Both the position numbers and the translations under genes were made by a program. Positions 1 through 64,000 of a stretch of DNA of 64,000 nt are shown here, piece by piece. The stretch comes from Candidatus Eisenbacteria bacterium (lineage in GTDB: Bacteria; Desulfobacterota; Binatia; DP-6): the NCBI GenBank assembly GCA_035577985.1, contig DATJZY010000065.1, positions 1 to 64,000 on the forward strand, written 5' to 3'. The notes below the pieces were generated by a model. It saw nothing but the letters and a program-made list of their open reading frames with translations. It had not been told where the DNA came from and ran no database searches. Position 1 is the first letter of the stretch. Each line of letters starts with the position of its first letter.

Positions 1-1
1 G

Positions 2-634
2 TCGCTCAACGCGGTCCCGTTCTACCTCGCCGCAGGCTGGGCGCGGGAGCGCGCGACCACGCACACGCTGGCGCCCGGACGCGACATCGCGTGCGTCGTC
101 ATGACGAAGACGCTCGCTGAGCTGCCCGTCGTCGTGCGCGAGGAGACGCCGGCGGATGCGGGCGCCATCCGCGCCGTCAACGTGGCCGCGTTCGGCCGCG
201 ACGGCGAGGGCGTGCTCGTGGATCGCCTCCGTCACGCGGGCGCACTCGGGCTGTCGCTGCTCGCGGAGCTCGACGGGACCGTCGCCGGCCATCTCGCTCT
301 CAGCCCGGTCACGATCGATGGCGCATGCGGCGCGCCGCTCGGCCTCGGGCCGATGTCCGTGCTTCCGGCATACCAGGGAAACGGCATCGGCTCGCGCCTG
401 GTCGAGGAGGGACTCGCGCGGGCGCGCGAGCGCGGCCATGGCGCGGTGGTCGTCCTCGGCCATCCCGGATTCTATCCGCGCTTCGGCTTCGTGCCGGCGA
501 GCCGCTTCGGCCTGAGCTACGACGACCGCGTGCCCGACGAGGTCTTCATGGCCGCGGAGCTGGTGCCGGGCGCGCTCGCGAGCGCGTCCGGCTTCGTGCG
601 CTACCGGCCCGAGTTCGACGCCGTCTCGGAGTAG
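2..634 (+). CDS. Tandem GNAT acetyltransferase, 5' end outside window
   Basis: The frame is open from base 2 to the stop, so the gene begins outside the window. Residues 1 to about 36 look like the last strand of a GNAT fold: SLNAVPFYLAAGWAR followed by DIACVVMTKTL, the usual C-terminal end of this family. A second complete GNAT domain of about 175 residues follows, with the acetyl-CoA loop visible as LPAYQGNGIGSRLVEEGL and the strand HPGFYPRFGFVPA. The second domain resembles the YhbS-like subgroup. An ATG at 101 lies inside the join, so a caller could start the gene there, but the first domain then reads into the second without a stop. The substrate is unknown. The gene converges on the Eis-like gene, 6 bases away. 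Confidence 0.75.
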   Translation, partial: SLNAVPFYLAAGWARERATTHTLAPGRDIACVVMTKTLAELPVVVREETPADAGAIRAVNVAAFGRDGEGVLVDRLRHAGALGLSLLAELDGTVAGHLALSPVTIDGACGAPLGLGPMSVLPAYQGNGIGSRLVEEGLARARERGHGAVVVLGHPGFYPRFGFVPASRFGLSYDDRVPDEVFMAAELVPGALASASGFVRYRPEFDAVSE

Positions 635-640
635 CCGCGC

Positions 641-1822
641 TCAGAACTCGTCGAACATCCAGGGCATGGCGCCGGCGAAGACGCGATCGAGCGCCGCGCG
701 ATCGCCGTCCGATCCGCCCTCGAGCAGTCCCGCGCGTGCGAGGAGCGAGGTCGTCGCATGACCGCTGAAGAGCGCGGACAGCGCCCCGATGCCGACGCGG
801 ACGGCCCCGGCGCCGCCGGGCTCGAGCCGCCCGCGTGCCTTCTCGACGACCAAGGTGAAGCGCCCGCCGTTCCACGGGCAGACGCCGTCGGCGATCTCGA
901 GCGGGACGACGCAGCCCACGTCGTCGGGGAACCCCCGTGCCGCGACCGCGCCGGGCGCGTCCACCATCCGGAGCATCCACGGCCGCTCGCGCAGCACGGT
1001 GACGTCGGGCGCTCCGAGATGCATCGCCAGTGGATCGACGCCGCCACCGCGGAAGTACGTCGTCGGCGCGATCGCGGCCGACGCCGCGACCAGCGACCAC
1101 AGGGCGCGCCATGCGGTCGCCGTCGCCGCGACGAGCTCGAGCACCATGAGATTGAAGCCGTCGGGCGGCGAGTTCGAAGGCAGCGGCAGGTGGCGGTAGA
1201 GCACGTAGCCGTCGCCATCCGCGACGTAGAGATGATCGTCGGAGAAGCGATCGAAGAACCAGTCCCAGCGCCCGCTCGGCCGGTCGACCCAGCCATTGTT
1301 CTCGCGCGCGACCCGAGCGTAACAGGCGCGAATCGCGTCGTGGTCGCGCTCGCCCGCACGTCGCACGGTGACGTCCGGCGTCGCGACCTGCGCCAGCGAG
1401 CGTGTCGGGACCTGCCGATACACGACGGTGCCTGCGATCTCCCAGCCGAGGCTGCGGTACGGCCGGGTCACCTGCGGGAAGAGGACGGAGATCGTCTCGC
1501 CGCGCCGGTGCATCGCGTCGATGGCGGCGCGCACCACGCGCGCGGCGTAGCCCCGGCCGCGACGCTCGGGACGCACCGCGACTGCCCGCACGCCTCCCAT
1601 CGGAATCGCGCGCCCGCCGAACCACTGTCCGAACGCGAGCACGCCCGCCATCGCGACCAGCCGGCCGGCCTCGAACAGGCCCTCGAGGCGCTCCGGACCG
1701 ATCGCGCGCTCCCATTTCCTCCAGTGTTCCTGATGGGATGGATCGGCATTGAAGGCCTCGCGCTCGATCTCCCACACCTGATCGAGGTCCGCCTCCTCGA
1801 GCGGTCGCTGATCGAGCGCCAT
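641..1822 (-). CDS. Eis-like GNAT N-acetyltransferase
   Basis: This 393-residue protein has the length and layout of the Eis family: an N-terminal GNAT domain, a second degenerate GNAT domain and a C-terminal sterol-carrier-like domain. The acetyl-CoA loop is visible as VRPERRGRGYAARVVRAA around residues 87-104. The protein ends in Phe (PWMFDEF), as Eis enzymes do; their terminal carboxylate acts in catalysis. Family members acetylate amines of aminoglycosides, polyamines or peptides; the substrate here cannot be read from sequence. ATG at 1822 begins directly at the GNAT fold (MALDQRPLEEADLDQVWEIE). It is divergent from the response regulator, with about 115 bases between them. Confidence 0.85.
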   Translation of the reverse strand: MALDQRPLEEADLDQVWEIEREAFNADPSHQEHWRKWERAIGPERLEGLFEAGRLVAMAGVLAFGQWFGGRAIPMGGVRAVAVRPERRGRGYAARVVRAAIDAMHRRGETISVLFPQVTRPYRSLGWEIAGTVVYRQVPTRSLAQVATPDVTVRRAGERDHDAIRACYARVARENNGWVDRPSGRWDWFFDRFSDDHLYVADGDGYVLYRHLPLPSNSPPDGFNLMVLELVAATATAWRALWSLVAASAAIAPTTYFRGGGVDPLAMHLGAPDVTVLRERPWMLRMVDAPGAVAARGFPDDVGCVVPLEIADGVCPWNGGRFTLVVEKARGRLEPGGAGAVRVGIGALSALFSGHATTSLLARAGLLEGGSDGDRAALDRVFAGAMPWMFDEF

Positions 1823-1937
1823 CGTTGGATGATCCTACTACTCCGAGACCGGCGAGGCATATTCGCCCCGAGGCTGACCAATTCACGGCACCAAACGTGC
1901 CTTGCCAGGGTCAACCGATGTGCGCTACGGCCCGGCC

Positions 1938-2603
1938 ATGATCCCGGCACGCATCCTCCTGGCTGACGACGAAGAGACGTTTCGAGCTTCGGTTGCCGTG
2001 CTCCTGCGGCGGGAGGGCTACGACTGCGACGTGGCTAGCTCGGGCGAGGAGGCCGCGGAGCTACTTGCCAAGGCACAGTACGACCTCCTCATCAGCGATC
2101 TGCGGATGCCGGGCAACATGGACCTCGAGCTGCTGCGCGGCGTGTCGAACGGTGGGGCGGTTCTCCCGGTGATCGTGGTGACGGCGTATCCGTCCGTACC
2201 GACCGCGGTCGAAGCGATGCGCTTCGCCGTGGTCGACTACCTCGTGAAGCCGTTCGACTTCGACGATCTGCTGCGCTCGGTGCGCCGCGCGCTCGAGACG
2301 CGCAAGGCGGCGCGTATGCTCGAGTCGCTGCGCGACGTGCTGGCCGACGGCTCGACGGTGGCGCAGATCGCCCGCCGCGTCGCGGCGCCGACCAACGGCT
2401 CCGCCTCGGACGTGCTCACGCCGCGCGAGCGCGAGATCGTCGCGGCCCTCTCATCGGGCCAGCGCGTCGGTGCCATCGCGGAGCGGCTCCGCGTGTCGGA
2501 GCACACCGTTCGCAACCACCTGAAGGCCGTCTATCGCAAGCTCGACGTCCATTCCCAGGTGGAGCTGCTCTCGCGCTGGCGCGCTCCGGGCCAGCGGGCG
2601 TAG
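1938..2603 (+). CDS. Orphan response regulator, REC plus LuxR-type HTH
   Basis: A receiver domain occupies residues 1-120: acidic pocket DDEE at 10-13, phosphoacceptor Asp54 in ISDLRMPG, Thr82, and Lys104 in YLVKPF. A LuxR/NarL-type helix-turn-helix follows at about 160-215 (LTPREREIVAALSSGQ, then VSEHTVRNHLKAVYRKL). It therefore should be a phosphorylation-controlled DNA-binding regulator. The chosen ATG at 1938 sits just before the first receiver strand; a GTG at 1920 is an in-frame alternative. No histidine kinase is adjacent, so its partner lies elsewhere. A hairpin begins two bases after the stop. The targets are unknown. Confidence 0.88.
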   Translation: MIPARILLADDEETFRASVAVLLRREGYDCDVASSGEEAAELLAKAQYDLLISDLRMPGNMDLELLRGVSNGGAVLPVIVVTAYPSVPTAVEAMRFAVVDYLVKPFDFDDLLRSVRRALETRKAARMLESLRDVLADGSTVAQIARRVAAPTNGSASDVLTPREREIVAALSSGQRVGAIAERLRVSEHTVRNHLKAVYRKLDVHSQVELLSRWRAPGQRA

Positions 2604-2604
2604 T

Positions 2605-2631
2605 CCGAGCCAAGACTGCGTCTTGGCTCGG
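2605..2631 (+). terminator. Perfect hairpin just after response regulator stop
   Basis: Twelve-base arms (CCGAGCCAAGAC and its complement) flank a TGC loop. The hairpin starts two bases after the stop at 2603. No T-run follows, so termination by a canonical intrinsic mechanism is uncertain. It is also the left part of the dispersed repeat described for 2605-2703. Confidence 0.5.
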
Positions 2632-2703
2632 AGGGGGACGCGAGGGTGGTGCGTGGTGGCACGCACGACCGGCATGTCGCGGCCAGCGAAGCTGGCGCGA
2701 CAT
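2605..2703 (+). repeat. Dispersed intergenic hairpin repeat, copy A
   Basis: The repeat is hairpin 1 (2605-2631), a spacer of about 40 bases containing GGACGCGAG and CACGCACGACCGG, then hairpin 2 (2674-2703), whose stem TGTCGC(G)GCCAGC pairs across a GAA loop. One unpaired G sits in the left arm. Copies with the same order and the same bulge occur at 24061-24160 and, lacking hairpin 1, at 15810-15869. An inverted, more diverged copy lies at 2750-2847. No ORF is present, so this is a REP- or MITE-like non-coding element. Confidence 0.7.
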
Positions 2704-2749
2704 ACGAGGGTACGCGCCCCGAGCTGCAGCTAAGGTGACGCTCGCGTAC

Positions 2750-2847
2750 GTGGTCGTGCCGGTGTGACGCAGCGACATGTCGGTCGCGCGGGCCACGGAC
2801 GCCGCACTCTCGCGTTCCCCCCGACCCAAGACGTAGTCTTGGGTCGG
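2750..2847 (-). repeat. Dispersed hairpin repeat, inverted copy A'
   Basis: Read on the minus strand, this matches copy A: a perfect hairpin at 2821-2847 (arms CCGACCCAAGAC, three-base loop), then GGAACGCGAG, GCGCGACCG and ATGTCGC in the same order. Hairpin 2 is degenerate. With copy A it forms a head-to-head pair about 240 bases long filling the space between the response regulator and the GH1 gene. Confidence 0.6.
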
Positions 2848-2852
2848 CACTG

Positions 2853-2858
2853 TATAGT
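2853..2858 (+). promoter_or_regulatory. Candidate -10 element for the GH1 gene
   Basis: TATAGT lies 12 bases before the GH1 start, directly after the hairpin of copy A'. It is the best AT-rich hexamer in this GC-rich spacer. I see no good -35 at 17 bases; that position falls inside the hairpin. The implied 5' leader would be only a few bases long. Confidence 0.35.
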
Positions 2859-2870
2859 AGACCCGTCCGC

Positions 2871-4055
2871 ATGGCGCGCTTTCCGGACGGGTTCGTGTGG
2901 GGCACGGCGACGGCCGCCCACCAGGTCGAAGGGGGCAACTGGAACAACGACTGGTGGGCCTGGGAGCACACGCCCGGGGCGCCGTGCACCGAGCCGTCCG
3001 GCGACGCATGCGACCACTACCACCGCTACCCCGACGACATCCGGCTGCTCGCCGCGCTCGGCTTCAACGCGTACCGCTTCTCGCTCGAGTGGAGCCGCAT
3101 CGAGCCCGAGGACGGCGAGTTCTCGAGCGCGACGCTCGATCACTACCGGCGCATGTGCGCCACCTGCCGCGAGCACGGCCTCGAGCCGATCGTCACCTTC
3201 CACCACTTCACGACGCCGCGCTGGGTCGCGGCGCGCGGTGGGTGGACGGCGTCCGAGACCGCCGATCTGTTCGTCCGCTACTGCGAGCGCGTGACCGCGC
3301 GCCTGGGCGACGTCATCGGCCGCGCCTGCACGTTCAACGAGCCGAACGTCGTCGCCACCTTCGGGCACCTCTGGGGCCTCTTTCCGCCCGGCAAGCGCGA
3401 TGCCGATCTGCGACGCCGCGCCAACGACGTCTTCATCGACGCCCACAAGCGATCCGTGCAGGTGGTCCAGGGCGGGCCGGGTACCGTGCCCGTCGGGCTC
3501 ACGCTCGCCATGCAGGACATGCAGGCGGTCGCGGGAGGGCACGCGGTCCGCGACGCCGAACGCGCGCTGATGGAGGACGTCTACCTGGAGGCGGCGCGCG
3601 GCGACGACTTCATCGGCGTGCAGACGTACACGCGCTTCCGCTACGGGCCCCATGGGATGCTCCCGCCCGAGCCGGGCGCCCGCACGACGCAGATGGGCTA
3701 CGAGTTCTGGCCCGAGGCGCTCGAAGCGACCATCCGCCGCGCCTGGGAGATGACGCGGCAGGTGCCGATCCTGGTCACCGAGAACGGCATCGGCACGCTC
3801 GTCGACGCCGAGCGCGTCGAGTACGTCGAGCGCGCGCTCCGCGGCGTGCTGGCGTGCCTGCGCGACGAGATCGACGTGCGCGGCTACGTGTACTGGAGCC
3901 TGCTCGACAACTTCGAGTGGACGTTCGGCTACGGGCCGAAGTTCGGACTGGTCGAGGTCGATCGCACGACGCAGGTGCGACAGGGCAAGCCGAGCGCCGC
4001 CTGGCTGGGGCGCATCGCCCGCGCGAACGCCCTCGACGACGACCGCGACGCCTGA
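2871..4055 (+). CDS. Glycoside hydrolase family 1 (beta-glucosidase-like)
   Basis: The protein is a GH1 retaining beta-glycosidase. The N-terminus has the family signature (FPDGFVWGTATAAHQVEG, residues 4-21). The acid/base Glu157 lies in TFNEPN and the nucleophile Glu304 in LVTENGIGT; the C-terminal aglycone region is YWSLLDNFEWTFGYGPKFGL. At 394 residues it is about 60-80 shorter than typical members, the shortening falling in loops between the catalytic glutamates. No signal peptide is seen, so it probably acts in the cytoplasm on small glucosides or galactosides; the sugar preference cannot be assigned. It stands alone on the plus strand and converges on the MAPEG gene 6 bases away. Confidence 0.9.
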   Translation: MARFPDGFVWGTATAAHQVEGGNWNNDWWAWEHTPGAPCTEPSGDACDHYHRYPDDIRLLAALGFNAYRFSLEWSRIEPEDGEFSSATLDHYRRMCATCREHGLEPIVTFHHFTTPRWVAARGGWTASETADLFVRYCERVTARLGDVIGRACTFNEPNVVATFGHLWGLFPPGKRDADLRRRANDVFIDAHKRSVQVVQGGPGTVPVGLTLAMQDMQAVAGGHAVRDAERALMEDVYLEAARGDDFIGVQTYTRFRYGPHGMLPPEPGARTTQMGYEFWPEALEATIRRAWEMTRQVPILVTENGIGTLVDAERVEYVERALRGVLACLRDEIDVRGYVYWSLLDNFEWTFGYGPKFGLVEVDRTTQVRQGKPSAAWLGRIARANALDDDRDA

Positions 4056-4061
4056 GCGGGT

Positions 4062-4484
4062 CTACACCGGCGCGACCGCAAGCGCCGTCATGCCGAGCAG
4101 GCAGGCGAGCTGGATCACGAGGAACGCGAAGCGGCGATTTCCACGCACGCCGCCGCCGGGCGCCACGTGCACGATCGACTGCGCCAGGCGGGCGGCGAGG
4201 TAGACGACCGCGAGGAGGTCGAGCACGGGTCCGGTGACGCCGCGCACCGTGGCGATCAGAACCACGGCCGCGAAGAGGGGCAGGTTCTCGAGCGCGTTCA
4301 CGTGCGCGCGGAAGAGCCGCCAGATGAGGCGCCGGTCGTCCGGCACGCCGAAGTCGCGCACCACGCCGCCGGCCGCGAGGTGCCGGAAGCGCGCGATCGA
4401 GAGCGCCACCACCAGCCCGATCGTCCACACCACGAACACGACGAGGCACCACAGGGGCACCGTCATCGGCAGGACGGACCTCAT
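4062..4484 (-). CDS. MAPEG-family membrane protein
   Basis: This 140-residue integral membrane protein has four hydrophobic segments and the MAPEG pattern FRAHVNALENLPLFAAVVLI in the middle, matching the RxxxNxxE(N/H) motif of the family. MAPEG enzymes act in eicosanoid and glutathione metabolism in eukaryotes; bacterial members are mostly of unknown role. ATG at 4484 overlaps the TGA of the upstream thioesterase gene (ATGA), so the two are probably translationally coupled. A second in-frame ATG at 4466 is possible. Confidence 0.75.
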   Translation of the reverse strand: MRSVLPMTVPLWCLVVFVVWTIGLVVALSIARFRHLAAGGVVRDFGVPDDRRLIWRLFRAHVNALENLPLFAAVVLIATVRGVTGPVLDLLAVVYLAARLAQSIVHVAPGGGVRGNRRFAFLVIQLACLLGMTALAVAPV

Positions 4485-5356
4485 GCGCTCGTGCGCGGCT
4501 TCACGGGGCGGATGAGCCCCTCCTGCGCGACGCTCGCCACCAGACGGCCGTCGCGGGTGAAGAAGTGCCCGAGCGTGAACCCGCGCGCGCCGTGCGCGGC
4601 GGGGCTCTCCTGCGCGTAGAGGAGCCACTCGTCGGCGCGGAACGGGCGGTGGAACCACATGGCGTGGTCGAGGCTCGCCATCGCGTAGCGCGGATCGTTC
4701 CACGGGATTGCGTGCGGGAGCGTCGCCGTGTCGAGGAGCATCAGGTCCGAGGCGTAGGCGATCACGCACTGGTGCAGGAGCAGCGACGCATCGGGGAGCC
4801 GGCCGCTCGCCCGGATCCACACCAGCTGGCGCGGCTCGCGCGGCGTCGGCTTGAACGGGTTGTGGTCGGTGACGCTGCGCGTATCGATCGGGCGCTCGCG
4901 CGTCACCCACTTCCACACCTCGGGATGGAGCTGGTCCTTCACGCCGGCGAGCCGCTCCTCGGTCGTGGGCAGGGTCTCGGGATCGGGCACCTCCGGCATG
5001 CGGAGGCCGTGTTCGGGACCCTCCTCCGGCCGCTGGAAGGACGCGGACAGCAGGAAGATCGCCTCGCCGTGCTGGATGGCGACCGCGCGACGGGTGGTGA
5101 ACGAGCGGCCGTCGCGGATGCGATCGACCTGGTACACGATCGGCACCTTGGGATCGCCGGGACGCAGGAAGTACGAGTGCAGCGAATGCACGACGCCGGT
5201 CTCGACCGTGCGGCCCACCGCGACGAGGGCCTGTGCCGCCACCTGTCCGCCGAACACGCGCAGGCGCATCTCCTGCGGGCTCTGCCCGCGGAAGAGATTC
5301 ACTTCGAGCTCCTCGAGGTCCAGCAGGCCGAGCAGCTCGTCGAGCGCGCGTTGCAT
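4481..5356 (-). CDS. tesB: Acyl-CoA thioesterase II (TesB type)
   Basis: The 291-residue protein matches TesB in length and carries two fused hotdog domains. Visible landmarks are FGGQVAAQALVAVGRTV in the first domain and, in the second, the catalytic-type Asp in ASDLMLLDTATLP, the SLDHAMWFHRPF strand and the Gln of SVAQEGLIRP. TesB hydrolyses medium- and long-chain acyl-CoA to free acid and CoA in the cytoplasm. ATG at 5356 is the first start upstream of the conserved region; the next codons upstream offer no start. It overlaps the MAPEG gene by four bases and is divergent from the dehydrogenase at 5423. Confidence 0.9.
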   Translation of the reverse strand: MQRALDELLGLLDLEELEVNLFRGQSPQEMRLRVFGGQVAAQALVAVGRTVETGVVHSLHSYFLRPGDPKVPIVYQVDRIRDGRSFTTRRAVAIQHGEAIFLLSASFQRPEEGPEHGLRMPEVPDPETLPTTEERLAGVKDQLHPEVWKWVTRERPIDTRSVTDHNPFKPTPREPRQLVWIRASGRLPDASLLLHQCVIAYASDLMLLDTATLPHAIPWNDPRYAMASLDHAMWFHRPFRADEWLLYAQESPAAHGARGFTLGHFFTRDGRLVASVAQEGLIRPVKPRTSA

Positions 5357-5422
5357 GTCGCGCGTTGTGACATGGTCCCGCCGCTCTTGCACGCGCGGCG
5401 AGGCGGCGGGATAACCCGCGCC

Positions 5423-6454
5423 ATGCGTGCTGCCGTCATGCGGAACTCGAGCCTCGTCGTCGACACGGTTCCCGATCCGGAGCCCGGCCCGGGGGAAGCG
5501 ATCGTCAAGACGCTCGCCTGCGGGATCTGCGGCTCGGATCTCCACGCGCTCAAGTTCGCGCACAAGATGGTCGACATCGCGCGCGAGACCGCAATGCCCT
5601 TCAACATGGACCCGTCGAAGGACGTCGTGATGGGCCACGAGTTCTGCGTCGAGGTCCTCGACTACGGCCCCGGCACCGACGGCAACGTGAAGCCGGGGCG
5701 GCGCGCCGTCTCGATGCCGCTCGTCTTCCGGCCGACCGGCATCCTCGGCGTCGGCTACTCGAACGAGATCCCCGGCGGCTACGGGGAGCTCATGGTTCTC
5801 AACGCCTCGCTCCTGCTCGAGGTGCCGAACGGGCTCGCGACCCCGTACGCCGCCATGACCGAGCCCATGGCCGTCGGATTGCACGCCGTCGAGAAGGCAC
5901 GGCTCGCGCCGGGTGACGCCGCGATGGTGTTCGGGTGTGGACCGGTCGGGCTCGCGGTCATCGCGGCCCTCAAGCTCCGGGGCGTCGACCCGATCGTGGC
6001 CGGCGACTACTCCCCCATGCGGCGCGAGCTCGCCGGCAAGATGGGTGCCCACGTGGTCGTCGATCCGAAAGAGAAGCGGATCGTGGACGCGTATCGCGAG
6101 TCGGCCGACCTGCGACCGGCGGCCATGTTCGAATGCGTCGGCGTGCCGGGCCTGATCCAGGAGGTCCTGCGGCAGGCCCCGCTCGGCGCCAAGATCGTGG
6201 TGGCCGGCGTCTGCATGGAGGACGACGCGATCCGTCCGATGCTCGCGATCAACAAGGAGCTCTCGCTCCAGTTCGTGCTCGGCTACACGCCGATGGAGTT
6301 CGCCGACACGCTCGGGGCGCTCGCCGACGGCCGCATCGACGTCACCCCGCTCGTGACGGGGAAGGTCGGGGTCGAGGGGGTCGCGCAGGCGTTCCGCGAC
6401 CTCGCAAATCCCGAGACGCACGCCAAGATCCTCGTCGAGCCCTGGCGCGCGTAG
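5423..6454 (+). CDS. Zinc-dependent medium-chain dehydrogenase
   Basis: This 343-residue MDR-family oxidoreductase shows the catalytic zinc ligands Cys36 (CGICGSDLH) and His72-Glu73 (VMGHEFC), and a Rossmann fold with GCGPVGLAVIAAL around residue 173. The four-cysteine structural zinc lobe of classical alcohol dehydrogenases is absent. Domain order (GroES-like, then NAD(P)-binding) is normal. The family oxidises alcohols or polyols with NAD(P); the substrate is unknown. It begins 66 bases from the divergent thioesterase, which suggests, but does not prove, a role near acyl-CoA metabolism. It converges on the glycosyltransferase 4 bases away. Confidence 0.85.
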   Translation: MRAAVMRNSSLVVDTVPDPEPGPGEAIVKTLACGICGSDLHALKFAHKMVDIARETAMPFNMDPSKDVVMGHEFCVEVLDYGPGTDGNVKPGRRAVSMPLVFRPTGILGVGYSNEIPGGYGELMVLNASLLLEVPNGLATPYAAMTEPMAVGLHAVEKARLAPGDAAMVFGCGPVGLAVIAALKLRGVDPIVAGDYSPMRRELAGKMGAHVVVDPKEKRIVDAYRESADLRPAAMFECVGVPGLIQEVLRQAPLGAKIVVAGVCMEDDAIRPMLAINKELSLQFVLGYTPMEFADTLGALADGRIDVTPLVTGKVGVEGVAQAFRDLANPETHAKILVEPWRA

Positions 6455-6458
6455 GGCG

Positions 6459-7826
6459 TCACCCGGGCGGACACTCGAGGAGCGCGATGCGGCGGTCGCC
6501 TTCGCCGGCCGCGTCGACGACCCGGAGGCCGAGCGCGGTCGCACGATGGAGCGACGGCGCGGGCGCGATGACGAGCGTATCGCGCTCGCAGACCATCGGC
6601 TCTCGGCGGATGGAGCGGGCCAGGCGATAGCGCAGGACGAGTGCATCGTTCTCGAGCAACGTGGGCGCCGCGACCAGGTGAGCGGCGTCCGCGACGCGAG
6701 GTGCGATGCGATCGGCGAATGGAACGAGCACATCGCGCCTCGCCTCGCCGAGTCGGCTCCGCTGTTCGCTCGCGATCATGACGAGCGACAGCACGACGAC
6801 GGCCGGCAGGAGCCAGCGCGCCCGCACGGGGGCCAGCGCGCGCGCCACGAGGAGGGCGATCGCTGGATAGGCGGGGAGCAGATACACGCCGCGCGTCCGG
6901 CTCGCGAGCGCGAAGAAGCCGACGACGACCATCCACCACGCATGGAGCAGGTGGCCGGCCGCGTCCTCCCGCTCCCCGCGCCACCATCGCCGGGCGCTCC
7001 ACACGAGCACCAGATTCCACGGCAGCAGGTGGGCGGCGAAGGCGCGCGGGAGGTGTGTCGAGCGGCTGCCGTGGCGACCGAAGGCGCCGAGGCCGACCAT
7101 GCGGTTCACGTTCTCGTGGAAGAGCTGCACGTCGAGGAACTCGCGCCCCGCGATCCGGTAGGCGGCGACATACCAGCCGCCGATCGCGATCAGGGCCGCC
7201 GTGGCGAGGGGCCATGGCCAGAGGGCCGCCAGCTGCCCCAGCCGTCGCTCCGCCGCGAGGTAGGCGATCGCGATCCCGAGCGCCAGGACGGCGCCCGCCG
7301 GGCCCTTGGTGAGGCTCGCCGCGACGACCGCCAGCGTGCCCACGATCGCGGGCGCGAGCGTTCCGCGGCGATCGCGCAGGTAGAGCGCGGCGACGAACAC
7401 CGTGATCGCGGCGGCGAACACCATGTCGACGCGAGCTTCGATCGCGGAGCGCCAGAAGTAGGCCACCGACGCGAGCACGGCAGCGCCGATCAGGCCGACC
7501 CGCCGCCCGCCGATCGCCTCCCCGAGGACGAGCGTCGCCGCCAGCATGGCGAAGGCGCCGAGCGCCGAGGGAAGGCGCACGACCGCGTCCGTCGGCCCGA
7601 CGACTTCGCCTGCGGCCGCCGCGATCCAGTGGAAGAACGGCGGCTTCGACGCGAGCGCTCCGTCGCGCCGCGCGATCACCCAGCTCCCGTTGGCGACGAT
7701 GTCGCGCACCACGAGGCCCTCACGCGCCTCGCCGCGACTCCAGATTCCCGGGTCGTGCAGCGGCCACGCGAGCAGGGCCGCGAGCAGCGCCGCGAGGCAC
7801 GCGAGGTCAGCGGCGCGCGCGCGCAT
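6459..7826 (-). CDS. ArnT/PMT-like glycosyltransferase (GT-C, family 39)
   Basis: This is a 455-residue polytopic protein with about ten hydrophobic segments and the first-loop motif of the ArnT/dolichyl-phosphate-mannosyltransferase clan: SRGEAREGLVVRDIV near residue 30, followed by SKPPFFHWIAA. GT-C enzymes use lipid-phosphate sugars and transfer the sugar to lipids or proteins on the periplasmic side. The start overlaps the 3' end of the CzcA gene by 20 bases, so it is probably the last gene of the metal-efflux operon. ArnT proper modifies lipid A; here acceptor and donor are unknown. A paralogue lies at 24190-25776. Confidence 0.85.
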   Translation of the reverse strand: MRARAADLACLAALLAALLAWPLHDPGIWSRGEAREGLVVRDIVANGSWVIARRDGALASKPPFFHWIAAAAGEVVGPTDAVVRLPSALGAFAMLAATLVLGEAIGGRRVGLIGAAVLASVAYFWRSAIEARVDMVFAAAITVFVAALYLRDRRGTLAPAIVGTLAVVAASLTKGPAGAVLALGIAIAYLAAERRLGQLAALWPWPLATAALIAIGGWYVAAYRIAGREFLDVQLFHENVNRMVGLGAFGRHGSRSTHLPRAFAAHLLPWNLVLVWSARRWWRGEREDAAGHLLHAWWMVVVGFFALASRTRGVYLLPAYPAIALLVARALAPVRARWLLPAVVVLSLVMIASEQRSRLGEARRDVLVPFADRIAPRVADAAHLVAAPTLLENDALVLRYRLARSIRREPMVCERDTLVIAPAPSLHRATALGLRVVDAAGEGDRRIALLECPPG

Positions 7827-10800
7827 ACCAGGACGGCACGATGAAGAGATTCAGCCACGTCGAGGTGACCAGGCCCCCGACGATCACGAGCGCCATGGGC
7901 TGATCGATCTCGCCGCCGGCGTGCCCCCCCAGGAGCAGGAGGGGGACGAGGGCGATGCCGGTCACGAGGGCGGTCATGAGGATGGGGGCGAGCCGCTCGA
8001 CCGCCGCGACGATGAGCCCCGCGTGATCGAGGCGCTCGCCCCGCTCGCGCTCGACGTCGCGGAAGTGCGCGATGAGCACGATACCGTTGCGGACCGTGAT
8101 CCCGAACACCGTGACGAAGCCCACGATCGCGCCGAGGGAGAGGTGACCGCCGGCACCGACGACCACCGCCACGAGCCCCCCGACGAATGCGAGCGGTACG
8201 TTCACCATGGTGAGCGCCGCGAGGCGGATGGAGCCGAAGTCGATGAGAAGGAGGAGAAAGATGCCGAGCAGCGAGACCATGCCGAGCAGGAGGAGGCGGC
8301 GGCGCGCAGCAGTCGCCGCGGCGTACTCGCCTCCCACTTCGGCGTAGACGCCATGGGGGAGCGGGGCCGTGCGCACGACCTCGGCGACGTCGGCGGCCAC
8401 CGCGGCGAGCGAGCGGTCCCGCGCGTCGAGGCGCACGACCACCGTGCGCACGGCGTCCTCGTGCGCGATCAACGCACGCAGCGGTCCGAGCGAGACGTCG
8501 GCCACCGTGCCGAGCGCCACCGTACCGGCGCCGCCGGTGGGAACCGGGAGCGTGGCGAAGCGGATGGGGTCCGTACCGACCTCGGTCGCGACGCGCAGGA
8601 CGATGTCGGCCTGGCGTTGTCCCTCGACGAGACGGCCGACGGGCTCGCCGCCGAGGACGCTGCGGATGGCTCGTCCCACGGCGGCGGTCGAGACGCCGAG
8701 CCGCAGGAGGTCGTCGCGGCGCGGCCGCACGTGCACGCCGGGTGCTGCGAAGGCGCCGGCGGCGTGCACGTCGACGGCGCCGGGAACGTCCGCGATGCGC
8801 TCGGCCAGCAGCCGCGCGCCCTCTTCGATCGAGCCGAGCTCGGCGCCCCGCACGCGGACGACGAGCTCGGCGCCTTCGCCCTCGATCGTCTCCTCGATGC
8901 GCTCGTTCAGGTATTGCTTGACGTCGAAGGTGAAGCCCGCGATGTCCTGCACGGCGGTCGCGAGCGCCCTGGTGACGGCGGCCGCCTCGTTGCCGGACGT
9001 GAGACGCACGAGGAGCTCGCCGCGCTCGGATCCGAACGCGTGATCTTCGGCCAGCGTCGCGCGTCCGATGAACTGCGCGACCGAGCGGACCCCCGGCACG
9101 GCGAGGAGCGCGCGCGCCGCCGCCGCCCCGACGCGGGCCGTCTCGTCGAGGCCGACTCCTGGTGCGCCCGTCATGTGCAGGATGAGATTCGTCTCGTGGA
9201 ACTCGGGCAGGAACTCGAGCTGGAGCAGCGGCGCGAGCAGGATCCCGGCGACGACCGTCGCCGCCGCCGCGACGCGCATGCGGCCGGGCCGCTCGAGCAC
9301 GCGCTCGAGCGCGGCGGCGTACCGCGTTCGGAGCGCGCGGACGAGGCGCGGCACGGTGTGCTCCTTGGCGGCGTTCGGGAGCAGCAGGAGCGCCATCACC
9401 GGCGTGACCGTGAGGGCGACCGCGAGCGAGGCCATGGTCGCGAGCACGTATGCGGCCGCGAGCGGACGGAAGAGCGCACCTTCGAAGCCGCCCATGAAGA
9501 AGAGCGGCAGGAAGACGAGCGCCACCATGAACGTCGCGTAGACGACGGCGCTGCGTACCTCGACCGACGCGCGAAGCACGACCTCGCGCGCGCGCGCCGT
9601 CGGCGGGGCCGCCTGCAGCCGTCGCCAGCAGTTCTCGACGTCGATGATGGCATCGTCGACCACCTCGCCGACCGCCATCGCGAGACCACCGAGCACCATG
9701 ACGTTCAGCGTCTCGCCGAACGCGTTCAGCACGAGCACCGCCGCGAGCAGGGAGAGGGGAATGGCGACGAGGCTCGCCAGGGCGGCGCGCACGTCGCCCA
9801 GGAAGACCAGCAGGACGATCGACACGAGCACGCCCCCGACGACGAGCGCACGCGCGAGGTTTCCGATCGCGTGCTCGACGAAGGTGGCCTGGCGGAAGAG
9901 CTCGCGGTCGACGCGGACACCCGCGGGCAACACGCGTGCGAGGGCTGCCAGCGCCTCTTCGACGGCGCGCGTGACCTCGACGACGTTCACGCCCGGCTGC
10001 TTCACGACCAGCAGGAGCACACCGGGCTCGCCGTCGACGAGGGCCGTGCCGACCGGGACCGCGGCCCCCTCGCCGACGTCGGCGACGGCGCCGAGCGGCA
10101 CGGGCGGATTTCCGCGGCCGGGGATGACCGCCTGGTCGAGGTCGGCGACGCTGCGCGCGCGCCCGTCGAACCACGTCTCGAGGCGTTGACCTCTGCGATC
10201 GAGGAAGCCCGAGCCCGACGGTGCGTCCGCCGCGGTGGTCGCGGCAGCGAGGTCGTCGAGCGTCGCGCCGTAGGCCGTGAGGCGCTCGGGCGTGGTCGTG
10301 AGTTGGACCTGCCGGGTCCCCCCCCCGTAGACGACGACGTTCGCGACGCCGGGCACGGCGAGGAGGCGCGGCGTGATGGTCCAGTCCGCGAGGTCGCGCA
10401 ACACGAGCGGCGAGGTCTGCCCATCTCCACGCAGGCCGACGGCGAGGATCGTCGTGAGGACGGACGCCAGGGGGGCCACGCGTGGCCTCACCCCCGGCGG
10501 AAGCTGCTCGCTCGCCAGCGCGACGCGCTCGATCACCAGCTGCCGGGCGCGATACGGATCGGTGCCGTACGGAAAGATGGTGATCACGGTGGAGAGCCCG
10601 AGCGACGACTCCGAGCGGATCTTCGCCACGTCCGGCGTCCCTGCCAGCGCCTGCTCGAGCGGGGTCGTGACGAGCGCCTCGACGTCCTCGGCCCCGAAGC
10701 CGGGCGCTTCGCTCTGCACCTCCACGATGGGTGGCGCGAACTCGGGGAACACGTCGAGCGGGGCTACCAGGGCCGCGTGAATCCCCAGCGCGACGAGCAG

Positions 10801-10863
10801 GGTCGCGAGCAGGAGCACCACCGGCCGATGGCGCAGCGAGGTATCGACGAGCCGGCTGACCAT
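7807..10863 (-). CDS. Heavy-metal efflux RND permease (CzcA/CusA-like)
   Basis: The 1018-residue inner-membrane permease has the RND plan: one N-terminal membrane helix (HRPVVLLLATLLVALGIH), a large periplasmic loop, the helix block around 340-470, a second periplasmic loop and a final helix block. The HME-RND proton-relay motif is clear (GEVVDDAIIDVENCWRR). This subclass exports Cu(I)/Ag(I) or Zn/Co/Cd from the periplasm with proton antiport; the metal is not resolved here. ATG at 10863 is used because it starts at the conserved MVSRLVDTSLRHRP; longer frames upstream are antisense to the next gene. It lies 4 bases after CzcB and overlaps the glycosyltransferase. Confidence 0.93.
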   Translation of the reverse strand: MVSRLVDTSLRHRPVVLLLATLLVALGIHAALVAPLDVFPEFAPPIVEVQSEAPGFGAEDVEALVTTPLEQALAGTPDVAKIRSESSLGLSTVITIFPYGTDPYRARQLVIERVALASEQLPPGVRPRVAPLASVLTTILAVGLRGDGQTSPLVLRDLADWTITPRLLAVPGVANVVVYGGGTRQVQLTTTPERLTAYGATLDDLAAATTAADAPSGSGFLDRRGQRLETWFDGRARSVADLDQAVIPGRGNPPVPLGAVADVGEGAAVPVGTALVDGEPGVLLLVVKQPGVNVVEVTRAVEEALAALARVLPAGVRVDRELFRQATFVEHAIGNLARALVVGGVLVSIVLLVFLGDVRAALASLVAIPLSLLAAVLVLNAFGETLNVMVLGGLAMAVGEVVDDAIIDVENCWRRLQAAPPTARAREVVLRASVEVRSAVVYATFMVALVFLPLFFMGGFEGALFRPLAAAYVLATMASLAVALTVTPVMALLLLPNAAKEHTVPRLVRALRTRYAAALERVLERPGRMRVAAAATVVAGILLAPLLQLEFLPEFHETNLILHMTGAPGVGLDETARVGAAAARALLAVPGVRSVAQFIGRATLAEDHAFGSERGELLVRLTSGNEAAAVTRALATAVQDIAGFTFDVKQYLNERIEETIEGEGAELVVRVRGAELGSIEEGARLLAERIADVPGAVDVHAAGAFAAPGVHVRPRRDDLLRLGVSTAAVGRAIRSVLGGEPVGRLVEGQRQADIVLRVATEVGTDPIRFATLPVPTGGAGTVALGTVADVSLGPLRALIAHEDAVRTVVVRLDARDRSLAAVAADVAEVVRTAPLPHGVYAEVGGEYAAATAARRRLLLLGMVSLLGIFLLLLIDFGSIRLAALTMVNVPLAFVGGLVAVVVGAGGHLSLGAIVGFVTVFGITVRNGIVLIAHFRDVERERGERLDHAGLIVAAVERLAPILMTALVTGIALVPLLLLGGHAGGEIDQPMALVIVGGLVTSTWLNLFIVPSWYARARR

Positions 10864-10867
10864 CAGC

Positions 10868-11752
10868 TCAATCGCCGCCGCCGGCTGCGAGCGCGGCGGC
10901 GGAGAGCAGGCTCGCGGCGCCGGTCGTCGCCACGCGCGCGCCGGCTGCGAGGCCCGACGTGATCTCAGCCACACCGTCGCGGATCACGCCCAGTGTGACC
11001 TGTGTCGCCGAGTAGCCGCCGTGTCCGTCGTCCACGAAGACGAGGGCGCGGCGGTCGTCGTATACGACCGCGGCCTCGGGGACGGTGACACCCTCGTGCG
11101 GCGTTCCCACCTCGATTGCGACGGAACCCGTCATGCCCGGCAGCAGCCGGTGCTGGGGATCCGTCACGCGCACGCGAACCGGCGCGGTGCGCGACGTCTG
11201 GTCGACATAGGACGGCGCGCCGTCGACGGTGCCCTCGAACGTCTCCCGTGGCGTCGTGTCGGACATGAAGCGCGCGTCGGCCCCGGCGGCGACGAGCCCG
11301 ACCGCCTCCTGGGGTACGCGGGCGACGACCCACGCCGTCGCGGGCGGCGTGCCGGCGGCGTCGGGGCGGCCGCCGAGGCTCGCAACGACCTGCCGCGCGC
11401 GCTCCGCCGCGGAGCGCGCGCTCGCCTCCTCGGCCAGCGCGGCGTCGAGGTCCTTCTTCGGTGCGACCGCCTGCGCGAGCGCCTGCAGCCGAGCGACCTG
11501 CTGCGTCGCCAGACGCAGGCGCGCCTCGGCCGCGGCGAGGTCGTTGCGGGCGTCACGGGCCTCCGGCGTGAGGCCGTCGGGCGCGACGGTTCCGGGCATT
11601 CGCACGACGTCGCGGATGGGCGCGGTCGCGGCGACGGCGGTTTCGAGTCCCGGCACGGTCGGCTTTGCAGCTTCGTGGTCTGCGGGATCACGCGTGCACG
11701 CCAAGGCGAGCGCCGCGAGGACGAGCGCAACGTGGCGGACCGCCATCACCAT
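10868..11752 (-). CDS. RND periplasmic adaptor lipoprotein (CzcB-like), shortened
   Basis: The 294-residue protein is a HlyD/CzcB-type adaptor linking the RND permease to the outer-membrane channel. The N-terminus is a lipoprotein signal ending in the lipobox LALAC. A coiled coil spans about residues 67-123 and a beta-barrel domain follows (YVDQTSRTAPVRVRV, LLPGMTGSVAIEVG). The usual first half of the lipoyl domain, expected between VRMPGTVAPDG and the coil, appears to be missing, which explains the short length. ATG at 11752 is given; the ATG at 11746 shares bases with the stop of CzcC (TGATG) and fits coupling equally well. Confidence 0.88.
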   Translation of the reverse strand: MVMAVRHVALVLAALALACTRDPADHEAAKPTVPGLETAVAATAPIRDVVRMPGTVAPDGLTPEARDARNDLAAAEARLRLATQQVARLQALAQAVAPKKDLDAALAEEASARSAAERARQVVASLGGRPDAAGTPPATAWVVARVPQEAVGLVAAGADARFMSDTTPRETFEGTVDGAPSYVDQTSRTAPVRVRVTDPQHRLLPGMTGSVAIEVGTPHEGVTVPEAAVVYDDRRALVFVDDGHGGYSATQVTLGVIRDGVAEITSGLAAGARVATTGAASLLSAAALAAGGGD

Positions 11753-12972
11753 GGATCCTCCCCGACCGCTTCGATCAGCTCGGCTTCGGCCTCGCGCAGG
11801 GCGAGCCAGGCATCGACGGCAGAGCGCCGGGTCGCCCGCAGGCGGTCTTGCTGGTTCAGGACCTCGGGCAGGCCGAGGTATCCGCTCGCGAGCGCCCGTG
11901 CGAGGCTCGTATGAGCGGCGTCGACGGTGGGCAGCGTCTCGGTGCGGTAGCGTCCCCAGGTCGCGCGGGCCGCGCGCTCGTGGGCGAGCGCGGTCCCGAC
12001 GTCGCGTGGAATCTGGCGCTCGAGCCGCACCACGTCCGCCGCCGCAGACGCCGCCTGTCCCCGGAGATCGGTCTCCGTGCCCTGCTGGCGGTTCCAGATC
12101 GGCAGCGGGATCTCGACCTCGCCGCCGGCGAGCGTCTCTTCGCCGTTCTCGTGGCTGTAGAAGCCGCGGAAGGTCGGATTCGGAACCAGGCCGCTACGGC
12201 GTGCGACGTCGGCTTCGCCGTCCAGGCGATCGCGCTCGGCGCGCGCCGCGGCGAGATCGGGTCGCACGGCGAGCGCACGCGCGACGAGGGCGGCCTCGGG
12301 AGGCGTCGGCGGCCGTGGATCGTCGGTCGCCGTCACGGCGAAGGTCTCGTCGGGTGGGGCGCCGATCGCGAGCGCGACGCGGCGCTGGGCGCGCACCACT
12401 TCGACGTCCGAGCTCGTGGCGTCTTCTCGTTGCTTCAGCGCGTCGATGCGTGCGAGCTCGACGTCGAGACCGCTCGCGTCGCCGTGCGCGAGACGGGTGG
12501 CCATGGCGTCGGCGAGCTGCTTCGATTCGGTTGCGGCCTCGGCGTCGATCACGCGGCGGCGCTGGGCGGCGACGAGTCCGGCGAAGGCGCGCCGCACCTC
12601 GGCGTCGACCGTGCGCTCGCGATCGGCGAGCAGCCGCTCGGCGCGATCGACGCCGTGGCGGGCCGCGCCGACGCGCAAGCCGCGCTGGCCGCCGACCTCC
12701 ACCTCCTGAGCGACGGTGACGGCGTTGTCGACGTTGGTCGCGTGCGGAATGTGGTGATGCGTGCCGCTCGCGGCGACCGTCGGATTGGACGGGAAGAGGC
12801 CGGCCTGCACGAGCCGCCCGCGCGCGGCGTCGAGGTCGGCACGGGCCGCGGCGATGTCGGGGCTGTCGGCGTGCGCGCGCGCGAGCGCGCCCGCCAGCGT
12901 GAGCGGCTCGGCGCCCCGAGCGGACGCCGCGCCGAGGACGAGGCCCGCCGCCAGGGCGGCCGTGCGGATCAT
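11746..12972 (-). CDS. Outer-membrane efflux protein (CzcC/TolC-like)
   Basis: The 408-residue protein has a signal peptide (AALAAGLVLGAASARGA) and two repeated outer-membrane-efflux domains rich in Ala and Arg heptads, with family landmarks such as LARAHADSPDIAAARADL near the N-terminus and LVPNPTFRGFYSHE in the second half. It should form the trimeric outer-membrane channel of the RND pump. ATG at 12972 overlaps the kinase stop (ATGA) and begins exactly at the signal peptide; the longer open frame upstream lacks a signal peptide and overlaps the kinase. A His-rich stretch (GTHHHIPHATN) near the N-terminus may bind metal; that is inference. Confidence 0.9.
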   Translation of the reverse strand: MIRTAALAAGLVLGAASARGAEPLTLAGALARAHADSPDIAAARADLDAARGRLVQAGLFPSNPTVAASGTHHHIPHATNVDNAVTVAQEVEVGGQRGLRVGAARHGVDRAERLLADRERTVDAEVRRAFAGLVAAQRRRVIDAEAATESKQLADAMATRLAHGDASGLDVELARIDALKQREDATSSDVEVVRAQRRVALAIGAPPDETFAVTATDDPRPPTPPEAALVARALAVRPDLAAARAERDRLDGEADVARRSGLVPNPTFRGFYSHENGEETLAGGEVEIPLPIWNRQQGTETDLRGQAASAAADVVRLERQIPRDVGTALAHERAARATWGRYRTETLPTVDAAHTSLARALASGYLGLPEVLNQQDRLRATRRSAVDAWLALREAEAELIEAVGEDPW

Positions 12973-14342
12973 GCGGGCTCGCCGCCTCGCGCGAGGGGCA
13001 GGGTGACGGTGACGGTCGTTCCGGCGCCCGGCTCGCTCGCCAGCAGGATCTCGCCGCGGTGCCGGGACACGATCTCCCGGCACAGCGCCAGGCCGAGACC
13101 CGCACCGCCTTCCGCGGTCGCGCCACGGTAGAAGCGCTCGAAGACGCGAGGCTGCTCGGACGCCGGGATGCCGGGACCCTCGTCGTGCGCGCGGATGCAG
13201 GCGTGCCCGTTGCGGCGTGCCACGGCGAGGTCGACGTTCGCCCCGGGCGGCGTGTGGTGGAACGCGTTGTCGACCAGGTTGAGGATCAGGCGCTTCAAGA
13301 GGTCGGGGTCGCCCACCACGGTGACGTGGTCGTCGGCGCGAAGGGCGAAGCGGCGGCCCTGCTCCTGCGCCACCGGCTCGAACGAGTCGGCGACCTCGCG
13401 GGCGAGCTGTCCGAGGTCGACCGTGTGATCGCGCTCGCGTGCATGACCGGGATCGCCCTCGACGGCGCTCAAGGTGAGCAGGGTCTCTGCGAGCCGGCCG
13501 AGGCGCTCGGTCTGCTCGAGCGCGTCGAGCAGGTCGTCACGATACGCCGACGCGTCGCGCGACGACGCGAGGCCCACCTCGAGCCGCGTGCGGAGCGCGG
13601 CGATCGGCGTTCGCAGCTCGTGGGCCGCGTCGGCGGTGAAGCGCCGGAGGTGTCCGATCGCCGATTCCAGCCGCGCGAGCACGCGGTTCAGCACCGCGGC
13701 CAGCCGATCGACCTCGCTCGTATTGCGCTGCTCGAGGCGCCGGCCGAGTGATCCCGCTTCGATCGTCTCGAGCTCCGCCGCGAGCCGCTCGAGCTCGCTC
13801 GTCGCCCGGGTCGTGATCGCCCAGGCGAGGCCGGCCAGGATGGCGAGCGAGAGCGCGGCGGAGACGGCAATCATGAGGCGCGCGCGCCGGATCGTCGCCT
13901 TCGGGTGCTCCACCTGGACGCCGATCGCGATGCTCCCCCCGTCGGGCAGGGTGTCGACGACGGTGCGCGTGCCGCGCGCCTCGTCCATCACCAGGCGCTG
14001 ATCGGCGTCCGGTCCCACCGTCCCCGTGTTCCCGAGGTCCGCGGGCACCGGCCCGTAGCTCGCGACGACCCAGCCGTCCGCCGAGGTCACGCGAACGAAC
14101 TTGCCCGGACCCAGGTCCTCCTCGCGGCCGATCAGCGCGACCGCGGGCGCGAGGTCGTTCTGGTTCATCTTCACGATCGCGGCCAGGGTCTCCGCCTCCT
14201 CGGAGAGTCGCGAGTCGAGCGGGCTCCAGACGGTACGCTCGATGAGGATGCTCGTGGCGATCGCGGTCCCGAGCACGACGAGCCCCGCGAAGACCGCGAA
14301 CGTCACCGTCAGCTGGACGCGAAGGCTGCGCGGTGTCCTCAT
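12969..14342 (-). CDS. Sensor histidine kinase (CusS/CzcS-like)
   Basis: The 457-residue membrane kinase has a first helix at about 11-34, a periplasmic sensor region of about 120 residues, a second helix at about 154-178, a HAMP segment, HisKA with phosphoacceptor His241 (ADAAHELRTPIAAL) and an ATPase domain with LILNLVDNAFHHTPPG, DEGPGIP and GGAGLGLALC. Its place beside an OmpR-type regulator and a CzcCBA pump implies it senses periplasmic metal. It overlaps both neighbours by ATGA junctions (14339-14342 and 12969-12972). Confidence 0.92.
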   Translation of the reverse strand: MRTPRSLRVQLTVTFAVFAGLVVLGTAIATSILIERTVWSPLDSRLSEEAETLAAIVKMNQNDLAPAVALIGREEDLGPGKFVRVTSADGWVVASYGPVPADLGNTGTVGPDADQRLVMDEARGTRTVVDTLPDGGSIAIGVQVEHPKATIRRARLMIAVSAALSLAILAGLAWAITTRATSELERLAAELETIEAGSLGRRLEQRNTSEVDRLAAVLNRVLARLESAIGHLRRFTADAAHELRTPIAALRTRLEVGLASSRDASAYRDDLLDALEQTERLGRLAETLLTLSAVEGDPGHARERDHTVDLGQLAREVADSFEPVAQEQGRRFALRADDHVTVVGDPDLLKRLILNLVDNAFHHTPPGANVDLAVARRNGHACIRAHDEGPGIPASEQPRVFERFYRGATAEGGAGLGLALCREIVSRHRGEILLASEPGAGTTVTVTLPLARGGEPA

Positions 14343-15016
14343 CCGGCACGCTCGCCGAGGATGAACCCGGCGCCGCGGATCGTGTGCAGGAGCGGAGGGC
14401 GCCCGCTCACGTCGAGCTTGCGGCGCACGCGGCTCACGTGCACGTCGACGAGGTTGGAGATTCCCTCGTAGCTCTCGTCCCAGCAGCTCTCGAGGAGCGC
14501 GGAACGGGTCACGAGCTCGCCGCTGTGACGCATCAGGTACTCGAGGATGGCGAACTCCTTCGCGGTGAGGGAAACGACCGTGTCGCCGCGCCGCACCTCG
14601 AAGCGCGCCGGATCGAGCTCCAGATCGCCGACGCGCAGGACGGTGCCGGACACGACGGTGCCGCGCCGCAGGAGCGCCCGAACGCGCGCCAGCAGCTCGG
14701 AGAGCGCGAACGGCTTGGTGAGGTAGTCGTCCGCCCCGGCGTCGAGGCCCGCCACGCGGTCGGGCACCGTGGCACGCGCCGTCAGCATGAGGATCGGGAT
14801 CGTGTCCTGTCGCTCGCGCAGCTTCCGCGTGAGCGCGAGGCCGGCCATGCCGGGCAGGCCGAGGTCGAGGATCAGCAGGTCGTACGGCGCGAGCCCCATC
14901 AGCTCGAGCGCGCGTTCGGCGGTCCTGGCGTGATCGACCGCGAAGCTGGCGGTGGCCAAACCATCGACGAGGGCCTTCACCAGGGCCGCGTCGTCTTCGA
15001 CCAGAAGCACCCGCAT
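14339..15016 (-). CDS. OmpR-family response regulator (CusR/CzcR-like)
   Basis: A receiver domain (Glu7-Asp8-Asp9, phosphoacceptor Asp51 in LILDLGLPG, Lys in YLTKPFAL) is followed by a winged-helix trans_reg_C domain (LTAKEFAILEYLMRHSGELV, then VDVHVSRVRRKLD). At 225 residues it is standard for the OmpR family. It is the first gene of the efflux operon, and family members bind tandem 10-11 bp direct repeats near the promoter of the operon they control. A matching tandem repeat lies at 15067-15088. Confidence 0.93.
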   Translation of the reverse strand: MRVLLVEDDAALVKALVDGLATASFAVDHARTAERALELMGLAPYDLLILDLGLPGMAGLALTRKLRERQDTIPILMLTARATVPDRVAGLDAGADDYLTKPFALSELLARVRALLRRGTVVSGTVLRVGDLELDPARFEVRRGDTVVSLTAKEFAILEYLMRHSGELVTRSALLESCWDESYEGISNLVDVHVSRVRRKLDVSGRPPLLHTIRGAGFILGERAG

Positions 15017-15031
15017 GTTCGAGCGTTTGGG

Positions 15032-15088
15032 TCTATAGCGGACGGGCGCGGGGGGTAGAAAGGGAGGGCTTCACCGTGGCTTCACGGT
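15032..15088 (-). promoter_or_regulatory. Candidate promoter and tandem-repeat operator of the efflux operon
   Basis: On the minus strand TATAGA (15037-15032) sits 15 bases before the regulator start, a fair -10. Further upstream are two adjacent 11-mers on the plus strand, GGCTTCACCGT (15067-15077) and GGCTTCACGGT (15078-15088), differing at one base. Head-to-tail 11-bp repeats are the usual OmpR-family binding pattern. The site lies between the regulator and the divergent methyltransferase gene, so it could affect both. Confidence 0.45.
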
Positions 15089-15110
15089 ACGCCTGATAAA
15101 CCCGCCCACC

Positions 15111-15674
15111 GTGCCGACGAATCGGCCGAACCGGGCCCTCGTGCTCCTCTCGCGTTGGCGGATCAACATCGGGTGGCTCTCGCTCCTGTTCATCCCGCTC
15201 GCCAAGCCCACGATCGGCACGACCCTGGCCTGGCTGCCGCTGCTCGCCGCCGGTGTGGCGCTGCGCGTGTGGGCGCGCGGCCACCTCGTACGCGCGCAGC
15301 GTGTCACCGACACCGGTCCCTACGCCCTCGTCCGCCACCCGCTCTATCTCGGCAGCCTGATGATCGCGCTCGCGTTCGCGTTCATGACGCGGGTTCCGCT
15401 GGCGCCGGTCGTGATCACTGCCGTCTTCCTTCTGATGTACGTGCCGAAGGCCCTGCGTGAGGAGGCGTACCTCACAAAGCGCTTCGGCGCGCAGTACGTC
15501 GCCTATCAGGATCGCGTCGGAGCCTTCGTGCCCCGCGTCCTGCCGACGGGACTCGGCGACTTGAGCTTCACGTGGGAGCGCGTGCTCGGGCACCGCGAGT
15601 GGAAGACGTGGATGGGTATCGCGGCGCTGCTCACGTTCATGTTCGTGCGTGCCGCCACCATGACGATGCACTGA
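15111..15674 (+). CDS. Isoprenylcysteine methyltransferase-like membrane protein
   Basis: The 187-residue membrane protein has about four to five hydrophobic segments and the ICMT/PEMT signature VTDTGPYALVRHPLYLGSL near residues 64-82, which binds S-adenosylmethionine in this superfamily. Bacterial members methylate small molecules or lipids; the substrate is unknown. The start is GTG at 15111, chosen because the protein then begins just before the first helix; no strong ribosome site is seen. It is divergent from the metal-response regulator and shares that short control region. Confidence 0.75.
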   Translation: MPTNRPNRALVLLSRWRINIGWLSLLFIPLAKPTIGTTLAWLPLLAAGVALRVWARGHLVRAQRVTDTGPYALVRHPLYLGSLMIALAFAFMTRVPLAPVVITAVFLLMYVPKALREEAYLTKRFGAQYVAYQDRVGAFVPRVLPTGLGDLSFTWERVLGHREWKTWMGIAALLTFMFVRAATMTMH

Positions 15675-15809
15675 AGGTGCCGCGCGGCCGGGGGCGGGAC
15701 TCCGGCTTCGGCTCGGCGCGAAGAGAAAGAGACCCCCCGTCTCGATGCAGTCGGCGCGCCGGGCGTCGAAGCTTTCGTCTCGCCCTCGACCGGGCGGCAT
15801 TTTCGCGAG

Positions 15810-15869
15810 AGTGGGACGTGGGTGGCACGCGCGACCGGAGTGCGGCGGCCGGCGAAGCCGGCGCCGCAT
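15810..15869 (+). repeat. Dispersed hairpin repeat, copy C (partial)
   Basis: GCGAGAGTGGGACG, GGCACGCGCGACCGG and the bulged hairpin TGCGGC(G)GCCGGC-GAA-GCCGGCGCCGCA (15841-15868) repeat the right half of copies A and B, including the extra G in the left arm. Hairpin 1 is absent. It lies between the ICMT-like and PaaI genes; the rest of this 236-base spacer holds no ORF I can support. Confidence 0.6.
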
Positions 15870-15910
15870 ACAGGAACGCGCGCGGATCAGGCGTCCGCGA
15901 GGGACTCTTC

Positions 15911-16330
15911 TCAGGTGCGGTGGGTGAGCTTGTAGGTGACCAGGGCGCGGGCGATGTCGGTGGCGGCGGCGTCGGCCACGGTGACTTCGCAGACGACGAT
16001 CGACTGGCCGCGTTGGAGGATTCGGCCGGTGGCGAGCAGGTCGCGGCCGCTTGCGCCGTTCAAGTAGTTGATGGTGAGACCGACGGTCGTGCCGCGCGGA
16101 CCGCGGGTGACGTCGGCGCCGGACCAGGCGGTCGCGGTTGCGGTCGCGTCGATGAGTGCGGCGATTGCGCCACCGTGCACGAGGTCGCCGAAGGTCGTGA
16201 TCTCCGGCCGGAACGGCAGGCGCACCTGCACGCGGTCGGTTTCGTTCGCCACCGGCTCGAGGGCGAGCAGACGTCCCAGCGGGGCGGCGACGATGGCGTT
16301 GCGGATGAGGGCGTCGAGCTCGGGGCTCAT
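15911..16330 (-). CDS. PaaI-family hotdog thioesterase
   Basis: A 139-residue single hotdog domain with the family core FGDLVHGGAIAALIDATA (the HGG turn and helix) and the strand GTTVGLTINYLNGA. These enzymes hydrolyse small aromatic or aliphatic acyl-CoA in the cytoplasm. ATG at 16330 starts at MSPELDALIRNA, which fits the domain; the longer open frame runs into the amidase gene. It lies 4 bases downstream of the amidase gene, so the two probably share a transcript. Confidence 0.85.
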   Translation of the reverse strand: MSPELDALIRNAIVAAPLGRLLALEPVANETDRVQVRLPFRPEITTFGDLVHGGAIAALIDATATATAWSGADVTRGPRGTTVGLTINYLNGASGRDLLATGRILQRGQSIVVCEVTVADAAATDIARALVTYKLTHRT

Positions 16331-16334
16331 GCGC

Positions 16335-17795
16335 TCACGCGAATCCCGGCGGCGGCGTGAAGCCGCCCACGACGGCACCGAGGCGCCGCGCGACGTCGAT
16401 CGGCGTGCGATCTTCGAGGTAGGGCCCGACGATCTGGATGCCGACCGGCAGCCCGCCCGGCGTGCGGCCGATCGGAGCGCTCGTCGCCGGTAGATGCGCC
16501 ATCGTCGCGGGACCGATCCACGTGAAGAGGTTCATGTAGGGCATCGCCGCGTCGTTCACCATGATCGTGCGCGCCGGAAACGGATCGCTGTGGTCGTGCG
16601 GGATCGCCGCGACGGGGACGATCGGCATGAGGAGCACGTCGAACTGCCGGAAGAAGTCGGCGAACGCCGCCTGGATGCGCTTGCGGCGCTCGTGGAGGCG
16701 GAGCCAGTCGCGGTGGCGGATGGTCGCCGCGCGCGCGCTGCGCGCGAGCGGGCCGTCGTCGTCGGGCGGAAAGCTCGCCGCGAGCTGCACGAGGTTCTCG
16801 AACCCGTCGTCGGGCATGCCGGCGAGGATGATCGGGTTCAGAAGATAGTGGTACGTCCGCACCGCGTCGGCGAAGTCGAACCGTGGCCGCGCACGATCGT
16901 CGACGCGCGCGCCCGCCCGTCGGAGCGCGGCGACGGCGGTTTCGAGGAGGGTGCGTACCTCGCCGTCGACTGGAAACGCCGGGTCGTCGAGCCAGGCGGC
17001 GAAGCGGTACGCCTTCGAATCATCGCGACGCGGCGGCGGCAGCTCGATGCGCCACGCGCGCGCGTCCTCCGGGCCCGGACCGACCAGGACGTCGAGCCCG
17101 AGGTCCAGGTCGTCGACGCCGCGTGCGAGCGGACCAAAGACGCCGAGGTCGTCCTCGGCGAGTCGTCCCGGCGGGCCCGGGATGTGCCCGCGCCCGGGCA
17201 CGATGCCCCAGGTCGGCTTGTGACCGTAGACACCGCACCAGCCCGCCGGCGTGCGGATGGAGCCGCCGATGTCGCTCCCGAGCTCGAAGCCCGTGAGCCC
17301 CGCTGCGAGTGCCGCCGCCGCGCCGCCCGACGAGCCGCCCGGCGTTCGGCCCACGTTCCAGGGATTGTTCGTCGTGCCGAAGATCGGATTGAACGTCTGC
17401 ACGTCGCTCGCGAGCGTCGGCACGTTCGTCTTGCCGAAGATCACGGCGCCCGCGGCGCGCAGGCGGGCGACCGCCTCCGCATCGCGCTCGGGGACGTGGG
17501 TCGCGATCTCGCTCCAGCCGCACGTGGTGCGCATGCCGGCCGTTTCGTAGGTGTCCTTGATGGTCATCGGCACGCCGTGGAGCGGTCCCCACGTCTCGCC
17601 GCGCGCGAGCGCCGCGTCGGCCTCGTCGGCGCGCCGGCGCGCGCGCTCGACGTCGAGTGTCACGACGGCATTGAGGCCCGGGTTCATCCGTTCGATGCGA
17701 CCGAGGTAGTGATCCAGCAGCTCACGGCAGCCGATCTCGCGCCCTCGGAGCGCCGCCGCGAGCGCCGTCGTCGAGCGATGCGCGATGTCCATCAC
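16335..17795 (-). CDS. Amidase-signature hydrolase
   Basis: A 486-residue amidase-signature enzyme with an intact Ser-cisSer-Lys triad: Lys80 (PMTIKDTY), Ser155 (TPGGSSGG) and nucleophile Ser179 (GSDIGGSIR). The spacing of 24 residues between the two serines matches the family. It should hydrolyse a carboxamide or linear amide in the cytoplasm; it is not obviously GatA, since gatB and gatC are not nearby. Two ATG codons begin the frame and either could be used. The PaaI thioesterase follows 4 bases later, and the dehydrogenase gene ends about 35 bases upstream, so the three genes may form an operon. Confidence 0.9.
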   Translation of the reverse strand: MMDIAHRSTTALAAALRGREIGCRELLDHYLGRIERMNPGLNAVVTLDVERARRRADEADAALARGETWGPLHGVPMTIKDTYETAGMRTTCGWSEIATHVPERDAEAVARLRAAGAVIFGKTNVPTLASDVQTFNPIFGTTNNPWNVGRTPGGSSGGAAAALAAGLTGFELGSDIGGSIRTPAGWCGVYGHKPTWGIVPGRGHIPGPPGRLAEDDLGVFGPLARGVDDLDLGLDVLVGPGPEDARAWRIELPPPRRDDSKAYRFAAWLDDPAFPVDGEVRTLLETAVAALRRAGARVDDRARPRFDFADAVRTYHYLLNPIILAGMPDDGFENLVQLAASFPPDDDGPLARSARAATIRHRDWLRLHERRKRIQAAFADFFRQFDVLLMPIVPVAAIPHDHSDPFPARTIMVNDAAMPYMNLFTWIGPATMAHLPATSAPIGRTPGGLPVGIQIVGPYLEDRTPIDVARRLGAVVGGFTPPPGFA

Positions 17796-17830
17796 CGAGC
17801 AGTGTCACGCGGGGTGGGCGAGAGCAAGGC

Positions 17831-19207
17831 TCACGCGAGGAGCGTCGCCTCGGGGTGCGTGACGACGACCTTGATGGCGGATGGGTGCGCGGCGGTGGCG
17901 AACGCGTCGGCGAGTCGCGAAGATGCCATGACGTTCGAGACGAGACGCGGCGCGAGATCCGTTCCGACGTCGGGCAGTACGTCGAGCGCGGTGGCGAAGT
18001 CGCCGCACCGCGACGTCGTGACGGAGATGCCGCGATCCAGCACGGCCGCCGTGAGCGCATCGCGTGTCTGTCCCGTGTCGGCGAGCACGACGACGCCGCG
18101 CGGGCGGACGAGACCGCGCTCGCGATCGGCGCGGGGACGGACGGCGGCATCGACCTCGGCGAGCGATCCCGCGACGACGACGTCGGCGCCGCCGAGCGGG
18201 AGCGCCGGCGCCTCGCGCTCGGACAGGAGTCGCAGTCCTGCGGGCCGGAGGTCGCGCGGCGCACCCGGCAACACCACGGCCGTCGCCAGCCGCGGGCCGT
18301 CGAACGGCGCGGCGAGATCGTCCCGTAGCGGCACCAGCGCGATCTCGTCGACGACCATGGCCGTCGCATGCGCGAGGCCGCACGACGGCTCGCCGCACGT
18401 GGTCTTCAAGTGCACCTCGCCGGACGCGAGCGCGAGCGCCCGCGCGAAGCCGGCCGGGCTCCCCGTCGTGTCGACGACGACGTCGGCGATCGGCTCGTGG
18501 AGCGCATCGGGATCGCGCGCGTCATCGGCGCCGCACGCGGTCGCGAGCGCCCGCAGCTCGGGGCGCCGGGCGAGCGCGAGGATCTCGTAGCCCGCGCCCG
18601 CCCGCCTGCGCCAGGCGGCGAGCGCGGCCACGACGAGGGACCCGAGGCGCCGCGGACCCAGCACCGCGATGCGCCGTCGCGGCACGCGCGTCGCCATCCG
18701 CACGGCGGCGAGGGCCGCCGCGAACGGCTCGACGAGCGTCGCGGTCAGTGGATCGATGGCCGGTGGCACGGCGTGGATCGCGGCGCGCGGCGCGAGGATC
18801 CACGGCGAGAAGCCGCCCGGGAGATCGTGGATGCCGAGGACGCGGCGGTCGGGACAGTGCGAGCCCATCTCGAGCCCGCACCAGGGGCAGTCGGTCACGA
18901 GACCGCGCGCCGCGTGCGACGCGTTGATCTCCACGACCACGGGACGGCCGCCGTCGCCGAGGGCGACGACTTCGTGCCCCGTCACCTGCGGCAGCGGGAA
19001 CGGCAGGTGCCGTCGCGCGAGGTCGGTCGCGCACACGCCGCAATGGCTCGCGCGCAGGACCCGGTAGCCGGGACCGAAGTCGAGATGGGGTGCGCCGTCG
19101 CGCCGGATCCGCCAGCCGGTCGCCTCCGCGCCCTCGATCTCGTAGCGGGCCGGACGCAGCGCGCCGTCGGCGTGATACTCCTGCGCGACGAAGGCGACGC
19201 CGTCCAT
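17831..19207 (-). CDS. Medium-chain dehydrogenase-like protein with degenerate nucleotide site
   Basis: The N-terminal half is a zinc-dependent GroES-like domain: SHCGVCATDLARRH and VTGHEVVALG give catalytic zinc ligands, and DCPWCGLEMGSHC supplies three of the four structural zinc cysteines. The second half should be a Rossmann domain, but the glycine motif reads VLGPRRLGSLVVAAL, a poor match to GxGxxG. At 458 residues it is about 100 longer than usual, the extra sequence lying in the C-terminal half (from about residue 290). It may be a divergent dehydrogenase or a protein that has lost cofactor binding. It precedes the amidase gene on the same strand. Confidence 0.65.
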   Translation of the reverse strand: MDGVAFVAQEYHADGALRPARYEIEGAEATGWRIRRDGAPHLDFGPGYRVLRASHCGVCATDLARRHLPFPLPQVTGHEVVALGDGGRPVVVEINASHAARGLVTDCPWCGLEMGSHCPDRRVLGIHDLPGGFSPWILAPRAAIHAVPPAIDPLTATLVEPFAAALAAVRMATRVPRRRIAVLGPRRLGSLVVAALAAWRRRAGAGYEILALARRPELRALATACGADDARDPDALHEPIADVVVDTTGSPAGFARALALASGEVHLKTTCGEPSCGLAHATAMVVDEIALVPLRDDLAAPFDGPRLATAVVLPGAPRDLRPAGLRLLSEREAPALPLGGADVVVAGSLAEVDAAVRPRADRERGLVRPRGVVVLADTGQTRDALTAAVLDRGISVTTSRCGDFATALDVLPDVGTDLAPRLVSNVMASSRLADAFATAAHPSAIKVVVTHPEATLLA

Positions 19208-19252
19208 GCGTCCCCAGCCTTGCCACCCGGCGGCGCCGGGCGCCAGCCGGCG

Positions 19253-19678
19253 CTACCGGCTCGGCTGCGATCGGCCGGCGCGCTCGCGGAACGCGAAGAG
19301 GATCATCAGCGCCGGATACAGCAGGAGCATCGCGTAGAGCGCCCGCGGACGGCTCGCGAGGCGCGGCTCGAACTCGAGCAGGCGTCCCGCGTGATCGATC
19401 GCGTAGATGGCCCCGAGCGCGGCGAGCCCCATCACCACCACCAGGGTCTGGATGGCCGGGTAGGGCGCGATGCGATGGCGCTGGCTCCAGAGACCGAGGG
19501 CGATGGCGTTCGAGACGAGGAAGCAGGCGAGCAGCATGCGGGCGAGCGCGGGCTCTTCGAAGATGAACAGCCCTGCCGAGATGAGGATCCACAGCGTGCT
19601 GCCGAGCTGCGCGCCGATCCACCCTCCGGCGTTCCACTGAAAGCTGCCGCGGCCGACCGTTGGTTCGGTTGCGTCCAT
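19253..19678 (-). CDS. Small four-helix membrane protein of unknown function
   Basis: The 141-residue protein has four hydrophobic segments (about residues 20-42, 45-66, 73-95 and 112-130) and a short charged C-terminus. I recognise no family motif. ATG at 19678 gives a soluble N-terminus of about 18 residues before the first helix. It lies between the dehydrogenase and ABC1-kinase genes, all on the minus strand, with gaps of 45 and 59 bases, so co-transcription is possible but not compelling. Confidence 0.65.
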   Translation of the reverse strand: MDATEPTVGRGSFQWNAGGWIGAQLGSTLWILISAGLFIFEEPALARMLLACFLVSNAIALGLWSQRHRIAPYPAIQTLVVVMGLAALGAIYAIDHAGRLLEFEPRLASRPRALYAMLLLYPALMILFAFRERAGRSQPSR

Positions 19679-19737
19679 CGTGGCCTCCCGCTCCCACGAG
19701 TCTGCGCGGCGGCGAGTCGATTCTCAAACAGGCGGTG

Positions 19738-21039
19738 TCAGGTTCTCGTCCCGTCGGTCATGCCGAGGGCCTCGGCGAGGTAGGGCAGCGCGGCCTCGTT
19801 CAGCTGGAGCTGCGGATCGAGCCGCTTGCCGAGGCCCTCCGCGGTCATGAGGGCCAGGTTCACCATCGTCATGTGGCTGCGGGCCTGGATGCGGTGGCGG
19901 CGCAGGATGTCGAACAGACGGCCGATCTCGAGCGTGATCTGCACGTTGCCGAGTCCGCGCTTGTGCACCTGACGGACGTACTCCGCCATCTCGCGCTCGT
20001 AGACGCCGTAGTCGGCGACGTCCTTGTGCGGTGCGCTGTCGTAGAACAGGCGCGCGACCGTCGCGCCGTCGCCGACCGCGAACGAGTACAGGAGCGCGGC
20101 GCTGGTGAGGCGATCCGCGTCCTCGAGCGTGCCGATGAGCCCCAGGTCGAGGAAGACGACGCGGCCAGGCGGCAGGAAGCGGAGATTCCCCTGGTGGAGG
20201 TCGGCGTGGACGAAGCCGTGCGAGAAGATCATGCGGCAGACGGCGCGCATCCCGGCGTCGACGATGCGGCGCACGTCGAGGCCGCGCGCCTCGAGCTCGT
20301 CCTCGCGCACGCCCTCCACGAACTCCATGGTGAGCACGGCGTCCGAGCACGCCTCGGGGACGAGGCGCGGGAAATGGATGTCGCCGTCGCCGGCGAAGTT
20401 CGCCGTGAAGCGGCGGTTGTTCTCGGCCTCGTGCTCGAGGTGGATCTGATCCTCGACGGCGTTGCAGAAGGCCTCGAAGGCACCGGCGAGCGAGACGAGA
20501 CGCAGGGACGGGACCGCGCGCTCGAGCGCACGCCCGACGAAGAGCAGGATCGAGCGGTCGAGCCGGACCCTTTCGAGGACGTCGGGGCGCCACACCTTCA
20601 CGGCGACGGTCTCGCCGCTCGCGCGCCAGATCGCCCGGTGCACCTGCGCGACCGACGCCGCCGCCACCGGCTCGGGGTCGAAGCGGGCGAAGAGCTCCTC
20701 GAGCGGCCGGCCGAGATCGTGCTCGATCGTGCGGCGGACGTCGTCGAACGGGAACGGCGGCACCTGATCGCGGAGCTGCGCCAGCTCGTCGACGAGCGCG
20801 CGCGGCAGGAGATCGGCGCGCGTGGAGGCGATCTGCCCGACCTTGATGAACGTCGCGCCGAGCCGTGTCGAGGCCGCGACGAGCGCGCGGCCGAGCGCAC
20901 GCGCCAGGCGGTCGCCGGGCGCGCGGCGCAGGGCCCAGGCCTCGCGCACGAAGACGCGCGAGCCGCGCGCCAGCGCGCCCGTCATCTGGAAGCTGCGCAC
21001 GACGATGCGCCGGCGGCGGATCGGAGTGGGGGCATTCAC
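19738..21039 (-). CDS. ABC1/UbiB-family atypical kinase
   Basis: The 433-residue protein carries the diagnostic ABC1/ADCK features: the KxGQ motif in FIKVGQIASTRADLLP, the Ala-rich nucleotide loop VAAASVAQVHRA, the ExD-type EAENNRRF, the catalytic loop VHADLHQGN and the metal-binding FLDLGLIG. Family members are ATPases that support ubiquinone or other lipid biosynthesis at the membrane. The two C-terminal helices of E. coli UbiB are not seen. The start is uncertain: GTG at 21039 (VNAPTPIRRRRIVVRSF) is used; ATG at 20985 is the alternative. It is divergent from the acyl-CoA ligase with about 90 bases between them. Confidence 0.85.
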   Translation of the reverse strand: MNAPTPIRRRRIVVRSFQMTGALARGSRVFVREAWALRRAPGDRLARALGRALVAASTRLGATFIKVGQIASTRADLLPRALVDELAQLRDQVPPFPFDDVRRTIEHDLGRPLEELFARFDPEPVAAASVAQVHRAIWRASGETVAVKVWRPDVLERVRLDRSILLFVGRALERAVPSLRLVSLAGAFEAFCNAVEDQIHLEHEAENNRRFTANFAGDGDIHFPRLVPEACSDAVLTMEFVEGVREDELEARGLDVRRIVDAGMRAVCRMIFSHGFVHADLHQGNLRFLPPGRVVFLDLGLIGTLEDADRLTSAALLYSFAVGDGATVARLFYDSAPHKDVADYGVYEREMAEYVRQVHKRGLGNVQITLEIGRLFDILRRHRIQARSHMTMVNLALMTAEGLGKRLDPQLQLNEAALPYLAEALGMTDGTRT

Positions 21040-21127
21040 GAACGCGCGAGTTTGACCGAAGGGGCGAGGGCGGGCTAGGCCCGCCCGTGATGCAGGAGCT
21101 GTGTGAGACCCTGAGGCCGCCGCGGGA

Positions 21128-22756
21128 GTGAGCGTGCGGCCGTTCGCGCCCTGGGTGTGGCGCATTCCGGAGCGTTTCAACATCGGCGTCGCGTGCACGG
21201 ATGCGCACGTCGATACGCCGCGTGCCGATCGTCCGGCGGTCGTGGTCGACGACGATCGGACGGGCGCCGGCGTCGTCACCTTTCGCGAGCTGGCGGAGCG
21301 CACCAGCCGCTTCGCGGAGGTCCTGGGGGAGCTCGGTGTACAGGCCGGCGATCGGGTGCTCATCCGTCTCCCGAACTGCCTCGCGTACTCGACGGCGTTC
21401 CTGGGCGCCATGAAGCGCGGTGCCGTCCCCGTCCCGACCTCGACGCTGCTCACGGCCGACGAGGTGCAGTACCTCGCGGCCGACTCCGGCGCGGTCGCGA
21501 TGGTGACCGATCGCGCGACCTGGGACGCGATGCGCGAGTCGCTCGAGCGCGAGGCCGCGCTGCGCGACGTGCTGCTCGTGGACGCACCCGGCGCCGCGCC
21601 GGCCGCCCGGCTCGCCGTGCACGACCTCGGGGTGCGGCTCGCCGCCGTCACGAGGTGGGCCGATGCGCATCCGACGCGCGCCGACGATCCCGCCTATCTC
21701 GTCTACACGTCGGGGACGACGGGCTACCCGAAGGGCGTGCTGCACGCGCATCGCGCGCTCCTCGGGCGGCAGCCGTCGTCCGAGTACTGGTTCGACTTCG
21801 ACCCGGCCGGCGACCGCGTGCTGCATGCGGGGAAGTACAACTGGACCTACGTCCTCGGGACCGGACTCATGGACCCGCTCTATCGCGGGCACACGGCGAT
21901 CGTCTGCGAGGGCGCGATGGAGGCCGCGCGCTGGCCGCAGCGCATCGCGCGGCACCAGGCCACGATCTTCATCGCCGTGCCCACGATCTACCGCCAGATC
22001 CTGCAGAAGACGACGTTCGTCGGACCCGACGTGCCGACGCTGCGACACTGCATGAGCGCGGGGGAGCAACTGCCGGCGGAGGTGCTCGACGAATGGCGGG
22101 CGCGTTTCGGGCTCGACATCTACGAGGGCCTCGGCATGACCGAGTGCTCGTACTACCTGTGCCAGACGAAGAGCCGCCCGATCCGTCCCGGCTCGGCCGG
22201 TTTCGCGCAGCCGGGGCACGACGTCCGGCTGCTCGATCCGGGCACCTTCGTCGACGTGCCCGAGGGTACCGAAGGCATGCTGTGCATTCCGCGCGACGAT
22301 CCGGGCCTCATGTTGCGCTACTGGAACCAGCCCGAGGAGACGGCACGCTGCTTTTCGGGCGAGTGGTTCCTCACCGGCGACTACGCACGGCGGGACGCCG
22401 ACGGCTACCTCTGGTTCCTCGGCCGCAAGGACGATCTCATCAACACGTTCGGCTATCGGGTGTCGCCCTACGAGGTCGAGCGCGTGCTGAAGGGCCATCC
22501 CGACGTGGGCGAGGTGGCGGCCGTCGGCGAGGAGGTGGGCGCCGGGAAGATTCTCGTCGTCGCGTACGTCGTCCCGCGCGCGTCGGGAGCGATCACCGCG
22601 GACGCCGTGCTCGCCTATGCACGCGAGCACCTCGCCTCGTACAAGGCGCCGCGCATCGTGTACCTGGTCGACGACTTTCCGCGCACGCGCAACGGCAAGG
22701 TGCTGCGCCGCGCGCTGCGGCCCGAGCAGGCGCGGGCGAGGGCCGGAGCGGCGTGA
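21128..22756 (+). CDS. AMP-forming acyl-CoA synthetase (benzoate-CoA-ligase-like)
   Basis: The 542-residue ANL-superfamily ligase shows the core motifs: P-loop YTSGTTGYPKGVLHAH, the A5-type YEGLGMTEC, the A7/A8 hinge FLTGDYARRDADGYLWFLGRKDD, and the catalytic C-terminal Lys in RTRNGKVLRR. It should activate a carboxylic acid to acyl-AMP and then acyl-CoA. The pattern resembles benzoate- or aryl-CoA ligases, but substrate assignment from motifs alone is not safe. The start is GTG at 21128; a second GTG at 21134 has better spacing from the GGGAG upstream. Its stop overlaps a possible GTG start of the following GNAT gene. Confidence 0.88.
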   Translation: MSVRPFAPWVWRIPERFNIGVACTDAHVDTPRADRPAVVVDDDRTGAGVVTFRELAERTSRFAEVLGELGVQAGDRVLIRLPNCLAYSTAFLGAMKRGAVPVPTSTLLTADEVQYLAADSGAVAMVTDRATWDAMRESLEREAALRDVLLVDAPGAAPAARLAVHDLGVRLAAVTRWADAHPTRADDPAYLVYTSGTTGYPKGVLHAHRALLGRQPSSEYWFDFDPAGDRVLHAGKYNWTYVLGTGLMDPLYRGHTAIVCEGAMEAARWPQRIARHQATIFIAVPTIYRQILQKTTFVGPDVPTLRHCMSAGEQLPAEVLDEWRARFGLDIYEGLGMTECSYYLCQTKSRPIRPGSAGFAQPGHDVRLLDPGTFVDVPEGTEGMLCIPRDDPGLMLRYWNQPEETARCFSGEWFLTGDYARRDADGYLWFLGRKDDLINTFGYRVSPYEVERVLKGHPDVGEVAAVGEEVGAGKILVVAYVVPRASGAITADAVLAYAREHLASYKAPRIVYLVDDFPRTRNGKVLRRALRPEQARARAGAA

Positions 22757-22761
22757 GGGCC

Positions 22762-23418
22762 ATGGCGACGGCGTTCCGCAGGGCGCGGGCGGCCGATGCC
22801 CCGTTCCTCGCCTGGGTCATGCTGGAGGCGTCGCGCGGGCACGTCGGCCGGGGCGCGTGGGACGTCTACGTCGACGGCCCCGAGCCACGGGTGCTGGCGC
22901 TTCTCGAGCGGCTCGCGGTGCAGGCGGAGCCGTCGTTCTGTCGCTGGGAGGGATTCCTCGTCGCCGAGGTCGACGGCGTCCCGGCGGCGGCGCTCTGCGG
23001 ATACGATCCGGGCGCGCCCGGCATGGCGAACCCCGATCCGGCGATCGTCCGCGCGGTCGTCGACGCGTTCGGGTGGGACGAGCTGCGGCGCCGCGCCGCG
23101 GACGCGCGGCTCGATCCCTTCATCACGTGCGTGAGCGTGCCGCCCCCGGAGACGTGGATCGTCGAGTGGGTGGCGACCCGACCTGGGTTTCGCCGCCGCG
23201 GGCTCGTTCGCGACCTCCTGCAGGCGATCGTCGCCGACGGGCGGCGTCGTGGGTTTCGCCGCTCGCAGATCACGCTGTTCATCGGCAACACGTCCGCCCA
23301 GCTCGCCTACGAGCGCGCCGGCTACCGAGTGATCGACGAGAAGCGCCACCCGGACTTCGCGCGTCTCATGGGTTGCCCGGGACTTGCGCGTATGACGCGC
23401 GAGATCGCGCCGCCGTGA
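22762..23418 (+). CDS. GNAT N-acetyltransferase
   Basis: The 218-residue protein ends in a GNAT fold: the acetyl-CoA-binding region reads VATRPGFRRRGLVRDLLQAI, followed by NTSAQLAYERAGYRVIDEKR, the usual last helix and strand. The first 120 residues are less conserved. ATG at 22762 is chosen; GTG at 22753 is in frame and overlaps the ligase stop (GTGA), which would make the pair translationally coupled. The substrate is unknown; the tight link to the acyl-CoA ligase suggests they act in one pathway. Confidence 0.8.
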   Translation: MATAFRRARAADAPFLAWVMLEASRGHVGRGAWDVYVDGPEPRVLALLERLAVQAEPSFCRWEGFLVAEVDGVPAAALCGYDPGAPGMANPDPAIVRAVVDAFGWDELRRRAADARLDPFITCVSVPPPETWIVEWVATRPGFRRRGLVRDLLQAIVADGRRRGFRRSQITLFIGNTSAQLAYERAGYRVIDEKRHPDFARLMGCPGLARMTREIAPP

Positions 23419-23536
23419 TCGGCGGGGCTTCTCGCCACGCATCGCGCCTTCGACGCTGCTCGTCTACGACCATCGGGTGGGTCAAGCCGCGTGCTGCGCG
23501 TCTCGCTGTGAGGGCTGTTCTAGTACTTTGGTCGCG

Positions 23537-23565
23537 TTGACCGTCTCCAAGGTCGCACATACATC
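23537..23565 (+). promoter_or_regulatory. Candidate sigma-70 promoter giving a leaderless transcript
   Basis: TTGACC (23537-23542) and TACATC (23560-23565) are separated by exactly 17 bases. Six bases separate the -10 from the ATG at 23572, so transcription would begin at or next to the start codon. No Shine-Dalgarno sequence is needed or seen upstream of that ATG. Confidence 0.45.
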
Positions 23566-23571
23566 GAAAGC

Positions 23572-24060
23572 ATGAGGATGCATTCCGGATGGATGATGGC
23601 GGTTGGGGCGGCGGCGGTTCTGAACGCAGCTTCGGCCATGGCGGGGCCCGCGACGTCGACCACGACGACGAGCACCACGGCGGCGTCGAGCTCGACCTCG
23701 ACGACCACGACGACGCTCCTCGGCGGATGCGCGGTGGAGGCGACCTTCGACTCGATCCTGTGCCGGCTCGACGCGCTGATCGCGGAGGCGCAGACGGCCT
23801 CGGATTTGGGACGCCTCAAGGGTGGAATCGTCGGCTCGGCCCAGAAGGCCAAGAAGCAGTGCGCGAAGGCGGCGATGCTCGGAACGGGGAAGAGCGCCTC
23901 GAACCAGGTGAAGAAGTGCTCGAAGAGCCTGGACACCTTCCGTCACAAGCTCGACTCGAACAACGCGCACAAGATCGTTCCCGAGGCGACGCGCAACCTC
24001 TTCCGCGACCAGGCCGCCCAGCTTCGCACCGACGCGAACAGTCTGCGCGGAACGCTGTAG
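23572..24060 (+). CDS. Small secreted protein with Thr/Ser-rich linker
   Basis: This 162-residue protein has a signal peptide (MMAVGAAAVLNAASAMA), then a low-complexity stretch of Thr and Ser (about residues 28-48) and a basic, helical C-terminal domain with four cysteines (GGCAVEA, SILCRL, KKQCAKA, VKKCSK). I do not recognise the family. Poly-Thr linkers before Cys-containing domains are seen in exported proteins of some deltaproteobacterium-like genomes. The ATG lies 6 bases after a candidate -10, suggesting leaderless translation. A hairpin repeat follows directly after the stop. Confidence 0.7.
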   Translation: MRMHSGWMMAVGAAAVLNAASAMAGPATSTTTTSTTAASSSTSTTTTTLLGGCAVEATFDSILCRLDALIAEAQTASDLGRLKGGIVGSAQKAKKQCAKAAMLGTGKSASNQVKKCSKSLDTFRHKLDSNNAHKIVPEATRNLFRDQAAQLRTDANSLRGTL

Positions 24061-24160
24061 CCGACCCGAGCCACGGCTCGGGTCGGAGTCGGACGCGAGA
24101 GCCGTGGCGTTGGTGGACCGCGCGACCGGTATGCCGCGGCCGGCGAAGCCGGCGCGGCAT
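24061..24160 (+). repeat. Dispersed hairpin repeat, copy B
   Basis: Hairpin 1 (24061-24086, arms CCGACCCGAGCC) begins at the base after the stop of the secreted-protein gene and may terminate it. The spacer contains GGACGCGAG and CGCGCGACCGG. Hairpin 2 (24131-24160) is ATGCCGC(G)GCCGGC-GAA-GCCGGCGCGGCAT with the same bulged G as copies A and C. The arms differ from copy A by paired changes that keep the stem. Confidence 0.7.
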
Positions 24161-24189
24161 GCCGTCACGCATGGCGGCGGGGCAAGAAT

Positions 24190-25776
24190 CTAAGGGGAGC
24201 GCGGGGCTGTTGCGTAGAGGATGTGGTGTCCTCGGGTTTCCCAGGGGTAGACGGTCGTGATCGCCTGGATCTCGGCTACGTGGCGGGGGCTGGTGACGAT
24301 CCAGAGGAAGGGATGCTGGGCGAGTTGACGGCGTAGCTGGTTCGGGCGGTTCGCGCGGATGACGGGTCGCGCGAGGTAGAAGAGCATCGAGGCCGCGGTG
24401 ACCTCGTAGGAGACGATCGGGGCGGGCGGCGCCGCCTGGATGATCGTCGCCAGCTCCTTCTCGCCGACGACCCGGCTCACGCGGGGCGCAACCGCCGCGT
24501 AGAACACGAACGAGCACACGACCATGCCTGCGGCGACGCCGAGCACCGCGGCTCGCAGACCGGAGAGGCGCCACAGCAGGAGGAGCGCGAGCGCCAGGAA
24601 TGGCAGTGTGAACAGCGCCGGTGCGATCTGCGCGATCACGACGTGCGGCTTGTGGTGGCCGATCCGCAGGGCGATCGCCGGTGCGATCGCGACGGCGGCG
24701 ACGAGCACGCCGATCCCGCCGGCGACGAGACGGCGGACCGACGCATGTTCGAGGTGGCGTCGCAGCGTGTAGGCCGTGACCGCAGCGAGCGGGGGAACGG
24801 CGGGGAGCACGTAGGTGACGAGCTTGCCGTGGGACAGGCTGAAGAAACCGACGATGCCGGCCGCCCAGACGAGGCAGAAACGCGCCGCCTCATTGCCACG
24901 CGTCGCGACGACGAGCAGCGTCGCAGGCAGGACGAGGCTCCACGGGAAGAGCACGAGGAGCACGCCCGGGCCATAGTACCACCAGGGTCCCGCGTGGAAC
25001 GTCGTCGTGTCCTCGCTGAAGCGCGCCAGGTGGTGAACCAGGAAGAACTCGCGCAGGTAGTCGGGGTCGAGAACCTGCGCCGTCGCGTACCAGGGCGCGG
25101 CGACGGCGACGAAGGCGAGCAGCGGTCCCGCGTATGCCAGCGGCGAGCGCGGGATCGGACGGCGCGTGAGCAGCGCGAAGACGAGCGGGATGGCGCCGAC
25201 GAACAGTGGCGCGATCATCCCCTTGGTCAGCATGCCGAGCCCGGCGGCCACGGCCGCGACGTAGAGGAGGGAGCGTCGCTCGGGCGCGGCGGTCCACCGC
25301 TCCGCCGCCGCCACCCCGAGCGTCAGCCAGCAGGTGAGCAGCATGTCGAGGCTCCCGTATCGTCCGATCGCGAGGAATCCGGCCGACGTCAGCAGCACGG
25401 CCACCGCGAGGCGTGCGGTGCGCCGGTCCCACACGGCGCGGCACCAGACGAACACGACGGCGAGCGTGCCGAGCGCCGTGAGTGCGGAGACGAGCCGCGC
25501 ACCGAGCTCGTTCACGCCGGCCACCCCCAAGGCGAGCGCGGCGAGCCAGTAATAGAGGATCGGCTTGTCGTGGTACGGCTGGAAGTTGTGCTGCGGCAGC
25601 AGCTTGCCGCGCCAGGTGGTGGCGTCGAACAGCTCGCGTGCGATCTCGGAATGGCGTCCCTCGTCGGGATCCCACAAGCCGTAGTGCCCGAGGTTCACGA
25701 GCAGGACGACGGCGGCGAGCGCGAAGAGGCCCCCCGTGAGCCAGCGATCCCGAGCGGCGCGGTCCGGCGGCGTCAC
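24190..25776 (-). CDS. ArnT/PMT-like glycosyltransferase (GT-C, family 39)
   Basis: The 528-residue polytopic protein has the GT-C first-loop motif LWDPDEGRHSEIARELF (residues 35-51) followed by YHDKPILYYWLAALAL, typical of ArnT-like transferases that use a polyprenyl-phosphate sugar at the outer face of the inner membrane. About ten to twelve helices precede a soluble C-terminal part of about 90 residues. Its ATG shares four bases with the stop of the upstream ABC gene (ATGA), so it is the last gene of the ECF sigma operon. The acceptor is unknown; export by the ABC pair followed by glycosylation is an attractive inference. Confidence 0.85.
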   Translation of the reverse strand: MTPPDRAARDRWLTGGLFALAAVVLLVNLGHYGLWDPDEGRHSEIARELFDATTWRGKLLPQHNFQPYHDKPILYYWLAALALGVAGVNELGARLVSALTALGTLAVVFVWCRAVWDRRTARLAVAVLLTSAGFLAIGRYGSLDMLLTCWLTLGVAAAERWTAAPERRSLLYVAAVAAGLGMLTKGMIAPLFVGAIPLVFALLTRRPIPRSPLAYAGPLLAFVAVAAPWYATAQVLDPDYLREFFLVHHLARFSEDTTTFHAGPWWYYGPGVLLVLFPWSLVLPATLLVVATRGNEAARFCLVWAAGIVGFFSLSHGKLVTYVLPAVPPLAAVTAYTLRRHLEHASVRRLVAGGIGVLVAAVAIAPAIALRIGHHKPHVVIAQIAPALFTLPFLALALLLLWRLSGLRAAVLGVAAGMVVCSFVFYAAVAPRVSRVVGEKELATIIQAAPPAPIVSYEVTAASMLFYLARPVIRANRPNQLRRQLAQHPFLWIVTSPRHVAEIQAITTVYPWETRGHHILYATAPRSP

Positions 25777-27704
25777 GCGGTCCCGAGCTGCTGGAGCTCG
25801 ACGTACCGGCGGTACGCGCCCCGTGGACGCGCGAGCAGGTCGCGCGGTGCCCCGTCTTCGACGAGGCGTCCGTCCTCCAGCACGAGCACGCGGTCGGCGG
25901 CCTGCGCGATCGCGAGGCGATGGCTGATCACGAGCACGATGCGCGAGGGTGCGAGCTCGCGCAGGCGCGCCACGAGCCGGCGCTCGCTCGCCGGATCGAG
26001 CGCGGCCGTCGGCTCGTCGAGGATCAAGATGGGCGCGTCGCGCAGGAAGGCGCGCGCGATCGCCACCCGACTCCGCTGCCCGACGGAGAGCTTCGCGCCG
26101 CCACGCCCGACCGCCGTCGCGTAGCCTGCCGGAAGGGCGCGCACGAACTCGTCGGCGCCGGCGAGCATCGCCGCGCGGCGGACCTCGAGATCCGAGGCGT
26201 CGGGGTCACCCAAGCGGATGTTGTCGGCGATGGTGCCCTGGAGGAGACCGGGCTCCTGGAAGACGAAGCCGACGCGTGCGCGAAGCGACGCGGCCCGCAG
26301 CTCCGTCACGTCCCGGCCGTCGACGAGCACGCGCCCCGCGGTCGCGACGAGAAAGCCCGGAACGAGGCTCGCGAACGTCGTCTTGCCGGCGCCGGCCGGC
26401 CCGACGAGAGCCACCAGCTCGCCGCGCCGCAGCTCGCAGGACACGTCGCACAGCACGGGAGCACCGGCGTGGTCGAAGCCGACCTGCTCGAATCGGATCC
26501 GCTCGGGCGCAACGGGCGCATCCACCGCGGCCGCCGGAACGTGCTCGGCCGGCGCGTCGAGCGCGTCGAACACGCGGCCGAGTCCGGCCGCCGAGGTCTG
26601 CAAGCGGATCCAGCACGTGCCGAGCTCGACGACGTAGAAGACGACTTGCGCGAAATACGCGAAGAGCAGCGCGAAGTCGCCGACCGAGATGCGACCCGCG
26701 ATGACCAGATCGGCGATGTGCAGGAAGGTGTAGAGCGCGAGCCCGAAGCCGGCGAAGGTCGCGACCAGCGCGGCACCGCCGCCCAGCAGCAACATGCGCC
26801 GGTGGCTCGTGAAGCCCGCCCAGCTCATGCGATCGAAGCGCTGTCGCTCGCCGGTGCCGGCGTCGAGGCCCTGGATGGCCGGCACCCGGGCGAGCGCTTC
26901 GGACAGCTTCGCGGTCGCTCGCGCACCGGCGACCCGGCTTTCGGTCGCCGCGCGCCGGAGCGCCGTGACGAAGGGCCAGGTGACCAGGAACGAGAGCGGG
27001 AGGAACGCCAGCGCCGCCAGGATGAGCTCGGGCAGATCGCCGAACGCGAGCTCGATGGCGCCGGCGGTGAGCGCGAGGCCGATCGGCGCCACGATCGGTG
27101 TCAGCACGAGCCGATAGCACGCGTTCGTGATCGCGGGCGTGTCGTACATCACGCGATAGACGGCGTCGCCGAGCTGCGTGTCGGCGAGCGCGGGCATCGG
27201 CGTCGCGAGGAGGCGCGCGAACAGGTCGCAGCGGAAGCGGTGATTCAGGTCCTGCGTCAGGCGCATCGTGAACCACGTCTCGAGCAGCCCGACGAGCCCG
27301 CCGTGCGCGCTCCAGCCGGCGTTGGCGGCGTTCTCCGTGGTGGTGGCGGTATCCCCCCCGCTCGCGAGCGACGTGTCGGCGTAGCTGTTCTCGGGGGACG
27401 TGGTCCCGAACGCGCCGACCAGGACGAGCAGCACCCCCTGGGCGACGACCGTCCACCACAGGATGCCCATCGGATCGTGCTCGGGGAGCCAGTCCGTGAA
27501 CCACCGAACGAAGAACGGATAGGGCCGAGGCAGCGCGCCGAACGGCGTCCCGACGATGACGTGATCGATCAGGATCTTGGTCGGCCACGGCAGCAGGAGC
27601 ACCGGCACCAGGCCGAGGAGCACGATCGCCAGCTTGGTGAGGAAGCGACCCCGGAAAGGCCACATGTGGGCCAGGGCGCGGGCGAGCACGCGCGTCGGCT
27701 TCAT
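25773..27704 (-). CDS. ABC exporter half-transporter (membrane plus ATPase)
   Basis: The 643-residue protein fuses a type-1 exporter membrane domain (residues about 20-370) with an ATPase domain: Walker A GPAGAGKTTF, Q-loop GFVFQEP, signature LSVGQRSRVAIARAFL (LSVGQ for LSGGQ), Walker B ILILDEPTAALDP and the switch His in VISHRL. An unusual insertion after the second helix (about residues 95-135, GTTSPENSYADTSLASGGDT) is rich in Ser, Thr and Gly. It overlaps the other ABC gene at 27701 by ATGA, so the two probably form a heterodimer. The substrate is unknown. Confidence 0.9.
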   Translation of the reverse strand: MKPTRVLARALAHMWPFRGRFLTKLAIVLLGLVPVLLLPWPTKILIDHVIVGTPFGALPRPYPFFVRWFTDWLPEHDPMGILWWTVVAQGVLLVLVGAFGTTSPENSYADTSLASGGDTATTTENAANAGWSAHGGLVGLLETWFTMRLTQDLNHRFRCDLFARLLATPMPALADTQLGDAVYRVMYDTPAITNACYRLVLTPIVAPIGLALTAGAIELAFGDLPELILAALAFLPLSFLVTWPFVTALRRAATESRVAGARATAKLSEALARVPAIQGLDAGTGERQRFDRMSWAGFTSHRRMLLLGGGAALVATFAGFGLALYTFLHIADLVIAGRISVGDFALLFAYFAQVVFYVVELGTCWIRLQTSAAGLGRVFDALDAPAEHVPAAAVDAPVAPERIRFEQVGFDHAGAPVLCDVSCELRRGELVALVGPAGAGKTTFASLVPGFLVATAGRVLVDGRDVTELRAASLRARVGFVFQEPGLLQGTIADNIRLGDPDASDLEVRRAAMLAGADEFVRALPAGYATAVGRGGAKLSVGQRSRVAIARAFLRDAPILILDEPTAALDPASERRLVARLRELAPSRIVLVISHRLAIAQAADRVLVLEDGRLVEDGAPRDLLARPRGAYRRYVELQQLGTA

Positions 27705-29614
27705 GCGACCAGCCCCTCGAGCTCGCTCGCGACCAGCGCGCGGTACACGCCGCTCGGACGCTCGAGCAGCGTGCGGTGCGGTCCCTGCTCGACCACGCGC
27801 CCGCCCTCGAGCACGACGATGTGGTCGGCCCGCCGCACGGTCGTCAGCCGATGGGTCACGACGACGATCACGCGGCCGCGGCCCCAGTCGGCGAGGCGGT
27901 CGAGGAGCGCCGCCTCGGTCGCGGGATCGAGCGACGCGGTCGGCTCGTCGAGGACGAGAATGCGCGGGTCCTTCAGCACGGCGCGCGCCACGGCCAGGCG
28001 CTGCCGCTCGCCCGCCGAGAGCTTTGCGCCGCGCTCGCCGATCACGGTCTCGTAGCCCGACGGCAGCCGCATGATGAAGTCGTCCGCGCAGGCGACGCGC
28101 GCGGCCGCGCGGACGGCGTCGTCGGTGGCCTGCGGCGCGGCGTAGCGGATGTTCTCGCGCACGCTTCCGGCGGCCAGGAGGGGCTCCTGCAGGACGACGG
28201 CCATGCGCGCGCGCAGGCTCCCGACCCGCAGGCGACGCAGGTCCTGGCCGTCGATCGTGACCGCGCCGCGATCGGGGTCGAACAGACGCAGCAGCAGCGC
28301 GACCAGCGTGCTCTTGCCGGCGCCGGTCGGTCCGACGATCGCAGTGATCTCACCGGCGCGGGCTGACAGCGAGACGTCCGCGAGCGCGGGGCGTCCCGGC
28401 TCGTAGGCGAAGATCACGTGGTCGAAGGCCACGCCCTCGCGGGCGGGCGGCGCGTCGACGGCGTCCGGCGCTTCGACCACATCCGGCGTGAGGTCGAGCA
28501 CGGCGAAGGCCCGGCGCAGTCCGACGACGACGTCGTGCGCCTGGGCCCACGTGCGCCAGAGCTGGCGTGCGGCGCTGGTGCCGTTGCCCAGGTGCTGGCG
28601 CACGAACTGGAAGCAGCCGAGGTTCCAGGCCGCGAAGCCCGCCATCACGAGCAGGCGCCGCGCGAGCACGGGCGCACCGTCGCGCGCCGACGCCGTCGCC
28701 CACGCCGTCGCGATGATGAGTGCCGCGCCGAGCACGATGAAGACTGCGACGTCGAAGGCCACCAGCAACCCGCGAGCCGCGAAGGCTCCGCGAAAGGCGG
28801 CGGCGGAATCGGCGGTGAAGCGCGCGAGGGCCCAGGGCTCGGCGCCGTACGCCTTCAGCACCGGGAGGCTCGCGAGCTCCTCCTCGATGCTCGCGGTGAG
28901 GCCGCTGGCGCGCTCGCGGGCGATCCGGAAGCCGCGCGCGAGCCGCGGGCTCACCAGCATCGCCAGGCCCACGATCGGCGGCCAGGTGGCCAGGAGAACG
29001 AGGGCGAGCCGCGGGTCGACCGCCGCGACCAGCGCGAGGGACAGCACGAGACGCCCGATCCCGAACAGCGGCAGGAGCAGGAGCACCTGCACCACCTGGG
29101 TCACCATCGCGCTGTCCTGGAAGAGGCGATAGATCGCGTCGCCCACGCGCGCGGTGCCGTGGAAGCGCAGCGAGAGCGCCTGCAGGCGATCGAAGAGCGC
29201 GACCCGCAGGTGCTGGTTCACCCACTGCAGGATCGTGAGCTGGTAGTACCAGAGCGCCATGCCGGCGAAGAGGGCGGGGATCGCGAACACCGCCCAGAGG
29301 GCGATCGCGCGCACGGCGATGGCGTGGCGGACGGCGGCGGTCATGGTCGTGACGTCCGCGGTCGTCGCCGGATCGAGCCGGAGCACGGACGCTTGCAGCG
29401 TCGTCAGCGGCGCGCCGTTCAGCACGCGCGTCCACACGACGTCGAACAGGAGCGCGCTCGGTGGAATCAGCACGAGCGCCAGCATCGTCACGGACGCGAG
29501 GAGCGCCGCGACGTGCCAGCGGACGGGGCGGACCCACTCGAGCGTTCGCCGGACGAGCACGACGACGTCGCCGAGACGCGGGCGGCTGTTCTCGCCGGAG
29601 GGAAGATCGCTCAC
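27701..29614 (-). CDS. ABC exporter half-transporter (membrane plus ATPase)
   Basis: The 637-residue protein has a type-1 exporter membrane domain and an ATPase domain with canonical motifs: Walker A GPTGAGKSTL, signature LSAGERQRLAVARAV, Walker B ILVLDEPTASLDP and switch His in VVTHRLTTV. Its start is GTG at 29614, overlapping the anti-sigma stop (GTGA), and its stop overlaps the next ABC gene. The open frame continues upstream, but that part is antisense-free shadow of the anti-sigma gene in another frame. It is the likely partner of the 25773-27704 protein. Confidence 0.9.
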   Translation of the reverse strand: MSDLPSGENSRPRLGDVVVLVRRTLEWVRPVRWHVAALLASVTMLALVLIPPSALLFDVVWTRVLNGAPLTTLQASVLRLDPATTADVTTMTAAVRHAIAVRAIALWAVFAIPALFAGMALWYYQLTILQWVNQHLRVALFDRLQALSLRFHGTARVGDAIYRLFQDSAMVTQVVQVLLLLPLFGIGRLVLSLALVAAVDPRLALVLLATWPPIVGLAMLVSPRLARGFRIARERASGLTASIEEELASLPVLKAYGAEPWALARFTADSAAAFRGAFAARGLLVAFDVAVFIVLGAALIIATAWATASARDGAPVLARRLLVMAGFAAWNLGCFQFVRQHLGNGTSAARQLWRTWAQAHDVVVGLRRAFAVLDLTPDVVEAPDAVDAPPAREGVAFDHVIFAYEPGRPALADVSLSARAGEITAIVGPTGAGKSTLVALLLRLFDPDRGAVTIDGQDLRRLRVGSLRARMAVVLQEPLLAAGSVRENIRYAAPQATDDAVRAAARVACADDFIMRLPSGYETVIGERGAKLSAGERQRLAVARAVLKDPRILVLDEPTASLDPATEAALLDRLADWGRGRVIVVVTHRLTTVRRADHIVVLEGGRVVEQGPHRTLLERPSGVYRALVASELEGLVA

Positions 29615-30696
29615 GGAGCCGTCACCCGAAAGTGGCGTTCGCCGGCTTCGCCGTCCTTGGACGCGAACGTGAGCGCGTACCGGCCCGGAGTCAGCAAGCG
29701 CGACGGAAAACGGAACGCCGGGCGGCCGGCGTCGGCGTCGGACGCGCTCTCGCGTCGTGCGACGAAGGTCCGCACGCCCCCCGCGTCGTGGAGCATCGCC
29801 GCCGCCGCGCCCGGTGGCGCGTCCTCGATGCGAAGGATCACGTCGCCGGCGCCCGGAGCAATGACGATGGTCGGCTCGCCCGCCGCGATGAGAATCTCCG
29901 GCGTGGTCGCCTGCGCTCGCGACCGCATCTGCTCGGGCTCGGCCGGCTTCGACTTCTGCTCGGCGTCGTTGCGCGCCAGACCCTCGTCGCCTTTGGCCGC
30001 CGCTGCGAGCTTGTCGCGGGCCACGTAGCCGAGCGCCGTCGCCGCGGGTGCGGGGGTGTCGGCCTCCTTGCGAAGATCGTACTCGTCGCCTGACGGGGCG
30101 GGCGCGGCCGCCGGCTTCCCGCCACCGGCTCCGGCGGGCGCCTCCGGCTGGCGCGTCTTGGCGGGAGCCGCCTCCTCGTCGGCGAGGACGTGGCGCGCGG
30201 GCCCCCCGATCGATCTCTTCTCCTGCTCCACGACGGCCGTCGGCGCAGTGACGCGGCCCGAGAGCGTCGGGTACAGCACGGCGAGGAGCGCCACCGCGTA
30301 GGCGAAGGCCGGGTGCCACAGGATGCGGCCGATCGACGGGAACGCAAACGACCGGCGCGGTCGCGGCGTCCGCTCGGCGGCCGGTGCGGACAGCGGATCG
30401 AACGTCCGCAGCGTGTGCGCCTCGTCGCGACACGCCGCACACGCGGCCAGATGCTCGGCGATCGCATGTCGCGTCGTGGGGGCGAGCGCGGCGCCCCCGT
30501 CGACGTAGCGCACGAGGTCGTCCGGATCGGGGTGCGATCCGCTGCCGAGGGCCAGGTGGAGCTCCGTCCACGCGCGCACCTCGGCGGCGCACGCCGGACA
30601 GCGCGGATAGTGGTCGCGGAACTCGGCCCATACCGCTCCGGTCGGATCGGCGAGAAAGCCCGCGAGATCGAGCTCGTATGCCTTCCGGCAGCTCAT
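29611..30696 (-). CDS. Membrane anti-sigma factor with two zinc-finger motifs
   Basis: The 361-residue protein has two Hx3Cx2C zinc-binding anti-sigma motifs in its cytoplasmic part (HYPRCPAC at about 29-36 and HLAACAAC at 82-89), one membrane helix (about 128-146, HPAFAYAVALLAVLYPTLS) and a periplasmic region of about 210 residues that is Ala/Pro/Lys-rich and ends in a beta-rich domain (LLTPGRYALTFASKDGE). It should bind and silence the ECF sigma encoded just upstream until an envelope signal releases it. Its stop overlaps the GTG of the first ABC gene. Confidence 0.85.
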   Translation of the reverse strand: MSCRKAYELDLAGFLADPTGAVWAEFRDHYPRCPACAAEVRAWTELHLALGSGSHPDPDDLVRYVDGGAALAPTTRHAIAEHLAACAACRDEAHTLRTFDPLSAPAAERTPRPRRSFAFPSIGRILWHPAFAYAVALLAVLYPTLSGRVTAPTAVVEQEKRSIGGPARHVLADEEAAPAKTRQPEAPAGAGGGKPAAAPAPSGDEYDLRKEADTPAPAATALGYVARDKLAAAAKGDEGLARNDAEQKSKPAEPEQMRSRAQATTPEILIAAGEPTIVIAPGAGDVILRIEDAPPGAAAAMLHDAGGVRTFVARRESASDADAGRPAFRFPSRLLTPGRYALTFASKDGEAGERHFRVTAP

Positions 30697-30745
30697 GCGT
30701 CCCCGCCCTGGAGGTCGGCCGCGCGCGACGAAATGGATCGCGCCG

Positions 30746-31291
30746 TCACGTCGGCTCCTCGGCGAAGCGGCGCCGCAGCGCGGTCAGGGCCTCGCGCAGC
30801 CGGCGCTTCATCGTCCCGAGCGGGATCCCGGTGTCGCGACTCACCTGCTCGTAGGTCTTGCCTTCGCGATAGACGCCCTCGAGCACGCGTTGCGCGTCGG
30901 CGGGCAGATCGCGGGCCGCGGTCCACACCTCCCTCGCACGCGCGTCGGGAGCGGGGTCGGCGACGGCGCGCGCCGTCTCCTCGTCCCACGGCAGCGTCTC
31001 GCGCTCGTGGTGGCGCAGCTTCGTCTTCAGGCGGTCGACGAACTTGTTGCGCGTGAGGACGCGGACGTAGCCGACGAAGGCCTGCGGATCGCGCAGCCGT
31101 CCCGCCTGGGCGTTTGCGACGATGGCGAGCAGCACCTCCTGGCGCAGGTCGTCCCATTCGTCGCGGAAGTCGTACGCGCGGAGCTGTGTGAGCTGACTGG
31201 TCACGAGGCGGTTCACCCGGGCGAGTGCCGCCCGCTCGCCGGCGAGGAGCCCGCGGAGGACCAGGAGCCAGTCCTCGCCGGGGCTCACCAT
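30746..31291 (-). CDS. ECF-type RNA polymerase sigma factor
   Basis: The 181-residue protein has ECF region 2 (about 30-90: DEWDDLRQEVLLAIVANAQ and VGYVRVLTRNKFVDRL) and region 4 (about 125-175: LPADAQRVLEGVYREGKTYE and TGIPLGTMKRRLREAL, the -35-reading helix). It should direct transcription of its own operon and probably others when released by the anti-sigma. It is 49 bases upstream of the anti-sigma gene and divergent from the VIT-VWA gene with a 272-base spacer that may hold promoters for both. Confidence 0.9.
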   Translation of the reverse strand: MVSPGEDWLLVLRGLLAGERAALARVNRLVTSQLTQLRAYDFRDEWDDLRQEVLLAIVANAQAGRLRDPQAFVGYVRVLTRNKFVDRLKTKLRHHERETLPWDEETARAVADPAPDARAREVWTAARDLPADAQRVLEGVYREGKTYEQVSRDTGIPLGTMKRRLREALTALRRRFAEEPT

Positions 31292-31563
31292 CGGCGTGCC
31301 ATCCTAGGCCAATGCCCTGGCGTGGACCAACGCGGTCTCCGCGGATCGCGTTTCGGCGGGCGGGCGGCCGGGGAAAGGGCTTCGGCTTCGGCTCCGCCGC
31401 GCGACACGACACACGGCGTGTCACGGCCCGACGTTTCGTCGCGCCGCTTCGCAGGCGCCTCCGCCCTCCCCCCGGGCCGCCCGCCCGCCGCCCGCGCAGC
31501 GAGCCGCGCAGCGGCGTGATCCGATTTCGCGGGGCGCGACGACCTACGCGGCAGGAGGTCATC
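31292..31563. other. Divergent spacer between ECF sigma and VIT-VWA genes
   Basis: The 272 bases hold no supportable ORF. A block at 31366-31400 (GCGGCCGGGG...GGCTTCGGCTTCGGCTC) resembles one at 15684-15715 after the ICMT-like gene. Near the right end AGGAGG (31553-31558) is a strong ribosome site for the VIT-VWA gene. I see no convincing sigma-70 promoter; an ECF-type promoter could be present but its sequence cannot be guessed from one copy. Confidence 0.4.
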
Positions 31564-33891
31564 ATGCGAACTGCACTTGCCATAGCGACCCTCGTGTTGG
31601 CGCTGAGCGTCCGTCCCGCGCTCGCCGCCACTGGTTCTCTCGACGCCGTCGGACCCGATGGACGGGCGCTCGGGGGGTGTCCACTCGAGCATACGGACGT
31701 GAAGGCGACGGTGTCGGGCTTCGTCGCGCGCGTGACGGTCACGCAGCGGTTCGGGAATCCGTTCTCGGACCCGATCGAGGCGATCTACACGTTTCCGCTC
31801 TCCGAGCGCGCGGCCGTCGACGCCATGACGATGCGCACCGGCGATCGCGAGATCCGCGGTGACATCAAGACCCGGGAAGAGGCGCACAGGATCTACGAGG
31901 AGGCGAAGCGTGCCGGCAAGCTCACCAGCATCCTCGACGAGGAGCGGCCGAACATCTTCACGCAGTCGCTCGCCAACGTGATGCCGGGCGCAAAGGTCGA
32001 GATCGTCATCTCCTACGTCGAGCCGCTCAAGTTCGCGGCCGGCACCTTCGAGCTGACGTTCCCGACCGTGGTCGGGCCGCGCTTCATTCCGCCGGCCGGC
32101 GTGCCGGATGCGGACCGGATCACGCCGCCGGTCACCCCCGAGGGGACGCGTGCCGGGCACGACATCGCGATTGCCGTCGACGTCGACGCGGGCCTGCCGA
32201 TCGGCACGGTAGAGTCGCCGCTGCACGAGATCGACGTCGCGCGCCCGGACGCCACGCATGTCCGCGTGGCACTGCGCGCGAAGGACGAGATTCCGAACCG
32301 CGACTTCGTGCTGCGCTGGGGCGTGTCGGGTGACCAGGTGCGCAGCGGCTACCTCGCGCACCGCGACCCCAAGGGCGACGGGTACGTGACGTTCATCCTC
32401 GTGCCCCCGAAGCGGGTCACGGCCACGACGGCGGCACCGAAGGAGATGATCTTCGTCATCGACCGCTCGGGCTCGCAGTCGGGCCTGCCGCTCCTCAAAG
32501 CCAAGGAGACGATGCACTGGATCCTCGACCACATGAACGCGAACGATACCTTCCAGGTCGTCGACTTCGGGAACACGGCGAGCCAGCTTTTTCCGACGCC
32601 GCAGCCGGCGAGCCTCGAGATGCGCCGCCGGGCCCGCACGTACATCGATGCGCTCGAGGCGAACGGCGGCACCATGATGGCCGACGCGGTCGAGACCGTG
32701 TGTCGGATGCCCGCGGCCGACAACCGCCTACGCATCGTCACGTTCATGACCGACGGCTACGTCGGCAACGACCTCGAGGTGCTGGGGCTGGTGAAGAAGC
32801 TCCGCGGCACCTCACGCTGGTTCCCGTTCGGGACGGGCAACGGCGTCAACCGCTTCCTCATCGACGGCATGGCGCGCCTCGGTGGCGGCGAGGCCGACTA
32901 CGTCCTGCTGAACGAGTCGGGCGAGAAGGTCGCCCGCCAGTTCTACGACAAGATCGCGTCGCCGGTCCTGACCGACGTGCACGTCGACTTCGAAGGACTG
33001 GAGGTCGTCGACGTCTTCCCGCGCGAGCAGTCGGACGTGTGGGCGGAGCGCCCGCTCGTCGTCCACGCGCGCTATCGCACGGCGGGGCATGGCCGCGTCG
33101 TGCTGCGGGGCTTCCAGCAGGGGAGGGCGTACGAGCAGGCGCTCGACGTGACGCTGCCGGCGGCCGAACCCGAGCACGATGCGATCGCGTCCATGTGGGC
33201 GCGCGCCAAGGTCGAGGCGCTCACGAACGAGGATCTCTCGGCCATGCAATCGGGGAGCTTCCCGGCGCCGCTGAAGGATCAGATCGTCCAGGTCGCGCTC
33301 GCGCACCGCATCGTGACGCCGTTCACGTCGTTCGTGGCGGTGGAGGATCGGGTGGTGAACGAGGGCGGTGTCACCCGAACGGTCGCGGTTCCCGTGGAGA
33401 TGCCCCAGGGCGTGACCTACGAGGGCGTCTTCGGTGACGGGAGAGGAGGCGCCGGCGGCAAGCTCGCCGCCGCGCAGGCGCCGGCCGGCTCGCCCATGCG
33501 GGCCCTGGGCTACGCCGCCAAGTCGGCGACCGAGCCGATGGCACGCGACGAGCTGCGGGCCGACAAGGCCGCCCCGCTCGAGGAGAAGGAGTACGACCGA
33601 CCGGCTCGGACGCTGTCCGTCGCGGCACGGCGCCGCCTCGCACCCGCGCTCGCGACACTGATCGAGAAGGGGCCCGGTGCTCCGGGCGCCGCGACGTCGG
33701 GCGGCGGATGGGTACGCGTCCGCGTCTCGCTCAAGAGCCCGTCGGCGGACGTCGTCCGGGCGCTCGAAGCGGCCGGACTGCAGCTGGGACGGATCGGCAC
33801 CAGGACGATCGAGGGCGTCGTCGCTCTCGACAAGCTGGTCGCACTCGCCGAGCTCGACGCCGTCGAACGCATCGAGCCGGCCACGACCTGA
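31564..33891 (+). CDS. Exported VIT and VWA domain protein
   Basis: The 775-residue protein has a signal peptide (IATLVLALSVRPALAA), a VIT domain at about 20-150 (VTVTQRFGNPFSDPIEAIYTFPL and IYEEAKRAGKLTSILDEERP), and a VWA domain from about 295 with the MIDAS motif DRSGSQSG. A linker follows, and the C-terminal 60 residues (VRVSLKSPSADVVRALEAAG, ending LVALAELDAVERIEP) resemble propeptide-like alpha/beta domains found beside secreted proteases; that is a weak resemblance. ATG at 31564 follows AGGAGG by 5 bases. It should act outside the cytoplasm in metal-dependent protein binding. It is divergent from the ECF sigma operon. Confidence 0.88.
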   Translation: MRTALAIATLVLALSVRPALAATGSLDAVGPDGRALGGCPLEHTDVKATVSGFVARVTVTQRFGNPFSDPIEAIYTFPLSERAAVDAMTMRTGDREIRGDIKTREEAHRIYEEAKRAGKLTSILDEERPNIFTQSLANVMPGAKVEIVISYVEPLKFAAGTFELTFPTVVGPRFIPPAGVPDADRITPPVTPEGTRAGHDIAIAVDVDAGLPIGTVESPLHEIDVARPDATHVRVALRAKDEIPNRDFVLRWGVSGDQVRSGYLAHRDPKGDGYVTFILVPPKRVTATTAAPKEMIFVIDRSGSQSGLPLLKAKETMHWILDHMNANDTFQVVDFGNTASQLFPTPQPASLEMRRRARTYIDALEANGGTMMADAVETVCRMPAADNRLRIVTFMTDGYVGNDLEVLGLVKKLRGTSRWFPFGTGNGVNRFLIDGMARLGGGEADYVLLNESGEKVARQFYDKIASPVLTDVHVDFEGLEVVDVFPREQSDVWAERPLVVHARYRTAGHGRVVLRGFQQGRAYEQALDVTLPAAEPEHDAIASMWARAKVEALTNEDLSAMQSGSFPAPLKDQIVQVALAHRIVTPFTSFVAVEDRVVNEGGVTRTVAVPVEMPQGVTYEGVFGDGRGGAGGKLAAAQAPAGSPMRALGYAAKSATEPMARDELRADKAAPLEEKEYDRPARTLSVAARRRLAPALATLIEKGPGAPGAATSGGGWVRVRVSLKSPSADVVRALEAAGLQLGRIGTRTIEGVVALDKLVALAELDAVERIEPATT

Positions 33892-33917
33892 GCCGTCGCA
33901 CTTGGAACAACGAGCAT

Positions 33918-33953
33918 CCGGCGCCGTCGGGGAGGGGGTCCCGACGGCGCCGG
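33918..33953. terminator. Strong hairpin between converging genes
   Basis: A perfect 14-base stem (CCGGCGCCGTCGGG with its complement) closes an 8-base loop, 27 bases after the VIT-VWA stop and 25 bases beyond the stop of the small gene at 33978. No U-tract follows on either strand, but its position suggests it ends one or both transcripts. Confidence 0.6.
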
Positions 33954-33977
33954 GCCGTTCAGGATTCGTTCGCTCGC

Positions 33978-34235
33978 TTACGCGGCGTTACGGAATCCGT
34001 CGCGGTGATCGCTCGGTGGGTTCGGTTTCGACTCGCTGTCCGACTTCGCGTCGGGCCCGCGGCTCATCAGGATGGCGATGCGAAGAGCGACGAGACCGCC
34101 GAACGCCCACACCAGCGCCGCAACCGCCGCCGTCACGTCGACCGCCGAGAGACCGGTCGTGACGGCCGACAGCGACGGAACGAGCTGGATCGGGAACACC
34201 GTCGCGGGCAGCATCGGGAAAGCGCCGGGAAGCAT
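33978..34235 (-). CDS. Small single-helix membrane protein
   Basis: The 85-residue protein has one or two hydrophobic segments (about 8-25 and 35-57, VTAAVAALVWAFGGLVALRI) and a charged Ser/Asp/Lys-rich tail. No family is recognised. The case for a real gene is a strong purine-rich ribosome site (GGGAGGAGGAG) shortly before ATG 34235 and a plausible membrane topology. It lies alone between the VIT-VWA and GAF-AAA+ genes. Confidence 0.55.
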   Translation of the reverse strand: MLPGAFPMLPATVFPIQLVPSLSAVTTGLSAVDVTAAVAALVWAFGGLVALRIAILMSRGPDAKSDSESKPNPPSDHRDGFRNAA

Positions 34236-34388
34236 CGTCGTCTCCTCCTCCCTTGTCGGAGCTTGATCGCTCGCTCACAGAGCGAAGCAACGGCCATGCC
34301 ACGGTGCGGCAACGGCGGAATGAGGGTTTTTCGAGGCGGCGGTGCATCGCCCCGTATGCGGTGCCGCGGATTGTATGCGCTGCGGCGC

Positions 34389-35933
<1,545 letters not shown>

Positions 35934-36017
35934 GGGACGGCCGAAGCTAGAGGCAGGCCCCTCCGGGGTCAACTTTCGGCTGCGCGGGTGTAACCGAGAC
36001 CGACCGCCCGCATCGAG

Positions 36018-36497
36018 ATGAGCATGCGCGTGGTAGCCGTACTGGTCGTCTGTTGCGCCGCCGTGACGGCGTTCGCCGGGGAGCCGGTGGACCTTCCGCC
36101 GACGAGCACGCGCGCACTCCTGCGCTGGTTGCGCGACGGCGTGTACCGGCAGCGCTTCGTGCCCGAGCCCGCGGTCCACGAGTCGGAGGCCGCCGTGCAC
36201 GGGCCCCACGTGCGCACCTGGTACGGTCCGGTCCTGGTGCAGGACCTGCGCGGTGGCGTGCTCCCGCTACGGCGCGGTGCGGCCATGGTGAAGGAGCTCT
36301 ACTTCGCAGGCACCGACGAGGTCGTCGGCTGGTCGGTCATGCGCAAGGTACGCCGACGCAGCACACGCGGGCGCGGGTGGTACTTCTTCGAGACGTTCGA
36401 CGGACGGGACGCGCTCTCCAGCGGGCGCGGCGTCGGGATCTGCGTCGGGTGCCACGCCGCCGGGAAGGATTTTCTCTTGTCGGCATTTCGACCGTAG
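36018..36497 (+). CDS. Exported cytochrome P460-like haem protein
   Basis: The 159-residue protein has a signal peptide (VVAVLVVCCAAVTAFA) and a single haem c motif, CVGCH, in VGICVGCHAAGKDFLLS at the C-terminus, the place and context seen in cytochrome P460-like and related small haem proteins. The middle part (VRTWYGPVLVQDLR, MVKELYFAGTDEVVGWSVM) matches the P460-like beta-rich fold. It should be periplasmic and could handle nitrogen oxides or act as an electron carrier; neither is proved. ATG codons at 36018 and 36024 are both possible. It sits between two GAF-AAA+ regulators. Confidence 0.7.
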   Translation: MSMRVVAVLVVCCAAVTAFAGEPVDLPPTSTRALLRWLRDGVYRQRFVPEPAVHESEAAVHGPHVRTWYGPVLVQDLRGGVLPLRRGAAMVKELYFAGTDEVVGWSVMRKVRRRSTRGRGWYFFETFDGRDALSSGRGVGICVGCHAAGKDFLLSAFRP

Positions 36498-36558
36498 GCG
36501 CCCGAAGTAGTTGTCAGATCGGGGGCGCGCGATCTATCAGGGGTGAGCCCCGCACCCC

Positions 36559-38094
36559 ATGGACGACAAAGACCTCGCCCACCAGCTCTCGCGGATTCGC
36601 GCCGAACGGGACCTCTACCTCCGCCTGCTCGAGCTGGGCGGCCTCGAGGACGTCGCCTCGTTCCTGCGCGAGGCCCTCGGGCTCGTCGTCGAGCTGGGTG
36701 GGGCCACCCGCGGCTACCTCGAGCTCAGCAGCGGCGATGACGAATCGGGCGGATCCCGGTGGTGGATCGCGCACGGCTTCGCAGCGGGTGACGTCGACGG
36801 CATCCGGTCCGCGATCTCGCGGGGCATCATCGCCGAGGCGCTCGCGACCGGGAAGACGGTCGAGACCACGTCGGCGCTCGACGACGATCGGTTCCGCGAG
36901 CGCACGAGCGTGCGCCAAGCCCGGATCGAGGCGGTGCTGTGCGTTCCGATCGGCGACGATCCGCCCACCGGCGTGCTCTATCTGCAAGGGCCCGCCGGCA
37001 GCGCGCTCTTCGGTCCCGCCGAGCGGGCCCGCGCCGAGCTCTTCGCGCGCCGGATCGCGCCGCTGGTCGATTTCGTGATCACCCGCGAGCGCGCGCGCGT
37101 CGCGAGCGATCCCACGGCGGGACTCCGCAAGTCGCTTCGGCTCGACGGCGTCATCGGCCGGAGCCCGGCGCTCGCGGCCGTGCTGCGCGAGGTGGCGATC
37201 GCCGCGCCGCTCGACGTGAGCGTGCTCCTCACCGGCGAATCGGGCACCGGGAAGAGCCAGCTCGCCCGTCTGATCCATCTGAACAGCCCACGGGCCACGC
37301 AGCCCTTCGTCGAGCTCAACTGCGCCGCGCTGCCCGAGGGCCTGGTGGAGAGCGAGCTGTTCGGCGCGCTGCCGGGTGCGCACTCGACGGCGACGCGGCG
37401 GATCGAGGGCAAGGTCGCGGCCGCGGAACACGGCACGATCTTCCTCGACGAGATCGGCGAGCTGCCGTTACCCGTCCAGGCGAAGCTGCTCCAGCTCCTG
37501 CAGTCGCACGACTACTACCCGCTCGGCGGCACCGCGCCGGTACGGGCCGACATCCGCGTCATCGCGGCGACCAACGGCGACCTCGCCCAGGCGGTCGCGG
37601 AGCGACGGTTCCGCGAGGATCTGTTCTATCGCCTGCAGGTGCTGCCGATCCGCATGCCGGCGCTCGCCGAACGACGCGAGGACGTGCGGGCGCTGGCGCA
37701 GCATTTCTGCGCCGCGGCCTCCTCGCAGCATCACTTCCCCGCGGTGACGCTGTCGCGCGATGCGCTGCGGGCGCTCGAGGCGGCCGAGTGGCCCGGCAAC
37801 GTGCGACAGCTCGCGCATGCGGTCCAGGCCGGCGTCATCCGCGCCGTCGGCGACGGCGCGCCGACGGTCGAGCGAAACCACATCTTTCCGGACACCATGC
37901 CAGCCGGCGACGCCGTGCCGTCACCCCCGGAGACGTTCCAGAACGCGACGCGGCAGTTCCAGCGCCAGCTCCTCCAGGACGCGCTCGAGGAGTCGGGCTG
38001 GAACATCATGCAGGCCGCACGACGCCTCGATCTCACGCGGACCCACGTCTACAACCTCATTCGGGCGTTCGGGCTCCGACGCGCGGGATCGTGA
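36559..38094 (+). CDS. NtrC-like regulator with degenerate GAFTGA loop
   Basis: The 511-residue protein has a GAF domain (about 20-175), an AAA+ domain (about 193-430) with Walker A GESGTGKS (226-233), Walker B TIFLDEIGELP and arginine-finger region ERRFREDLFYR, and a Fis-type helix-turn-helix (AARRLDLTRTHVYNLIRA). The loop that contacts sigma-54 is GAHSTA at 273-278 in place of GAFTGA. Loss of the Phe and Thr in this loop abolishes sigma-54 activation in characterised family members, so this protein may regulate sigma-70 promoters or a partner instead. It lies 61 bases after the P460-like gene. Confidence 0.88.
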   Translation: MDDKDLAHQLSRIRAERDLYLRLLELGGLEDVASFLREALGLVVELGGATRGYLELSSGDDESGGSRWWIAHGFAAGDVDGIRSAISRGIIAEALATGKTVETTSALDDDRFRERTSVRQARIEAVLCVPIGDDPPTGVLYLQGPAGSALFGPAERARAELFARRIAPLVDFVITRERARVASDPTAGLRKSLRLDGVIGRSPALAAVLREVAIAAPLDVSVLLTGESGTGKSQLARLIHLNSPRATQPFVELNCAALPEGLVESELFGALPGAHSTATRRIEGKVAAAEHGTIFLDEIGELPLPVQAKLLQLLQSHDYYPLGGTAPVRADIRVIAATNGDLAQAVAERRFREDLFYRLQVLPIRMPALAERREDVRALAQHFCAAASSQHHFPAVTLSRDALRALEAAEWPGNVRQLAHAVQAGVIRAVGDGAPTVERNHIFPDTMPAGDAVPSPPETFQNATRQFQRQLLQDALEESGWNIMQAARRLDLTRTHVYNLIRAFGLRRAGS

Positions 38095-38134
38095 CGGAGG
38101 AACGTTCGCCCGCCGGGCGCTCCCCGGGTTCTCG

Positions 38135-39022
38135 CTAGGGGGGTGTACCCTTGCGACGCACGACCAGCGGCGCCGGCGGCACGACGCGATGCGTATCGGC
38201 GAAGCTGCCCTGGTTCAGCGCGACGCCGAGGCGGTCGCGCGAGTCGACGTAGAGCAGCGGCGCGCCGATCGGAACGTCACTGAACGTTCGCACGAAGGGA
38301 ACGACCAACCGCTCGCTCCCGATCTCGATCGGTACGCCGTCGCCGATCCCGTAGCCGAGCTTCGCGAAGACGCGGGCATCGACGTCGGTGATGAGGTTGC
38401 CGAAGGGTCCATCGGTGGCGACCACCCGTCCGCGCAGGACATCGCCGTCGAGCGACGCCATGTGCAGGTCGAGCCGGAGCGGCGTCTCGATGGGCGGGCC
38501 CACCTTCGTCCAGTCCTCGCCGCGCGCCAGGTGGGCGGCGACCGGGGCGAAGACGTCGCGGCCGTGGAAGGTGGACGACCGCCCGCCGGCGCGCATCCAG
38601 GCGGGGTTCGCGATCTCGCGGGCGCCCACCAGGCCGTCGCGCTCCGCCACCAGCGTCGCGAGGCCGTTGTCGGGCAGGACCAGGAACTGCCCGCGCTTCG
38701 TGCGCGCAACCATCGGCTTGCGGGTGCTCCCGACCCCCGGATCGACGACCGCCAGGAAGACCGTGCCCGCGGGGTAGTGTGCCGCCGTGTCGGCCAGCAG
38801 GCGCGCCCCGTCGGCGATCGCGAACGGGGTCACCTCGTGCGTGAGGTCGATCGTGCGCAGCGCCGGCTCGACCTGCAGCATGACGCCCTTGCAGATGGCG
38901 ACCGCGTCGTCCCGCGTGCCGAAGTCCGAAAGGAACACGACGGTGGGCGGTCCGCCGGCGGCGCCCGCCACGCTCGAGGCGAGCAGCCCGGCCACGAGCA
39001 CGATCACCGGCCACGGCCGCAT
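38135..39022 (-). CDS. Exported SAM hydrolase/halogenase-family protein
   Basis: The protein has the fold of S-adenosylmethionine hydroxide adenosyltransferases: FLSDFGTRDDAVAICKG at the N-terminus of the mature part, VVDPGVGST and VLPDNGL in the first domain, and DGPFGNLITDVD in the second. Known members convert SAM and water (or halide) to adenosine (or haloadenosine) and methionine. ATG at 39022 gives a clear signal peptide (VIVLVAGLLASSVAGAAGG), which is unexpected because SAM is cytoplasmic. The mature length (about 270) is normal. It is convergent with the NtrC-like gene and divergent from the DUF486 gene. Confidence 0.82.
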   Translation of the reverse strand: MRPWPVIVLVAGLLASSVAGAAGGPPTVVFLSDFGTRDDAVAICKGVMLQVEPALRTIDLTHEVTPFAIADGARLLADTAAHYPAGTVFLAVVDPGVGSTRKPMVARTKRGQFLVLPDNGLATLVAERDGLVGAREIANPAWMRAGGRSSTFHGRDVFAPVAAHLARGEDWTKVGPPIETPLRLDLHMASLDGDVLRGRVVATDGPFGNLITDVDARVFAKLGYGIGDGVPIEIGSERLVVPFVRTFSDVPIGAPLLYVDSRDRLGVALNQGSFADTHRVVPPAPLVVRRKGTPP

Positions 39023-39109
39023 GGCGCACGTCCTTAGGATCGCGTCGCCGGCGCCGTCAAGCACGCTGCGGCGCGCGTCTCGCCGCCCGACTCGTTACGG
39101 TCGTACGTC

Positions 39110-39379
39110 ATGCCACCGCTCGCGCGCACGAGCGGCCTGCTCACGCTCTCGAACGTCTTCATGACCGCCGCATGGTACGGCCACCTGCGCTTCCGCCAGC
39201 TCTCGCTGTGGACCGCGATCCTGGTCAGCTGGGGACTCGCGTTCTTCGAGTACGCCCTGCAGGTGCCGGCAAACCGGATCGGCTACCAGGGCGCCACGGC
39301 GTACCAGCTGAGGATCCTGCAGGAGGCGATCGCGCTCAGACGACGAGCCCCCCGTTCGGCGACAGCACCTGCCCGGTGA
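39110..39379 (+). pseudogene. DUF486 membrane protein, 3'-truncated
   Basis: The first 75 residues match DUF486 (DMT-superfamily) closely: TLSNVFMTAAWYGHLRF, AILVSWGLAFFEYALQVPAN and RIGYQGATAYQLRILQEAIAL. Complete members run to about 110 residues with a last membrane helix after the QExxxL segment. Here that part is missing: from about 39336 the frame reads RRRAPRSATAPAR, which is antisense to the end of the SDR gene. The junction coincides with the SDR stop codon. The gene thus seems to have lost its last third by deletion, though a short product could still be made. Confidence 0.7.
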
Positions 39380-40163
39380 AGTAGGACGCGCCGGGTCCGG
39401 CCAGGAAGAGCGCCGTCGCGGCGACCTCGCGCGTCTCGCCCAGCCGGCCGACGAGCGTCTGGCTCGCGATCGCCGCCGACTGCAGCTCACGATGCGGCCC
39501 CATGACGGCGAGGAGCGGCGTCTCGATGTACCCCGGAGCGATCGCGTTCACGAGGATGCCCTGCGGGCCCACCTCGCGTGCGACCGCCTTCGTGAAGCCG
39601 ATGATCCCCGCCTTGGCCGCCGAGTAGTGGGGCGCGCCCGCGATCCCCGTCGTGCCGGCGATGCTGGCGATGTTGATGATGCGACCGCTGCGGCGCGGAG
39701 CCATGAGCTTCAGCGCCTCGCGCGTGCAGCGGAACGTCCCGTCCAGATGGACGGCGAGCATGCGTGACCAGCGCTCGTCGGTCATGCGCGCGGTCGCCTC
39801 GAGCGGCGTCGTCACGCGCCCGGTTGCGCCGAGCTCCTGGAGCTGTCGTCCGATCCGATCGCTCGTCTCCGGATCGATCTCGGCGAAGCCCGCGTTGTTC
39901 ACGAGGACGTCGAGGCGCCCGCCGGTCGCGGCGGCGAGCGTCTCGAACCAGCGTCGGACCGCGGCCGAGTCGGCGACGTCACCGACGAGCGGCTCGCAAG
40001 CGAGTGCGCCGGCGAGCTCCCGCGCGACCGCCGTCGCCGCCTCGTTGCGGAGATCGTTGACGGCGACACGCGCACCGGCGCCCGCGAGCGTGCGTGCGAT
40101 CTCGCGCCCGAGCCCCGAGCCGGCTCCGGTCACGAATGCGATCTGTCCGTCGAGGTCCCCCAT
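39336..40163 (-). CDS. SDR-family oxidoreductase (FabG-like)
   Basis: The 275-residue short-chain dehydrogenase has the cofactor motif TGAGSGLG, NNAG, catalytic Ser in NIASIAG, YSAAK (Tyr and Lys) and the usual C-terminus SPNGGLVV. The Asp in VAVNDLRN after the second strand favours NAD(H). It should reduce or oxidise a 3-oxoacyl or hydroxyl substrate. An insertion of about 25 residues after NNAG (DPETSDRIGRQLQELGATGR) lengthens it slightly. Its 3' end overlaps the truncated DUF486 gene by 44 bases. Confidence 0.92.
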   Translation of the reverse strand: MGDLDGQIAFVTGAGSGLGREIARTLAGAGARVAVNDLRNEAATAVARELAGALACEPLVGDVADSAAVRRWFETLAAATGGRLDVLVNNAGFAEIDPETSDRIGRQLQELGATGRVTTPLEATARMTDERWSRMLAVHLDGTFRCTREALKLMAPRRSGRIINIASIAGTTGIAGAPHYSAAKAGIIGFTKAVAREVGPQGILVNAIAPGYIETPLLAVMGPHRELQSAAIASQTLVGRLGETREVAATALFLAGPGASYFTGQVLSPNGGLVV

Positions 40164-40209
40164 GTCGTCCTCCCTTGCACCGTGTCATATCACGGCCGCT
40201 GCGTTTGGA

Positions 40210-40238
40210 TTGCGGCTCGTGGGTGCTCCAGCTATACG
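40210..40238 (+). promoter_or_regulatory. Candidate promoter for korAB
   Basis: TTGCGG (40210-40215) and TATACG (40233-40238) are spaced by 17 bases and lie about 60 bases before the korA start. A second purine-rich AGGAGG-like stretch at 40243-40249 follows, but no ORF starts there; the functional ribosome site is AGGAGG at 40283-40288, 9 bases before ATG 40298. Confidence 0.35.
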
Positions 40239-40297
40239 CGATAGGAGGAGATCCGCGGGCACGGAAGCCCCGGTACGACGCTAGGAGGTTTCGCTTC

Positions 40298-42169
40298 ATG
40301 TCCGACGGTTCGGCCACGAGCCCCAAGCGCGTCGAGGCGCGCGATCAGGTCGTCATCCGCTTCGCGGGCGACTCGGGCGACGGCATGCAGGTCACGGGTA
40401 TGCAGTTCACGGCCGAGTCCGCGATCGCGGGCAACGACATCGCCACGTTGCCGGACTTTCCGGCCGAGATCCGGGCCCCGGCCGGCACGCTCGCCGGCGT
40501 CAGCGCGTTCCAGCTGAGCTTCTCGTCGCACGAGGTCTTCACGCCGGGCGACGACCTCGACGTCCTCGTCGCCATGAACCCGGCGGCCTTGAAGGCAAAC
40601 ATCGACGACCTGCAGCCGGGCGGGATCCTCATCGTCGACCACGAGGGCTTCAACGAGCAGAACCTGAAGCGCGCGGGCTTCGAGCGGAGCCCGCTCGGCG
40701 ACGGCTCGCTCGCGAAGTACCAGGTCTTCCCGATCGACGTGGCGAAGCTCACCAGCAACGCCCTGAAGGACCTCTCGCTCTCCGCGCGCGAGGTGTTCCG
40801 CTGCCGGAACTTCCTCTGCCTGGGTATCGTGTCCTGGCTCTACCACCGGCCGCTCGAGCCGGCCGAGGCGTTCATCCGCGACCGCTTCAAGAAGAACCCG
40901 CTCTTCGTCGAGGCGAACCTGCGCGTGCTGAAGGCCGGCTACAACTTCGCCGAGACGACCGAGCTGTTCGCGGTCTCCTACGAGGTGAAGCCGGCCGCGA
41001 TCACGCCCGGCAAGTACCGCAACATCACGGGCAACACGGCGACGGCGCTCGGCTTCGTCGCGGCGGCGCACAAGGCCGGACGGCCGCTCTTCCTCGGCAG
41101 CTACCCGATCACGCCGGCGAGCGACGTGCTCCACGAGCTGGCGGCGCTGAAGCAGTTCGACGTCTACACGTTCCAGGCCGAGGACGAGATCGCCGGCATC
41201 GGCGCGGCGCTCGGCGCCGCCTTCGGCGGCGCGATCGCGCTCACGACGACGAGCGGTCCGGGAATGAACCTCAAAGCCGAGACGATGGGGCTCGCCCTCG
41301 CGGTCGAGCTGCCGCTCGTGATCACCGACATCCAGCGCGCCGGCCCGTCGACCGGCATGCCGACCAAGACGGAGCAGGCCGACCTCCTGATGGCGATGTA
41401 CGGCCGGCACGGCGAAGCCCCGATCCCGATCCTGGCCGCCTCGACGCCGGCCGACTGCTTCCTCATGGCCTACGAGGCGGTGCGGATCGCCGTCACGTAC
41501 ATGACGCCGGTGATCCTGCTGACCGACGGCTACCTCGCCAACGGCGCCGAGCCGTGGCTCATCCCGGATCCCGACAAGCTGCCGCCCATAACGGTCAAGT
41601 TCCGGACGGATCCACAGGGCTACTATCCGTACCTGCGCGACGAGCAGAAGCTCGCGCGCGCGTGGGTCGTGCCCGGCACGCCGGGGCTCGAGCATCGCAT
41701 CGGCGGCCTCGAGCACGACCACGTGACCGGCAACGTCAGCTACGCGCCGATGAACCACGAGCAGATGATCCGTACCCGCGCGCGCAAGATCGCGGGCATC
41801 GCGCGCGAGATTCCGCCGACCGAAATGTTCGGACCGGAGCGGGGCGATCTCCTCGTCGTGGGGTGGGGCAGCACGTACGGCGCCATCCGCGAGGCGGTGC
41901 GCCAGCTCCGCGCGCAGGGGCACGCCGTCGCACACGCCCACCTGCGGCACCTGAACCCGCTACCGCCCGATCTGCCGGCGATCCTGGGTCGCTATCGGCG
42001 GGTGCTCGTCCCGGAGATGAACCTGGGACAGCTCGTCCGCCTCATTCGCGCCGACTACCTGGTCGACGCGATCGGCTTCAACAAGGTGCAGGGCCGCCCG
42101 TTCAAGGTGAGCGAGCTCGTCGGCCGGTGCCTCAAGCTCATCAATGGGAAGGCGGAGGCCGCGGCGTGA
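40298..42169 (+). CDS. korA: 2-oxoacid:ferredoxin oxidoreductase, fused gamma-alpha subunit
   Basis: The 623-residue subunit starts with the gamma domain (VIRFAGDSGDGMQVTGMQF, residues about 18-36), followed by the alpha (pyrimidine-binding) domain (FLGSYPITPASDVLHELA, AEDEIAGIGAALGAAFGG) and the C-terminal transketolase-like domain (DLLVVGWGSTYGAIREAV). This fused layout is that of KorA of aerobic and facultative bacteria. With KorB it oxidises 2-oxoglutarate (or another 2-oxoacid) to acyl-CoA and CO2, reducing ferredoxin. ATG 40298 has a strong AGGAGG 9 bases upstream. Its stop overlaps the korB start (TGATG). Confidence 0.9.
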   Translation: MSDGSATSPKRVEARDQVVIRFAGDSGDGMQVTGMQFTAESAIAGNDIATLPDFPAEIRAPAGTLAGVSAFQLSFSSHEVFTPGDDLDVLVAMNPAALKANIDDLQPGGILIVDHEGFNEQNLKRAGFERSPLGDGSLAKYQVFPIDVAKLTSNALKDLSLSAREVFRCRNFLCLGIVSWLYHRPLEPAEAFIRDRFKKNPLFVEANLRVLKAGYNFAETTELFAVSYEVKPAAITPGKYRNITGNTATALGFVAAAHKAGRPLFLGSYPITPASDVLHELAALKQFDVYTFQAEDEIAGIGAALGAAFGGAIALTTTSGPGMNLKAETMGLALAVELPLVITDIQRAGPSTGMPTKTEQADLLMAMYGRHGEAPIPILAASTPADCFLMAYEAVRIAVTYMTPVILLTDGYLANGAEPWLIPDPDKLPPITVKFRTDPQGYYPYLRDEQKLARAWVVPGTPGLEHRIGGLEHDHVTGNVSYAPMNHEQMIRTRARKIAGIAREIPPTEMFGPERGDLLVVGWGSTYGAIREAVRQLRAQGHAVAHAHLRHLNPLPPDLPAILGRYRRVLVPEMNLGQLVRLIRADYLVDAIGFNKVQGRPFKVSELVGRCLKLINGKAEAAA

Positions 42170-43164
42170 TGGCGACCCTCACCAAGAAGGATTTCGTTTC
42201 CGATCAGGAAGTACGCTGGTGCCCGGGGTGCGGCGACTACGCGATCCTGGCGCAGGTGCAGAAGGTGCTGCCCGAGCTGGGCGTCGCACGCGAGAACTTC
42301 GTCTTCGTCTCGGGCATCGGCTGCTCGAGCCGCTTCCCGTACTACGTCAACACGTACGGCGTGCACTCGATCCACGGCCGTGCACCGGCGATCGCGTCCG
42401 GCATCAAGGCGACGCGCCCCGAGCTCTCGGTGTGGGTCGTGACCGGCGACGGCGACGCGCTCTCGATCGGCGGCAATCACCTGATCCACGTCCTGCGTCG
42501 CAACCTCGACCTCAACATCCTGCTCTTCAACAACCGGATCTACGGCCTCACGAAGGGGCAGTACTCGCCGACGTCCGAGGTCGGGAAGATCACGAAGTCG
42601 ACGCCGGTCGGCTCGATCGACCACCCGTTCGACCCGATCGCGCTCGCGCTCGGCGCCGAGGCGAGCTTCGTCGCGCGCACGGTCGACGTCGAGACCAAGC
42701 ACCTGCAGGAGATCGTCCGGCGCGCCCACGCGCACAAGGGCGGCTCGTTCGTCGAGGTGCTCCAGAACTGCAACGTGTTCAACGACGGCGCCTTCGCCGA
42801 CGTGACCGAGAAGGATCGCAAAGCCGACCACACGCTTCTCCTCGAGCACGGCAAGCCGCTCATCTTCGGCAAGAACCGCGACAAGGGGATCCGGCTCCGC
42901 GACTATCGCCCCGAGATCGTGACGCTCGGGAGCGGCGTCACGGAACGGGAGCTGCTCGTCCACGACGAGACCAATCCGGCGCTCGCCTACCTGCTGTCGC
43001 GGATGGGGTCACCGGCGTTCCCGACGCCGATCGGCGTGTTCACGGCGGTCGAGCGGCCGTGCTACGAGGACGCGCTGGCCGCGCAGGTGGCCGCGGCCAA
43101 GGCCAAGACCACGCCCGACCTGAAGCGGCTCCTGCACAGCGGCGAGACCTGGGTCGTCGAGTAG
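42169..43164 (+). CDS. korB: 2-oxoacid:ferredoxin oxidoreductase, beta subunit
   Basis: The 331-residue beta subunit binds thiamine diphosphate (VVTGDGDALSIGGNHLIH to LFNN) and a [4Fe-4S] cluster through cysteines in RWCPGCGDYAIL, SGIGCSSR and LQNCNVFND. It pairs with korA, overlapping it by one base (TGATG), which suggests coupled translation. The enzyme is cytoplasmic and oxygen-sensitive in many organisms but KorAB homologues operate in aerobes. The 2-oxoglutarate preference is inferred from overall similarity to KorB; 2-oxoisovalerate or pyruvate cannot be excluded. Confidence 0.92.
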   Translation: MATLTKKDFVSDQEVRWCPGCGDYAILAQVQKVLPELGVARENFVFVSGIGCSSRFPYYVNTYGVHSIHGRAPAIASGIKATRPELSVWVVTGDGDALSIGGNHLIHVLRRNLDLNILLFNNRIYGLTKGQYSPTSEVGKITKSTPVGSIDHPFDPIALALGAEASFVARTVDVETKHLQEIVRRAHAHKGGSFVEVLQNCNVFNDGAFADVTEKDRKADHTLLLEHGKPLIFGKNRDKGIRLRDYRPEIVTLGSGVTERELLVHDETNPALAYLLSRMGSPAFPTPIGVFTAVERPCYEDALAAQVAAAKAKTTPDLKRLLHSGETWVVE

Positions 43165-43175
43165 ACCGGCTCGAC

Positions 43176-44798
43176 CTAGGCCACCACCCGGCTCCGCAGC
43201 TCCGGCGGCCACGATGCCGGGTCGTCGGCCGGGTGGACGCGCAGCGACTGTCCCTTCGCCGTGAGCAACGCCTCGCGCGGGACGCCGAGGGCGGCCTGCG
43301 CGGCCAGGAGACCCGAGGTCGTCACGCCGAGGATGCCGGGCGCGATCGTGCTCGCCCCGCACTGGTAGAGCCCCGGGATGTGCGAACGGATCGGGAAGCT
43401 GAGCGGCCCCAGATTGCGCAAGCTCTTCTCGATCCCGTAGATGCCCCCGCGCGTCGCCGCCAGGTAGCGTGCGTTCGTGAGCGGCGTGCCGAGCGCCTGC
43501 AACACGACGTGGCGGCGTACGCCCGGGACGAACACTTCGATGGCGTCGAGCATCTTGTCTGCGAGCCGCCGCTTGAGCTGCCGATAGTCCTCGGGGCGCC
43601 GGCCGGGTGTCGAGTCCTTCCACTTCGCGAACGCCTCGTACGACGCGAGACAGATCGCCTCGATCGTATGCTTTCCGTCGCGCCGCCGGGTTGGATCCTT
43701 CAGCGTCGTCACGTTGAGGAAGAGCCCGGGCACCTCGTCGATGGCGGCCAGGTCGGTGCGCTCCGCGAGCGCGTACGACGCCTCGACGTCCGTCGTTCGG
43801 CTGAACCAGCAGTTCCCGGAGTCGAGGCCCGCCGCGCGCACGTCCATGTCCACGGCGAGAAACAGGCTCAAGGTGGAGCTCGAGTAGCGCATGCGTGCGA
43901 GCCGGTTGCGCAGGCGGGCTCCGACGTGCTCCGCGGGCACGAGACGGCCCCAGGTGACGCCCGGATCGGCGTTCGAGATCACGATGTCGGCGCGCAGGAG
44001 GGTTCCGTCCGCGAGGCCGACGCCACGCGCGACACCGCCTTCGATGAAGATGCGCTCGACCGGGGTTCCCACGCGCACCTCGCCCGCCCCGTCACGGATG
44101 CGCGCGACCAGCGCGTCGGCGATGGCCTGCGCACCGCCACGCGGGTAGCAGCCACCGTCCATGTAGTAGCTGGCGACGCTGGCGTGGAGAATCGCCGGGG
44201 CGCGCGATGGCGCCATGCCGTGGTCGCCCGCCTGGATCGAGAGGATCGCCCGCAGCAAGGGATCGTGCGTGAAGCGGTCGAGAAGACGGTCGAGCGAGCG
44301 GAGCCCGTAGCGCAGCACGGTTGGCATCCGCAGCGGCAGCAACGCCGCCTCGCGTGCGTCGTGCACCGGGAGCGCACGCCCCACCTCCGCGGTCATCCGC
44401 GCGACCGTGTCGAGGTAGCCGTCGATGCCGCCGGCCTCGGCTGGAAAACGCGACTTCAAGCGGGCGGCCAGACGGCCCTGGCCCTTCGGGAAGTCGAAGC
44501 GCTCGCGGCCGATTATGGCGTGGTCGTAACCGTCGGGGTTCAGCTCGAAGAAGAGGAGGTCGTTGGCGACGCCGAGACCTTCGTAGATTTCGCGCAAGCC
44601 GCCGCCGGGGCCGAGGCCGCCGATGTAGTGCACGCCCGGGCTGAACTGGAAACCACCGAGCGAGAATGATTGAGTGTAGCCGCCGGGATGATCGTGTTGC
44701 TCGAAGACGACGACCTTCTTGCCGGCGCGCGCGAGGGCGAGCGCCGCCGTCAACCCTCCAGAGCCCGAGCCGATGATGATCGCGTCGTAGTCGGTCAT
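43176..44798 (-). CDS. FAD-dependent phytoene-desaturase/retinol-saturase-like oxidoreductase
   Basis: The 540-residue flavoprotein begins with a dinucleotide-binding motif (AIIIGSGSGGLTAALALARAG) and has the carotenoid isomerase/retinol saturase pattern: FEQHDHPGGYTQSFS, VHYIGGLGPGGGLREIYEGL and the C-terminal FAD-contact region GLYQCGASTIAPGILGVTTSG. Relatives isomerise or saturate polyenes; the substrate is unknown. ATG 44798 directly precedes the FAD motif; the longer frame upstream is unsupported. It converges on korB (11 bases) and is divergent from the cytochrome gene. Confidence 0.85.
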   Translation of the reverse strand: MTDYDAIIIGSGSGGLTAALALARAGKKVVVFEQHDHPGGYTQSFSLGGFQFSPGVHYIGGLGPGGGLREIYEGLGVANDLLFFELNPDGYDHAIIGRERFDFPKGQGRLAARLKSRFPAEAGGIDGYLDTVARMTAEVGRALPVHDAREAALLPLRMPTVLRYGLRSLDRLLDRFTHDPLLRAILSIQAGDHGMAPSRAPAILHASVASYYMDGGCYPRGGAQAIADALVARIRDGAGEVRVGTPVERIFIEGGVARGVGLADGTLLRADIVISNADPGVTWGRLVPAEHVGARLRNRLARMRYSSSTLSLFLAVDMDVRAAGLDSGNCWFSRTTDVEASYALAERTDLAAIDEVPGLFLNVTTLKDPTRRRDGKHTIEAICLASYEAFAKWKDSTPGRRPEDYRQLKRRLADKMLDAIEVFVPGVRRHVVLQALGTPLTNARYLAATRGGIYGIEKSLRNLGPLSFPIRSHIPGLYQCGASTIAPGILGVTTSGLLAAQAALGVPREALLTAKGQSLRVHPADDPASWPPELRSRVVA

Positions 44799-44980
44799 TG
44801 TCTCGAGACGACCATGCAAGCCGGGGGCCGTCGGCTCGGGCCGGGTGGAATCCGCCGGGCCATTCCGAATTGCGCCACCATGCCGTGCGCGCGTTCTCAG
44901 AAGCGCGACGGGACGCGCGTCGAGCGATCGGTGCGTCAAGGCATCGGGAGGCGGCAAGGGCTTTGCACCACGCCCGCACC

Positions 44981-45853
44981 ATGACGTCCCTGCGGCGGTG
45001 GTGGCTGGGAGCGCTCGTACTCGGGGTCGCGGCGTCGGCCGCGAGCGGCGAGCAGCGCGACGGGAAGTTCCTCTTCGACGCATATTGCGCGGTCTGTCAC
45101 GGCACCGACGCACGAGGCGACGGGCCCGACGCGGATCTCTTCTCGCCGCGGCCCCGCAACCTGCGCGACGGGATCCTCACGCGCTACGACGACGACGTCC
45201 TGGTCGAGCGCATCCGTCACGGTCGCCCGCTCGGTCTCGCGCGGGATCCCGAGGCGCTCCGCGCCCGTGCGGGCGACACCGAGACCCTGGTTGCGCACAT
45301 GCAGCGCCTGCCGAAGATCGACTGGCGCGTCGCCGAACGCGGACAGGAGCTGTACGTCGACCGCTGCGAGGTCTGCCACGGACCGTTCGGGCACGCCTCG
45401 ACGGTGCTCCCGCTCGGCGTGACGAAGGCGCCGCGCGATCTCTCCGACCCCGCGTATCAGCGGGCGACCAGCGACGACGCGCTCGTCGACCGCGTCCGCC
45501 ATGGCCACGCCAAAATGCCCGCGATCCCGGACTTCGGCCTGCGCGAGAACCAGACTGCCCTCGTCGCGTTCGTGCGGATTCTCTCGCCCGGCTACGAGAC
45601 GTATTCACGCTTCTGCGCCGCGTGCCACGGCGACGACGGGCGCGGCCCCGGGTTCGACTGGGCGACGGAGAAGCGGCCGACGGTCGTCTTCGACGCCGCC
45701 TACTTCGCGAAGAAGGACCCCGAGGCCCTGCGCCGCGACGTGTGGCACATGGTGGGCGACGTGCAGCCGCAGATGCCGCACATGAGCCGCCTGCTGTCCC
45801 CCAGGGACGTCCGCTCCATCCTGCGCTACCTGCGCTCGCTCCCTCCCGGATAG
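44981..45853 (+). CDS. Exported trihaem cytochrome c
   Basis: The 290-residue protein has a signal peptide (WWLGALVLGVAASAASG) and three CxxCH haem sites: CAVCH, CEVCH and CAACH, each followed by G and by a class-I cytochrome fold (LFDAYCAVCHGTDARGDGPD; LYVDRCEVCHGPFGHA; YSRFCAACHGDDGRGPG). It is probably a periplasmic electron carrier for a dehydrogenase or oxidase. No oxidase gene is adjacent. ATG 44981 has no obvious ribosome site; it is divergent from the FAD oxidoreductase at 44798. Confidence 0.88.
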   Translation: MTSLRRWWLGALVLGVAASAASGEQRDGKFLFDAYCAVCHGTDARGDGPDADLFSPRPRNLRDGILTRYDDDVLVERIRHGRPLGLARDPEALRARAGDTETLVAHMQRLPKIDWRVAERGQELYVDRCEVCHGPFGHASTVLPLGVTKAPRDLSDPAYQRATSDDALVDRVRHGHAKMPAIPDFGLRENQTALVAFVRILSPGYETYSRFCAACHGDDGRGPGFDWATEKRPTVVFDAAYFAKKDPEALRRDVWHMVGDVQPQMPHMSRLLSPRDVRSILRYLRSLPPG

Positions 45854-45941
45854 CCGTCGCGTCGAGGCCTTGCATCTTCTCCTTCGCCCTGCGAGTCATT
45901 CCGGGTTCGTCACAACCCCCATCGCAAGGAGAAGAGCGCCC

Positions 45942-47144
45942 ATGCAGGTCATGCGCAAGATCCGTGAAGCCGTGGTCGTCGAGAGCCAGCGCACCGGGCT
46001 CGCGAAGTCGTTCCGAGGGTCCTTCAACCTCACGCGGCCCGACGACATGGCGGCGCACTGCGTGAAGGCGGTGCTCGCCAAGGTGCCGCAGCTCGACGTG
46101 AAGGAGATCGACGACGTCGTGTTCGGCACGGGCTTCCCGGAGGGGCCGCAGGGCTTCAACGTGGGACGCAACGTGGCGGTCTTGGCGGGGCTTCCGCACG
46201 AGGTCGCGGGCGGCACGGTGTCGCGCTTCTGCTCCTCGGGGCTCAACGCCGTCGCCGTCGCCGCGCACATGGTCGAGAACGAGGGCGCCGACGCCGTCAT
46301 GGCGGGCGGCCTCGAGTCGATCACGTTGATGCAGAACGACTTCTCCAAGCACATGCTCTTCAACCCGTGGCTGACGGAGCACTACAAGCAGGTCTACATG
46401 CCGATGGGGCTCACGGCGGAGATCGTGGCCGAGCGCTACAAGGTGTCGCGCGAGGCGCAGGACGAGCTCGCGCTGGCCTCCCAGCAGCGCACCGCGGCCT
46501 TCCAGACCTCCGGCAAGGACAAGGAGGAGATCACGCCCATGACGGTCACCATGGAGGTGACCGACAAGGCGACCGGCGCGAAGTCGCAGAAGCAGGTGAC
46601 GGTCGCGAAGGACGAGTGCAATCGTCCCGACACGACGATCGAAGGCCTCCGCAAGCTTCCGGGCGCCTTCAACCCGACGGGCAGCGTGACGGCCGGCAAC
46701 TCCTCGCAGTTCTCCGACGGCGCGTCGGCCACGCTCATCATGTCGGCCGAGCGCGCGAAGGCGCTCGGCGTGAAGCCGCTCGGCTACTTCCGCGGCACGG
46801 TGTTCGCCGGCTGCGAGGCCGACGAGATGGGCATCGGTCCGGTCTTCGCGGTACCGAAGCTCTTGAAGCGCGCCGGCCTCAAGATCGACGACATCGACGT
46901 CGTCGAGCTGAACGAGGCGTTCGCGTCGCAGGTCGTCTACTGTCGCGACAAGCTCGGGATCCCGATGGAGAAGCTGAACCCGAACGGCGGCTCGATCTCG
47001 ATCGGGCACCCGTACGGCATGACCGGCTCCCGCATGGTGGGCGCGCTGCTGCGCGAGCTGCGCCGCCGCAAGGGTCGCTGGGGCATCGTCACCATGTGCA
47101 TCGGGGGCGGCATGGGCGCCGCCGGTCTGTTCGAAGCCGCGTAG
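45942..47144 (+). CDS. Acetyl-CoA C-acyltransferase (thiolase)
   Basis: The 400-residue degradative-type thiolase has the nucleophile Cys97 in SRFCSSGLNAVA, the His of SIGHPYGMTGSRM and the second Cys in VTMCIGGGMGAAGLFE, with the signature NEAFASQV. It should cleave 3-oxoacyl-CoA to acetyl-CoA plus a shortened acyl-CoA, or run in reverse. ATG 45942 is preceded by AAGGAG at about 45926; ATG 45951 is an in-frame alternative. The EVE gene follows 15 bases later on the same strand. Confidence 0.92.
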   Translation: MQVMRKIREAVVVESQRTGLAKSFRGSFNLTRPDDMAAHCVKAVLAKVPQLDVKEIDDVVFGTGFPEGPQGFNVGRNVAVLAGLPHEVAGGTVSRFCSSGLNAVAVAAHMVENEGADAVMAGGLESITLMQNDFSKHMLFNPWLTEHYKQVYMPMGLTAEIVAERYKVSREAQDELALASQQRTAAFQTSGKDKEEITPMTVTMEVTDKATGAKSQKQVTVAKDECNRPDTTIEGLRKLPGAFNPTGSVTAGNSSQFSDGASATLIMSAERAKALGVKPLGYFRGTVFAGCEADEMGIGPVFAVPKLLKRAGLKIDDIDVVELNEAFASQVVYCRDKLGIPMEKLNPNGGSISIGHPYGMTGSRMVGALLRELRRRKGRWGIVTMCIGGGMGAAGLFEAA

Positions 47145-47159
47145 CGCGCGGACCCGCAC

Positions 47160-47570
47160 ATGGCCAAGGGCCACTGGCTCGTGAAGCAGGAGCCCACCAA
47201 GTACTCGTGGGATCACCTCGTGCGCGACGGCCGCACGATGTGGGACGGCGTCCGCAACTTCCAGGCGCGCAACAACCTCGCGGCCATGGAGGTCGGCGAC
47301 CCGGTCCTCTTCTACCACTCGGTCGAGGGCAAGGCGGTGGTCGGCGTCGCCGAGGTCGTGCGCACGGCCTACCCCGACCCGACCACGAAGGAGAAAGGCT
47401 GGGTGGTCGTCGACCTCGTCCCGGTGAAGCCGCTCGCCAAGCCCGTCACGCTCGAAGCCATCAAGGCGACGCCGGCCCTGCGTGACATCAAGCTCGTGCG
47501 ACAGTCCCGGCTCTCGGTCGTGCCGCTCACCAAGGCCGAGTTCGACATGATCGTGAAGATGGGAAGCTGA
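47160..47570 (+). CDS. EVE-domain protein (modified-base reader)
   Basis: The 136-residue protein is a single EVE domain: WLVKQEPTKYSWDHLV, WDGVRNFQARNNL, MEVGDPVLFYHS and VVGVAEVVRTAYPDP follow the family pattern. EVE domains have a PUA-like fold and bind modified bases in nucleic acids; bacterial single-domain members have been linked to RNA or DNA modification and to defence by association. Here it follows the thiolase by 15 bases, with no modification enzyme nearby, so its partner is not evident. Confidence 0.88.
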   Translation: MAKGHWLVKQEPTKYSWDHLVRDGRTMWDGVRNFQARNNLAAMEVGDPVLFYHSVEGKAVVGVAEVVRTAYPDPTTKEKGWVVVDLVPVKPLAKPVTLEAIKATPALRDIKLVRQSRLSVVPLTKAEFDMIVKMGS

Positions 47571-47579
47571 CGGGCGCCG

Positions 47580-48002
47580 TCAGTCGCGCAGCGCCACGAC
47601 GAGGCACCCGCACGCGATGAGGGCGCAGAGCGGCGAGTAGAGCCACGCGTCCCAGCGCGCGAACGCCGTGGGCGTCGGGGCCTTGAAGAATCCGATCCAT
47701 CGGAAATCGCCGATCGCGCGCCCCGCGAACACGAAGAACAGCACCCAGGTGCCGGCGACGAACGGCCAACGCGGCAGGGTGCCCGCCACTACGCCGAGCC
47801 GACCGAGCACGATCCCGCCGGCGGCGAGCAGCAGGGCGGCCACGACCAGGGTTGCCGCGATCGACGGTGCAAAGAGCGGCTGCCCGTCACGCTCGGGAAC
47901 GGTGACCCGCGTGCCCCACGTCCCGCCCGCCGCCCAGTAGACGTGCAGTGCCGCGAGCGCGAGGAGGACGCCGGCGGTCGTCGCCCCGATGAGCCGCGTC
48001 AT
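47580..48002 (-). CDS. DUF3995 four-helix membrane protein
   Basis: The 140-residue protein has four hydrophobic segments and matches DUF3995: LAALHVYWAAGGTWG in the first helix, GRAIGDFRWIGFFK between the third and fourth, and FARWDAWLYSPLCALIAC at the end. The function of the family is unknown. It converges on the EVE gene with 9 bases between stops and is divergent from the dynamin-like GTPase gene. Confidence 0.8.
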   Translation of the reverse strand: MTRLIGATTAGVLLALAALHVYWAAGGTWGTRVTVPERDGQPLFAPSIAATLVVAALLLAAGGIVLGRLGVVAGTLPRWPFVAGTWVLFFVFAGRAIGDFRWIGFFKAPTPTAFARWDAWLYSPLCALIACGCLVVALRD

Positions 48003-48210
48003 GCGCGACGAGGGCTATCGCCGGCCTGCGGTCGGATCAAGGTGCGTTGACTGCGCTCGCCGTGAGCTATAGCCAGGTAACAGCACTCGATGGGCGATGG
48101 GGTTCGCCCGAACCGCCCTGGCCTCGGCCGGGGATGATGACTCCTGCAGGGGATGCCCGCGGGAGCTGATTTCGACGATCCGCCGCACGGCGTCCGCTGG
48201 GACGACGGCG

Positions 48211-49944
48211 ATGGCGATCGAATCGGAACGAACACGGGAGGGGCTCACCGAACTGGCTGCCGTTGCCGCCGAGCTCGGCAGGGCGGCGCTCGCCCGCGAG
48301 GCCTTGGATCTCGCCACCAGGCTTTCCGAAGGCCGCTTCTTCGTCGCCTGCGTCGGTCAGTTCAAGCGGGGCAAGTCGTCGCTCGTCAACGCGCTCGTCG
48401 GCGCGCCCATCCTTCCGACAGGCGTCGCTCCGGTGACGAGCGTCGTGACGGTCGTCCGTGGCGGCGAGCGGCTCGCGGTGCGGGTCGAGCTTCCCGAAGG
48501 CTGGACCGATGTGGACCCGCGTCTCCTGGCCGCGTACGTCACCGAGCAAGAGAATCCCGGCAACACGAAGCGAGTTGACACGGTGGAGGTGTCCGTGCCG
48601 AGCAGGCTCCTGCGCGACGGGCTGTGCCTCGTCGACACCCCTGGCATCGGCTCGGTCGTTGCGCACAACACGGCCGCCACGCGGGCGTTCGTTCCACACG
48701 TCGATGCCGCCGTCGTCGTGCTCGGCGTGGATCCGCCGATCTCGGCCGACGAGCTGACGCTGATCGAGGAGATCGCGGCCCAGACGGAGACGCTCCTGTT
48801 CGTGCTGAGCAAGGCGGATCGCTTCTCGAATGCCGAGCGCCACGAGGCCGAGGTGTTCACGACCCGCGTCCTGCGCGAGCGTCTCGGCAGGGATCCCGGT
48901 TCCATTCTGGCGGTGAGCGCGACGGAGCGGCTTGCCGGCGGAACTCCTCGCGACTGGGCCTGTCTGGAGAGGACCCTTGCGCGCCTCGCCCGGGATTCGC
49001 GCCAGCATCTCGTCGCCACCGCCGGGCTTCGAGGCATACGCGGTCTGGCTGATCGGCTCTGTCGGGAGATCGACGAGCGACTCGGAGCATTGCTCCGACC
49101 CCTCGAGGACTCGGAGCGCAGGGTTGCCGCACTGTCCGAATGTGCGGCGCGCGCGGAGGAGACGCTGGGGGACCTTCGCGCGCTGATGGCCGCAGAGCAC
49201 CAACGTCTCGCCCGGCGCCTCCAGGCGCAGCAGGCGGCGTTTCTCGATCGTGCCCTGCCGGCGGCCAGAGAAGCGCTCGCTCGTTTCGTACGTGACGGCG
49301 ATGGGGGACGCGAGGTACTCCGCACACGGGCCTTGGCTGAAGCTCGGCGCCTCCATCGGGAGCTCGCCGAGCGCTGGCGTGCAGAGGAACGCCCCGCGGC
49401 CGAGGAGCTCCATCGGATCGGAGCCCAGCGGTTCGTGCAGCTCGCGGACGAGTTTCTCGAGCGCCTGGTCGATGCCATCCGGTCCGATGCAAGCGGGATT
49501 CCCGCTATGCCCGTCGAGGTAGGCTTCCGCGTGCCCAGTCACCTCTACTACACGAACCTGCTCCAGGTGACCGGTCGCTCGCCGTTGCGCTGGATGCTCG
49601 ATCAGCTCCGTCCCGCGCCGTACGCCCGTCGCGCGATCGGGCGGGAGGCGACGAGGTATCTCGAGCGTCTCCTGACCGTGAACGTGTCGCGCGTGACCAA
49701 CGACCTCGACGAGCAGGCGCGCGCCAGCGGCCGCGATCTCGAGGCCGAGGTTCGTCGACATCTCCGCGACATTGGCGAGGCCGCGCGGCGGTCCCTGGCG
49801 GACGCCCGCGCGCAGCATGCGCAGGGCGAAGATGCGGTCCGGCAGGAAGTCGAACGGCTCAGATCGCTGCGCGCGCGTGCGACCATCGTCGCCGAGACGA
49901 ATCTGAGCGGCCCCCTCCCGTTGGAGGCTTCCTCCCATGGATGA
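48211..49944 (+). CDS. Dynamin-like GTPase
   Basis: The 577-residue protein has a bacterial dynamin-type GTPase domain: P-loop VGQFKRGKSSLVNALVG, switch I threonines in PTGVAPVTSVVTVV, DTPG in VDTPGIGSVV and the specificity motif as SKAD (LSKADRF). A helical region rich in Arg, Ala and Glu follows (about 270-560) and should form the stalk. No clear membrane helix is seen; LSTLY-type paddles are not recognised. Bacterial dynamins reshape membranes or protect them under stress or phage attack. ATG 48211 begins at the domain; ATG 48097 is possible. It overlaps the MFS gene by 8 bases. Confidence 0.82.
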   Translation: MAIESERTREGLTELAAVAAELGRAALAREALDLATRLSEGRFFVACVGQFKRGKSSLVNALVGAPILPTGVAPVTSVVTVVRGGERLAVRVELPEGWTDVDPRLLAAYVTEQENPGNTKRVDTVEVSVPSRLLRDGLCLVDTPGIGSVVAHNTAATRAFVPHVDAAVVVLGVDPPISADELTLIEEIAAQTETLLFVLSKADRFSNAERHEAEVFTTRVLRERLGRDPGSILAVSATERLAGGTPRDWACLERTLARLARDSRQHLVATAGLRGIRGLADRLCREIDERLGALLRPLEDSERRVAALSECAARAEETLGDLRALMAAEHQRLARRLQAQQAAFLDRALPAAREALARFVRDGDGGREVLRTRALAEARRLHRELAERWRAEERPAAEELHRIGAQRFVQLADEFLERLVDAIRSDASGIPAMPVEVGFRVPSHLYYTNLLQVTGRSPLRWMLDQLRPAPYARRAIGREATRYLERLLTVNVSRVTNDLDEQARASGRDLEAEVRRHLRDIGEAARRSLADARAQHAQGEDAVRQEVERLRSLRARATIVAETNLSGPLPLEASSHG

Positions 49945-51148
49945 GCTCCGTGGCGGGGACACCCGGACGGGAGAACCCCGGCCAAGCGTGCCGCCGTGGC
50001 TCAATCGTACCGTTCTCGCGTTCGGCGTCGCGAGCCTCCTCTCCGATGCAGGACACGAGACGGCGACCGCGGTCCTCCCGCTCTTCCTGGTGTCGCTCGG
50101 CGGGTCAGCCGCGTCATTGGGTTTCGTCGAGGGAATATCGGACGCGCTCTCGACCGCAGCCAAGCTCCTCGCAGGCTGGTACAGCGACGGGTTGCGGCAC
50201 CGAAGGCCGATCGGCGTCGTCGGGTACGCGGCGACCGGCATCGGCATGGCGGCCCTGGCCCTCGCGCGGGTGCCCAGCCAAGTGCTGGGCGTTCGCGCGG
50301 CGAGCTGGGTCGGCCGTGGCATGCGCGGGCCCGTGCGGGACGCGATGCTTGCCGAAGCCGTCCCCGCGACGGCTCGTGGGCGTGCATTCGGCTTTCATCG
50401 TGCGATGGACACGGTCGGCGCGGTGCTGGGGCCGTTGCTCGCGCTCCTGCTCCTGGGACGGTTCGGCTACCGTACGATCTTCCTGGCGACCCTCGTGCCG
50501 GGGATTCTCTCAATCGCAGCCTTTGCAAGCGCACCGGAGCTGGGTAAGCCGCGTCGGCGGCCGCCGCTTCGAGCGAGCCTCGCGGACCTACCGGCTCCGT
50601 TCCGGCGATTCCTCGTGGCCGTATTTCTCTTCGGGCTCGGTGATTTCGCGCGCTCTCTCCTGATCCTGCGCGCCGTCTCCCTGCTGGGGTCGTCTTCGAG
50701 CGTCCCGCCCGAGCGGATGGCGGTGGCGATGTACGCTCTTCACAACCTGGTGCATGCCTGCTCGTCGTACGGCATCGGCGTGCTCGGCGAGCGCGTGGGC
50801 GCGCGCCGCGTGCTGGCCGCCGGGTACGCGGCGTACGCGGCGATGGCGCTCGGCTTCGTGGCCGCCGCCGATCACCCCGGTATCGTCGTCCTGGCGGGTC
50901 TGTTCGTTCTGGCCGGCGTGGCGATGGCGGCCGAAGAAGTGCTCGAGGCGACGGTCGCCGCTGATCTCCTTCCGGAGGGCGTGCGAGGGACCGGCTACGG
51001 CGCGCTCGCTGCGGTCAACGGCGTCGGCGATCTCGTGGCGAGCTCGGTCGTCGGTGCCCTGTGGGTGGGCGTTTCGCCGGCCGCCGGGTTCACGTACGCT
51101 GCGATGACCGGAGCAGCAGGCGCACTCGCGATGCTGCGGCTTCGTTAG
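49937..51148 (+). CDS. MFS transporter
   Basis: The 403-residue protein has twelve predicted hydrophobic segments in the MFS pattern, with an intracellular loop LAGWYSDGLRHRRPIGVVGY between helices 2 and 3 and AASWVGRGMRGPVRDAML before helix 5. Similar MFS proteins (GRGxRxPxRDA loop) are of unknown substrate. The ATG at 49937 lies inside the end of the dynamin-like gene (ATGGATGA), so translation is probably coupled. The NYN gene begins 4 bases after its stop. Confidence 0.85.
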   Translation: MDELRGGDTRTGEPRPSVPPWLNRTVLAFGVASLLSDAGHETATAVLPLFLVSLGGSAASLGFVEGISDALSTAAKLLAGWYSDGLRHRRPIGVVGYAATGIGMAALALARVPSQVLGVRAASWVGRGMRGPVRDAMLAEAVPATARGRAFGFHRAMDTVGAVLGPLLALLLLGRFGYRTIFLATLVPGILSIAAFASAPELGKPRRRPPLRASLADLPAPFRRFLVAVFLFGLGDFARSLLILRAVSLLGSSSSVPPERMAVAMYALHNLVHACSSYGIGVLGERVGARRVLAAGYAAYAAMALGFVAAADHPGIVVLAGLFVLAGVAMAAEEVLEATVAADLLPEGVRGTGYGALAAVNGVGDLVASSVVGALWVGVSPAAGFTYAAMTGAAGALAMLRLR

Positions 51149-51152
51149 GCTC

Positions 51153-51644
51153 GTGACCGACGACGAAGATCAACGCGCGTACGCGAGCCGTCGCCGGATC
51201 GTGTTCTTCGACGTGGAGAACTCGAATCGCCTCGAGCACGCGCAGCGGATGCTGTCGTATCTGGGGCTCGACCGGCCCGGCTCGACGGCGAGGATCGTCG
51301 CCATCGGGAATTGGCGCGTGGTGAGCCAACAGACGGCGCGCCTGTTCGCCCGCCATGGGGCCGAGCTCGTCCACAGCGCGCCTTCGGCCGGGGTCAAGGA
51401 CTGGAGCGACATGCGGATCGCGGCGGTGGTCGGCCTGTGGCTCGGGACGGCGCGACCGGGGGACGTGGTGGAGATCGTGACGGACGACCAGGCGTTCGAT
51501 GCCGTCGGCGACGTCGCCGCGAACGTCGGCGTCGCGTTTCGACGCTGCTCCCATCGACGACTCGTCGAGGAGGGCTTCGCGGCGAGACCGCGTTCCTCAG
51601 GCAGGCGTCGTGGCCGCAAGGTCAAGCGAGGCGGCGAGCAGTGA
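51153..51644 (+). CDS. NYN/PIN-like nuclease domain protein
   Basis: The 163-residue protein has the acidic signature of NYN (LabA-like PIN) nucleases: FFDVENSNR at the first strand, the mid-domain Asp pair in KDWSDMRIAAVVG and VTDDQAFDAVGDVAA near the end. The C-terminal 25 residues are Arg/Lys-rich and may bind RNA. It should be a metal-dependent RNase or nucleic-acid binder. The start is GTG at 51153, 4 bases after the MFS stop. Its end overlaps the convergent DUF190-CBS gene by 48 bases. Confidence 0.72.
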   Translation: MTDDEDQRAYASRRRIVFFDVENSNRLEHAQRMLSYLGLDRPGSTARIVAIGNWRVVSQQTARLFARHGAELVHSAPSAGVKDWSDMRIAAVVGLWLGTARPGDVVEIVTDDQAFDAVGDVAANVGVAFRRCSHRRLVEEGFAARPRSSGRRRGRKVKRGGEQ

Positions 51645-52877
51645 CGGGCGGGACACGATTCCCACGACCTTGCCCTGGGTATCGACGACGGGGAGCCGCT
51701 TGATGTGCCTGGTCACCGAGAGGGTGAGAGCCTCGATGACCGTCGCGTCGCTCCGCACCGAGATGGGAGGGCTGCTCATGACGTCGGCCGCGCGCTGCCC
51801 GGAGGCGCGCCGTACCTTGTGCTCTGCGCTTCGATTCCAGCGGCTCCGCAGGAGCGTGAAGATGCCAGGGCGCTCACCCGGGTCGACCCGCGCCAGGAGG
51901 TCGGTGTCGGCGATGACGCCGACGAGGCGTCCCGCGTCGTCGACGACCATGACGCGCTTCGCATCCGAGCCGAGGAGCTTCTCGACCACCTCGGCCAAGG
52001 GCGTGGTCTCTCGGACGGACGGCACTTCACGGTCCATGATTTCGGACACGCGACGATGCTCCTGGGGAAGTCGCTGCGTCTGGGGCACGCTGCGGCGGGT
52101 GTAGCCCTCGGCGATGCTCGACAGAACGTCGAGGCGGCTGACGACGCCGACGAGGCAACCCCGTTCATCGACGACCGGGAGGCGCTTCAAGCCCCGCCCG
52201 TGCATCAGTTGCGCAGCGTCCTTGAGCGGCGCCGCTTCCGCGATCGTGACGGCAGGCTTCGCCATCGCCTCCCCGACGGTCGTCCCCCGGGACTGAAGGC
52301 TGCGAAGGACCTCGGCCACGGTCGCCGCGTCCGCGGCCTTGTGCAGGCTCAAGCTCGCCGACGTGAGGCCCGCCCGCAGGAGGTCTTGATCGCCCACCAT
52401 CCCCACGACGAGCCCCTGCGCGTCCACGACGGGCAACGCGGTATGGTCGCGTTCGAGAAGCTTCCGGACCACCTCCGCGATCGACGTTTCCGCGGTCACC
52501 GTCTCGGCGGATCGCGTCATGACGTCCGCGACACTCACGTCCGGGACGCCGCCCCGAAAGGCCGCGGAGTAGAAGCGAACCTCGGTATCCTCGACCGTGA
52601 TGGTGCCGGCGCTGAGCATACCGGCAACGTGATCCGCGAACTTGTCGATCTTGTCGGGCAAATCGACCACCGTGATCACGATCGGCAGGTCGACGGACAC
52701 CTCGACGAGCACGCTCGTCTTGATGTGTGAGTGCGCACCGAAACCGGCGAGGCCTCTGGTGACCGTCGCCCCCGCGCAGCCGTTGGCTTTCAGGTACTCG
52801 AGGATCGCCAGGTAGAGCGGGCGATGCTTCCAGCGGTCGCGCTCGCCGGTGAAGATGGTCATTCGCTTGCCGCGCAT
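51597..52877 (-). CDS. DUF190 plus four CBS domains
   Basis: Residues 1-110 match DUF190 (GERDRWKHRPLYLAILEYLK, HSHIKTSVLVEVSVDLPIVI), a PII-like fold. Four CBS domains follow (about 117-170, 198-255, 280-340 and 360-420), recognisable from repeats such as DHTALPVVDAQGLVVGMV and KRLPVVDERGCLVGVV. CBS pairs bind adenosine nucleotides, so this looks like a soluble energy or second-messenger sensor. The frame contains both ATG 52877 and ATG 52862. It is divergent from the CoA-transferase gene. Confidence 0.85.
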   Translation of the reverse strand: MRGKRMTIFTGERDRWKHRPLYLAILEYLKANGCAGATVTRGLAGFGAHSHIKTSVLVEVSVDLPIVITVVDLPDKIDKFADHVAGMLSAGTITVEDTEVRFYSAAFRGGVPDVSVADVMTRSAETVTAETSIAEVVRKLLERDHTALPVVDAQGLVVGMVGDQDLLRAGLTSASLSLHKAADAATVAEVLRSLQSRGTTVGEAMAKPAVTIAEAAPLKDAAQLMHGRGLKRLPVVDERGCLVGVVSRLDVLSSIAEGYTRRSVPQTQRLPQEHRRVSEIMDREVPSVRETTPLAEVVEKLLGSDAKRVMVVDDAGRLVGVIADTDLLARVDPGERPGIFTLLRSRWNRSAEHKVRRASGQRAADVMSSPPISVRSDATVIEALTLSVTRHIKRLPVVDTQGKVVGIVSRPSLLAASLDLAATTPA

Positions 52878-53039
52878 GATGTGGCCATCGGCGCTTCATG
52901 GCGACGCTCTCACGTTGCCACTGATCGCCGTCCCTCGGTCGCTGCCGAACCAGACGTAGCGCACGTCGCGCGCGAGCGGAAGGCCTGGGCCGCCGACCGT
53001 TTGCGTGCACTGGACCGCTCGTGGCACGAGAAGCGTTCG

Positions 53040-54467
53040 ATGGCGACCAAACGCGTGTGCGAGACGGCCCTCGAGGCCGTCGCCGACGTGAAGGACGGCG
53101 ACACCCTGCTCGTGCATTCGTTCGGACCCCCGCAGGCGTGGCCGACCGATTGCCTGCTGGCGCTGCAGGAGCACGGCGTGAAGGACCTGACCGTCGTCTG
53201 CAACTCGACGGCCGCCGGACCGACGTCGCTCCAGATCCTCGCCGAGAAGCGACAGGTGCGAAAGCTCATCTGCACGTTCGCGGTCCTGCCGGTCGGACCG
53301 ACGCCCTTCTCGGAGCAGATCCGCGCCGGCGAGGTCGAGCTCGAGCTGACGCCGCAGGGCACGATGGTCGAGCGGGTGCGCGCCGGCGGCGCCGGGCTCG
53401 CCGGTTTCTACACGCCTGTCGGGGTGGGCACGGTGGTGGAGGAGGGCAAAGAGGTGCGCGAGTTCGACGGCCGGCCGCATCTGTTCGAGCGCGCCATCCG
53501 CGCCGACTTCGCGCTGCTCGCGGCACAGCAGGCCGACCCGATCGGCAACCTCACGTACCGTCGCGGCGCGCGCAACTTCGGTCCGGCGTTCGCGACCGGT
53601 GCGCGCACGACGATCGCCGAGGTGCGCGAGCTGGTGCCGCTCGGCGCCATCGACCCCGAGGCCGTGCACACGCCGGGCATCTTCGTGGACCGCATGGTGA
53701 AGACCACGCAGCGCTGGGATCCGGCGATCGTGCGGCAGATCGTCATGATGGCGGGCCGCACGCGGTCGATGGAGGGGCAGACCGCCCGCGAAGGAGCGAC
53801 CGGGCTTCCGCCCGACCTGATGGCGATGCGCGTGGCGGCGCTCCTGCGTCCGGGCGAGTACGTGAACCTCGGCCTCGGGCTCCCGACGCTGGTCTCGAAC
53901 TTCATCGAGGGACGCGGCCTGACGCTCCACTCCGAGAACGGCATCCTCGGCTTCGGCGCCTTTCCGCCCGAGGGCGAGGAGGACATCGACCTCTACAACG
54001 CGAGCGGACAGCTCGTGACGCCGGTCGCCGGCACGGCGTACTTCGACTCGACCGTCTCGTTCGCGATGGCGCGCACCGGACGTGTGTCCACCGTCGTCCT
54101 CGGCGGCTTCCAGGTGGCGCCGAACGGCGACCTCGCGAACTGGAACGTGCCCGCGACGGGCGTCGGTGGCATCGGCGGCGCGATGGACCTGGCGGCCGGC
54201 GTCGCCGCCGGGGGCGGGCGCCTCATCGTCATCATGTATCACCGCGAGAAGAGCGGCGCGTCGAAGCTGGTGCCGGCGCTCAGCTATCCCGCGACCGCGC
54301 GCGGCTGCGTGACCGACATCGTGACCGATCTCGCCTACTTGCAAGTGACGCCCGAGGGCTTCCTCTTGCGCGAGATCGCTCCGGGCCTCAGCGTCGACGA
54401 CGTGAAGGCGGCGTCGGGGGCGCCGTTGCGGGTCGCCCGCGACGTGGCCGAGATGCAGTTCGCCTGA
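53040..54467 (+). CDS. 3-oxoacid CoA-transferase, fused A and B subunits
   Basis: The 475-residue protein joins the two subunits found separately in most bacteria: A part at about 1-225 (DGDTLLVHSFGPPQAWP, VEEGKEVREFDGRPHLFE) and B part from about 260 (YVNLGLGLPTLVSNFIEG). The catalytic glutamate is Glu299 in LHSENGILGFG, the conserved site of the SCOT family. It should move CoA between succinyl-CoA or acetyl-CoA and a 3-oxoacid. ATG 53040 is preceded by GAGAAG. It converges on the RpoD-like sigma gene with 3 bases between stops. Confidence 0.9.
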   Translation: MATKRVCETALEAVADVKDGDTLLVHSFGPPQAWPTDCLLALQEHGVKDLTVVCNSTAAGPTSLQILAEKRQVRKLICTFAVLPVGPTPFSEQIRAGEVELELTPQGTMVERVRAGGAGLAGFYTPVGVGTVVEEGKEVREFDGRPHLFERAIRADFALLAAQQADPIGNLTYRRGARNFGPAFATGARTTIAEVRELVPLGAIDPEAVHTPGIFVDRMVKTTQRWDPAIVRQIVMMAGRTRSMEGQTAREGATGLPPDLMAMRVAALLRPGEYVNLGLGLPTLVSNFIEGRGLTLHSENGILGFGAFPPEGEEDIDLYNASGQLVTPVAGTAYFDSTVSFAMARTGRVSTVVLGGFQVAPNGDLANWNVPATGVGGIGGAMDLAAGVAAGGGRLIVIMYHREKSGASKLVPALSYPATARGCVTDIVTDLAYLQVTPEGFLLREIAPGLSVDDVKAASGAPLRVARDVAEMQFA

Positions 54468-54470
54468 GGC

Positions 54471-55838
54471 TCAGGGATCGTAGAAGCTGCGCAGCGCGCC
54501 CGCCCGCGATGAGTGGCGGAGCTTGTCGATCGCGCGGGTCGCGATCTGCAGGATGCGCTGGCGGGTCACGCCGAGCTGGGCGCCGATCTCCTCGAGCGTG
54601 TGATCGAAGCAGCGACCCAGACCGTAGCGCAGGCGGAGCACCTTGCGCTCCTTCGGCGTGAGGCCGGCGAGCGCGCGCTCGGTCTGCGCGGCGAGCCCGC
54701 GCGCGAGCGCGGCCTCGAGCGGCGTCATGCTCTGCGTGTCGGCGAGCGCGTCGCCGTGCGTGCGGTCGTCGTCGGCTTCGAGCTTCTCGTCCAGGGGAAC
54801 GAGCTGGCGCGCGAAGTCGTGCTCGACGGCGAGCAGGGCCCCGACCCGCTCGACCGAAACGCCGAGACGGCTCGCCAGCTCCCGCGCCGAGGGTTGCTGG
54901 CCCGCGACCCGCGAGAGGCGATCGCGCTCGCGGCGCAGGGTCTGCAGCTCCTCCTCGACGTTGATCGGCAGGCGCACCGGCCGTGCCTGGCTGGTGAGGG
55001 CCCGGCCGATGGCCTGTCGGATCCACCAGGTCGCGTAGGTGGCGAACTGGACGCCGCGGCTGCGCTCGAAGCGGTCGATCGCGCGCAGGAGGCCGATCGT
55101 GCCTTCCTGGATCAGGTCGGGGAGATCGAGCCCGCGGTGCGCGAAGCGGCGCGCGATGGCCGCCACGAGCCGCATGTTCGCCTCGACGAGCTTCGCGCGC
55201 GCCGCATCGGCGTCGCGGGTGGCGCTGCGGATGGCGTGCAGGGCGTGGTCGAGCTCCTCGAGCGACATGCCGGCGGTCGACTCGCTGCGGGTGAGGAGCT
55301 TGCGGGTGGTCTCGAGCGCCGGCCCGCGGGTGCGCGCGAGCGCCTTCACCCGCCGGCGCAGCCGGCGCTGCTCGGCCGCTGCGCCCTCGAGCGACGCGAT
55401 CACGCGCTCGACCTGCGATCGCTGGAGCCGCAGGTGCACCAGCTCGCGCATGAGGCGGGCCGCCGAGCCGGTCGTGGCCCGGGTGTGCGACGCCGCGAGC
55501 CGGCGGATCGCCGTCAGGCGGGCGATCGTCTCGGCACTTGCGTCACCCTCGTCGGGGTCGGCGCGTGTGACGTCGCGCACGTCGACGGTCCCGATCGAGA
55601 GGCGTTCGGCCAGCGCGTGGAGGTGCCGGATCCCGAGCGGGGAGGCGAGCGCGTGGCGTGCGACGACCAGCTCGGCATCCTCGAGCGTGCGGATCAGCTC
55701 GAGCTGGCGCATTCGTACGGGCTTCGGGCGCGCGCCGGCGGCCTTCGGGCGCCGGGTCCATCCGTCGAGGTCGCTCCGGGCCTCGAGCGGACGAGAGACC
55801 TTCGGGTGCTTGTGCGACATCGGCGCCGCGAGCGTCAT
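54471..55838 (-). CDS. RpoD-like sigma-70 family factor
   Basis: The 455-residue protein has all the sigma-70 core regions: region 2 (LVEANMRLVAAIARRFAHRG, LDLPDLIQEGTIGLLRAIDR, FATYATWWIRQAIGRAL), region 3 and region 4 (LTPKERKVLRLRYGLG, TLEEIGAQLGVTRQRILQIA). An N-terminal region of about 235 residues replaces the usual region 1 and non-conserved domain; it is Arg/Ala-rich and mostly helical. That makes it an alternative RpoD paralogue rather than the housekeeping factor, which is an inference. ATG 55838 overlaps the stop of the ribbon-helix-helix gene (ATGA). Confidence 0.85.
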   Translation of the reverse strand: MTLAAPMSHKHPKVSRPLEARSDLDGWTRRPKAAGARPKPVRMRQLELIRTLEDAELVVARHALASPLGIRHLHALAERLSIGTVDVRDVTRADPDEGDASAETIARLTAIRRLAASHTRATTGSAARLMRELVHLRLQRSQVERVIASLEGAAAEQRRLRRRVKALARTRGPALETTRKLLTRSESTAGMSLEELDHALHAIRSATRDADAARAKLVEANMRLVAAIARRFAHRGLDLPDLIQEGTIGLLRAIDRFERSRGVQFATYATWWIRQAIGRALTSQARPVRLPINVEEELQTLRRERDRLSRVAGQQPSARELASRLGVSVERVGALLAVEHDFARQLVPLDEKLEADDDRTHGDALADTQSMTPLEAALARGLAAQTERALAGLTPKERKVLRLRYGLGRCFDHTLEEIGAQLGVTRQRILQIATRAIDKLRHSSRAGALRSFYDP

Positions 55839-56029
55839 TTGCTGGTGCGGCGAGACTTGCGGCGCGCGGACGTCTTGTCGCCGGTGGTGGAGAGCTCCTC
55901 GCTGATCGTGTCGATGACGAAGTCCATCATCGTCACGTCCTGCAGGAAGCAGTGGAGCTTCAGGCGGCGCTTCAAGTCGCGCGGCACCCGCGTCACGAGC
56001 TGTACCAGTTCGGCCGAATCGTTCGTCAT
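55835..56029 (-). CDS. Ribbon-helix-helix DNA-binding protein
   Basis: The 64-residue protein has a RHH pattern: a short strand (LVQLVTRVPRDL), helix 1 (KRRLKLHCFLQ) and helix 2 (MMDFVIDTISEELS), followed by a basic tail (TSARRKSRRTSK). A good ribosome site (TAGGAGC) lies 7-8 bases before ATG 56029. RHH proteins are small dimeric repressors or antitoxins. No toxin gene is next to it; instead its stop overlaps the start of the sigma factor gene, so the two are made together. The likely role is autoregulation of the sigma operon or a regulator used with it. Confidence 0.72.
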   Translation of the reverse strand: MTNDSAELVQLVTRVPRDLKRRLKLHCFLQDVTMMDFVIDTISEELSTTGDKTSARRKSRRTSK

Positions 56030-56311
56030 GCGTGCTCCTATGAAGGGGGGGGTGCGGCGAGGCCGGGGTGAACGGGGGTTTGGCATCGTGGAATCTGGAG
56101 TGTTCTTGGTCGGGCCTCGCCGCACGACCCTCGTCAGTGCATCGTGCGTGCCGGCCGGAACCCCTCGAATCCACGAGCCTATCGGTCGGGTGACCCGTGT
56201 CCTTTCGATCCAGGCGCGGGTCGGGCGCGTCGTTCCTACACGCACACCCGCGCGCCCGGCCCAAATTGCTAGCCGCGCCGGGTGCGGTGGCTAGCTAGGC
56301 GTCGATTCGCG
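56030..56311. other. Spacer upstream of the RHH-sigma operon
   Basis: The 282 bases between the RHH gene and the end of the orphan kinase gene hold no supportable ORF. It should contain the promoter of the RHH-sigma operon (reading left) and the 3' end of the kinase transcript (also reading left). I see no clear hairpin or sigma-70 promoter. Confidence 0.35.
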
Positions 56312-57733
56312 CTAGGCGGCGCGCTCGACCGCGGCGCTCGCGGCCGGCAGGAAGACGGTGAAGCGGGCGCCGTGGCCGGGCTCGCTCGCGACCGACATCC
56401 AGCCGCCGTGCTCGGCGACGATGGCCTGCGCGACGGGAAGACCCAAGCCCGTACCTTCGCCGGTTTGCTTGGTGGTGAAGAACGGCTCGAAGACGTGCGG
56501 CAGGTGGTCGGACGGAATGCCGGGTCCGTCGTCGCTGACGACGATGCGACAGTGCTCCCCGCGCGGCCCGCCCTGCGGCGGGGCAACCCGTTCGCTGTCG
56601 ATGGCGATGTCGAGGCGCCCGCCACGCTCCATCGCCTGGACGGCGTTGATGGCGAGATTGGTCACGACCTGCTGGAGCTGTCCCGGATCGGCGCGCGTCT
56701 CGATCGGACGGTCGCCGGCCTGCACGTCGACGGTCACGCCGGCCTTGCGGGCGAGCGGATCGATCATCTCGATCGTCTTGCGCACCACGTCGCGCACGTC
56801 GACCAGCGCCGGGTGCGGGGGCTCGCGGCGGGCGTAGTCGAGGAGCTGGCGCACGAGCCGGGTCATGCGATCGGACTGCTCGACGATCGCCTGCGCGCTC
56901 GACGCCGCCTCGTCGCCCGTAGCCTCGCGATTCGCGATCATGCGGGCGCGCACGGAGATCACGCTGAGCGGCGTGCCGAGCTCGTGGGCGACGCCCGAGG
57001 CGAGCTGCCCGACCGTGCGCAGGCGGTCCTCGTGCTGGAGCCGGTCGCGGGCGGCGAGGCGCGCGCCGAGACTCGTCAGCTCCGAGGCGAGGGCGCCCAG
57101 CTCGTCGCGCCCCCGGACCGCGGGGAGGGCGTCGAACCGGCCTTCGCCGAGCGCGCGCACGCCGTCCGTGATGACGGTGAGCGGTCGCCCGATCAGCATG
57201 CGCCCGAGGATGACCGCGAGCGCACCGGACAGCGCCAGGACGACGAGCCCGACGGCGGCCGTGTGGACCTGCGAGCGGCGCACGTAGGCGTGGCGCGGGG
57301 CCAGCGACTCGGATACCTCGATCGCGGCGGGCGGGTACTTCGCGGAGGGAACCGGGATGTAGACGTAGCGCAGCTCGTCGCCGGTCTCGTTCGTGCGGTG
57401 GATCCAGACCGGCGTTCCCTCGTTCAGATGGGCCGTCACCTCCGCACGCAGATCGCGTCCCGGGACCGACGGCACGTCGTCCAGCGAGAGCCATCGCAAC
57501 GAGCGCGGCACGTTCGCGTCGATGCTGGTCACGATGCGGCGTGCGACGTCCGGGCCGGCGGCGTCGGAGACGGCCATCACCGCGGCGCGCAGCGCGCGAG
57601 CCATCCGCACCTCGGCTTCGAGGTCGAGCTGCATCAGCTCTTCGCGGCGGTGCTGCTCGGACCACGCGAGCAGGGCGAGCGCGACGAGCGTCGTCGCGGC
57701 CAGACTCGAAAGAAGCTTCAGGGCGAGACGCAT
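56312..57733 (-). CDS. Orphan sensor histidine kinase (NtrB/PAS-less type)
   Basis: The 473-residue membrane kinase has an N-terminal helix (about 4-24), a periplasmic region of about 125 residues, a second helix (about 157-180), a HAMP segment, HisKA with His250 (GQLASGVAHELGTPLS) and an ATPase domain with NLAINAVQAMERGG, SDDGPGIP and GEGTGLGLPVAQAIV. The phosphoacceptor type resembles NtrB/ZraS kinases, which pair with NtrC-like regulators. No response regulator is adjacent. ATG 57733 starts at the membrane helix; the longer frame upstream is antisense to the thiolase-like gene. Confidence 0.88.
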   Translation of the reverse strand: MRLALKLLSSLAATTLVALALLAWSEQHRREELMQLDLEAEVRMARALRAAVMAVSDAAGPDVARRIVTSIDANVPRSLRWLSLDDVPSVPGRDLRAEVTAHLNEGTPVWIHRTNETGDELRYVYIPVPSAKYPPAAIEVSESLAPRHAYVRRSQVHTAAVGLVVLALSGALAVILGRMLIGRPLTVITDGVRALGEGRFDALPAVRGRDELGALASELTSLGARLAARDRLQHEDRLRTVGQLASGVAHELGTPLSVISVRARMIANREATGDEAASSAQAIVEQSDRMTRLVRQLLDYARREPPHPALVDVRDVVRKTIEMIDPLARKAGVTVDVQAGDRPIETRADPGQLQQVVTNLAINAVQAMERGGRLDIAIDSERVAPPQGGPRGEHCRIVVSDDGPGIPSDHLPHVFEPFFTTKQTGEGTGLGLPVAQAIVAEHGGWMSVASEPGHGARFTVFLPAASAAVERAA

Positions 57734-57807
57734 AGGGCGTCCATACCGTACGGGTCGGCGTCCGTATAGAGTTGAGCCGCCGAAGAGCGGCGTGATAACC
57801 CGACGTC

Positions 57808-58989
57808 GTGACCGACGGCCTCGACCGCGACCTCTTCCGGCGCATCCAGGACAAGGTCGCCATCGTCGGCATCGGCCACCTGCCATTCGCCAAGGACATT
57901 GGCAGGCCGATCTCGGACACCGCCGTCGAGGCGGCACAGCTCGCGCTCGACGACGCCGGCCTCGAAGCCGAGGACGCCGACGGCATGGTGATGTTCGAGA
58001 TGGAGCACACGCACGAGGTGTCGATCGCGCGGCGCCTGGGCGTGCGCAATCTCGCGTGGTGGTCGAAGATCTCCTACGGCGGCGGGGCGTCGGCGGCGAC
58101 CATCATGCAGGCCGCCGCCGCGATCGTGACGGGGCTGGCGACCACCGTCATCTGCCATCGCGCACGCAATCGCGGCGCACGCTCGTCGGCGCCGTGGACG
58201 CAGGAGAAGCAGCTCGTCACCGACGACAAGGCGCTGCACACGCCGTGGGGCCTCATCCGGCCCGTCGACGTGATCGGCATGTGGGCGCATCGCCACATGC
58301 ACGAGTTCGGCACGACGCGCCAGCATCTCGGCAACGTCGCCATCGCCGCACGCAAGCACGCGAACAAGAACCCCTACGCGATGATGCGCGACAAGCCGCT
58401 CGACATGCAGACGTATCTCGCGGGCCGCGTGATCGGCTACCCGCTGACGCTCTACGACTGCTGCCTCGAGACCGACGGCGCGCTCGCGTGCATCGTGACG
58501 TCGACCGAGCGCGCGCGGGACCTCCGGCAGAAGCCGGTGCTCGTCCACTCGGTCGCGCAGGCCTCGGGCCCGAACCCGGTCCACCTCGCGAACTACAACA
58601 ACACGAAGGAGATGGTGACGACGTCGGTCTTCTGCGCCGATCTTCTGTGGAAGCGCTCGCAGCTGAAACCCGCCGACATGGACTGTGCGCAGATCTACGA
58701 CGCCTTCACGCCGCTCGTCATCACCGGCCTCGAGGACTACGGCTTCTGCAAGCGCGGCGAGGGCGGCCCCTTCACCGAAGGCGGCCGGATCGAGCTCGGC
58801 GGCGCGCTCCCCGTGCTGACCTCGGGCGGCGGTCTCTCCGAGGCGTACGTGCACGGCTTCAATCTCATCCTCGAAGGCGTGCGGCAGCTCCGCGGCACGT
58901 CGGTGAACCAGGTGCCGGGGTGCAAGGCGACGCTCGTCACCGGCGCGTCGGGCGTCGCGACCAGCGCGGTCGTGCTGCGGGCGGAGTAG
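57808..58989 (+). CDS. Lipid-transfer-type thiolase-like protein (Ltp2-like), no catalytic Cys
   Basis: The 393-residue protein has the thiolase fold (VAIVGIGHLPFAKDIG; QIYDAFTPLVITGLEDYGFC) of the nonspecific lipid-transfer/SCP-x branch. The nucleophile Cys of true thiolases is absent: the site reads ISYGGGASAATIMQAA. The C-terminal GHPxG loop is replaced by GGGLSEAYVHGFN, with a Tyr, as in Ltp2-type aldolases, which cleave acyl-CoA side chains with a DUF35 partner. The following DUF35 gene supports this. The start is GTG at 57808. Confidence 0.82.
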   Translation: MTDGLDRDLFRRIQDKVAIVGIGHLPFAKDIGRPISDTAVEAAQLALDDAGLEAEDADGMVMFEMEHTHEVSIARRLGVRNLAWWSKISYGGGASAATIMQAAAAIVTGLATTVICHRARNRGARSSAPWTQEKQLVTDDKALHTPWGLIRPVDVIGMWAHRHMHEFGTTRQHLGNVAIAARKHANKNPYAMMRDKPLDMQTYLAGRVIGYPLTLYDCCLETDGALACIVTSTERARDLRQKPVLVHSVAQASGPNPVHLANYNNTKEMVTTSVFCADLLWKRSQLKPADMDCAQIYDAFTPLVITGLEDYGFCKRGEGGPFTEGGRIELGGALPVLTSGGGLSEAYVHGFNLILEGVRQLRGTSVNQVPGCKATLVTGASGVATSAVVLRAE

Positions 58990-58992
58990 GGC

Positions 58993-59427
58993 ATGAGCGA
59001 GTTCATCGTCGAGACGCAGCTCCACCCCGACTATCCGCTTCCCGACCTCGACGATCCGGTCATGGGCCCGTTCTGGGACGGCGCGCGCGAGGGGAAGCTG
59101 ATGCAGCAGCGCGATCGGCGGACGGGCGAGATCCACTGGCCGCCGAAGCCGCTCTACTGGAAGGACGGACGGCGCCTCGAGTGGTTCGAGGCGAGCGGGA
59201 AGGGGACCGTCTACACCTACGTCGTCGGCCTCGAGCCGTTCCTCCCGGCGTTCGAGCACCTGCTCCCGCACATCATGGTCGTCGTCCAGCTCCCCGAGGG
59301 CGGGCGCATCGTGGGACACATGGTGCGATGTACCCCGGACGAGATGTCGATCGGGGCGCGCGTGCGCGTGGTGTTCAAACGGCTGACCGATCGTGTCACG
59401 CTTCCGGTGTGGGAGCTCGATCGTTGA
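58993..59427 (+). CDS. DUF35 OB-fold protein, partner of the thiolase-like gene
   Basis: The 144-residue protein has the DUF35 layout: an N-terminal helix-turn (DDPVMGPFWDGAREGKLM), a short ribbon region and an OB-fold (GKGTVYTYVVGLEPFLPAF, GARVRVVFKRLTD). The ribbon usually carries a four-Cys zinc site around FPP; here it reads RDRRTGEIHWPPKPLYWKDG with no cysteine, so zinc binding is lost. In characterised Ltp2-type systems the DUF35 chain is needed for activity. It follows the thiolase-like gene by 3 bases, and its stop overlaps the TTG start of the next gene. Confidence 0.82.
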   Translation: MSEFIVETQLHPDYPLPDLDDPVMGPFWDGAREGKLMQQRDRRTGEIHWPPKPLYWKDGRRLEWFEASGKGTVYTYVVGLEPFLPAFEHLLPHIMVVVQLPEGGRIVGHMVRCTPDEMSIGARVRVVFKRLTDRVTLPVWELDR

Positions 59428-59723
59428 AGTCGCTCGCGTACGCAGCGTTCGTCGTCGCCGTCGCCGCGGTCGGGACCGCGCGCGGCGACTCCGCGGCCAT
59501 CGGCACGGCCCAGCAGAAGCTGGTGGACGCACGGGAGACGCTCAAGAGCGCCAAGGGCACCTTCGGGGGCCACCAGCAGAACGCCGTCAACCTCATCAAC
59601 CGCGCGATCGAGGAGCTGCAGGCGGCGCAGCGAGAGGACCTGCAGGGCAAGCGGACGGCCGGGCCCCGGCCGACGCCGCCCCGGCGTCCGCAACCGGATC
59701 GAATCCAGAAGTACGGCCACTAG
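59424..59723 (+). CDS. Small exported protein, TTG start
   Basis: The 99-residue frame begins at TTG 59424, which shares bases with the DUF35 stop (TTGA). It encodes a signal peptide (KSLAYAAFVVAVAAVGTARG) with a good cleavage site, a helical part (QQKLVDARETLKSAKGTF, LINRAIEELQAAQRED) and a Pro/Arg tail. No family is recognised. The signal peptide and coupling argue that it is real, although an ATG-only caller would miss it. The mature part is about 78 residues and probably periplasmic. Confidence 0.6.
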   Translation: MKSLAYAAFVVAVAAVGTARGDSAAIGTAQQKLVDARETLKSAKGTFGGHQQNAVNLINRAIEELQAAQREDLQGKRTAGPRPTPPRRPQPDRIQKYGH

Positions 59724-61086
59724 GAGGCTGACCCAAGACTCGCTCTGATGTAGGCGTAGAGACTGTAGCCGGCACCCGCCAGAATGGCCGCTCGATCTCT
59801 TCCAGCGGACGGCCCGGTTCGTTCGGCCGGAGTCCGTACCGCAGCATCGCGATGAGGTCGGCGCTCACCTCGGGCTTGGAAGTGAAGTAGCTGTGGCCAA
59901 AGAGGTCGGTCCTGCCGCGGACCTGGATCACGTCGACGTCGCCCAGCCTGCGAACGTCCTCGATCTGCCCCGGGGTCAGCATCGCCGTGTCGAGGCGCCC
60001 GAGCCTGGCGAGGCTTCCGAACAGCCAGCTCGACGCGGCGAGCGCCCTGTCGTCGGGCGACACGTAGACGGTCACACGGAAGCCAGGCGTCCGCTCGAAG
60101 ACCATTCGTGGGTCCGGCGCCGAGCCGTAGGGCACGTCGGGATCGGAGCGGACTTTGAACATCTTGGCGACGGCCACATCGGCATCGATGTCGGGAGCCA
60201 TCAGCACGACGTTGCCGATCTTGTAGCGCTGGGCGAGGCTGCTGTGCTGCATGTACGCCTCCATGTTCAGGTCCGATAGCGCAGTGACGAGCACGGCGGT
60301 GCCGCGGCTGTGGGCGAGCAGGTGGATCCGCTCGAGCCCCGGGGTCTGGGCAATCGTTCGGATCGTCTTTCGCAAGTGCTCGCTGGCGAAGACGCTCGAT
60401 TCGTAGTCGACGTTGTAGCCGGCCAGGATGCCGCGGCTTCCCCCCGCGGGCCAGCTGAAGATGCCGCACACGAACTCGCGGCCCAGGAAGTGGCACAGCT
60501 CGCCCATCGTCGTCGCGGCATCCTCGAAGGTGTTGTGGTAGCCGTGCACGAACAGCACCACCTCCTTGCGCGGGCTGAGAGCAAGGCGACGCGCGACCTC
60601 GGCCTGCAGGCCCTGCGAGGCCCTTTCGTGCGCAGCGATGACGGTGGGTGTACGCGTGACGCCGCCAGCGGTCTCGGTGACCTCGTACGGGATGCTGGGG
60701 AAGCGGCCGAGCTCCTGCGTCGGTCCGAGCTTGAGGTCCAGCGACGTCGCCCGCCGGGGAGCCAGGCTCTGCGTGACCAGGGTGTCCCACGTCAGGCCTT
60801 CGCCGAACAGGATCGTCGTCGAGCCGAAGGCCACCGAGCGCGACCGGTCGGCCGTGTATGGCTCGGGCTGGTCAGCGCTCCGCGCCGGAGCGCGGTCGGT
60901 GACGAACAGCAGATCGAGCGGAGGCCTCCGGGCGTCTGCGTGCACGTCTGTGAACAGCGGCCTGGGCCGCGGGCCGGTGTACAGCACCGGCGTCGGCATC
61001 ATCGGATGCGTGCCAGCGCATCCGGCCAGCGAGAATGCCGCAACAATGGGGATCAGGCACTGCAGCCGCTTCGACCCCGTCGTCAT
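59596..61086 (-). CDS. DUF900 alpha/beta-hydrolase lipoprotein, probable 3' frameshift
   Basis: The protein has a lipoprotein signal (IVAAFSLAGC) and a DUF900 alpha/beta-hydrolase domain: VVLFVHGYHNTFEDAA, the nucleophile elbow LLAHSRGTAVL and a late Asp/His region (GRTDLFGHSYFTSKPEV). Residues up to about 440 (RPFWRVP) fit the family. After that the frame continues for about 60 Pro/Ala-rich residues antisense to the small exported gene. In the next frame RVP is followed by GYSLYAYIRASLGSAS and a stop at 59720, which looks like the true end. The gene is probably frameshifted near 59777, or the assembly has a one-base error there. Confidence 0.75.
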   Translation of the reverse strand: MTTGSKRLQCLIPIVAAFSLAGCAGTHPMMPTPVLYTGPRPRPLFTDVHADARRPPLDLLFVTDRAPARSADQPEPYTADRSRSVAFGSTTILFGEGLTWDTLVTQSLAPRRATSLDLKLGPTQELGRFPSIPYEVTETAGGVTRTPTVIAAHERASQGLQAEVARRLALSPRKEVVLFVHGYHNTFEDAATTMGELCHFLGREFVCGIFSWPAGGSRGILAGYNVDYESSVFASEHLRKTIRTIAQTPGLERIHLLAHSRGTAVLVTALSDLNMEAYMQHSSLAQRYKIGNVVLMAPDIDADVAVAKMFKVRSDPDVPYGSAPDPRMVFERTPGFRVTVYVSPDDRALAASSWLFGSLARLGRLDTAMLTPGQIEDVRRLGDVDVIQVRGRTDLFGHSYFTSKPEVSADLIAMLRYGLRPNEPGRPLEEIERPFWRVPATVSTPTSERVLGQPPSGRTSGFDPVADAGAASAGARPSACPAGPLAAPPAAPRSRG

Positions 61087-61194
61087 CTCAGGTCAACCCT
61101 CGGCGGGGCGCAGCCGGCGAGCAGCAAGGCAAGCACACCAGATGAGATATGGTTCTCATAGCCCCCACTTCCCAGTGCCCTCTTGTTTGTCGTG

Positions 61195-61220
61195 GCGGGC
61201 CGCTCGTACGAGCGGCCCGC
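61195..61220. terminator. 26-base perfect palindrome after the arylsulfatase gene
   Basis: GCGGGCCGCTCGT with its full complement forms a perfect palindrome 18 bases beyond the arylsulfatase stop. No T-run follows on the minus strand, so it may be a stem that ends transcription with help, or a protein-binding palindrome. The rest of this 152-base spacer has no ORF. Confidence 0.45.
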
Positions 61221-61238
61221 GTAGCTCACGATTCCTGG

Positions 61239-63704
61239 CTAGTCGCGCGTCAGCGCTCGCTGCGCTTCCAGTTCGAGGGCTTCGTACGACGCCTGTTCGA
61301 CGGTAACGCCTACGCCCTGGATCGTTCCGCCGTGGAACGTGCCGGGCGACTTGTACTCGGCGCTGACGGCGTCGCCGCTGTCGAACCCGACGCAGAGCCC
61401 GTCACCCGAGAGGGTGAACTTGGCCGGCTGCGTCTTCATCGGGCCTTCCGCGACCACCTTATCGTCGATGTACAGCTTCATCGTGCCCAGCGATTCGTGG
61501 TGCGGGCCGGCGCCGGTCCGGATGAACTCCATGCCGAGCGTGTAGTTGCCGGGCTTCAACTCCTGCGTCGAGACGAAGTGCTGCTCGGGCTTGATGCCGA
61601 GGAAGTTGTAGACGTAGTGGAGCTTGTGGTCCTTGATGAACAGAGCGTGCCCGCCGAAGCGGGAGCCGTGCGCGAAGATCACGCCGGCAGCATCCGGATC
61701 AGTGATCTCGACGTTGGCGAGGATCTTGTACGAGCGATTGCGCACGTTGACGGCCACGCCTTCCGGTACCGGAGCCGTGCCTGGGTAGTAGACGTAGCGG
61801 TCACGCTTCGGTTCGGCCGAGGGGCGTTCAATCCCCAATATTTCGGGGGCGGTGCGGTCATCCATCGGCAAGGCCAGATTGATTCGGGCTTCCTCGTCCC
61901 ACGCCTTCTTCAGCGCCTCGAGCTTCTCGGGGTTCTGCTTCGCCAGGTCCGTCGATTCCGAACGGTCCATATCCGTGTGGTAGAGCTGCCACTGGTCCTG
62001 GTCGAAATGGCCCTTGCCGTTGAAGGGGGCGTGCACCGTGGCAGCGAGCCAGCCGTCCTCCCACATCCCACGGGTGCCCAGCATGCTGTAGAACTGCCGC
62101 TTCTTGCGCGTCGGCGCATCCGGCGTCGCGTCGAAGGTGTACTTCATCGACACGCCGGAGAGCGGGAACTGCTCGACGCCGTGGTACACCTTGGGCATCT
62201 GGATGCCGACGACGTCGAGGATCGTGGGTACGATGTCGACGGAATGGTGGTACTGGTTGCGGAGCTCGCCACGCGCCTTGATGCCCTTCGGCCAGGAGAT
62301 GACGAGTGGATCGGACGTGCCGCCGGAGTACTGCGCGTACCGCTTGAACATCTGGAATGGGGTCGAGAACGCGACCGCCCATCCGGTCGGGAAGTGGTTG
62401 TAGGTGTCCGGTGAGCCGAGCTTGTCCATCATCTTCATGTTCTCGGCCAGATCGTCGGGGTAGCCGTTGAAGAACTTGTTCTCGTTGACGGAGCCATTCG
62501 GCGTGCCTTCACCGGAGGTGCCGTTGTCGGCGGCGTACAAGACCATCGTGTTCTCGAGCTGTCCGGTCTGCTGCAGGTACTCGATGTCGCGGCCGATCTG
62601 GGCGTCGGTGTATTCCGAGAACCCGGCCCAGACCTCGGCCATGTGCGAGAACAGCTTCTTCTCGTCCGCGTTGAGGGAATCCCACGGGCGGACAGCGTCG
62701 GCCGGGAGTGCCTGCGATTCCGGCAGCGGGTTGATTGGCGTGAGCTTCGTGCCCTTCGGCAAGACGCCCTTCTCGATCATGCGCGCCAGCACCCACGTGC
62801 GGTACGCTTCGTAGCCGTCGTCGAACTTGCCCTTGTACTTGTCGATGTATTCCTGCGGAGCGTGGTGCGGGGCATGATTGGCGCCCGGGTTGTAGAACAT
62901 GAACCACGGCTTCGAGGGGCTCGAGGACTTCTGGTCCCGGATCATCTTGATCGCCTGATCGGCCAGGTCCTTGGAGAGGTGGTAGCCCTCCTCCGGTGAG
63001 TACGGCGGCTCGATGAAGTGGTTGTCCTGGACGAGGTCCGGATACCACTGGTTGGTCTCACCGCCGATGAATCCGTAGTAGCGCTCGAATCCCTGGCCGA
63101 GCGGCCACGTCTTCCGGTCGCCACCCTCGGCGACATCCTGCTCGGGAACGTTGTGGTTCTTGCCCAGCCAGAAGGTGCTGTAGCCGTTGTCCTGGAGGAC
63201 CTGCGCGATGGTGGCGGCTTGCGGCGGGATACGGCCGGCCCAGCCGGGAAACCCATTGGAGGCCTCCGTGATCGCGGCCATGCCGTTCAAGGTGTGGTTG
63301 CGTCCCGTCAGAAGCGTGGACCGTGTGGGCGAGCAGAGCGCCACCGTGTGCCACTGCGTGTACGTGAGGCCCTGATCAGCCAGCCGTTGCAGCGTCGGCA
63401 TCTCGATCCGGCCACCGTACGGCGACCAGGCGGAAAGCCCGGTGTCGTCGTAGAGCACGAACAGGATGTTGGGCGCGCCCGCCGGCGCCTTCTTCGGCGT
63501 GAACGGGCCCCAGTCGGCCTTGGAATCCCGGACATCGAGTTTGATGACGCCCTTGAAGTCCTTGTATGGCCCCACGGCTTGGGTCCCCGCGCCCTTCTGC
63601 TGTGCACCGACCTGAGCCAAGGGGATGACCGTTGACATGGCAAACAATGCCGTGCCGAGCCATTTGAAAAGTCCCCGTCGCGCCTTCTCTGCCGATTCGT
63701 TCAC
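61239..63704 (-). CDS. Exported arylsulfatase
   Basis: The 821-residue sulfatase has the formylglycine site Cys124-x-Pro126-x-Arg128 in LCSPTRSTLLTGR, the metal-binding start NILFVLYDDTG and, later, ADNGTSGEGTPNG and HHSVDIVPTILDV. A twin-arginine-like signal (KARRGLFKWLGTALFAM) suggests Tat export. The C-terminal 150 residues form an extra beta-rich domain. Its start is GTG 63704 with an ideal GGAGGAGG upstream. Its maturation enzyme is not in the window. Base use at third positions looks less GC-rich than in neighbours, which may indicate transfer; that is an eye estimate. Confidence 0.9.
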   Translation of the reverse strand: MNESAEKARRGLFKWLGTALFAMSTVIPLAQVGAQQKGAGTQAVGPYKDFKGVIKLDVRDSKADWGPFTPKKAPAGAPNILFVLYDDTGLSAWSPYGGRIEMPTLQRLADQGLTYTQWHTVALCSPTRSTLLTGRNHTLNGMAAITEASNGFPGWAGRIPPQAATIAQVLQDNGYSTFWLGKNHNVPEQDVAEGGDRKTWPLGQGFERYYGFIGGETNQWYPDLVQDNHFIEPPYSPEEGYHLSKDLADQAIKMIRDQKSSSPSKPWFMFYNPGANHAPHHAPQEYIDKYKGKFDDGYEAYRTWVLARMIEKGVLPKGTKLTPINPLPESQALPADAVRPWDSLNADEKKLFSHMAEVWAGFSEYTDAQIGRDIEYLQQTGQLENTMVLYAADNGTSGEGTPNGSVNENKFFNGYPDDLAENMKMMDKLGSPDTYNHFPTGWAVAFSTPFQMFKRYAQYSGGTSDPLVISWPKGIKARGELRNQYHHSVDIVPTILDVVGIQMPKVYHGVEQFPLSGVSMKYTFDATPDAPTRKKRQFYSMLGTRGMWEDGWLAATVHAPFNGKGHFDQDQWQLYHTDMDRSESTDLAKQNPEKLEALKKAWDEEARINLALPMDDRTAPEILGIERPSAEPKRDRYVYYPGTAPVPEGVAVNVRNRSYKILANVEITDPDAAGVIFAHGSRFGGHALFIKDHKLHYVYNFLGIKPEQHFVSTQELKPGNYTLGMEFIRTGAGPHHESLGTMKLYIDDKVVAEGPMKTQPAKFTLSGDGLCVGFDSGDAVSAEYKSPGTFHGGTIQGVGVTVEQASYEALELEAQRALTRD

Positions 63705-63789
63705 GTTCGCCTCCTCCTGCAGTGTCGCCTCACCCCGGGGTGCCTCGGCGCTTTCTTACGAGCGGTGCCGGCGTCGTCGTTGGCCGAGG

Positions 63790-64000
63790 TCACCAGAACG
63801 TGACTCTTGCCGCCGTTGACGACGTCGTCAGGTTCCAGCTCTCCGTGATCGAGATCGGGATCACCGTCGAAAGTTGAGGGTATACTTGAAGCTTTCGCTG
63901 GGTCCACCGCCCCCACTCGAAGTTGCTCCAGAGCATGCTCGGCGTCCGTCCCACCGCCTTGCCATTGGCTTTCTTGCCTTTCCCTCCGGCTGGACGCCAT
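63790..64000 (-). CDS. Partial gene, probable outer-membrane protein C-terminus
   Basis: A frame open from the right edge to the stop at 63790 encodes 69 residues ending in TAARVTFW. The alternating pattern in MLWSNFEWGRWTQRKLQV and STVIPISITESWNLTTSST and the terminal aromatic residue are typical of the last strands of beta-barrel outer-membrane proteins. It lies 85 bases upstream of the arylsulfatase gene on the same strand. It is too short for family assignment, and the first residues (GGKGKKANGKAVGRTP) are basic and low in complexity. Confidence 0.5.
   Translation of the reverse strand, partial: WRPAGGKGKKANGKAVGRTPSMLWSNFEWGRWTQRKLQVYPQLSTVIPISITESWNLTTSSTAARVTFW

Follow-up and report, generated by a model that had tools for sequence, protein, structure and literature searches.

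What is the hairpin repeat at positions 2605-2847, and how could copies of it come to stand at the ends of genes? The locus belongs to a window of 64,000 nucleotides, the whole stretch of DNA that was analysed, for which the original prediction had described a dispersed repeat with two hairpins. As set out below, the repeat is a MITE/REPIN-type element with inverted repeats, non-autonomous and found in one family. Its copies in the window's genome are probably the terminal modules of a mobile element that has grown old there and has remained under constraint.

Copies in the window and structure of the end module

A covariance model trained on 27 copies from the window's genome matched all four copies in the window, at the places named in the original prediction: 2605-2720 (+) with 107.8 bits and 24061-24175 (+) with 92.6 bits, both complete, 15773-15884 (+) with 75.2 bits, in which hairpin 1 is lost, and 2749-2847 (-) with 74.2 bits, in which hairpin 2 is degenerate. 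The two complete copies are part of the training set; the copy at 15.8 kb and the inverted copy lie outside it. The genome scan that had been proposed as a check returned at least 128 matches in the window's genome (E up to 0.01), of which 104 have E below 1e-7, and these matches together with the four copies bear out the claim of a dispersed structured repeat. Because 150 first-look candidates were scored for this count, 128 may be too low, and the weakest matches consist partly of hairpin 1 alone or of hairpin 1 on the opposite strand. A 16-base hairpin 2 pattern had 47 exact matches in the window's genome and its reversed control had 0, which rules out chance or local duplication, the reading that the original prediction had tied to an absence of further copies in the genome.

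The first two matches in order of position, 2605-2720 (+) and 2749-2847 (-), are the left and right ends of one inverted-repeat element (2605-2847), which lies between ORF 1902-2603, whose translated product looks response-regulator-like, and the following ORF, whose ATG is at 2871. The TAG stop of the former (2601-2603, +) is 1 nt upstream of hairpin 1 (2605-2631, +), a 12-bp stem with a 3-nt loop (TNC in the family). The spacer (2632-2674, +) contains the conserved unpaired motifs GGACGCGAG, GTGGCACGC and CGACCGG and is followed by hairpin 2 (2675-2702, +), with the bulged G at 2681 and the loop GAA at 2688-2690, and by a tail (2703-2720, +) with a conserved ACGC. On the right, hairpin 1 occupies 2821-2847 (-), with the spacer next to it towards 2780 and a degenerate hairpin 2. 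The copy at 24061-24175 (+) is a half element between convergent genes; its hairpin 1 (24061-24086) lies directly 3' of TAG 24058-24060, its hairpin 2 spans 24132-24159 with the bulged G at 24138, and the TAG stop (24190-24192, -) of the convergent gene 24190-25776 comes 14 nt past it. A hairpin 1 placed directly after a stop codon had been predicted in two cases, and is found abutting at the half element and 1 nt off at the first element. The eroded copy at 15773-15884 (+) retains the spacer and hairpin 2 (15841-15868, bulged G 15847), and its hairpin 1 is unpaired.

In the end module, as found across the family, hairpin 1 is a 12-pair stem with a TNC loop; ~40 nt of spacer separate it from hairpin 2, which also has 12 pairs, carries one bulged G and closes in an NAA loop, and a short ACGC tail follows. 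The bulged G to which the original prediction drew attention is kept in 96 of 97 aligned ends from the window's genome, but the GAA loop did not generalize, since the loop is NAA over the 97 ends, with G as its first base in 55, A in 27, C in 14 and T in 1. In the 27 copies, 97.5% of the cells of the 24 pairs are paired, and changes on both sides occur at 9 of the 24 pairs, in 27 such cells; none of 500 shuffles reached any of these values, and 1 of 500 reached the observed number of further pair types. In hairpin 2, 9 of the 12 pairs are invariant in this set, partly because the 27 copies had been picked by a hairpin 2 pattern. A fully paired hairpin 1 (12 of 12) is possible in 85 of 101 ends; of 2000 random stretches of the window, 2 allow it. 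Between nearest neighbours, 76 hairpin 1 pairs have changed; pairing is preserved in 55 of them, 43 of these having changed on both sides, and is lost in 21. Copies for which the fixed register gives fewer than 9 pairs were left out of this count. The arms are thus compensated as predicted, but the further step from compensation to selection is unsafe by itself, as pairing can also be restored by template switching within palindromes. The conserved unpaired spacer is the better argument for selection.

Complete elements in relatives and their probable target site

At E up to 0.001, the model had 126 matches in the window's genome (G000), 96, 57 and 48 in G002, G005 and G006, which form one sister genus, 2 each in G003 and G004, and 0 in G001. 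The repeat is therefore present in six of the seven genomes of the family by this model, and no matches beyond those six were found among 118 genomes drawn from the class. Across the GTDB collection, a 25-base hairpin 2 pattern occurs in 47 stretches, 45 of them in MAGs labelled Deltaproteobacteria DP_3, DP_26 and DP_23, whose source samples we take to be soil. One exception is a full copy of 87.2 bits (L252, 127-239) on a 4.6-kb contig of an Actinobacteria MAG from the same 14_1009 sample series, a contig that is possibly misbinned; the other, in Pigmentiphaga, has only 18.9 bits matching. In a literature search with most subscription journals outside its scope, no title or opening abstract described the repeat.

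In the sister genus, a complete element reads CTAG, a GGAG-type end, hairpin 1, spacer, hairpin 2, a variable centre, the inverted module and again CTAG. The element is non-coding, has terminal inverted repeats of ~110 nt and is mostly ~270-340 bp long; those with exact signatures at both ends measure 268-341 bp in the loci read, which are a sample from the better matches. It is short, lacks a transposase gene and has terminal inverted repeats, as a MITE does, and it contains an inverted pair of hairpins, as a REPIN does. The head-to-head pair that the original prediction had noticed at 2605-2847, and which has the layout of these complete elements, is the unit in relatives, an element with inverted ends rather than a single end. 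In the window's genome, 47 of 101 ends form inverted pairs and 54 are single, the latter presumably mostly remnants.

Within each relative, complete elements longer than 280 bp are near-identical, with median identities of 98.4% in G005 (n=6), 99.5% in G006 (n=5) and 97.6% in G002 (n=3), and have therefore spread recently. Elements with an exact signature at one end or more, which bear on a possible target-site duplication, have it at both ends in 20 of 26 cases in G005 (including one hairpin 1-only remnant), 7 of 18 in G006 (where two single ends lie at contig ends) and 6 of 35 in G002, and the low count in G002 despite near-identical interiors may reflect imprecise insertion or homogenisation by gene conversion. 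Shorter forms between two CTAGs, either hairpin 1-only or internally deleted, were also seen (L204, L202, L193). In the smallest of these, at L204 500-539 (G005) and L202 3977-4019 (G000), nothing but one hairpin 1 palindrome is left between the CTAGs, perhaps through a deletion from one end to the other.

We infer that insertion takes place at CTAG. Model matches served to choose 40 sister-genus loci (L091-L130), which contain 60 distinct outward ends beginning with GGAG; CTA precedes 48 of these. In a wider set, for which some loci had been selected because they carry TAGGAG, it precedes 65 of 79. The flanks of eight G002 insertions were joined and compared with G005 and G006, and matches ran straight across the join in one or the other at five sites (L097, L098, L099, L105 and L108; seven alignments); a sixth site, L100, is empty in G006 by coordinates only. 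At L105, both element-free relatives, G005 (L182) and G006 (L188), read CTAG, and in G005 this CTAG stands where two convergent genes meet, likely holA and rpsT to judge by their products. The G006 sites of L098 and L099 read CTAA, and the element-free sites of L097 (G005) and L108 (G005, G006) are without CTAG. Since four of the five empty sites have CTAA or no CTAG, either the choice of target is looser than CTAG or the sites have drifted. One gene end, likely that of lepB by its predicted product, is occupied in G000, G002 and G006, but by elements that belong to different subfamilies, and the G005 site is without CTAG; repeated insertion or homogenisation could account for this. A comparison of 62 sister-genus loci, several of them overlapping, with loci of the window's genome for shared insertions gave 28 pairs with protein similarity, unsorted and with paralogues included.

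Gene ends and age in the window's genome

The flanks of 101 of the 104 matches with E below 1e-7 in the window's genome were counted (three were left out), with stops and orientations taken from gene calls of our own GC-position script, used without annotation. A same-strand coding-like ORF ends near the start of hairpin 1 (from 14 nt upstream to 4 nt downstream of it) in 87 of the 101 ends, a placement that a random window position would fit in ~0.3% of cases by arithmetic, and 85 of the 101 start 0-9 nt after a same-strand stop. The stops at the 87 ends are TAG in 65, TGA in 12 and TAA in 10, and those of 41 window genes, two element-adjacent genes included, are TGA in 25, TAG in 15 and TAA in 1; TAG is thus enriched at the elements (65/87 versus 15/41, Fisher p 7e-5). 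The 14 other ends comprise three with a stop at 2-4 nt and too little flank, one with TAG at 4 nt and a weak coding signal, four with a coding frame running into the element, and six that do not fit, among them the eroded and the inverted copies of the window. A downstream gene was called at 78 of the 101 ends and faces the element by its 3' end in 68 and by its 5' end in 10, paired ends being counted twice; as a baseline, 10 of 37 neighbouring gene pairs in the window are convergent. Ends away from a stop score about as well as the others (median 105.7, n=10, versus 111.2, n=91; p 0.17), which speaks against a strict need for a stop codon as far as the small number of such ends allows, though in 4 of the 10 the frame of the gene runs into the element.

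CTAG occurs 14 times in the window versus ~170 expected from base composition, and only 3 of the 14 coincide with stop codons of called genes. Within 14 nt upstream, CTAG is present at only 35 of the 101 ends and TAG at 67. Both observations weigh against insertion at CTAG. In a genome so poor in CTAG, insertion at this tetranucleotide would lead the element to TAG stop codons, where both convergent genes keep their stop. If such targeting is true, it gives a simple reason for repeats piling up between convergent genes.

The copies in the window's genome appear, from their alignment and tree, to be an old, star-like set. The median pairwise identity among 97 ends is 79% and that of nearest neighbours 88%, with a few close pairs up to 97% identical, and the branch sums are 12.28 for terminal and 3.16 for internal branches. 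Positions 14, 40, 45, 99 and 100 are near-random (0.05-0.25 bits), whereas 64 of 115 positions hold at least 1.5 bits; the hairpins, the bulged G and much of the spacer have stayed fixed despite the divergence. With 64 fixed positions beside near-random ones, survival by chance is unlikely, although the model search favours conserved copies. We read this as long selection in place, possibly connected with a function at the 3' ends of genes; alternatively, an old population of elements may be turning over slowly. At L005, L025 and L029 (contigs C15, C102 and C107), near-identical element centres lie within different flanks, hinting at later copying or gene conversion.

Under the preferred reading, that of an old element whose ends are constrained, mobilising activity in the window's genome would have largely ceased, and the ends may have been kept for a useful role at gene 3' ends, a step that we regard as somewhat less likely than not. 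The likeliest such role would be the protection or definition of mRNA 3' ends, or the blocking of read-through between convergent genes. A bolder version, which we consider rather unlikely, is that a CTAG-landing element was domesticated in one lineage into ~100 fixed two-hairpin 3'-end modules, read by a dedicated factor and marking or protecting gene ends throughout the genome, and that the relatives keep the mobile form. Apart from this version, the data show a single repeat family in two conditions: in one genus it is young and spreading, in another old, star-like and strongly constrained. The long-standing question of whether repeats of the REP or MITE type are parasites or serve a purpose at 3' ends thereby becomes testable within one family.

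Candidate enzymes and competing explanations

The suggestion of a RayT-type transposase was borne out in part. Y1 transposase matches (E up to 1e-5) occur in three of the seven family genomes, two in G002, two in G005 and one in G006, precisely those with young near-identical copies, but none was found in G001, G003, G004 or the window's own genome. At the five Y1 loci, with up to ~1.5 kb of flank per side (a contig end truncates L135), no end, hairpin 2 or CTAG pattern of the repeat was found, and a long inverted repeat near the Y1 gene is absent from four of the five, the fifth being cut at the contig end. DDE_3 matches at the same threshold number two in G002 and one each in G006 and G001, and DDE_Tnp_1 matches one each in G001, G002 and G004 and two in G006; of these three enzyme types, G005 has only Y1 and the window's genome none. 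Eight of the nine DDE loci were read (L213 of G001 was left out), and none of the repeat's ends was found there. In G002 and G005, no two ends facing inward at a distance of 0.4-5 kb, as expected of an autonomous copy, were detected, and MAGs may lack such a copy. IS630-type insertion sequences with CTAG on both sides and ends unlike the repeat were observed at L212 (G006) and L214 (G002). A trans-acting enzyme would move the element or have moved it in the past, and we lean towards Y1; a RAYT-like Y1 enzyme is the foremost candidate at nearly even strength, an IS630- or IS5-type DDE enzyme is possible to a lesser degree, and some other enzyme is improbable.

These data bear on two rival accounts of movement. 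The repeat could be REPIN- or BIME-like, built of REP-type single-stranded DNA hairpins that a single-copy RAYT (Y1/HUH) processes in trans, an account that we treat as tentative. The restriction of Y1 to three of seven genomes, the inverted pairs, the bulged hairpin and the GGAG immediately or 2 nt before hairpin 1 would all suit it, and in PMC3733652, most convergent REPs of two species leave <20 bp to the 3' end of either ORF. The three Y1 genomes, however, belong to one genus, so the correlation may be a single event; moreover, no repeat lies at the five Y1 loci, the four Y1 proteins scored of the five reach 41-45 bits, below the 80-bit RAYT cut-off (ncbifam), and the unit is ~110 nt instead of 20-50. 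Alternatively, and with less likelihood, the repeat may be a classical MITE that moves by cut and paste through a DDE transposase, either of the IS630/Tc1 type (TA, CTAG context) or of the IS5 type (YTAR). CTAG flanks the element on both sides, the IS630-type copies of G006 and G002 also sit at CTAG, and the title of a 1991 paper, cited in PMC2170065, reportedly speaks of a preference of IS630 for CTAG. This account would predict a DDE transposase with ends resembling GGAGnnCGACCC, but the IS630-type copies at CTAG carry other ends, and none of the repeat's ends occurs at the eight DDE loci read; G005, with its many near-identical copies, has no DDE_3 or DDE_Tnp_1 match (E up to 1e-5), although a MAG can lack repeats. 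Two-hairpin ends of 110 nt also exceed what such DDE enzymes need. According to PMC3189936, MITEPsy1, which duplicates either CTAG or YTAA, probably descends from an element of the IS5 family, which fits a DDE origin.

Two further accounts dispense with movement in the window's genome. In one, which seems unlikely, the repeat is immobile there and native to ~100 genes, as a 3'-UTR RNA or a protein-binding motif, and was carried along or copied by elements only in relatives; the motif-like conservation, the saturated free sites, the star-like tree and the near-universal position at 3' ends are what it would lead one to expect. Against it stand the same module in near-identical whole elements of relatives, the inverted pairs, the near-identical centres at C15, C102 and C107 and the similar scores of ends away from a stop. 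The other, that intrinsic terminators look alike by chance, draws on hairpin 1 lying directly after stop codons and is very improbable, since there is no T tract, terminator-like sites number 0 in window positions 2500-2950 and none in the 27-copy consensus, and the spacer and second hairpin are conserved.

Among known systems, REPINs and BIMEs with RAYT (TnpA-REP) share with the element the inverted hairpin pairs, one hairpin bulged, the intergenic position near gene 3' ends, the tens to >100 copies, the tetranucleotide before the hairpin and a Y1 transposase in the active genus. They differ in that the module here is ~110 nt long with two hairpins and a conserved spacer, in the use of CTAG plus GGAG instead of GTAG, in the absence of ends at the Y1 genes read and in the lack of a Y1 match in the window's genome. 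TnpA-REP enzymes are described in PMC8266576 as using a tetranucleotide and sometimes a bulge. Some Y1 transposases are paired with long terminal inverted repeats instead of REPs, and these TIRYT repeats (PMC3733652) resemble the present ends in being long, in part self-complementary, moderately abundant and Y1-linked; the published ones flank a transposase gene, and no such flanking was found here at the five Y1 loci. MITEs of the IS5/IS630 type, such as MITEPsy1 (PMC3189936), are likewise short, non-coding and bounded by terminal inverted repeats with CTAG on both sides, but the element has two hairpins per end and much longer conserved ends, and no parent IS was found in the loci read. ISY100, a relative of IS630, duplicates TA according to PMC2170065. 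Non-autonomous IS200/IS605 elements have subterminal hairpins with an unpaired base and insert beside a tetranucleotide, whereas both ends here are inverted copies, and no parent with these ends was found in the loci read. The element works like these known systems, but fails or leaves open one defining test of each.

A tRNA reading of the repeat was rejected, as was an integron attC site, on account of the attC motifs and because the copies are not arrayed. No gathering-level Rfam match was obtained in the repeat, the best (E 0.73) being far below the cut-off. Elsewhere in the window, a fluoride riboswitch (RF01734, 49 bits, E 1.6e-10) lies at 48084-48153 (+), across the automatically assigned start of ORF 48097-49944, and this ORF probably begins further downstream. 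An 84-nt direct repeat, 70% identical and 228 nt apart, occupies 51877-51960 and 52105-52188 and perhaps encodes tandem CBS domains.
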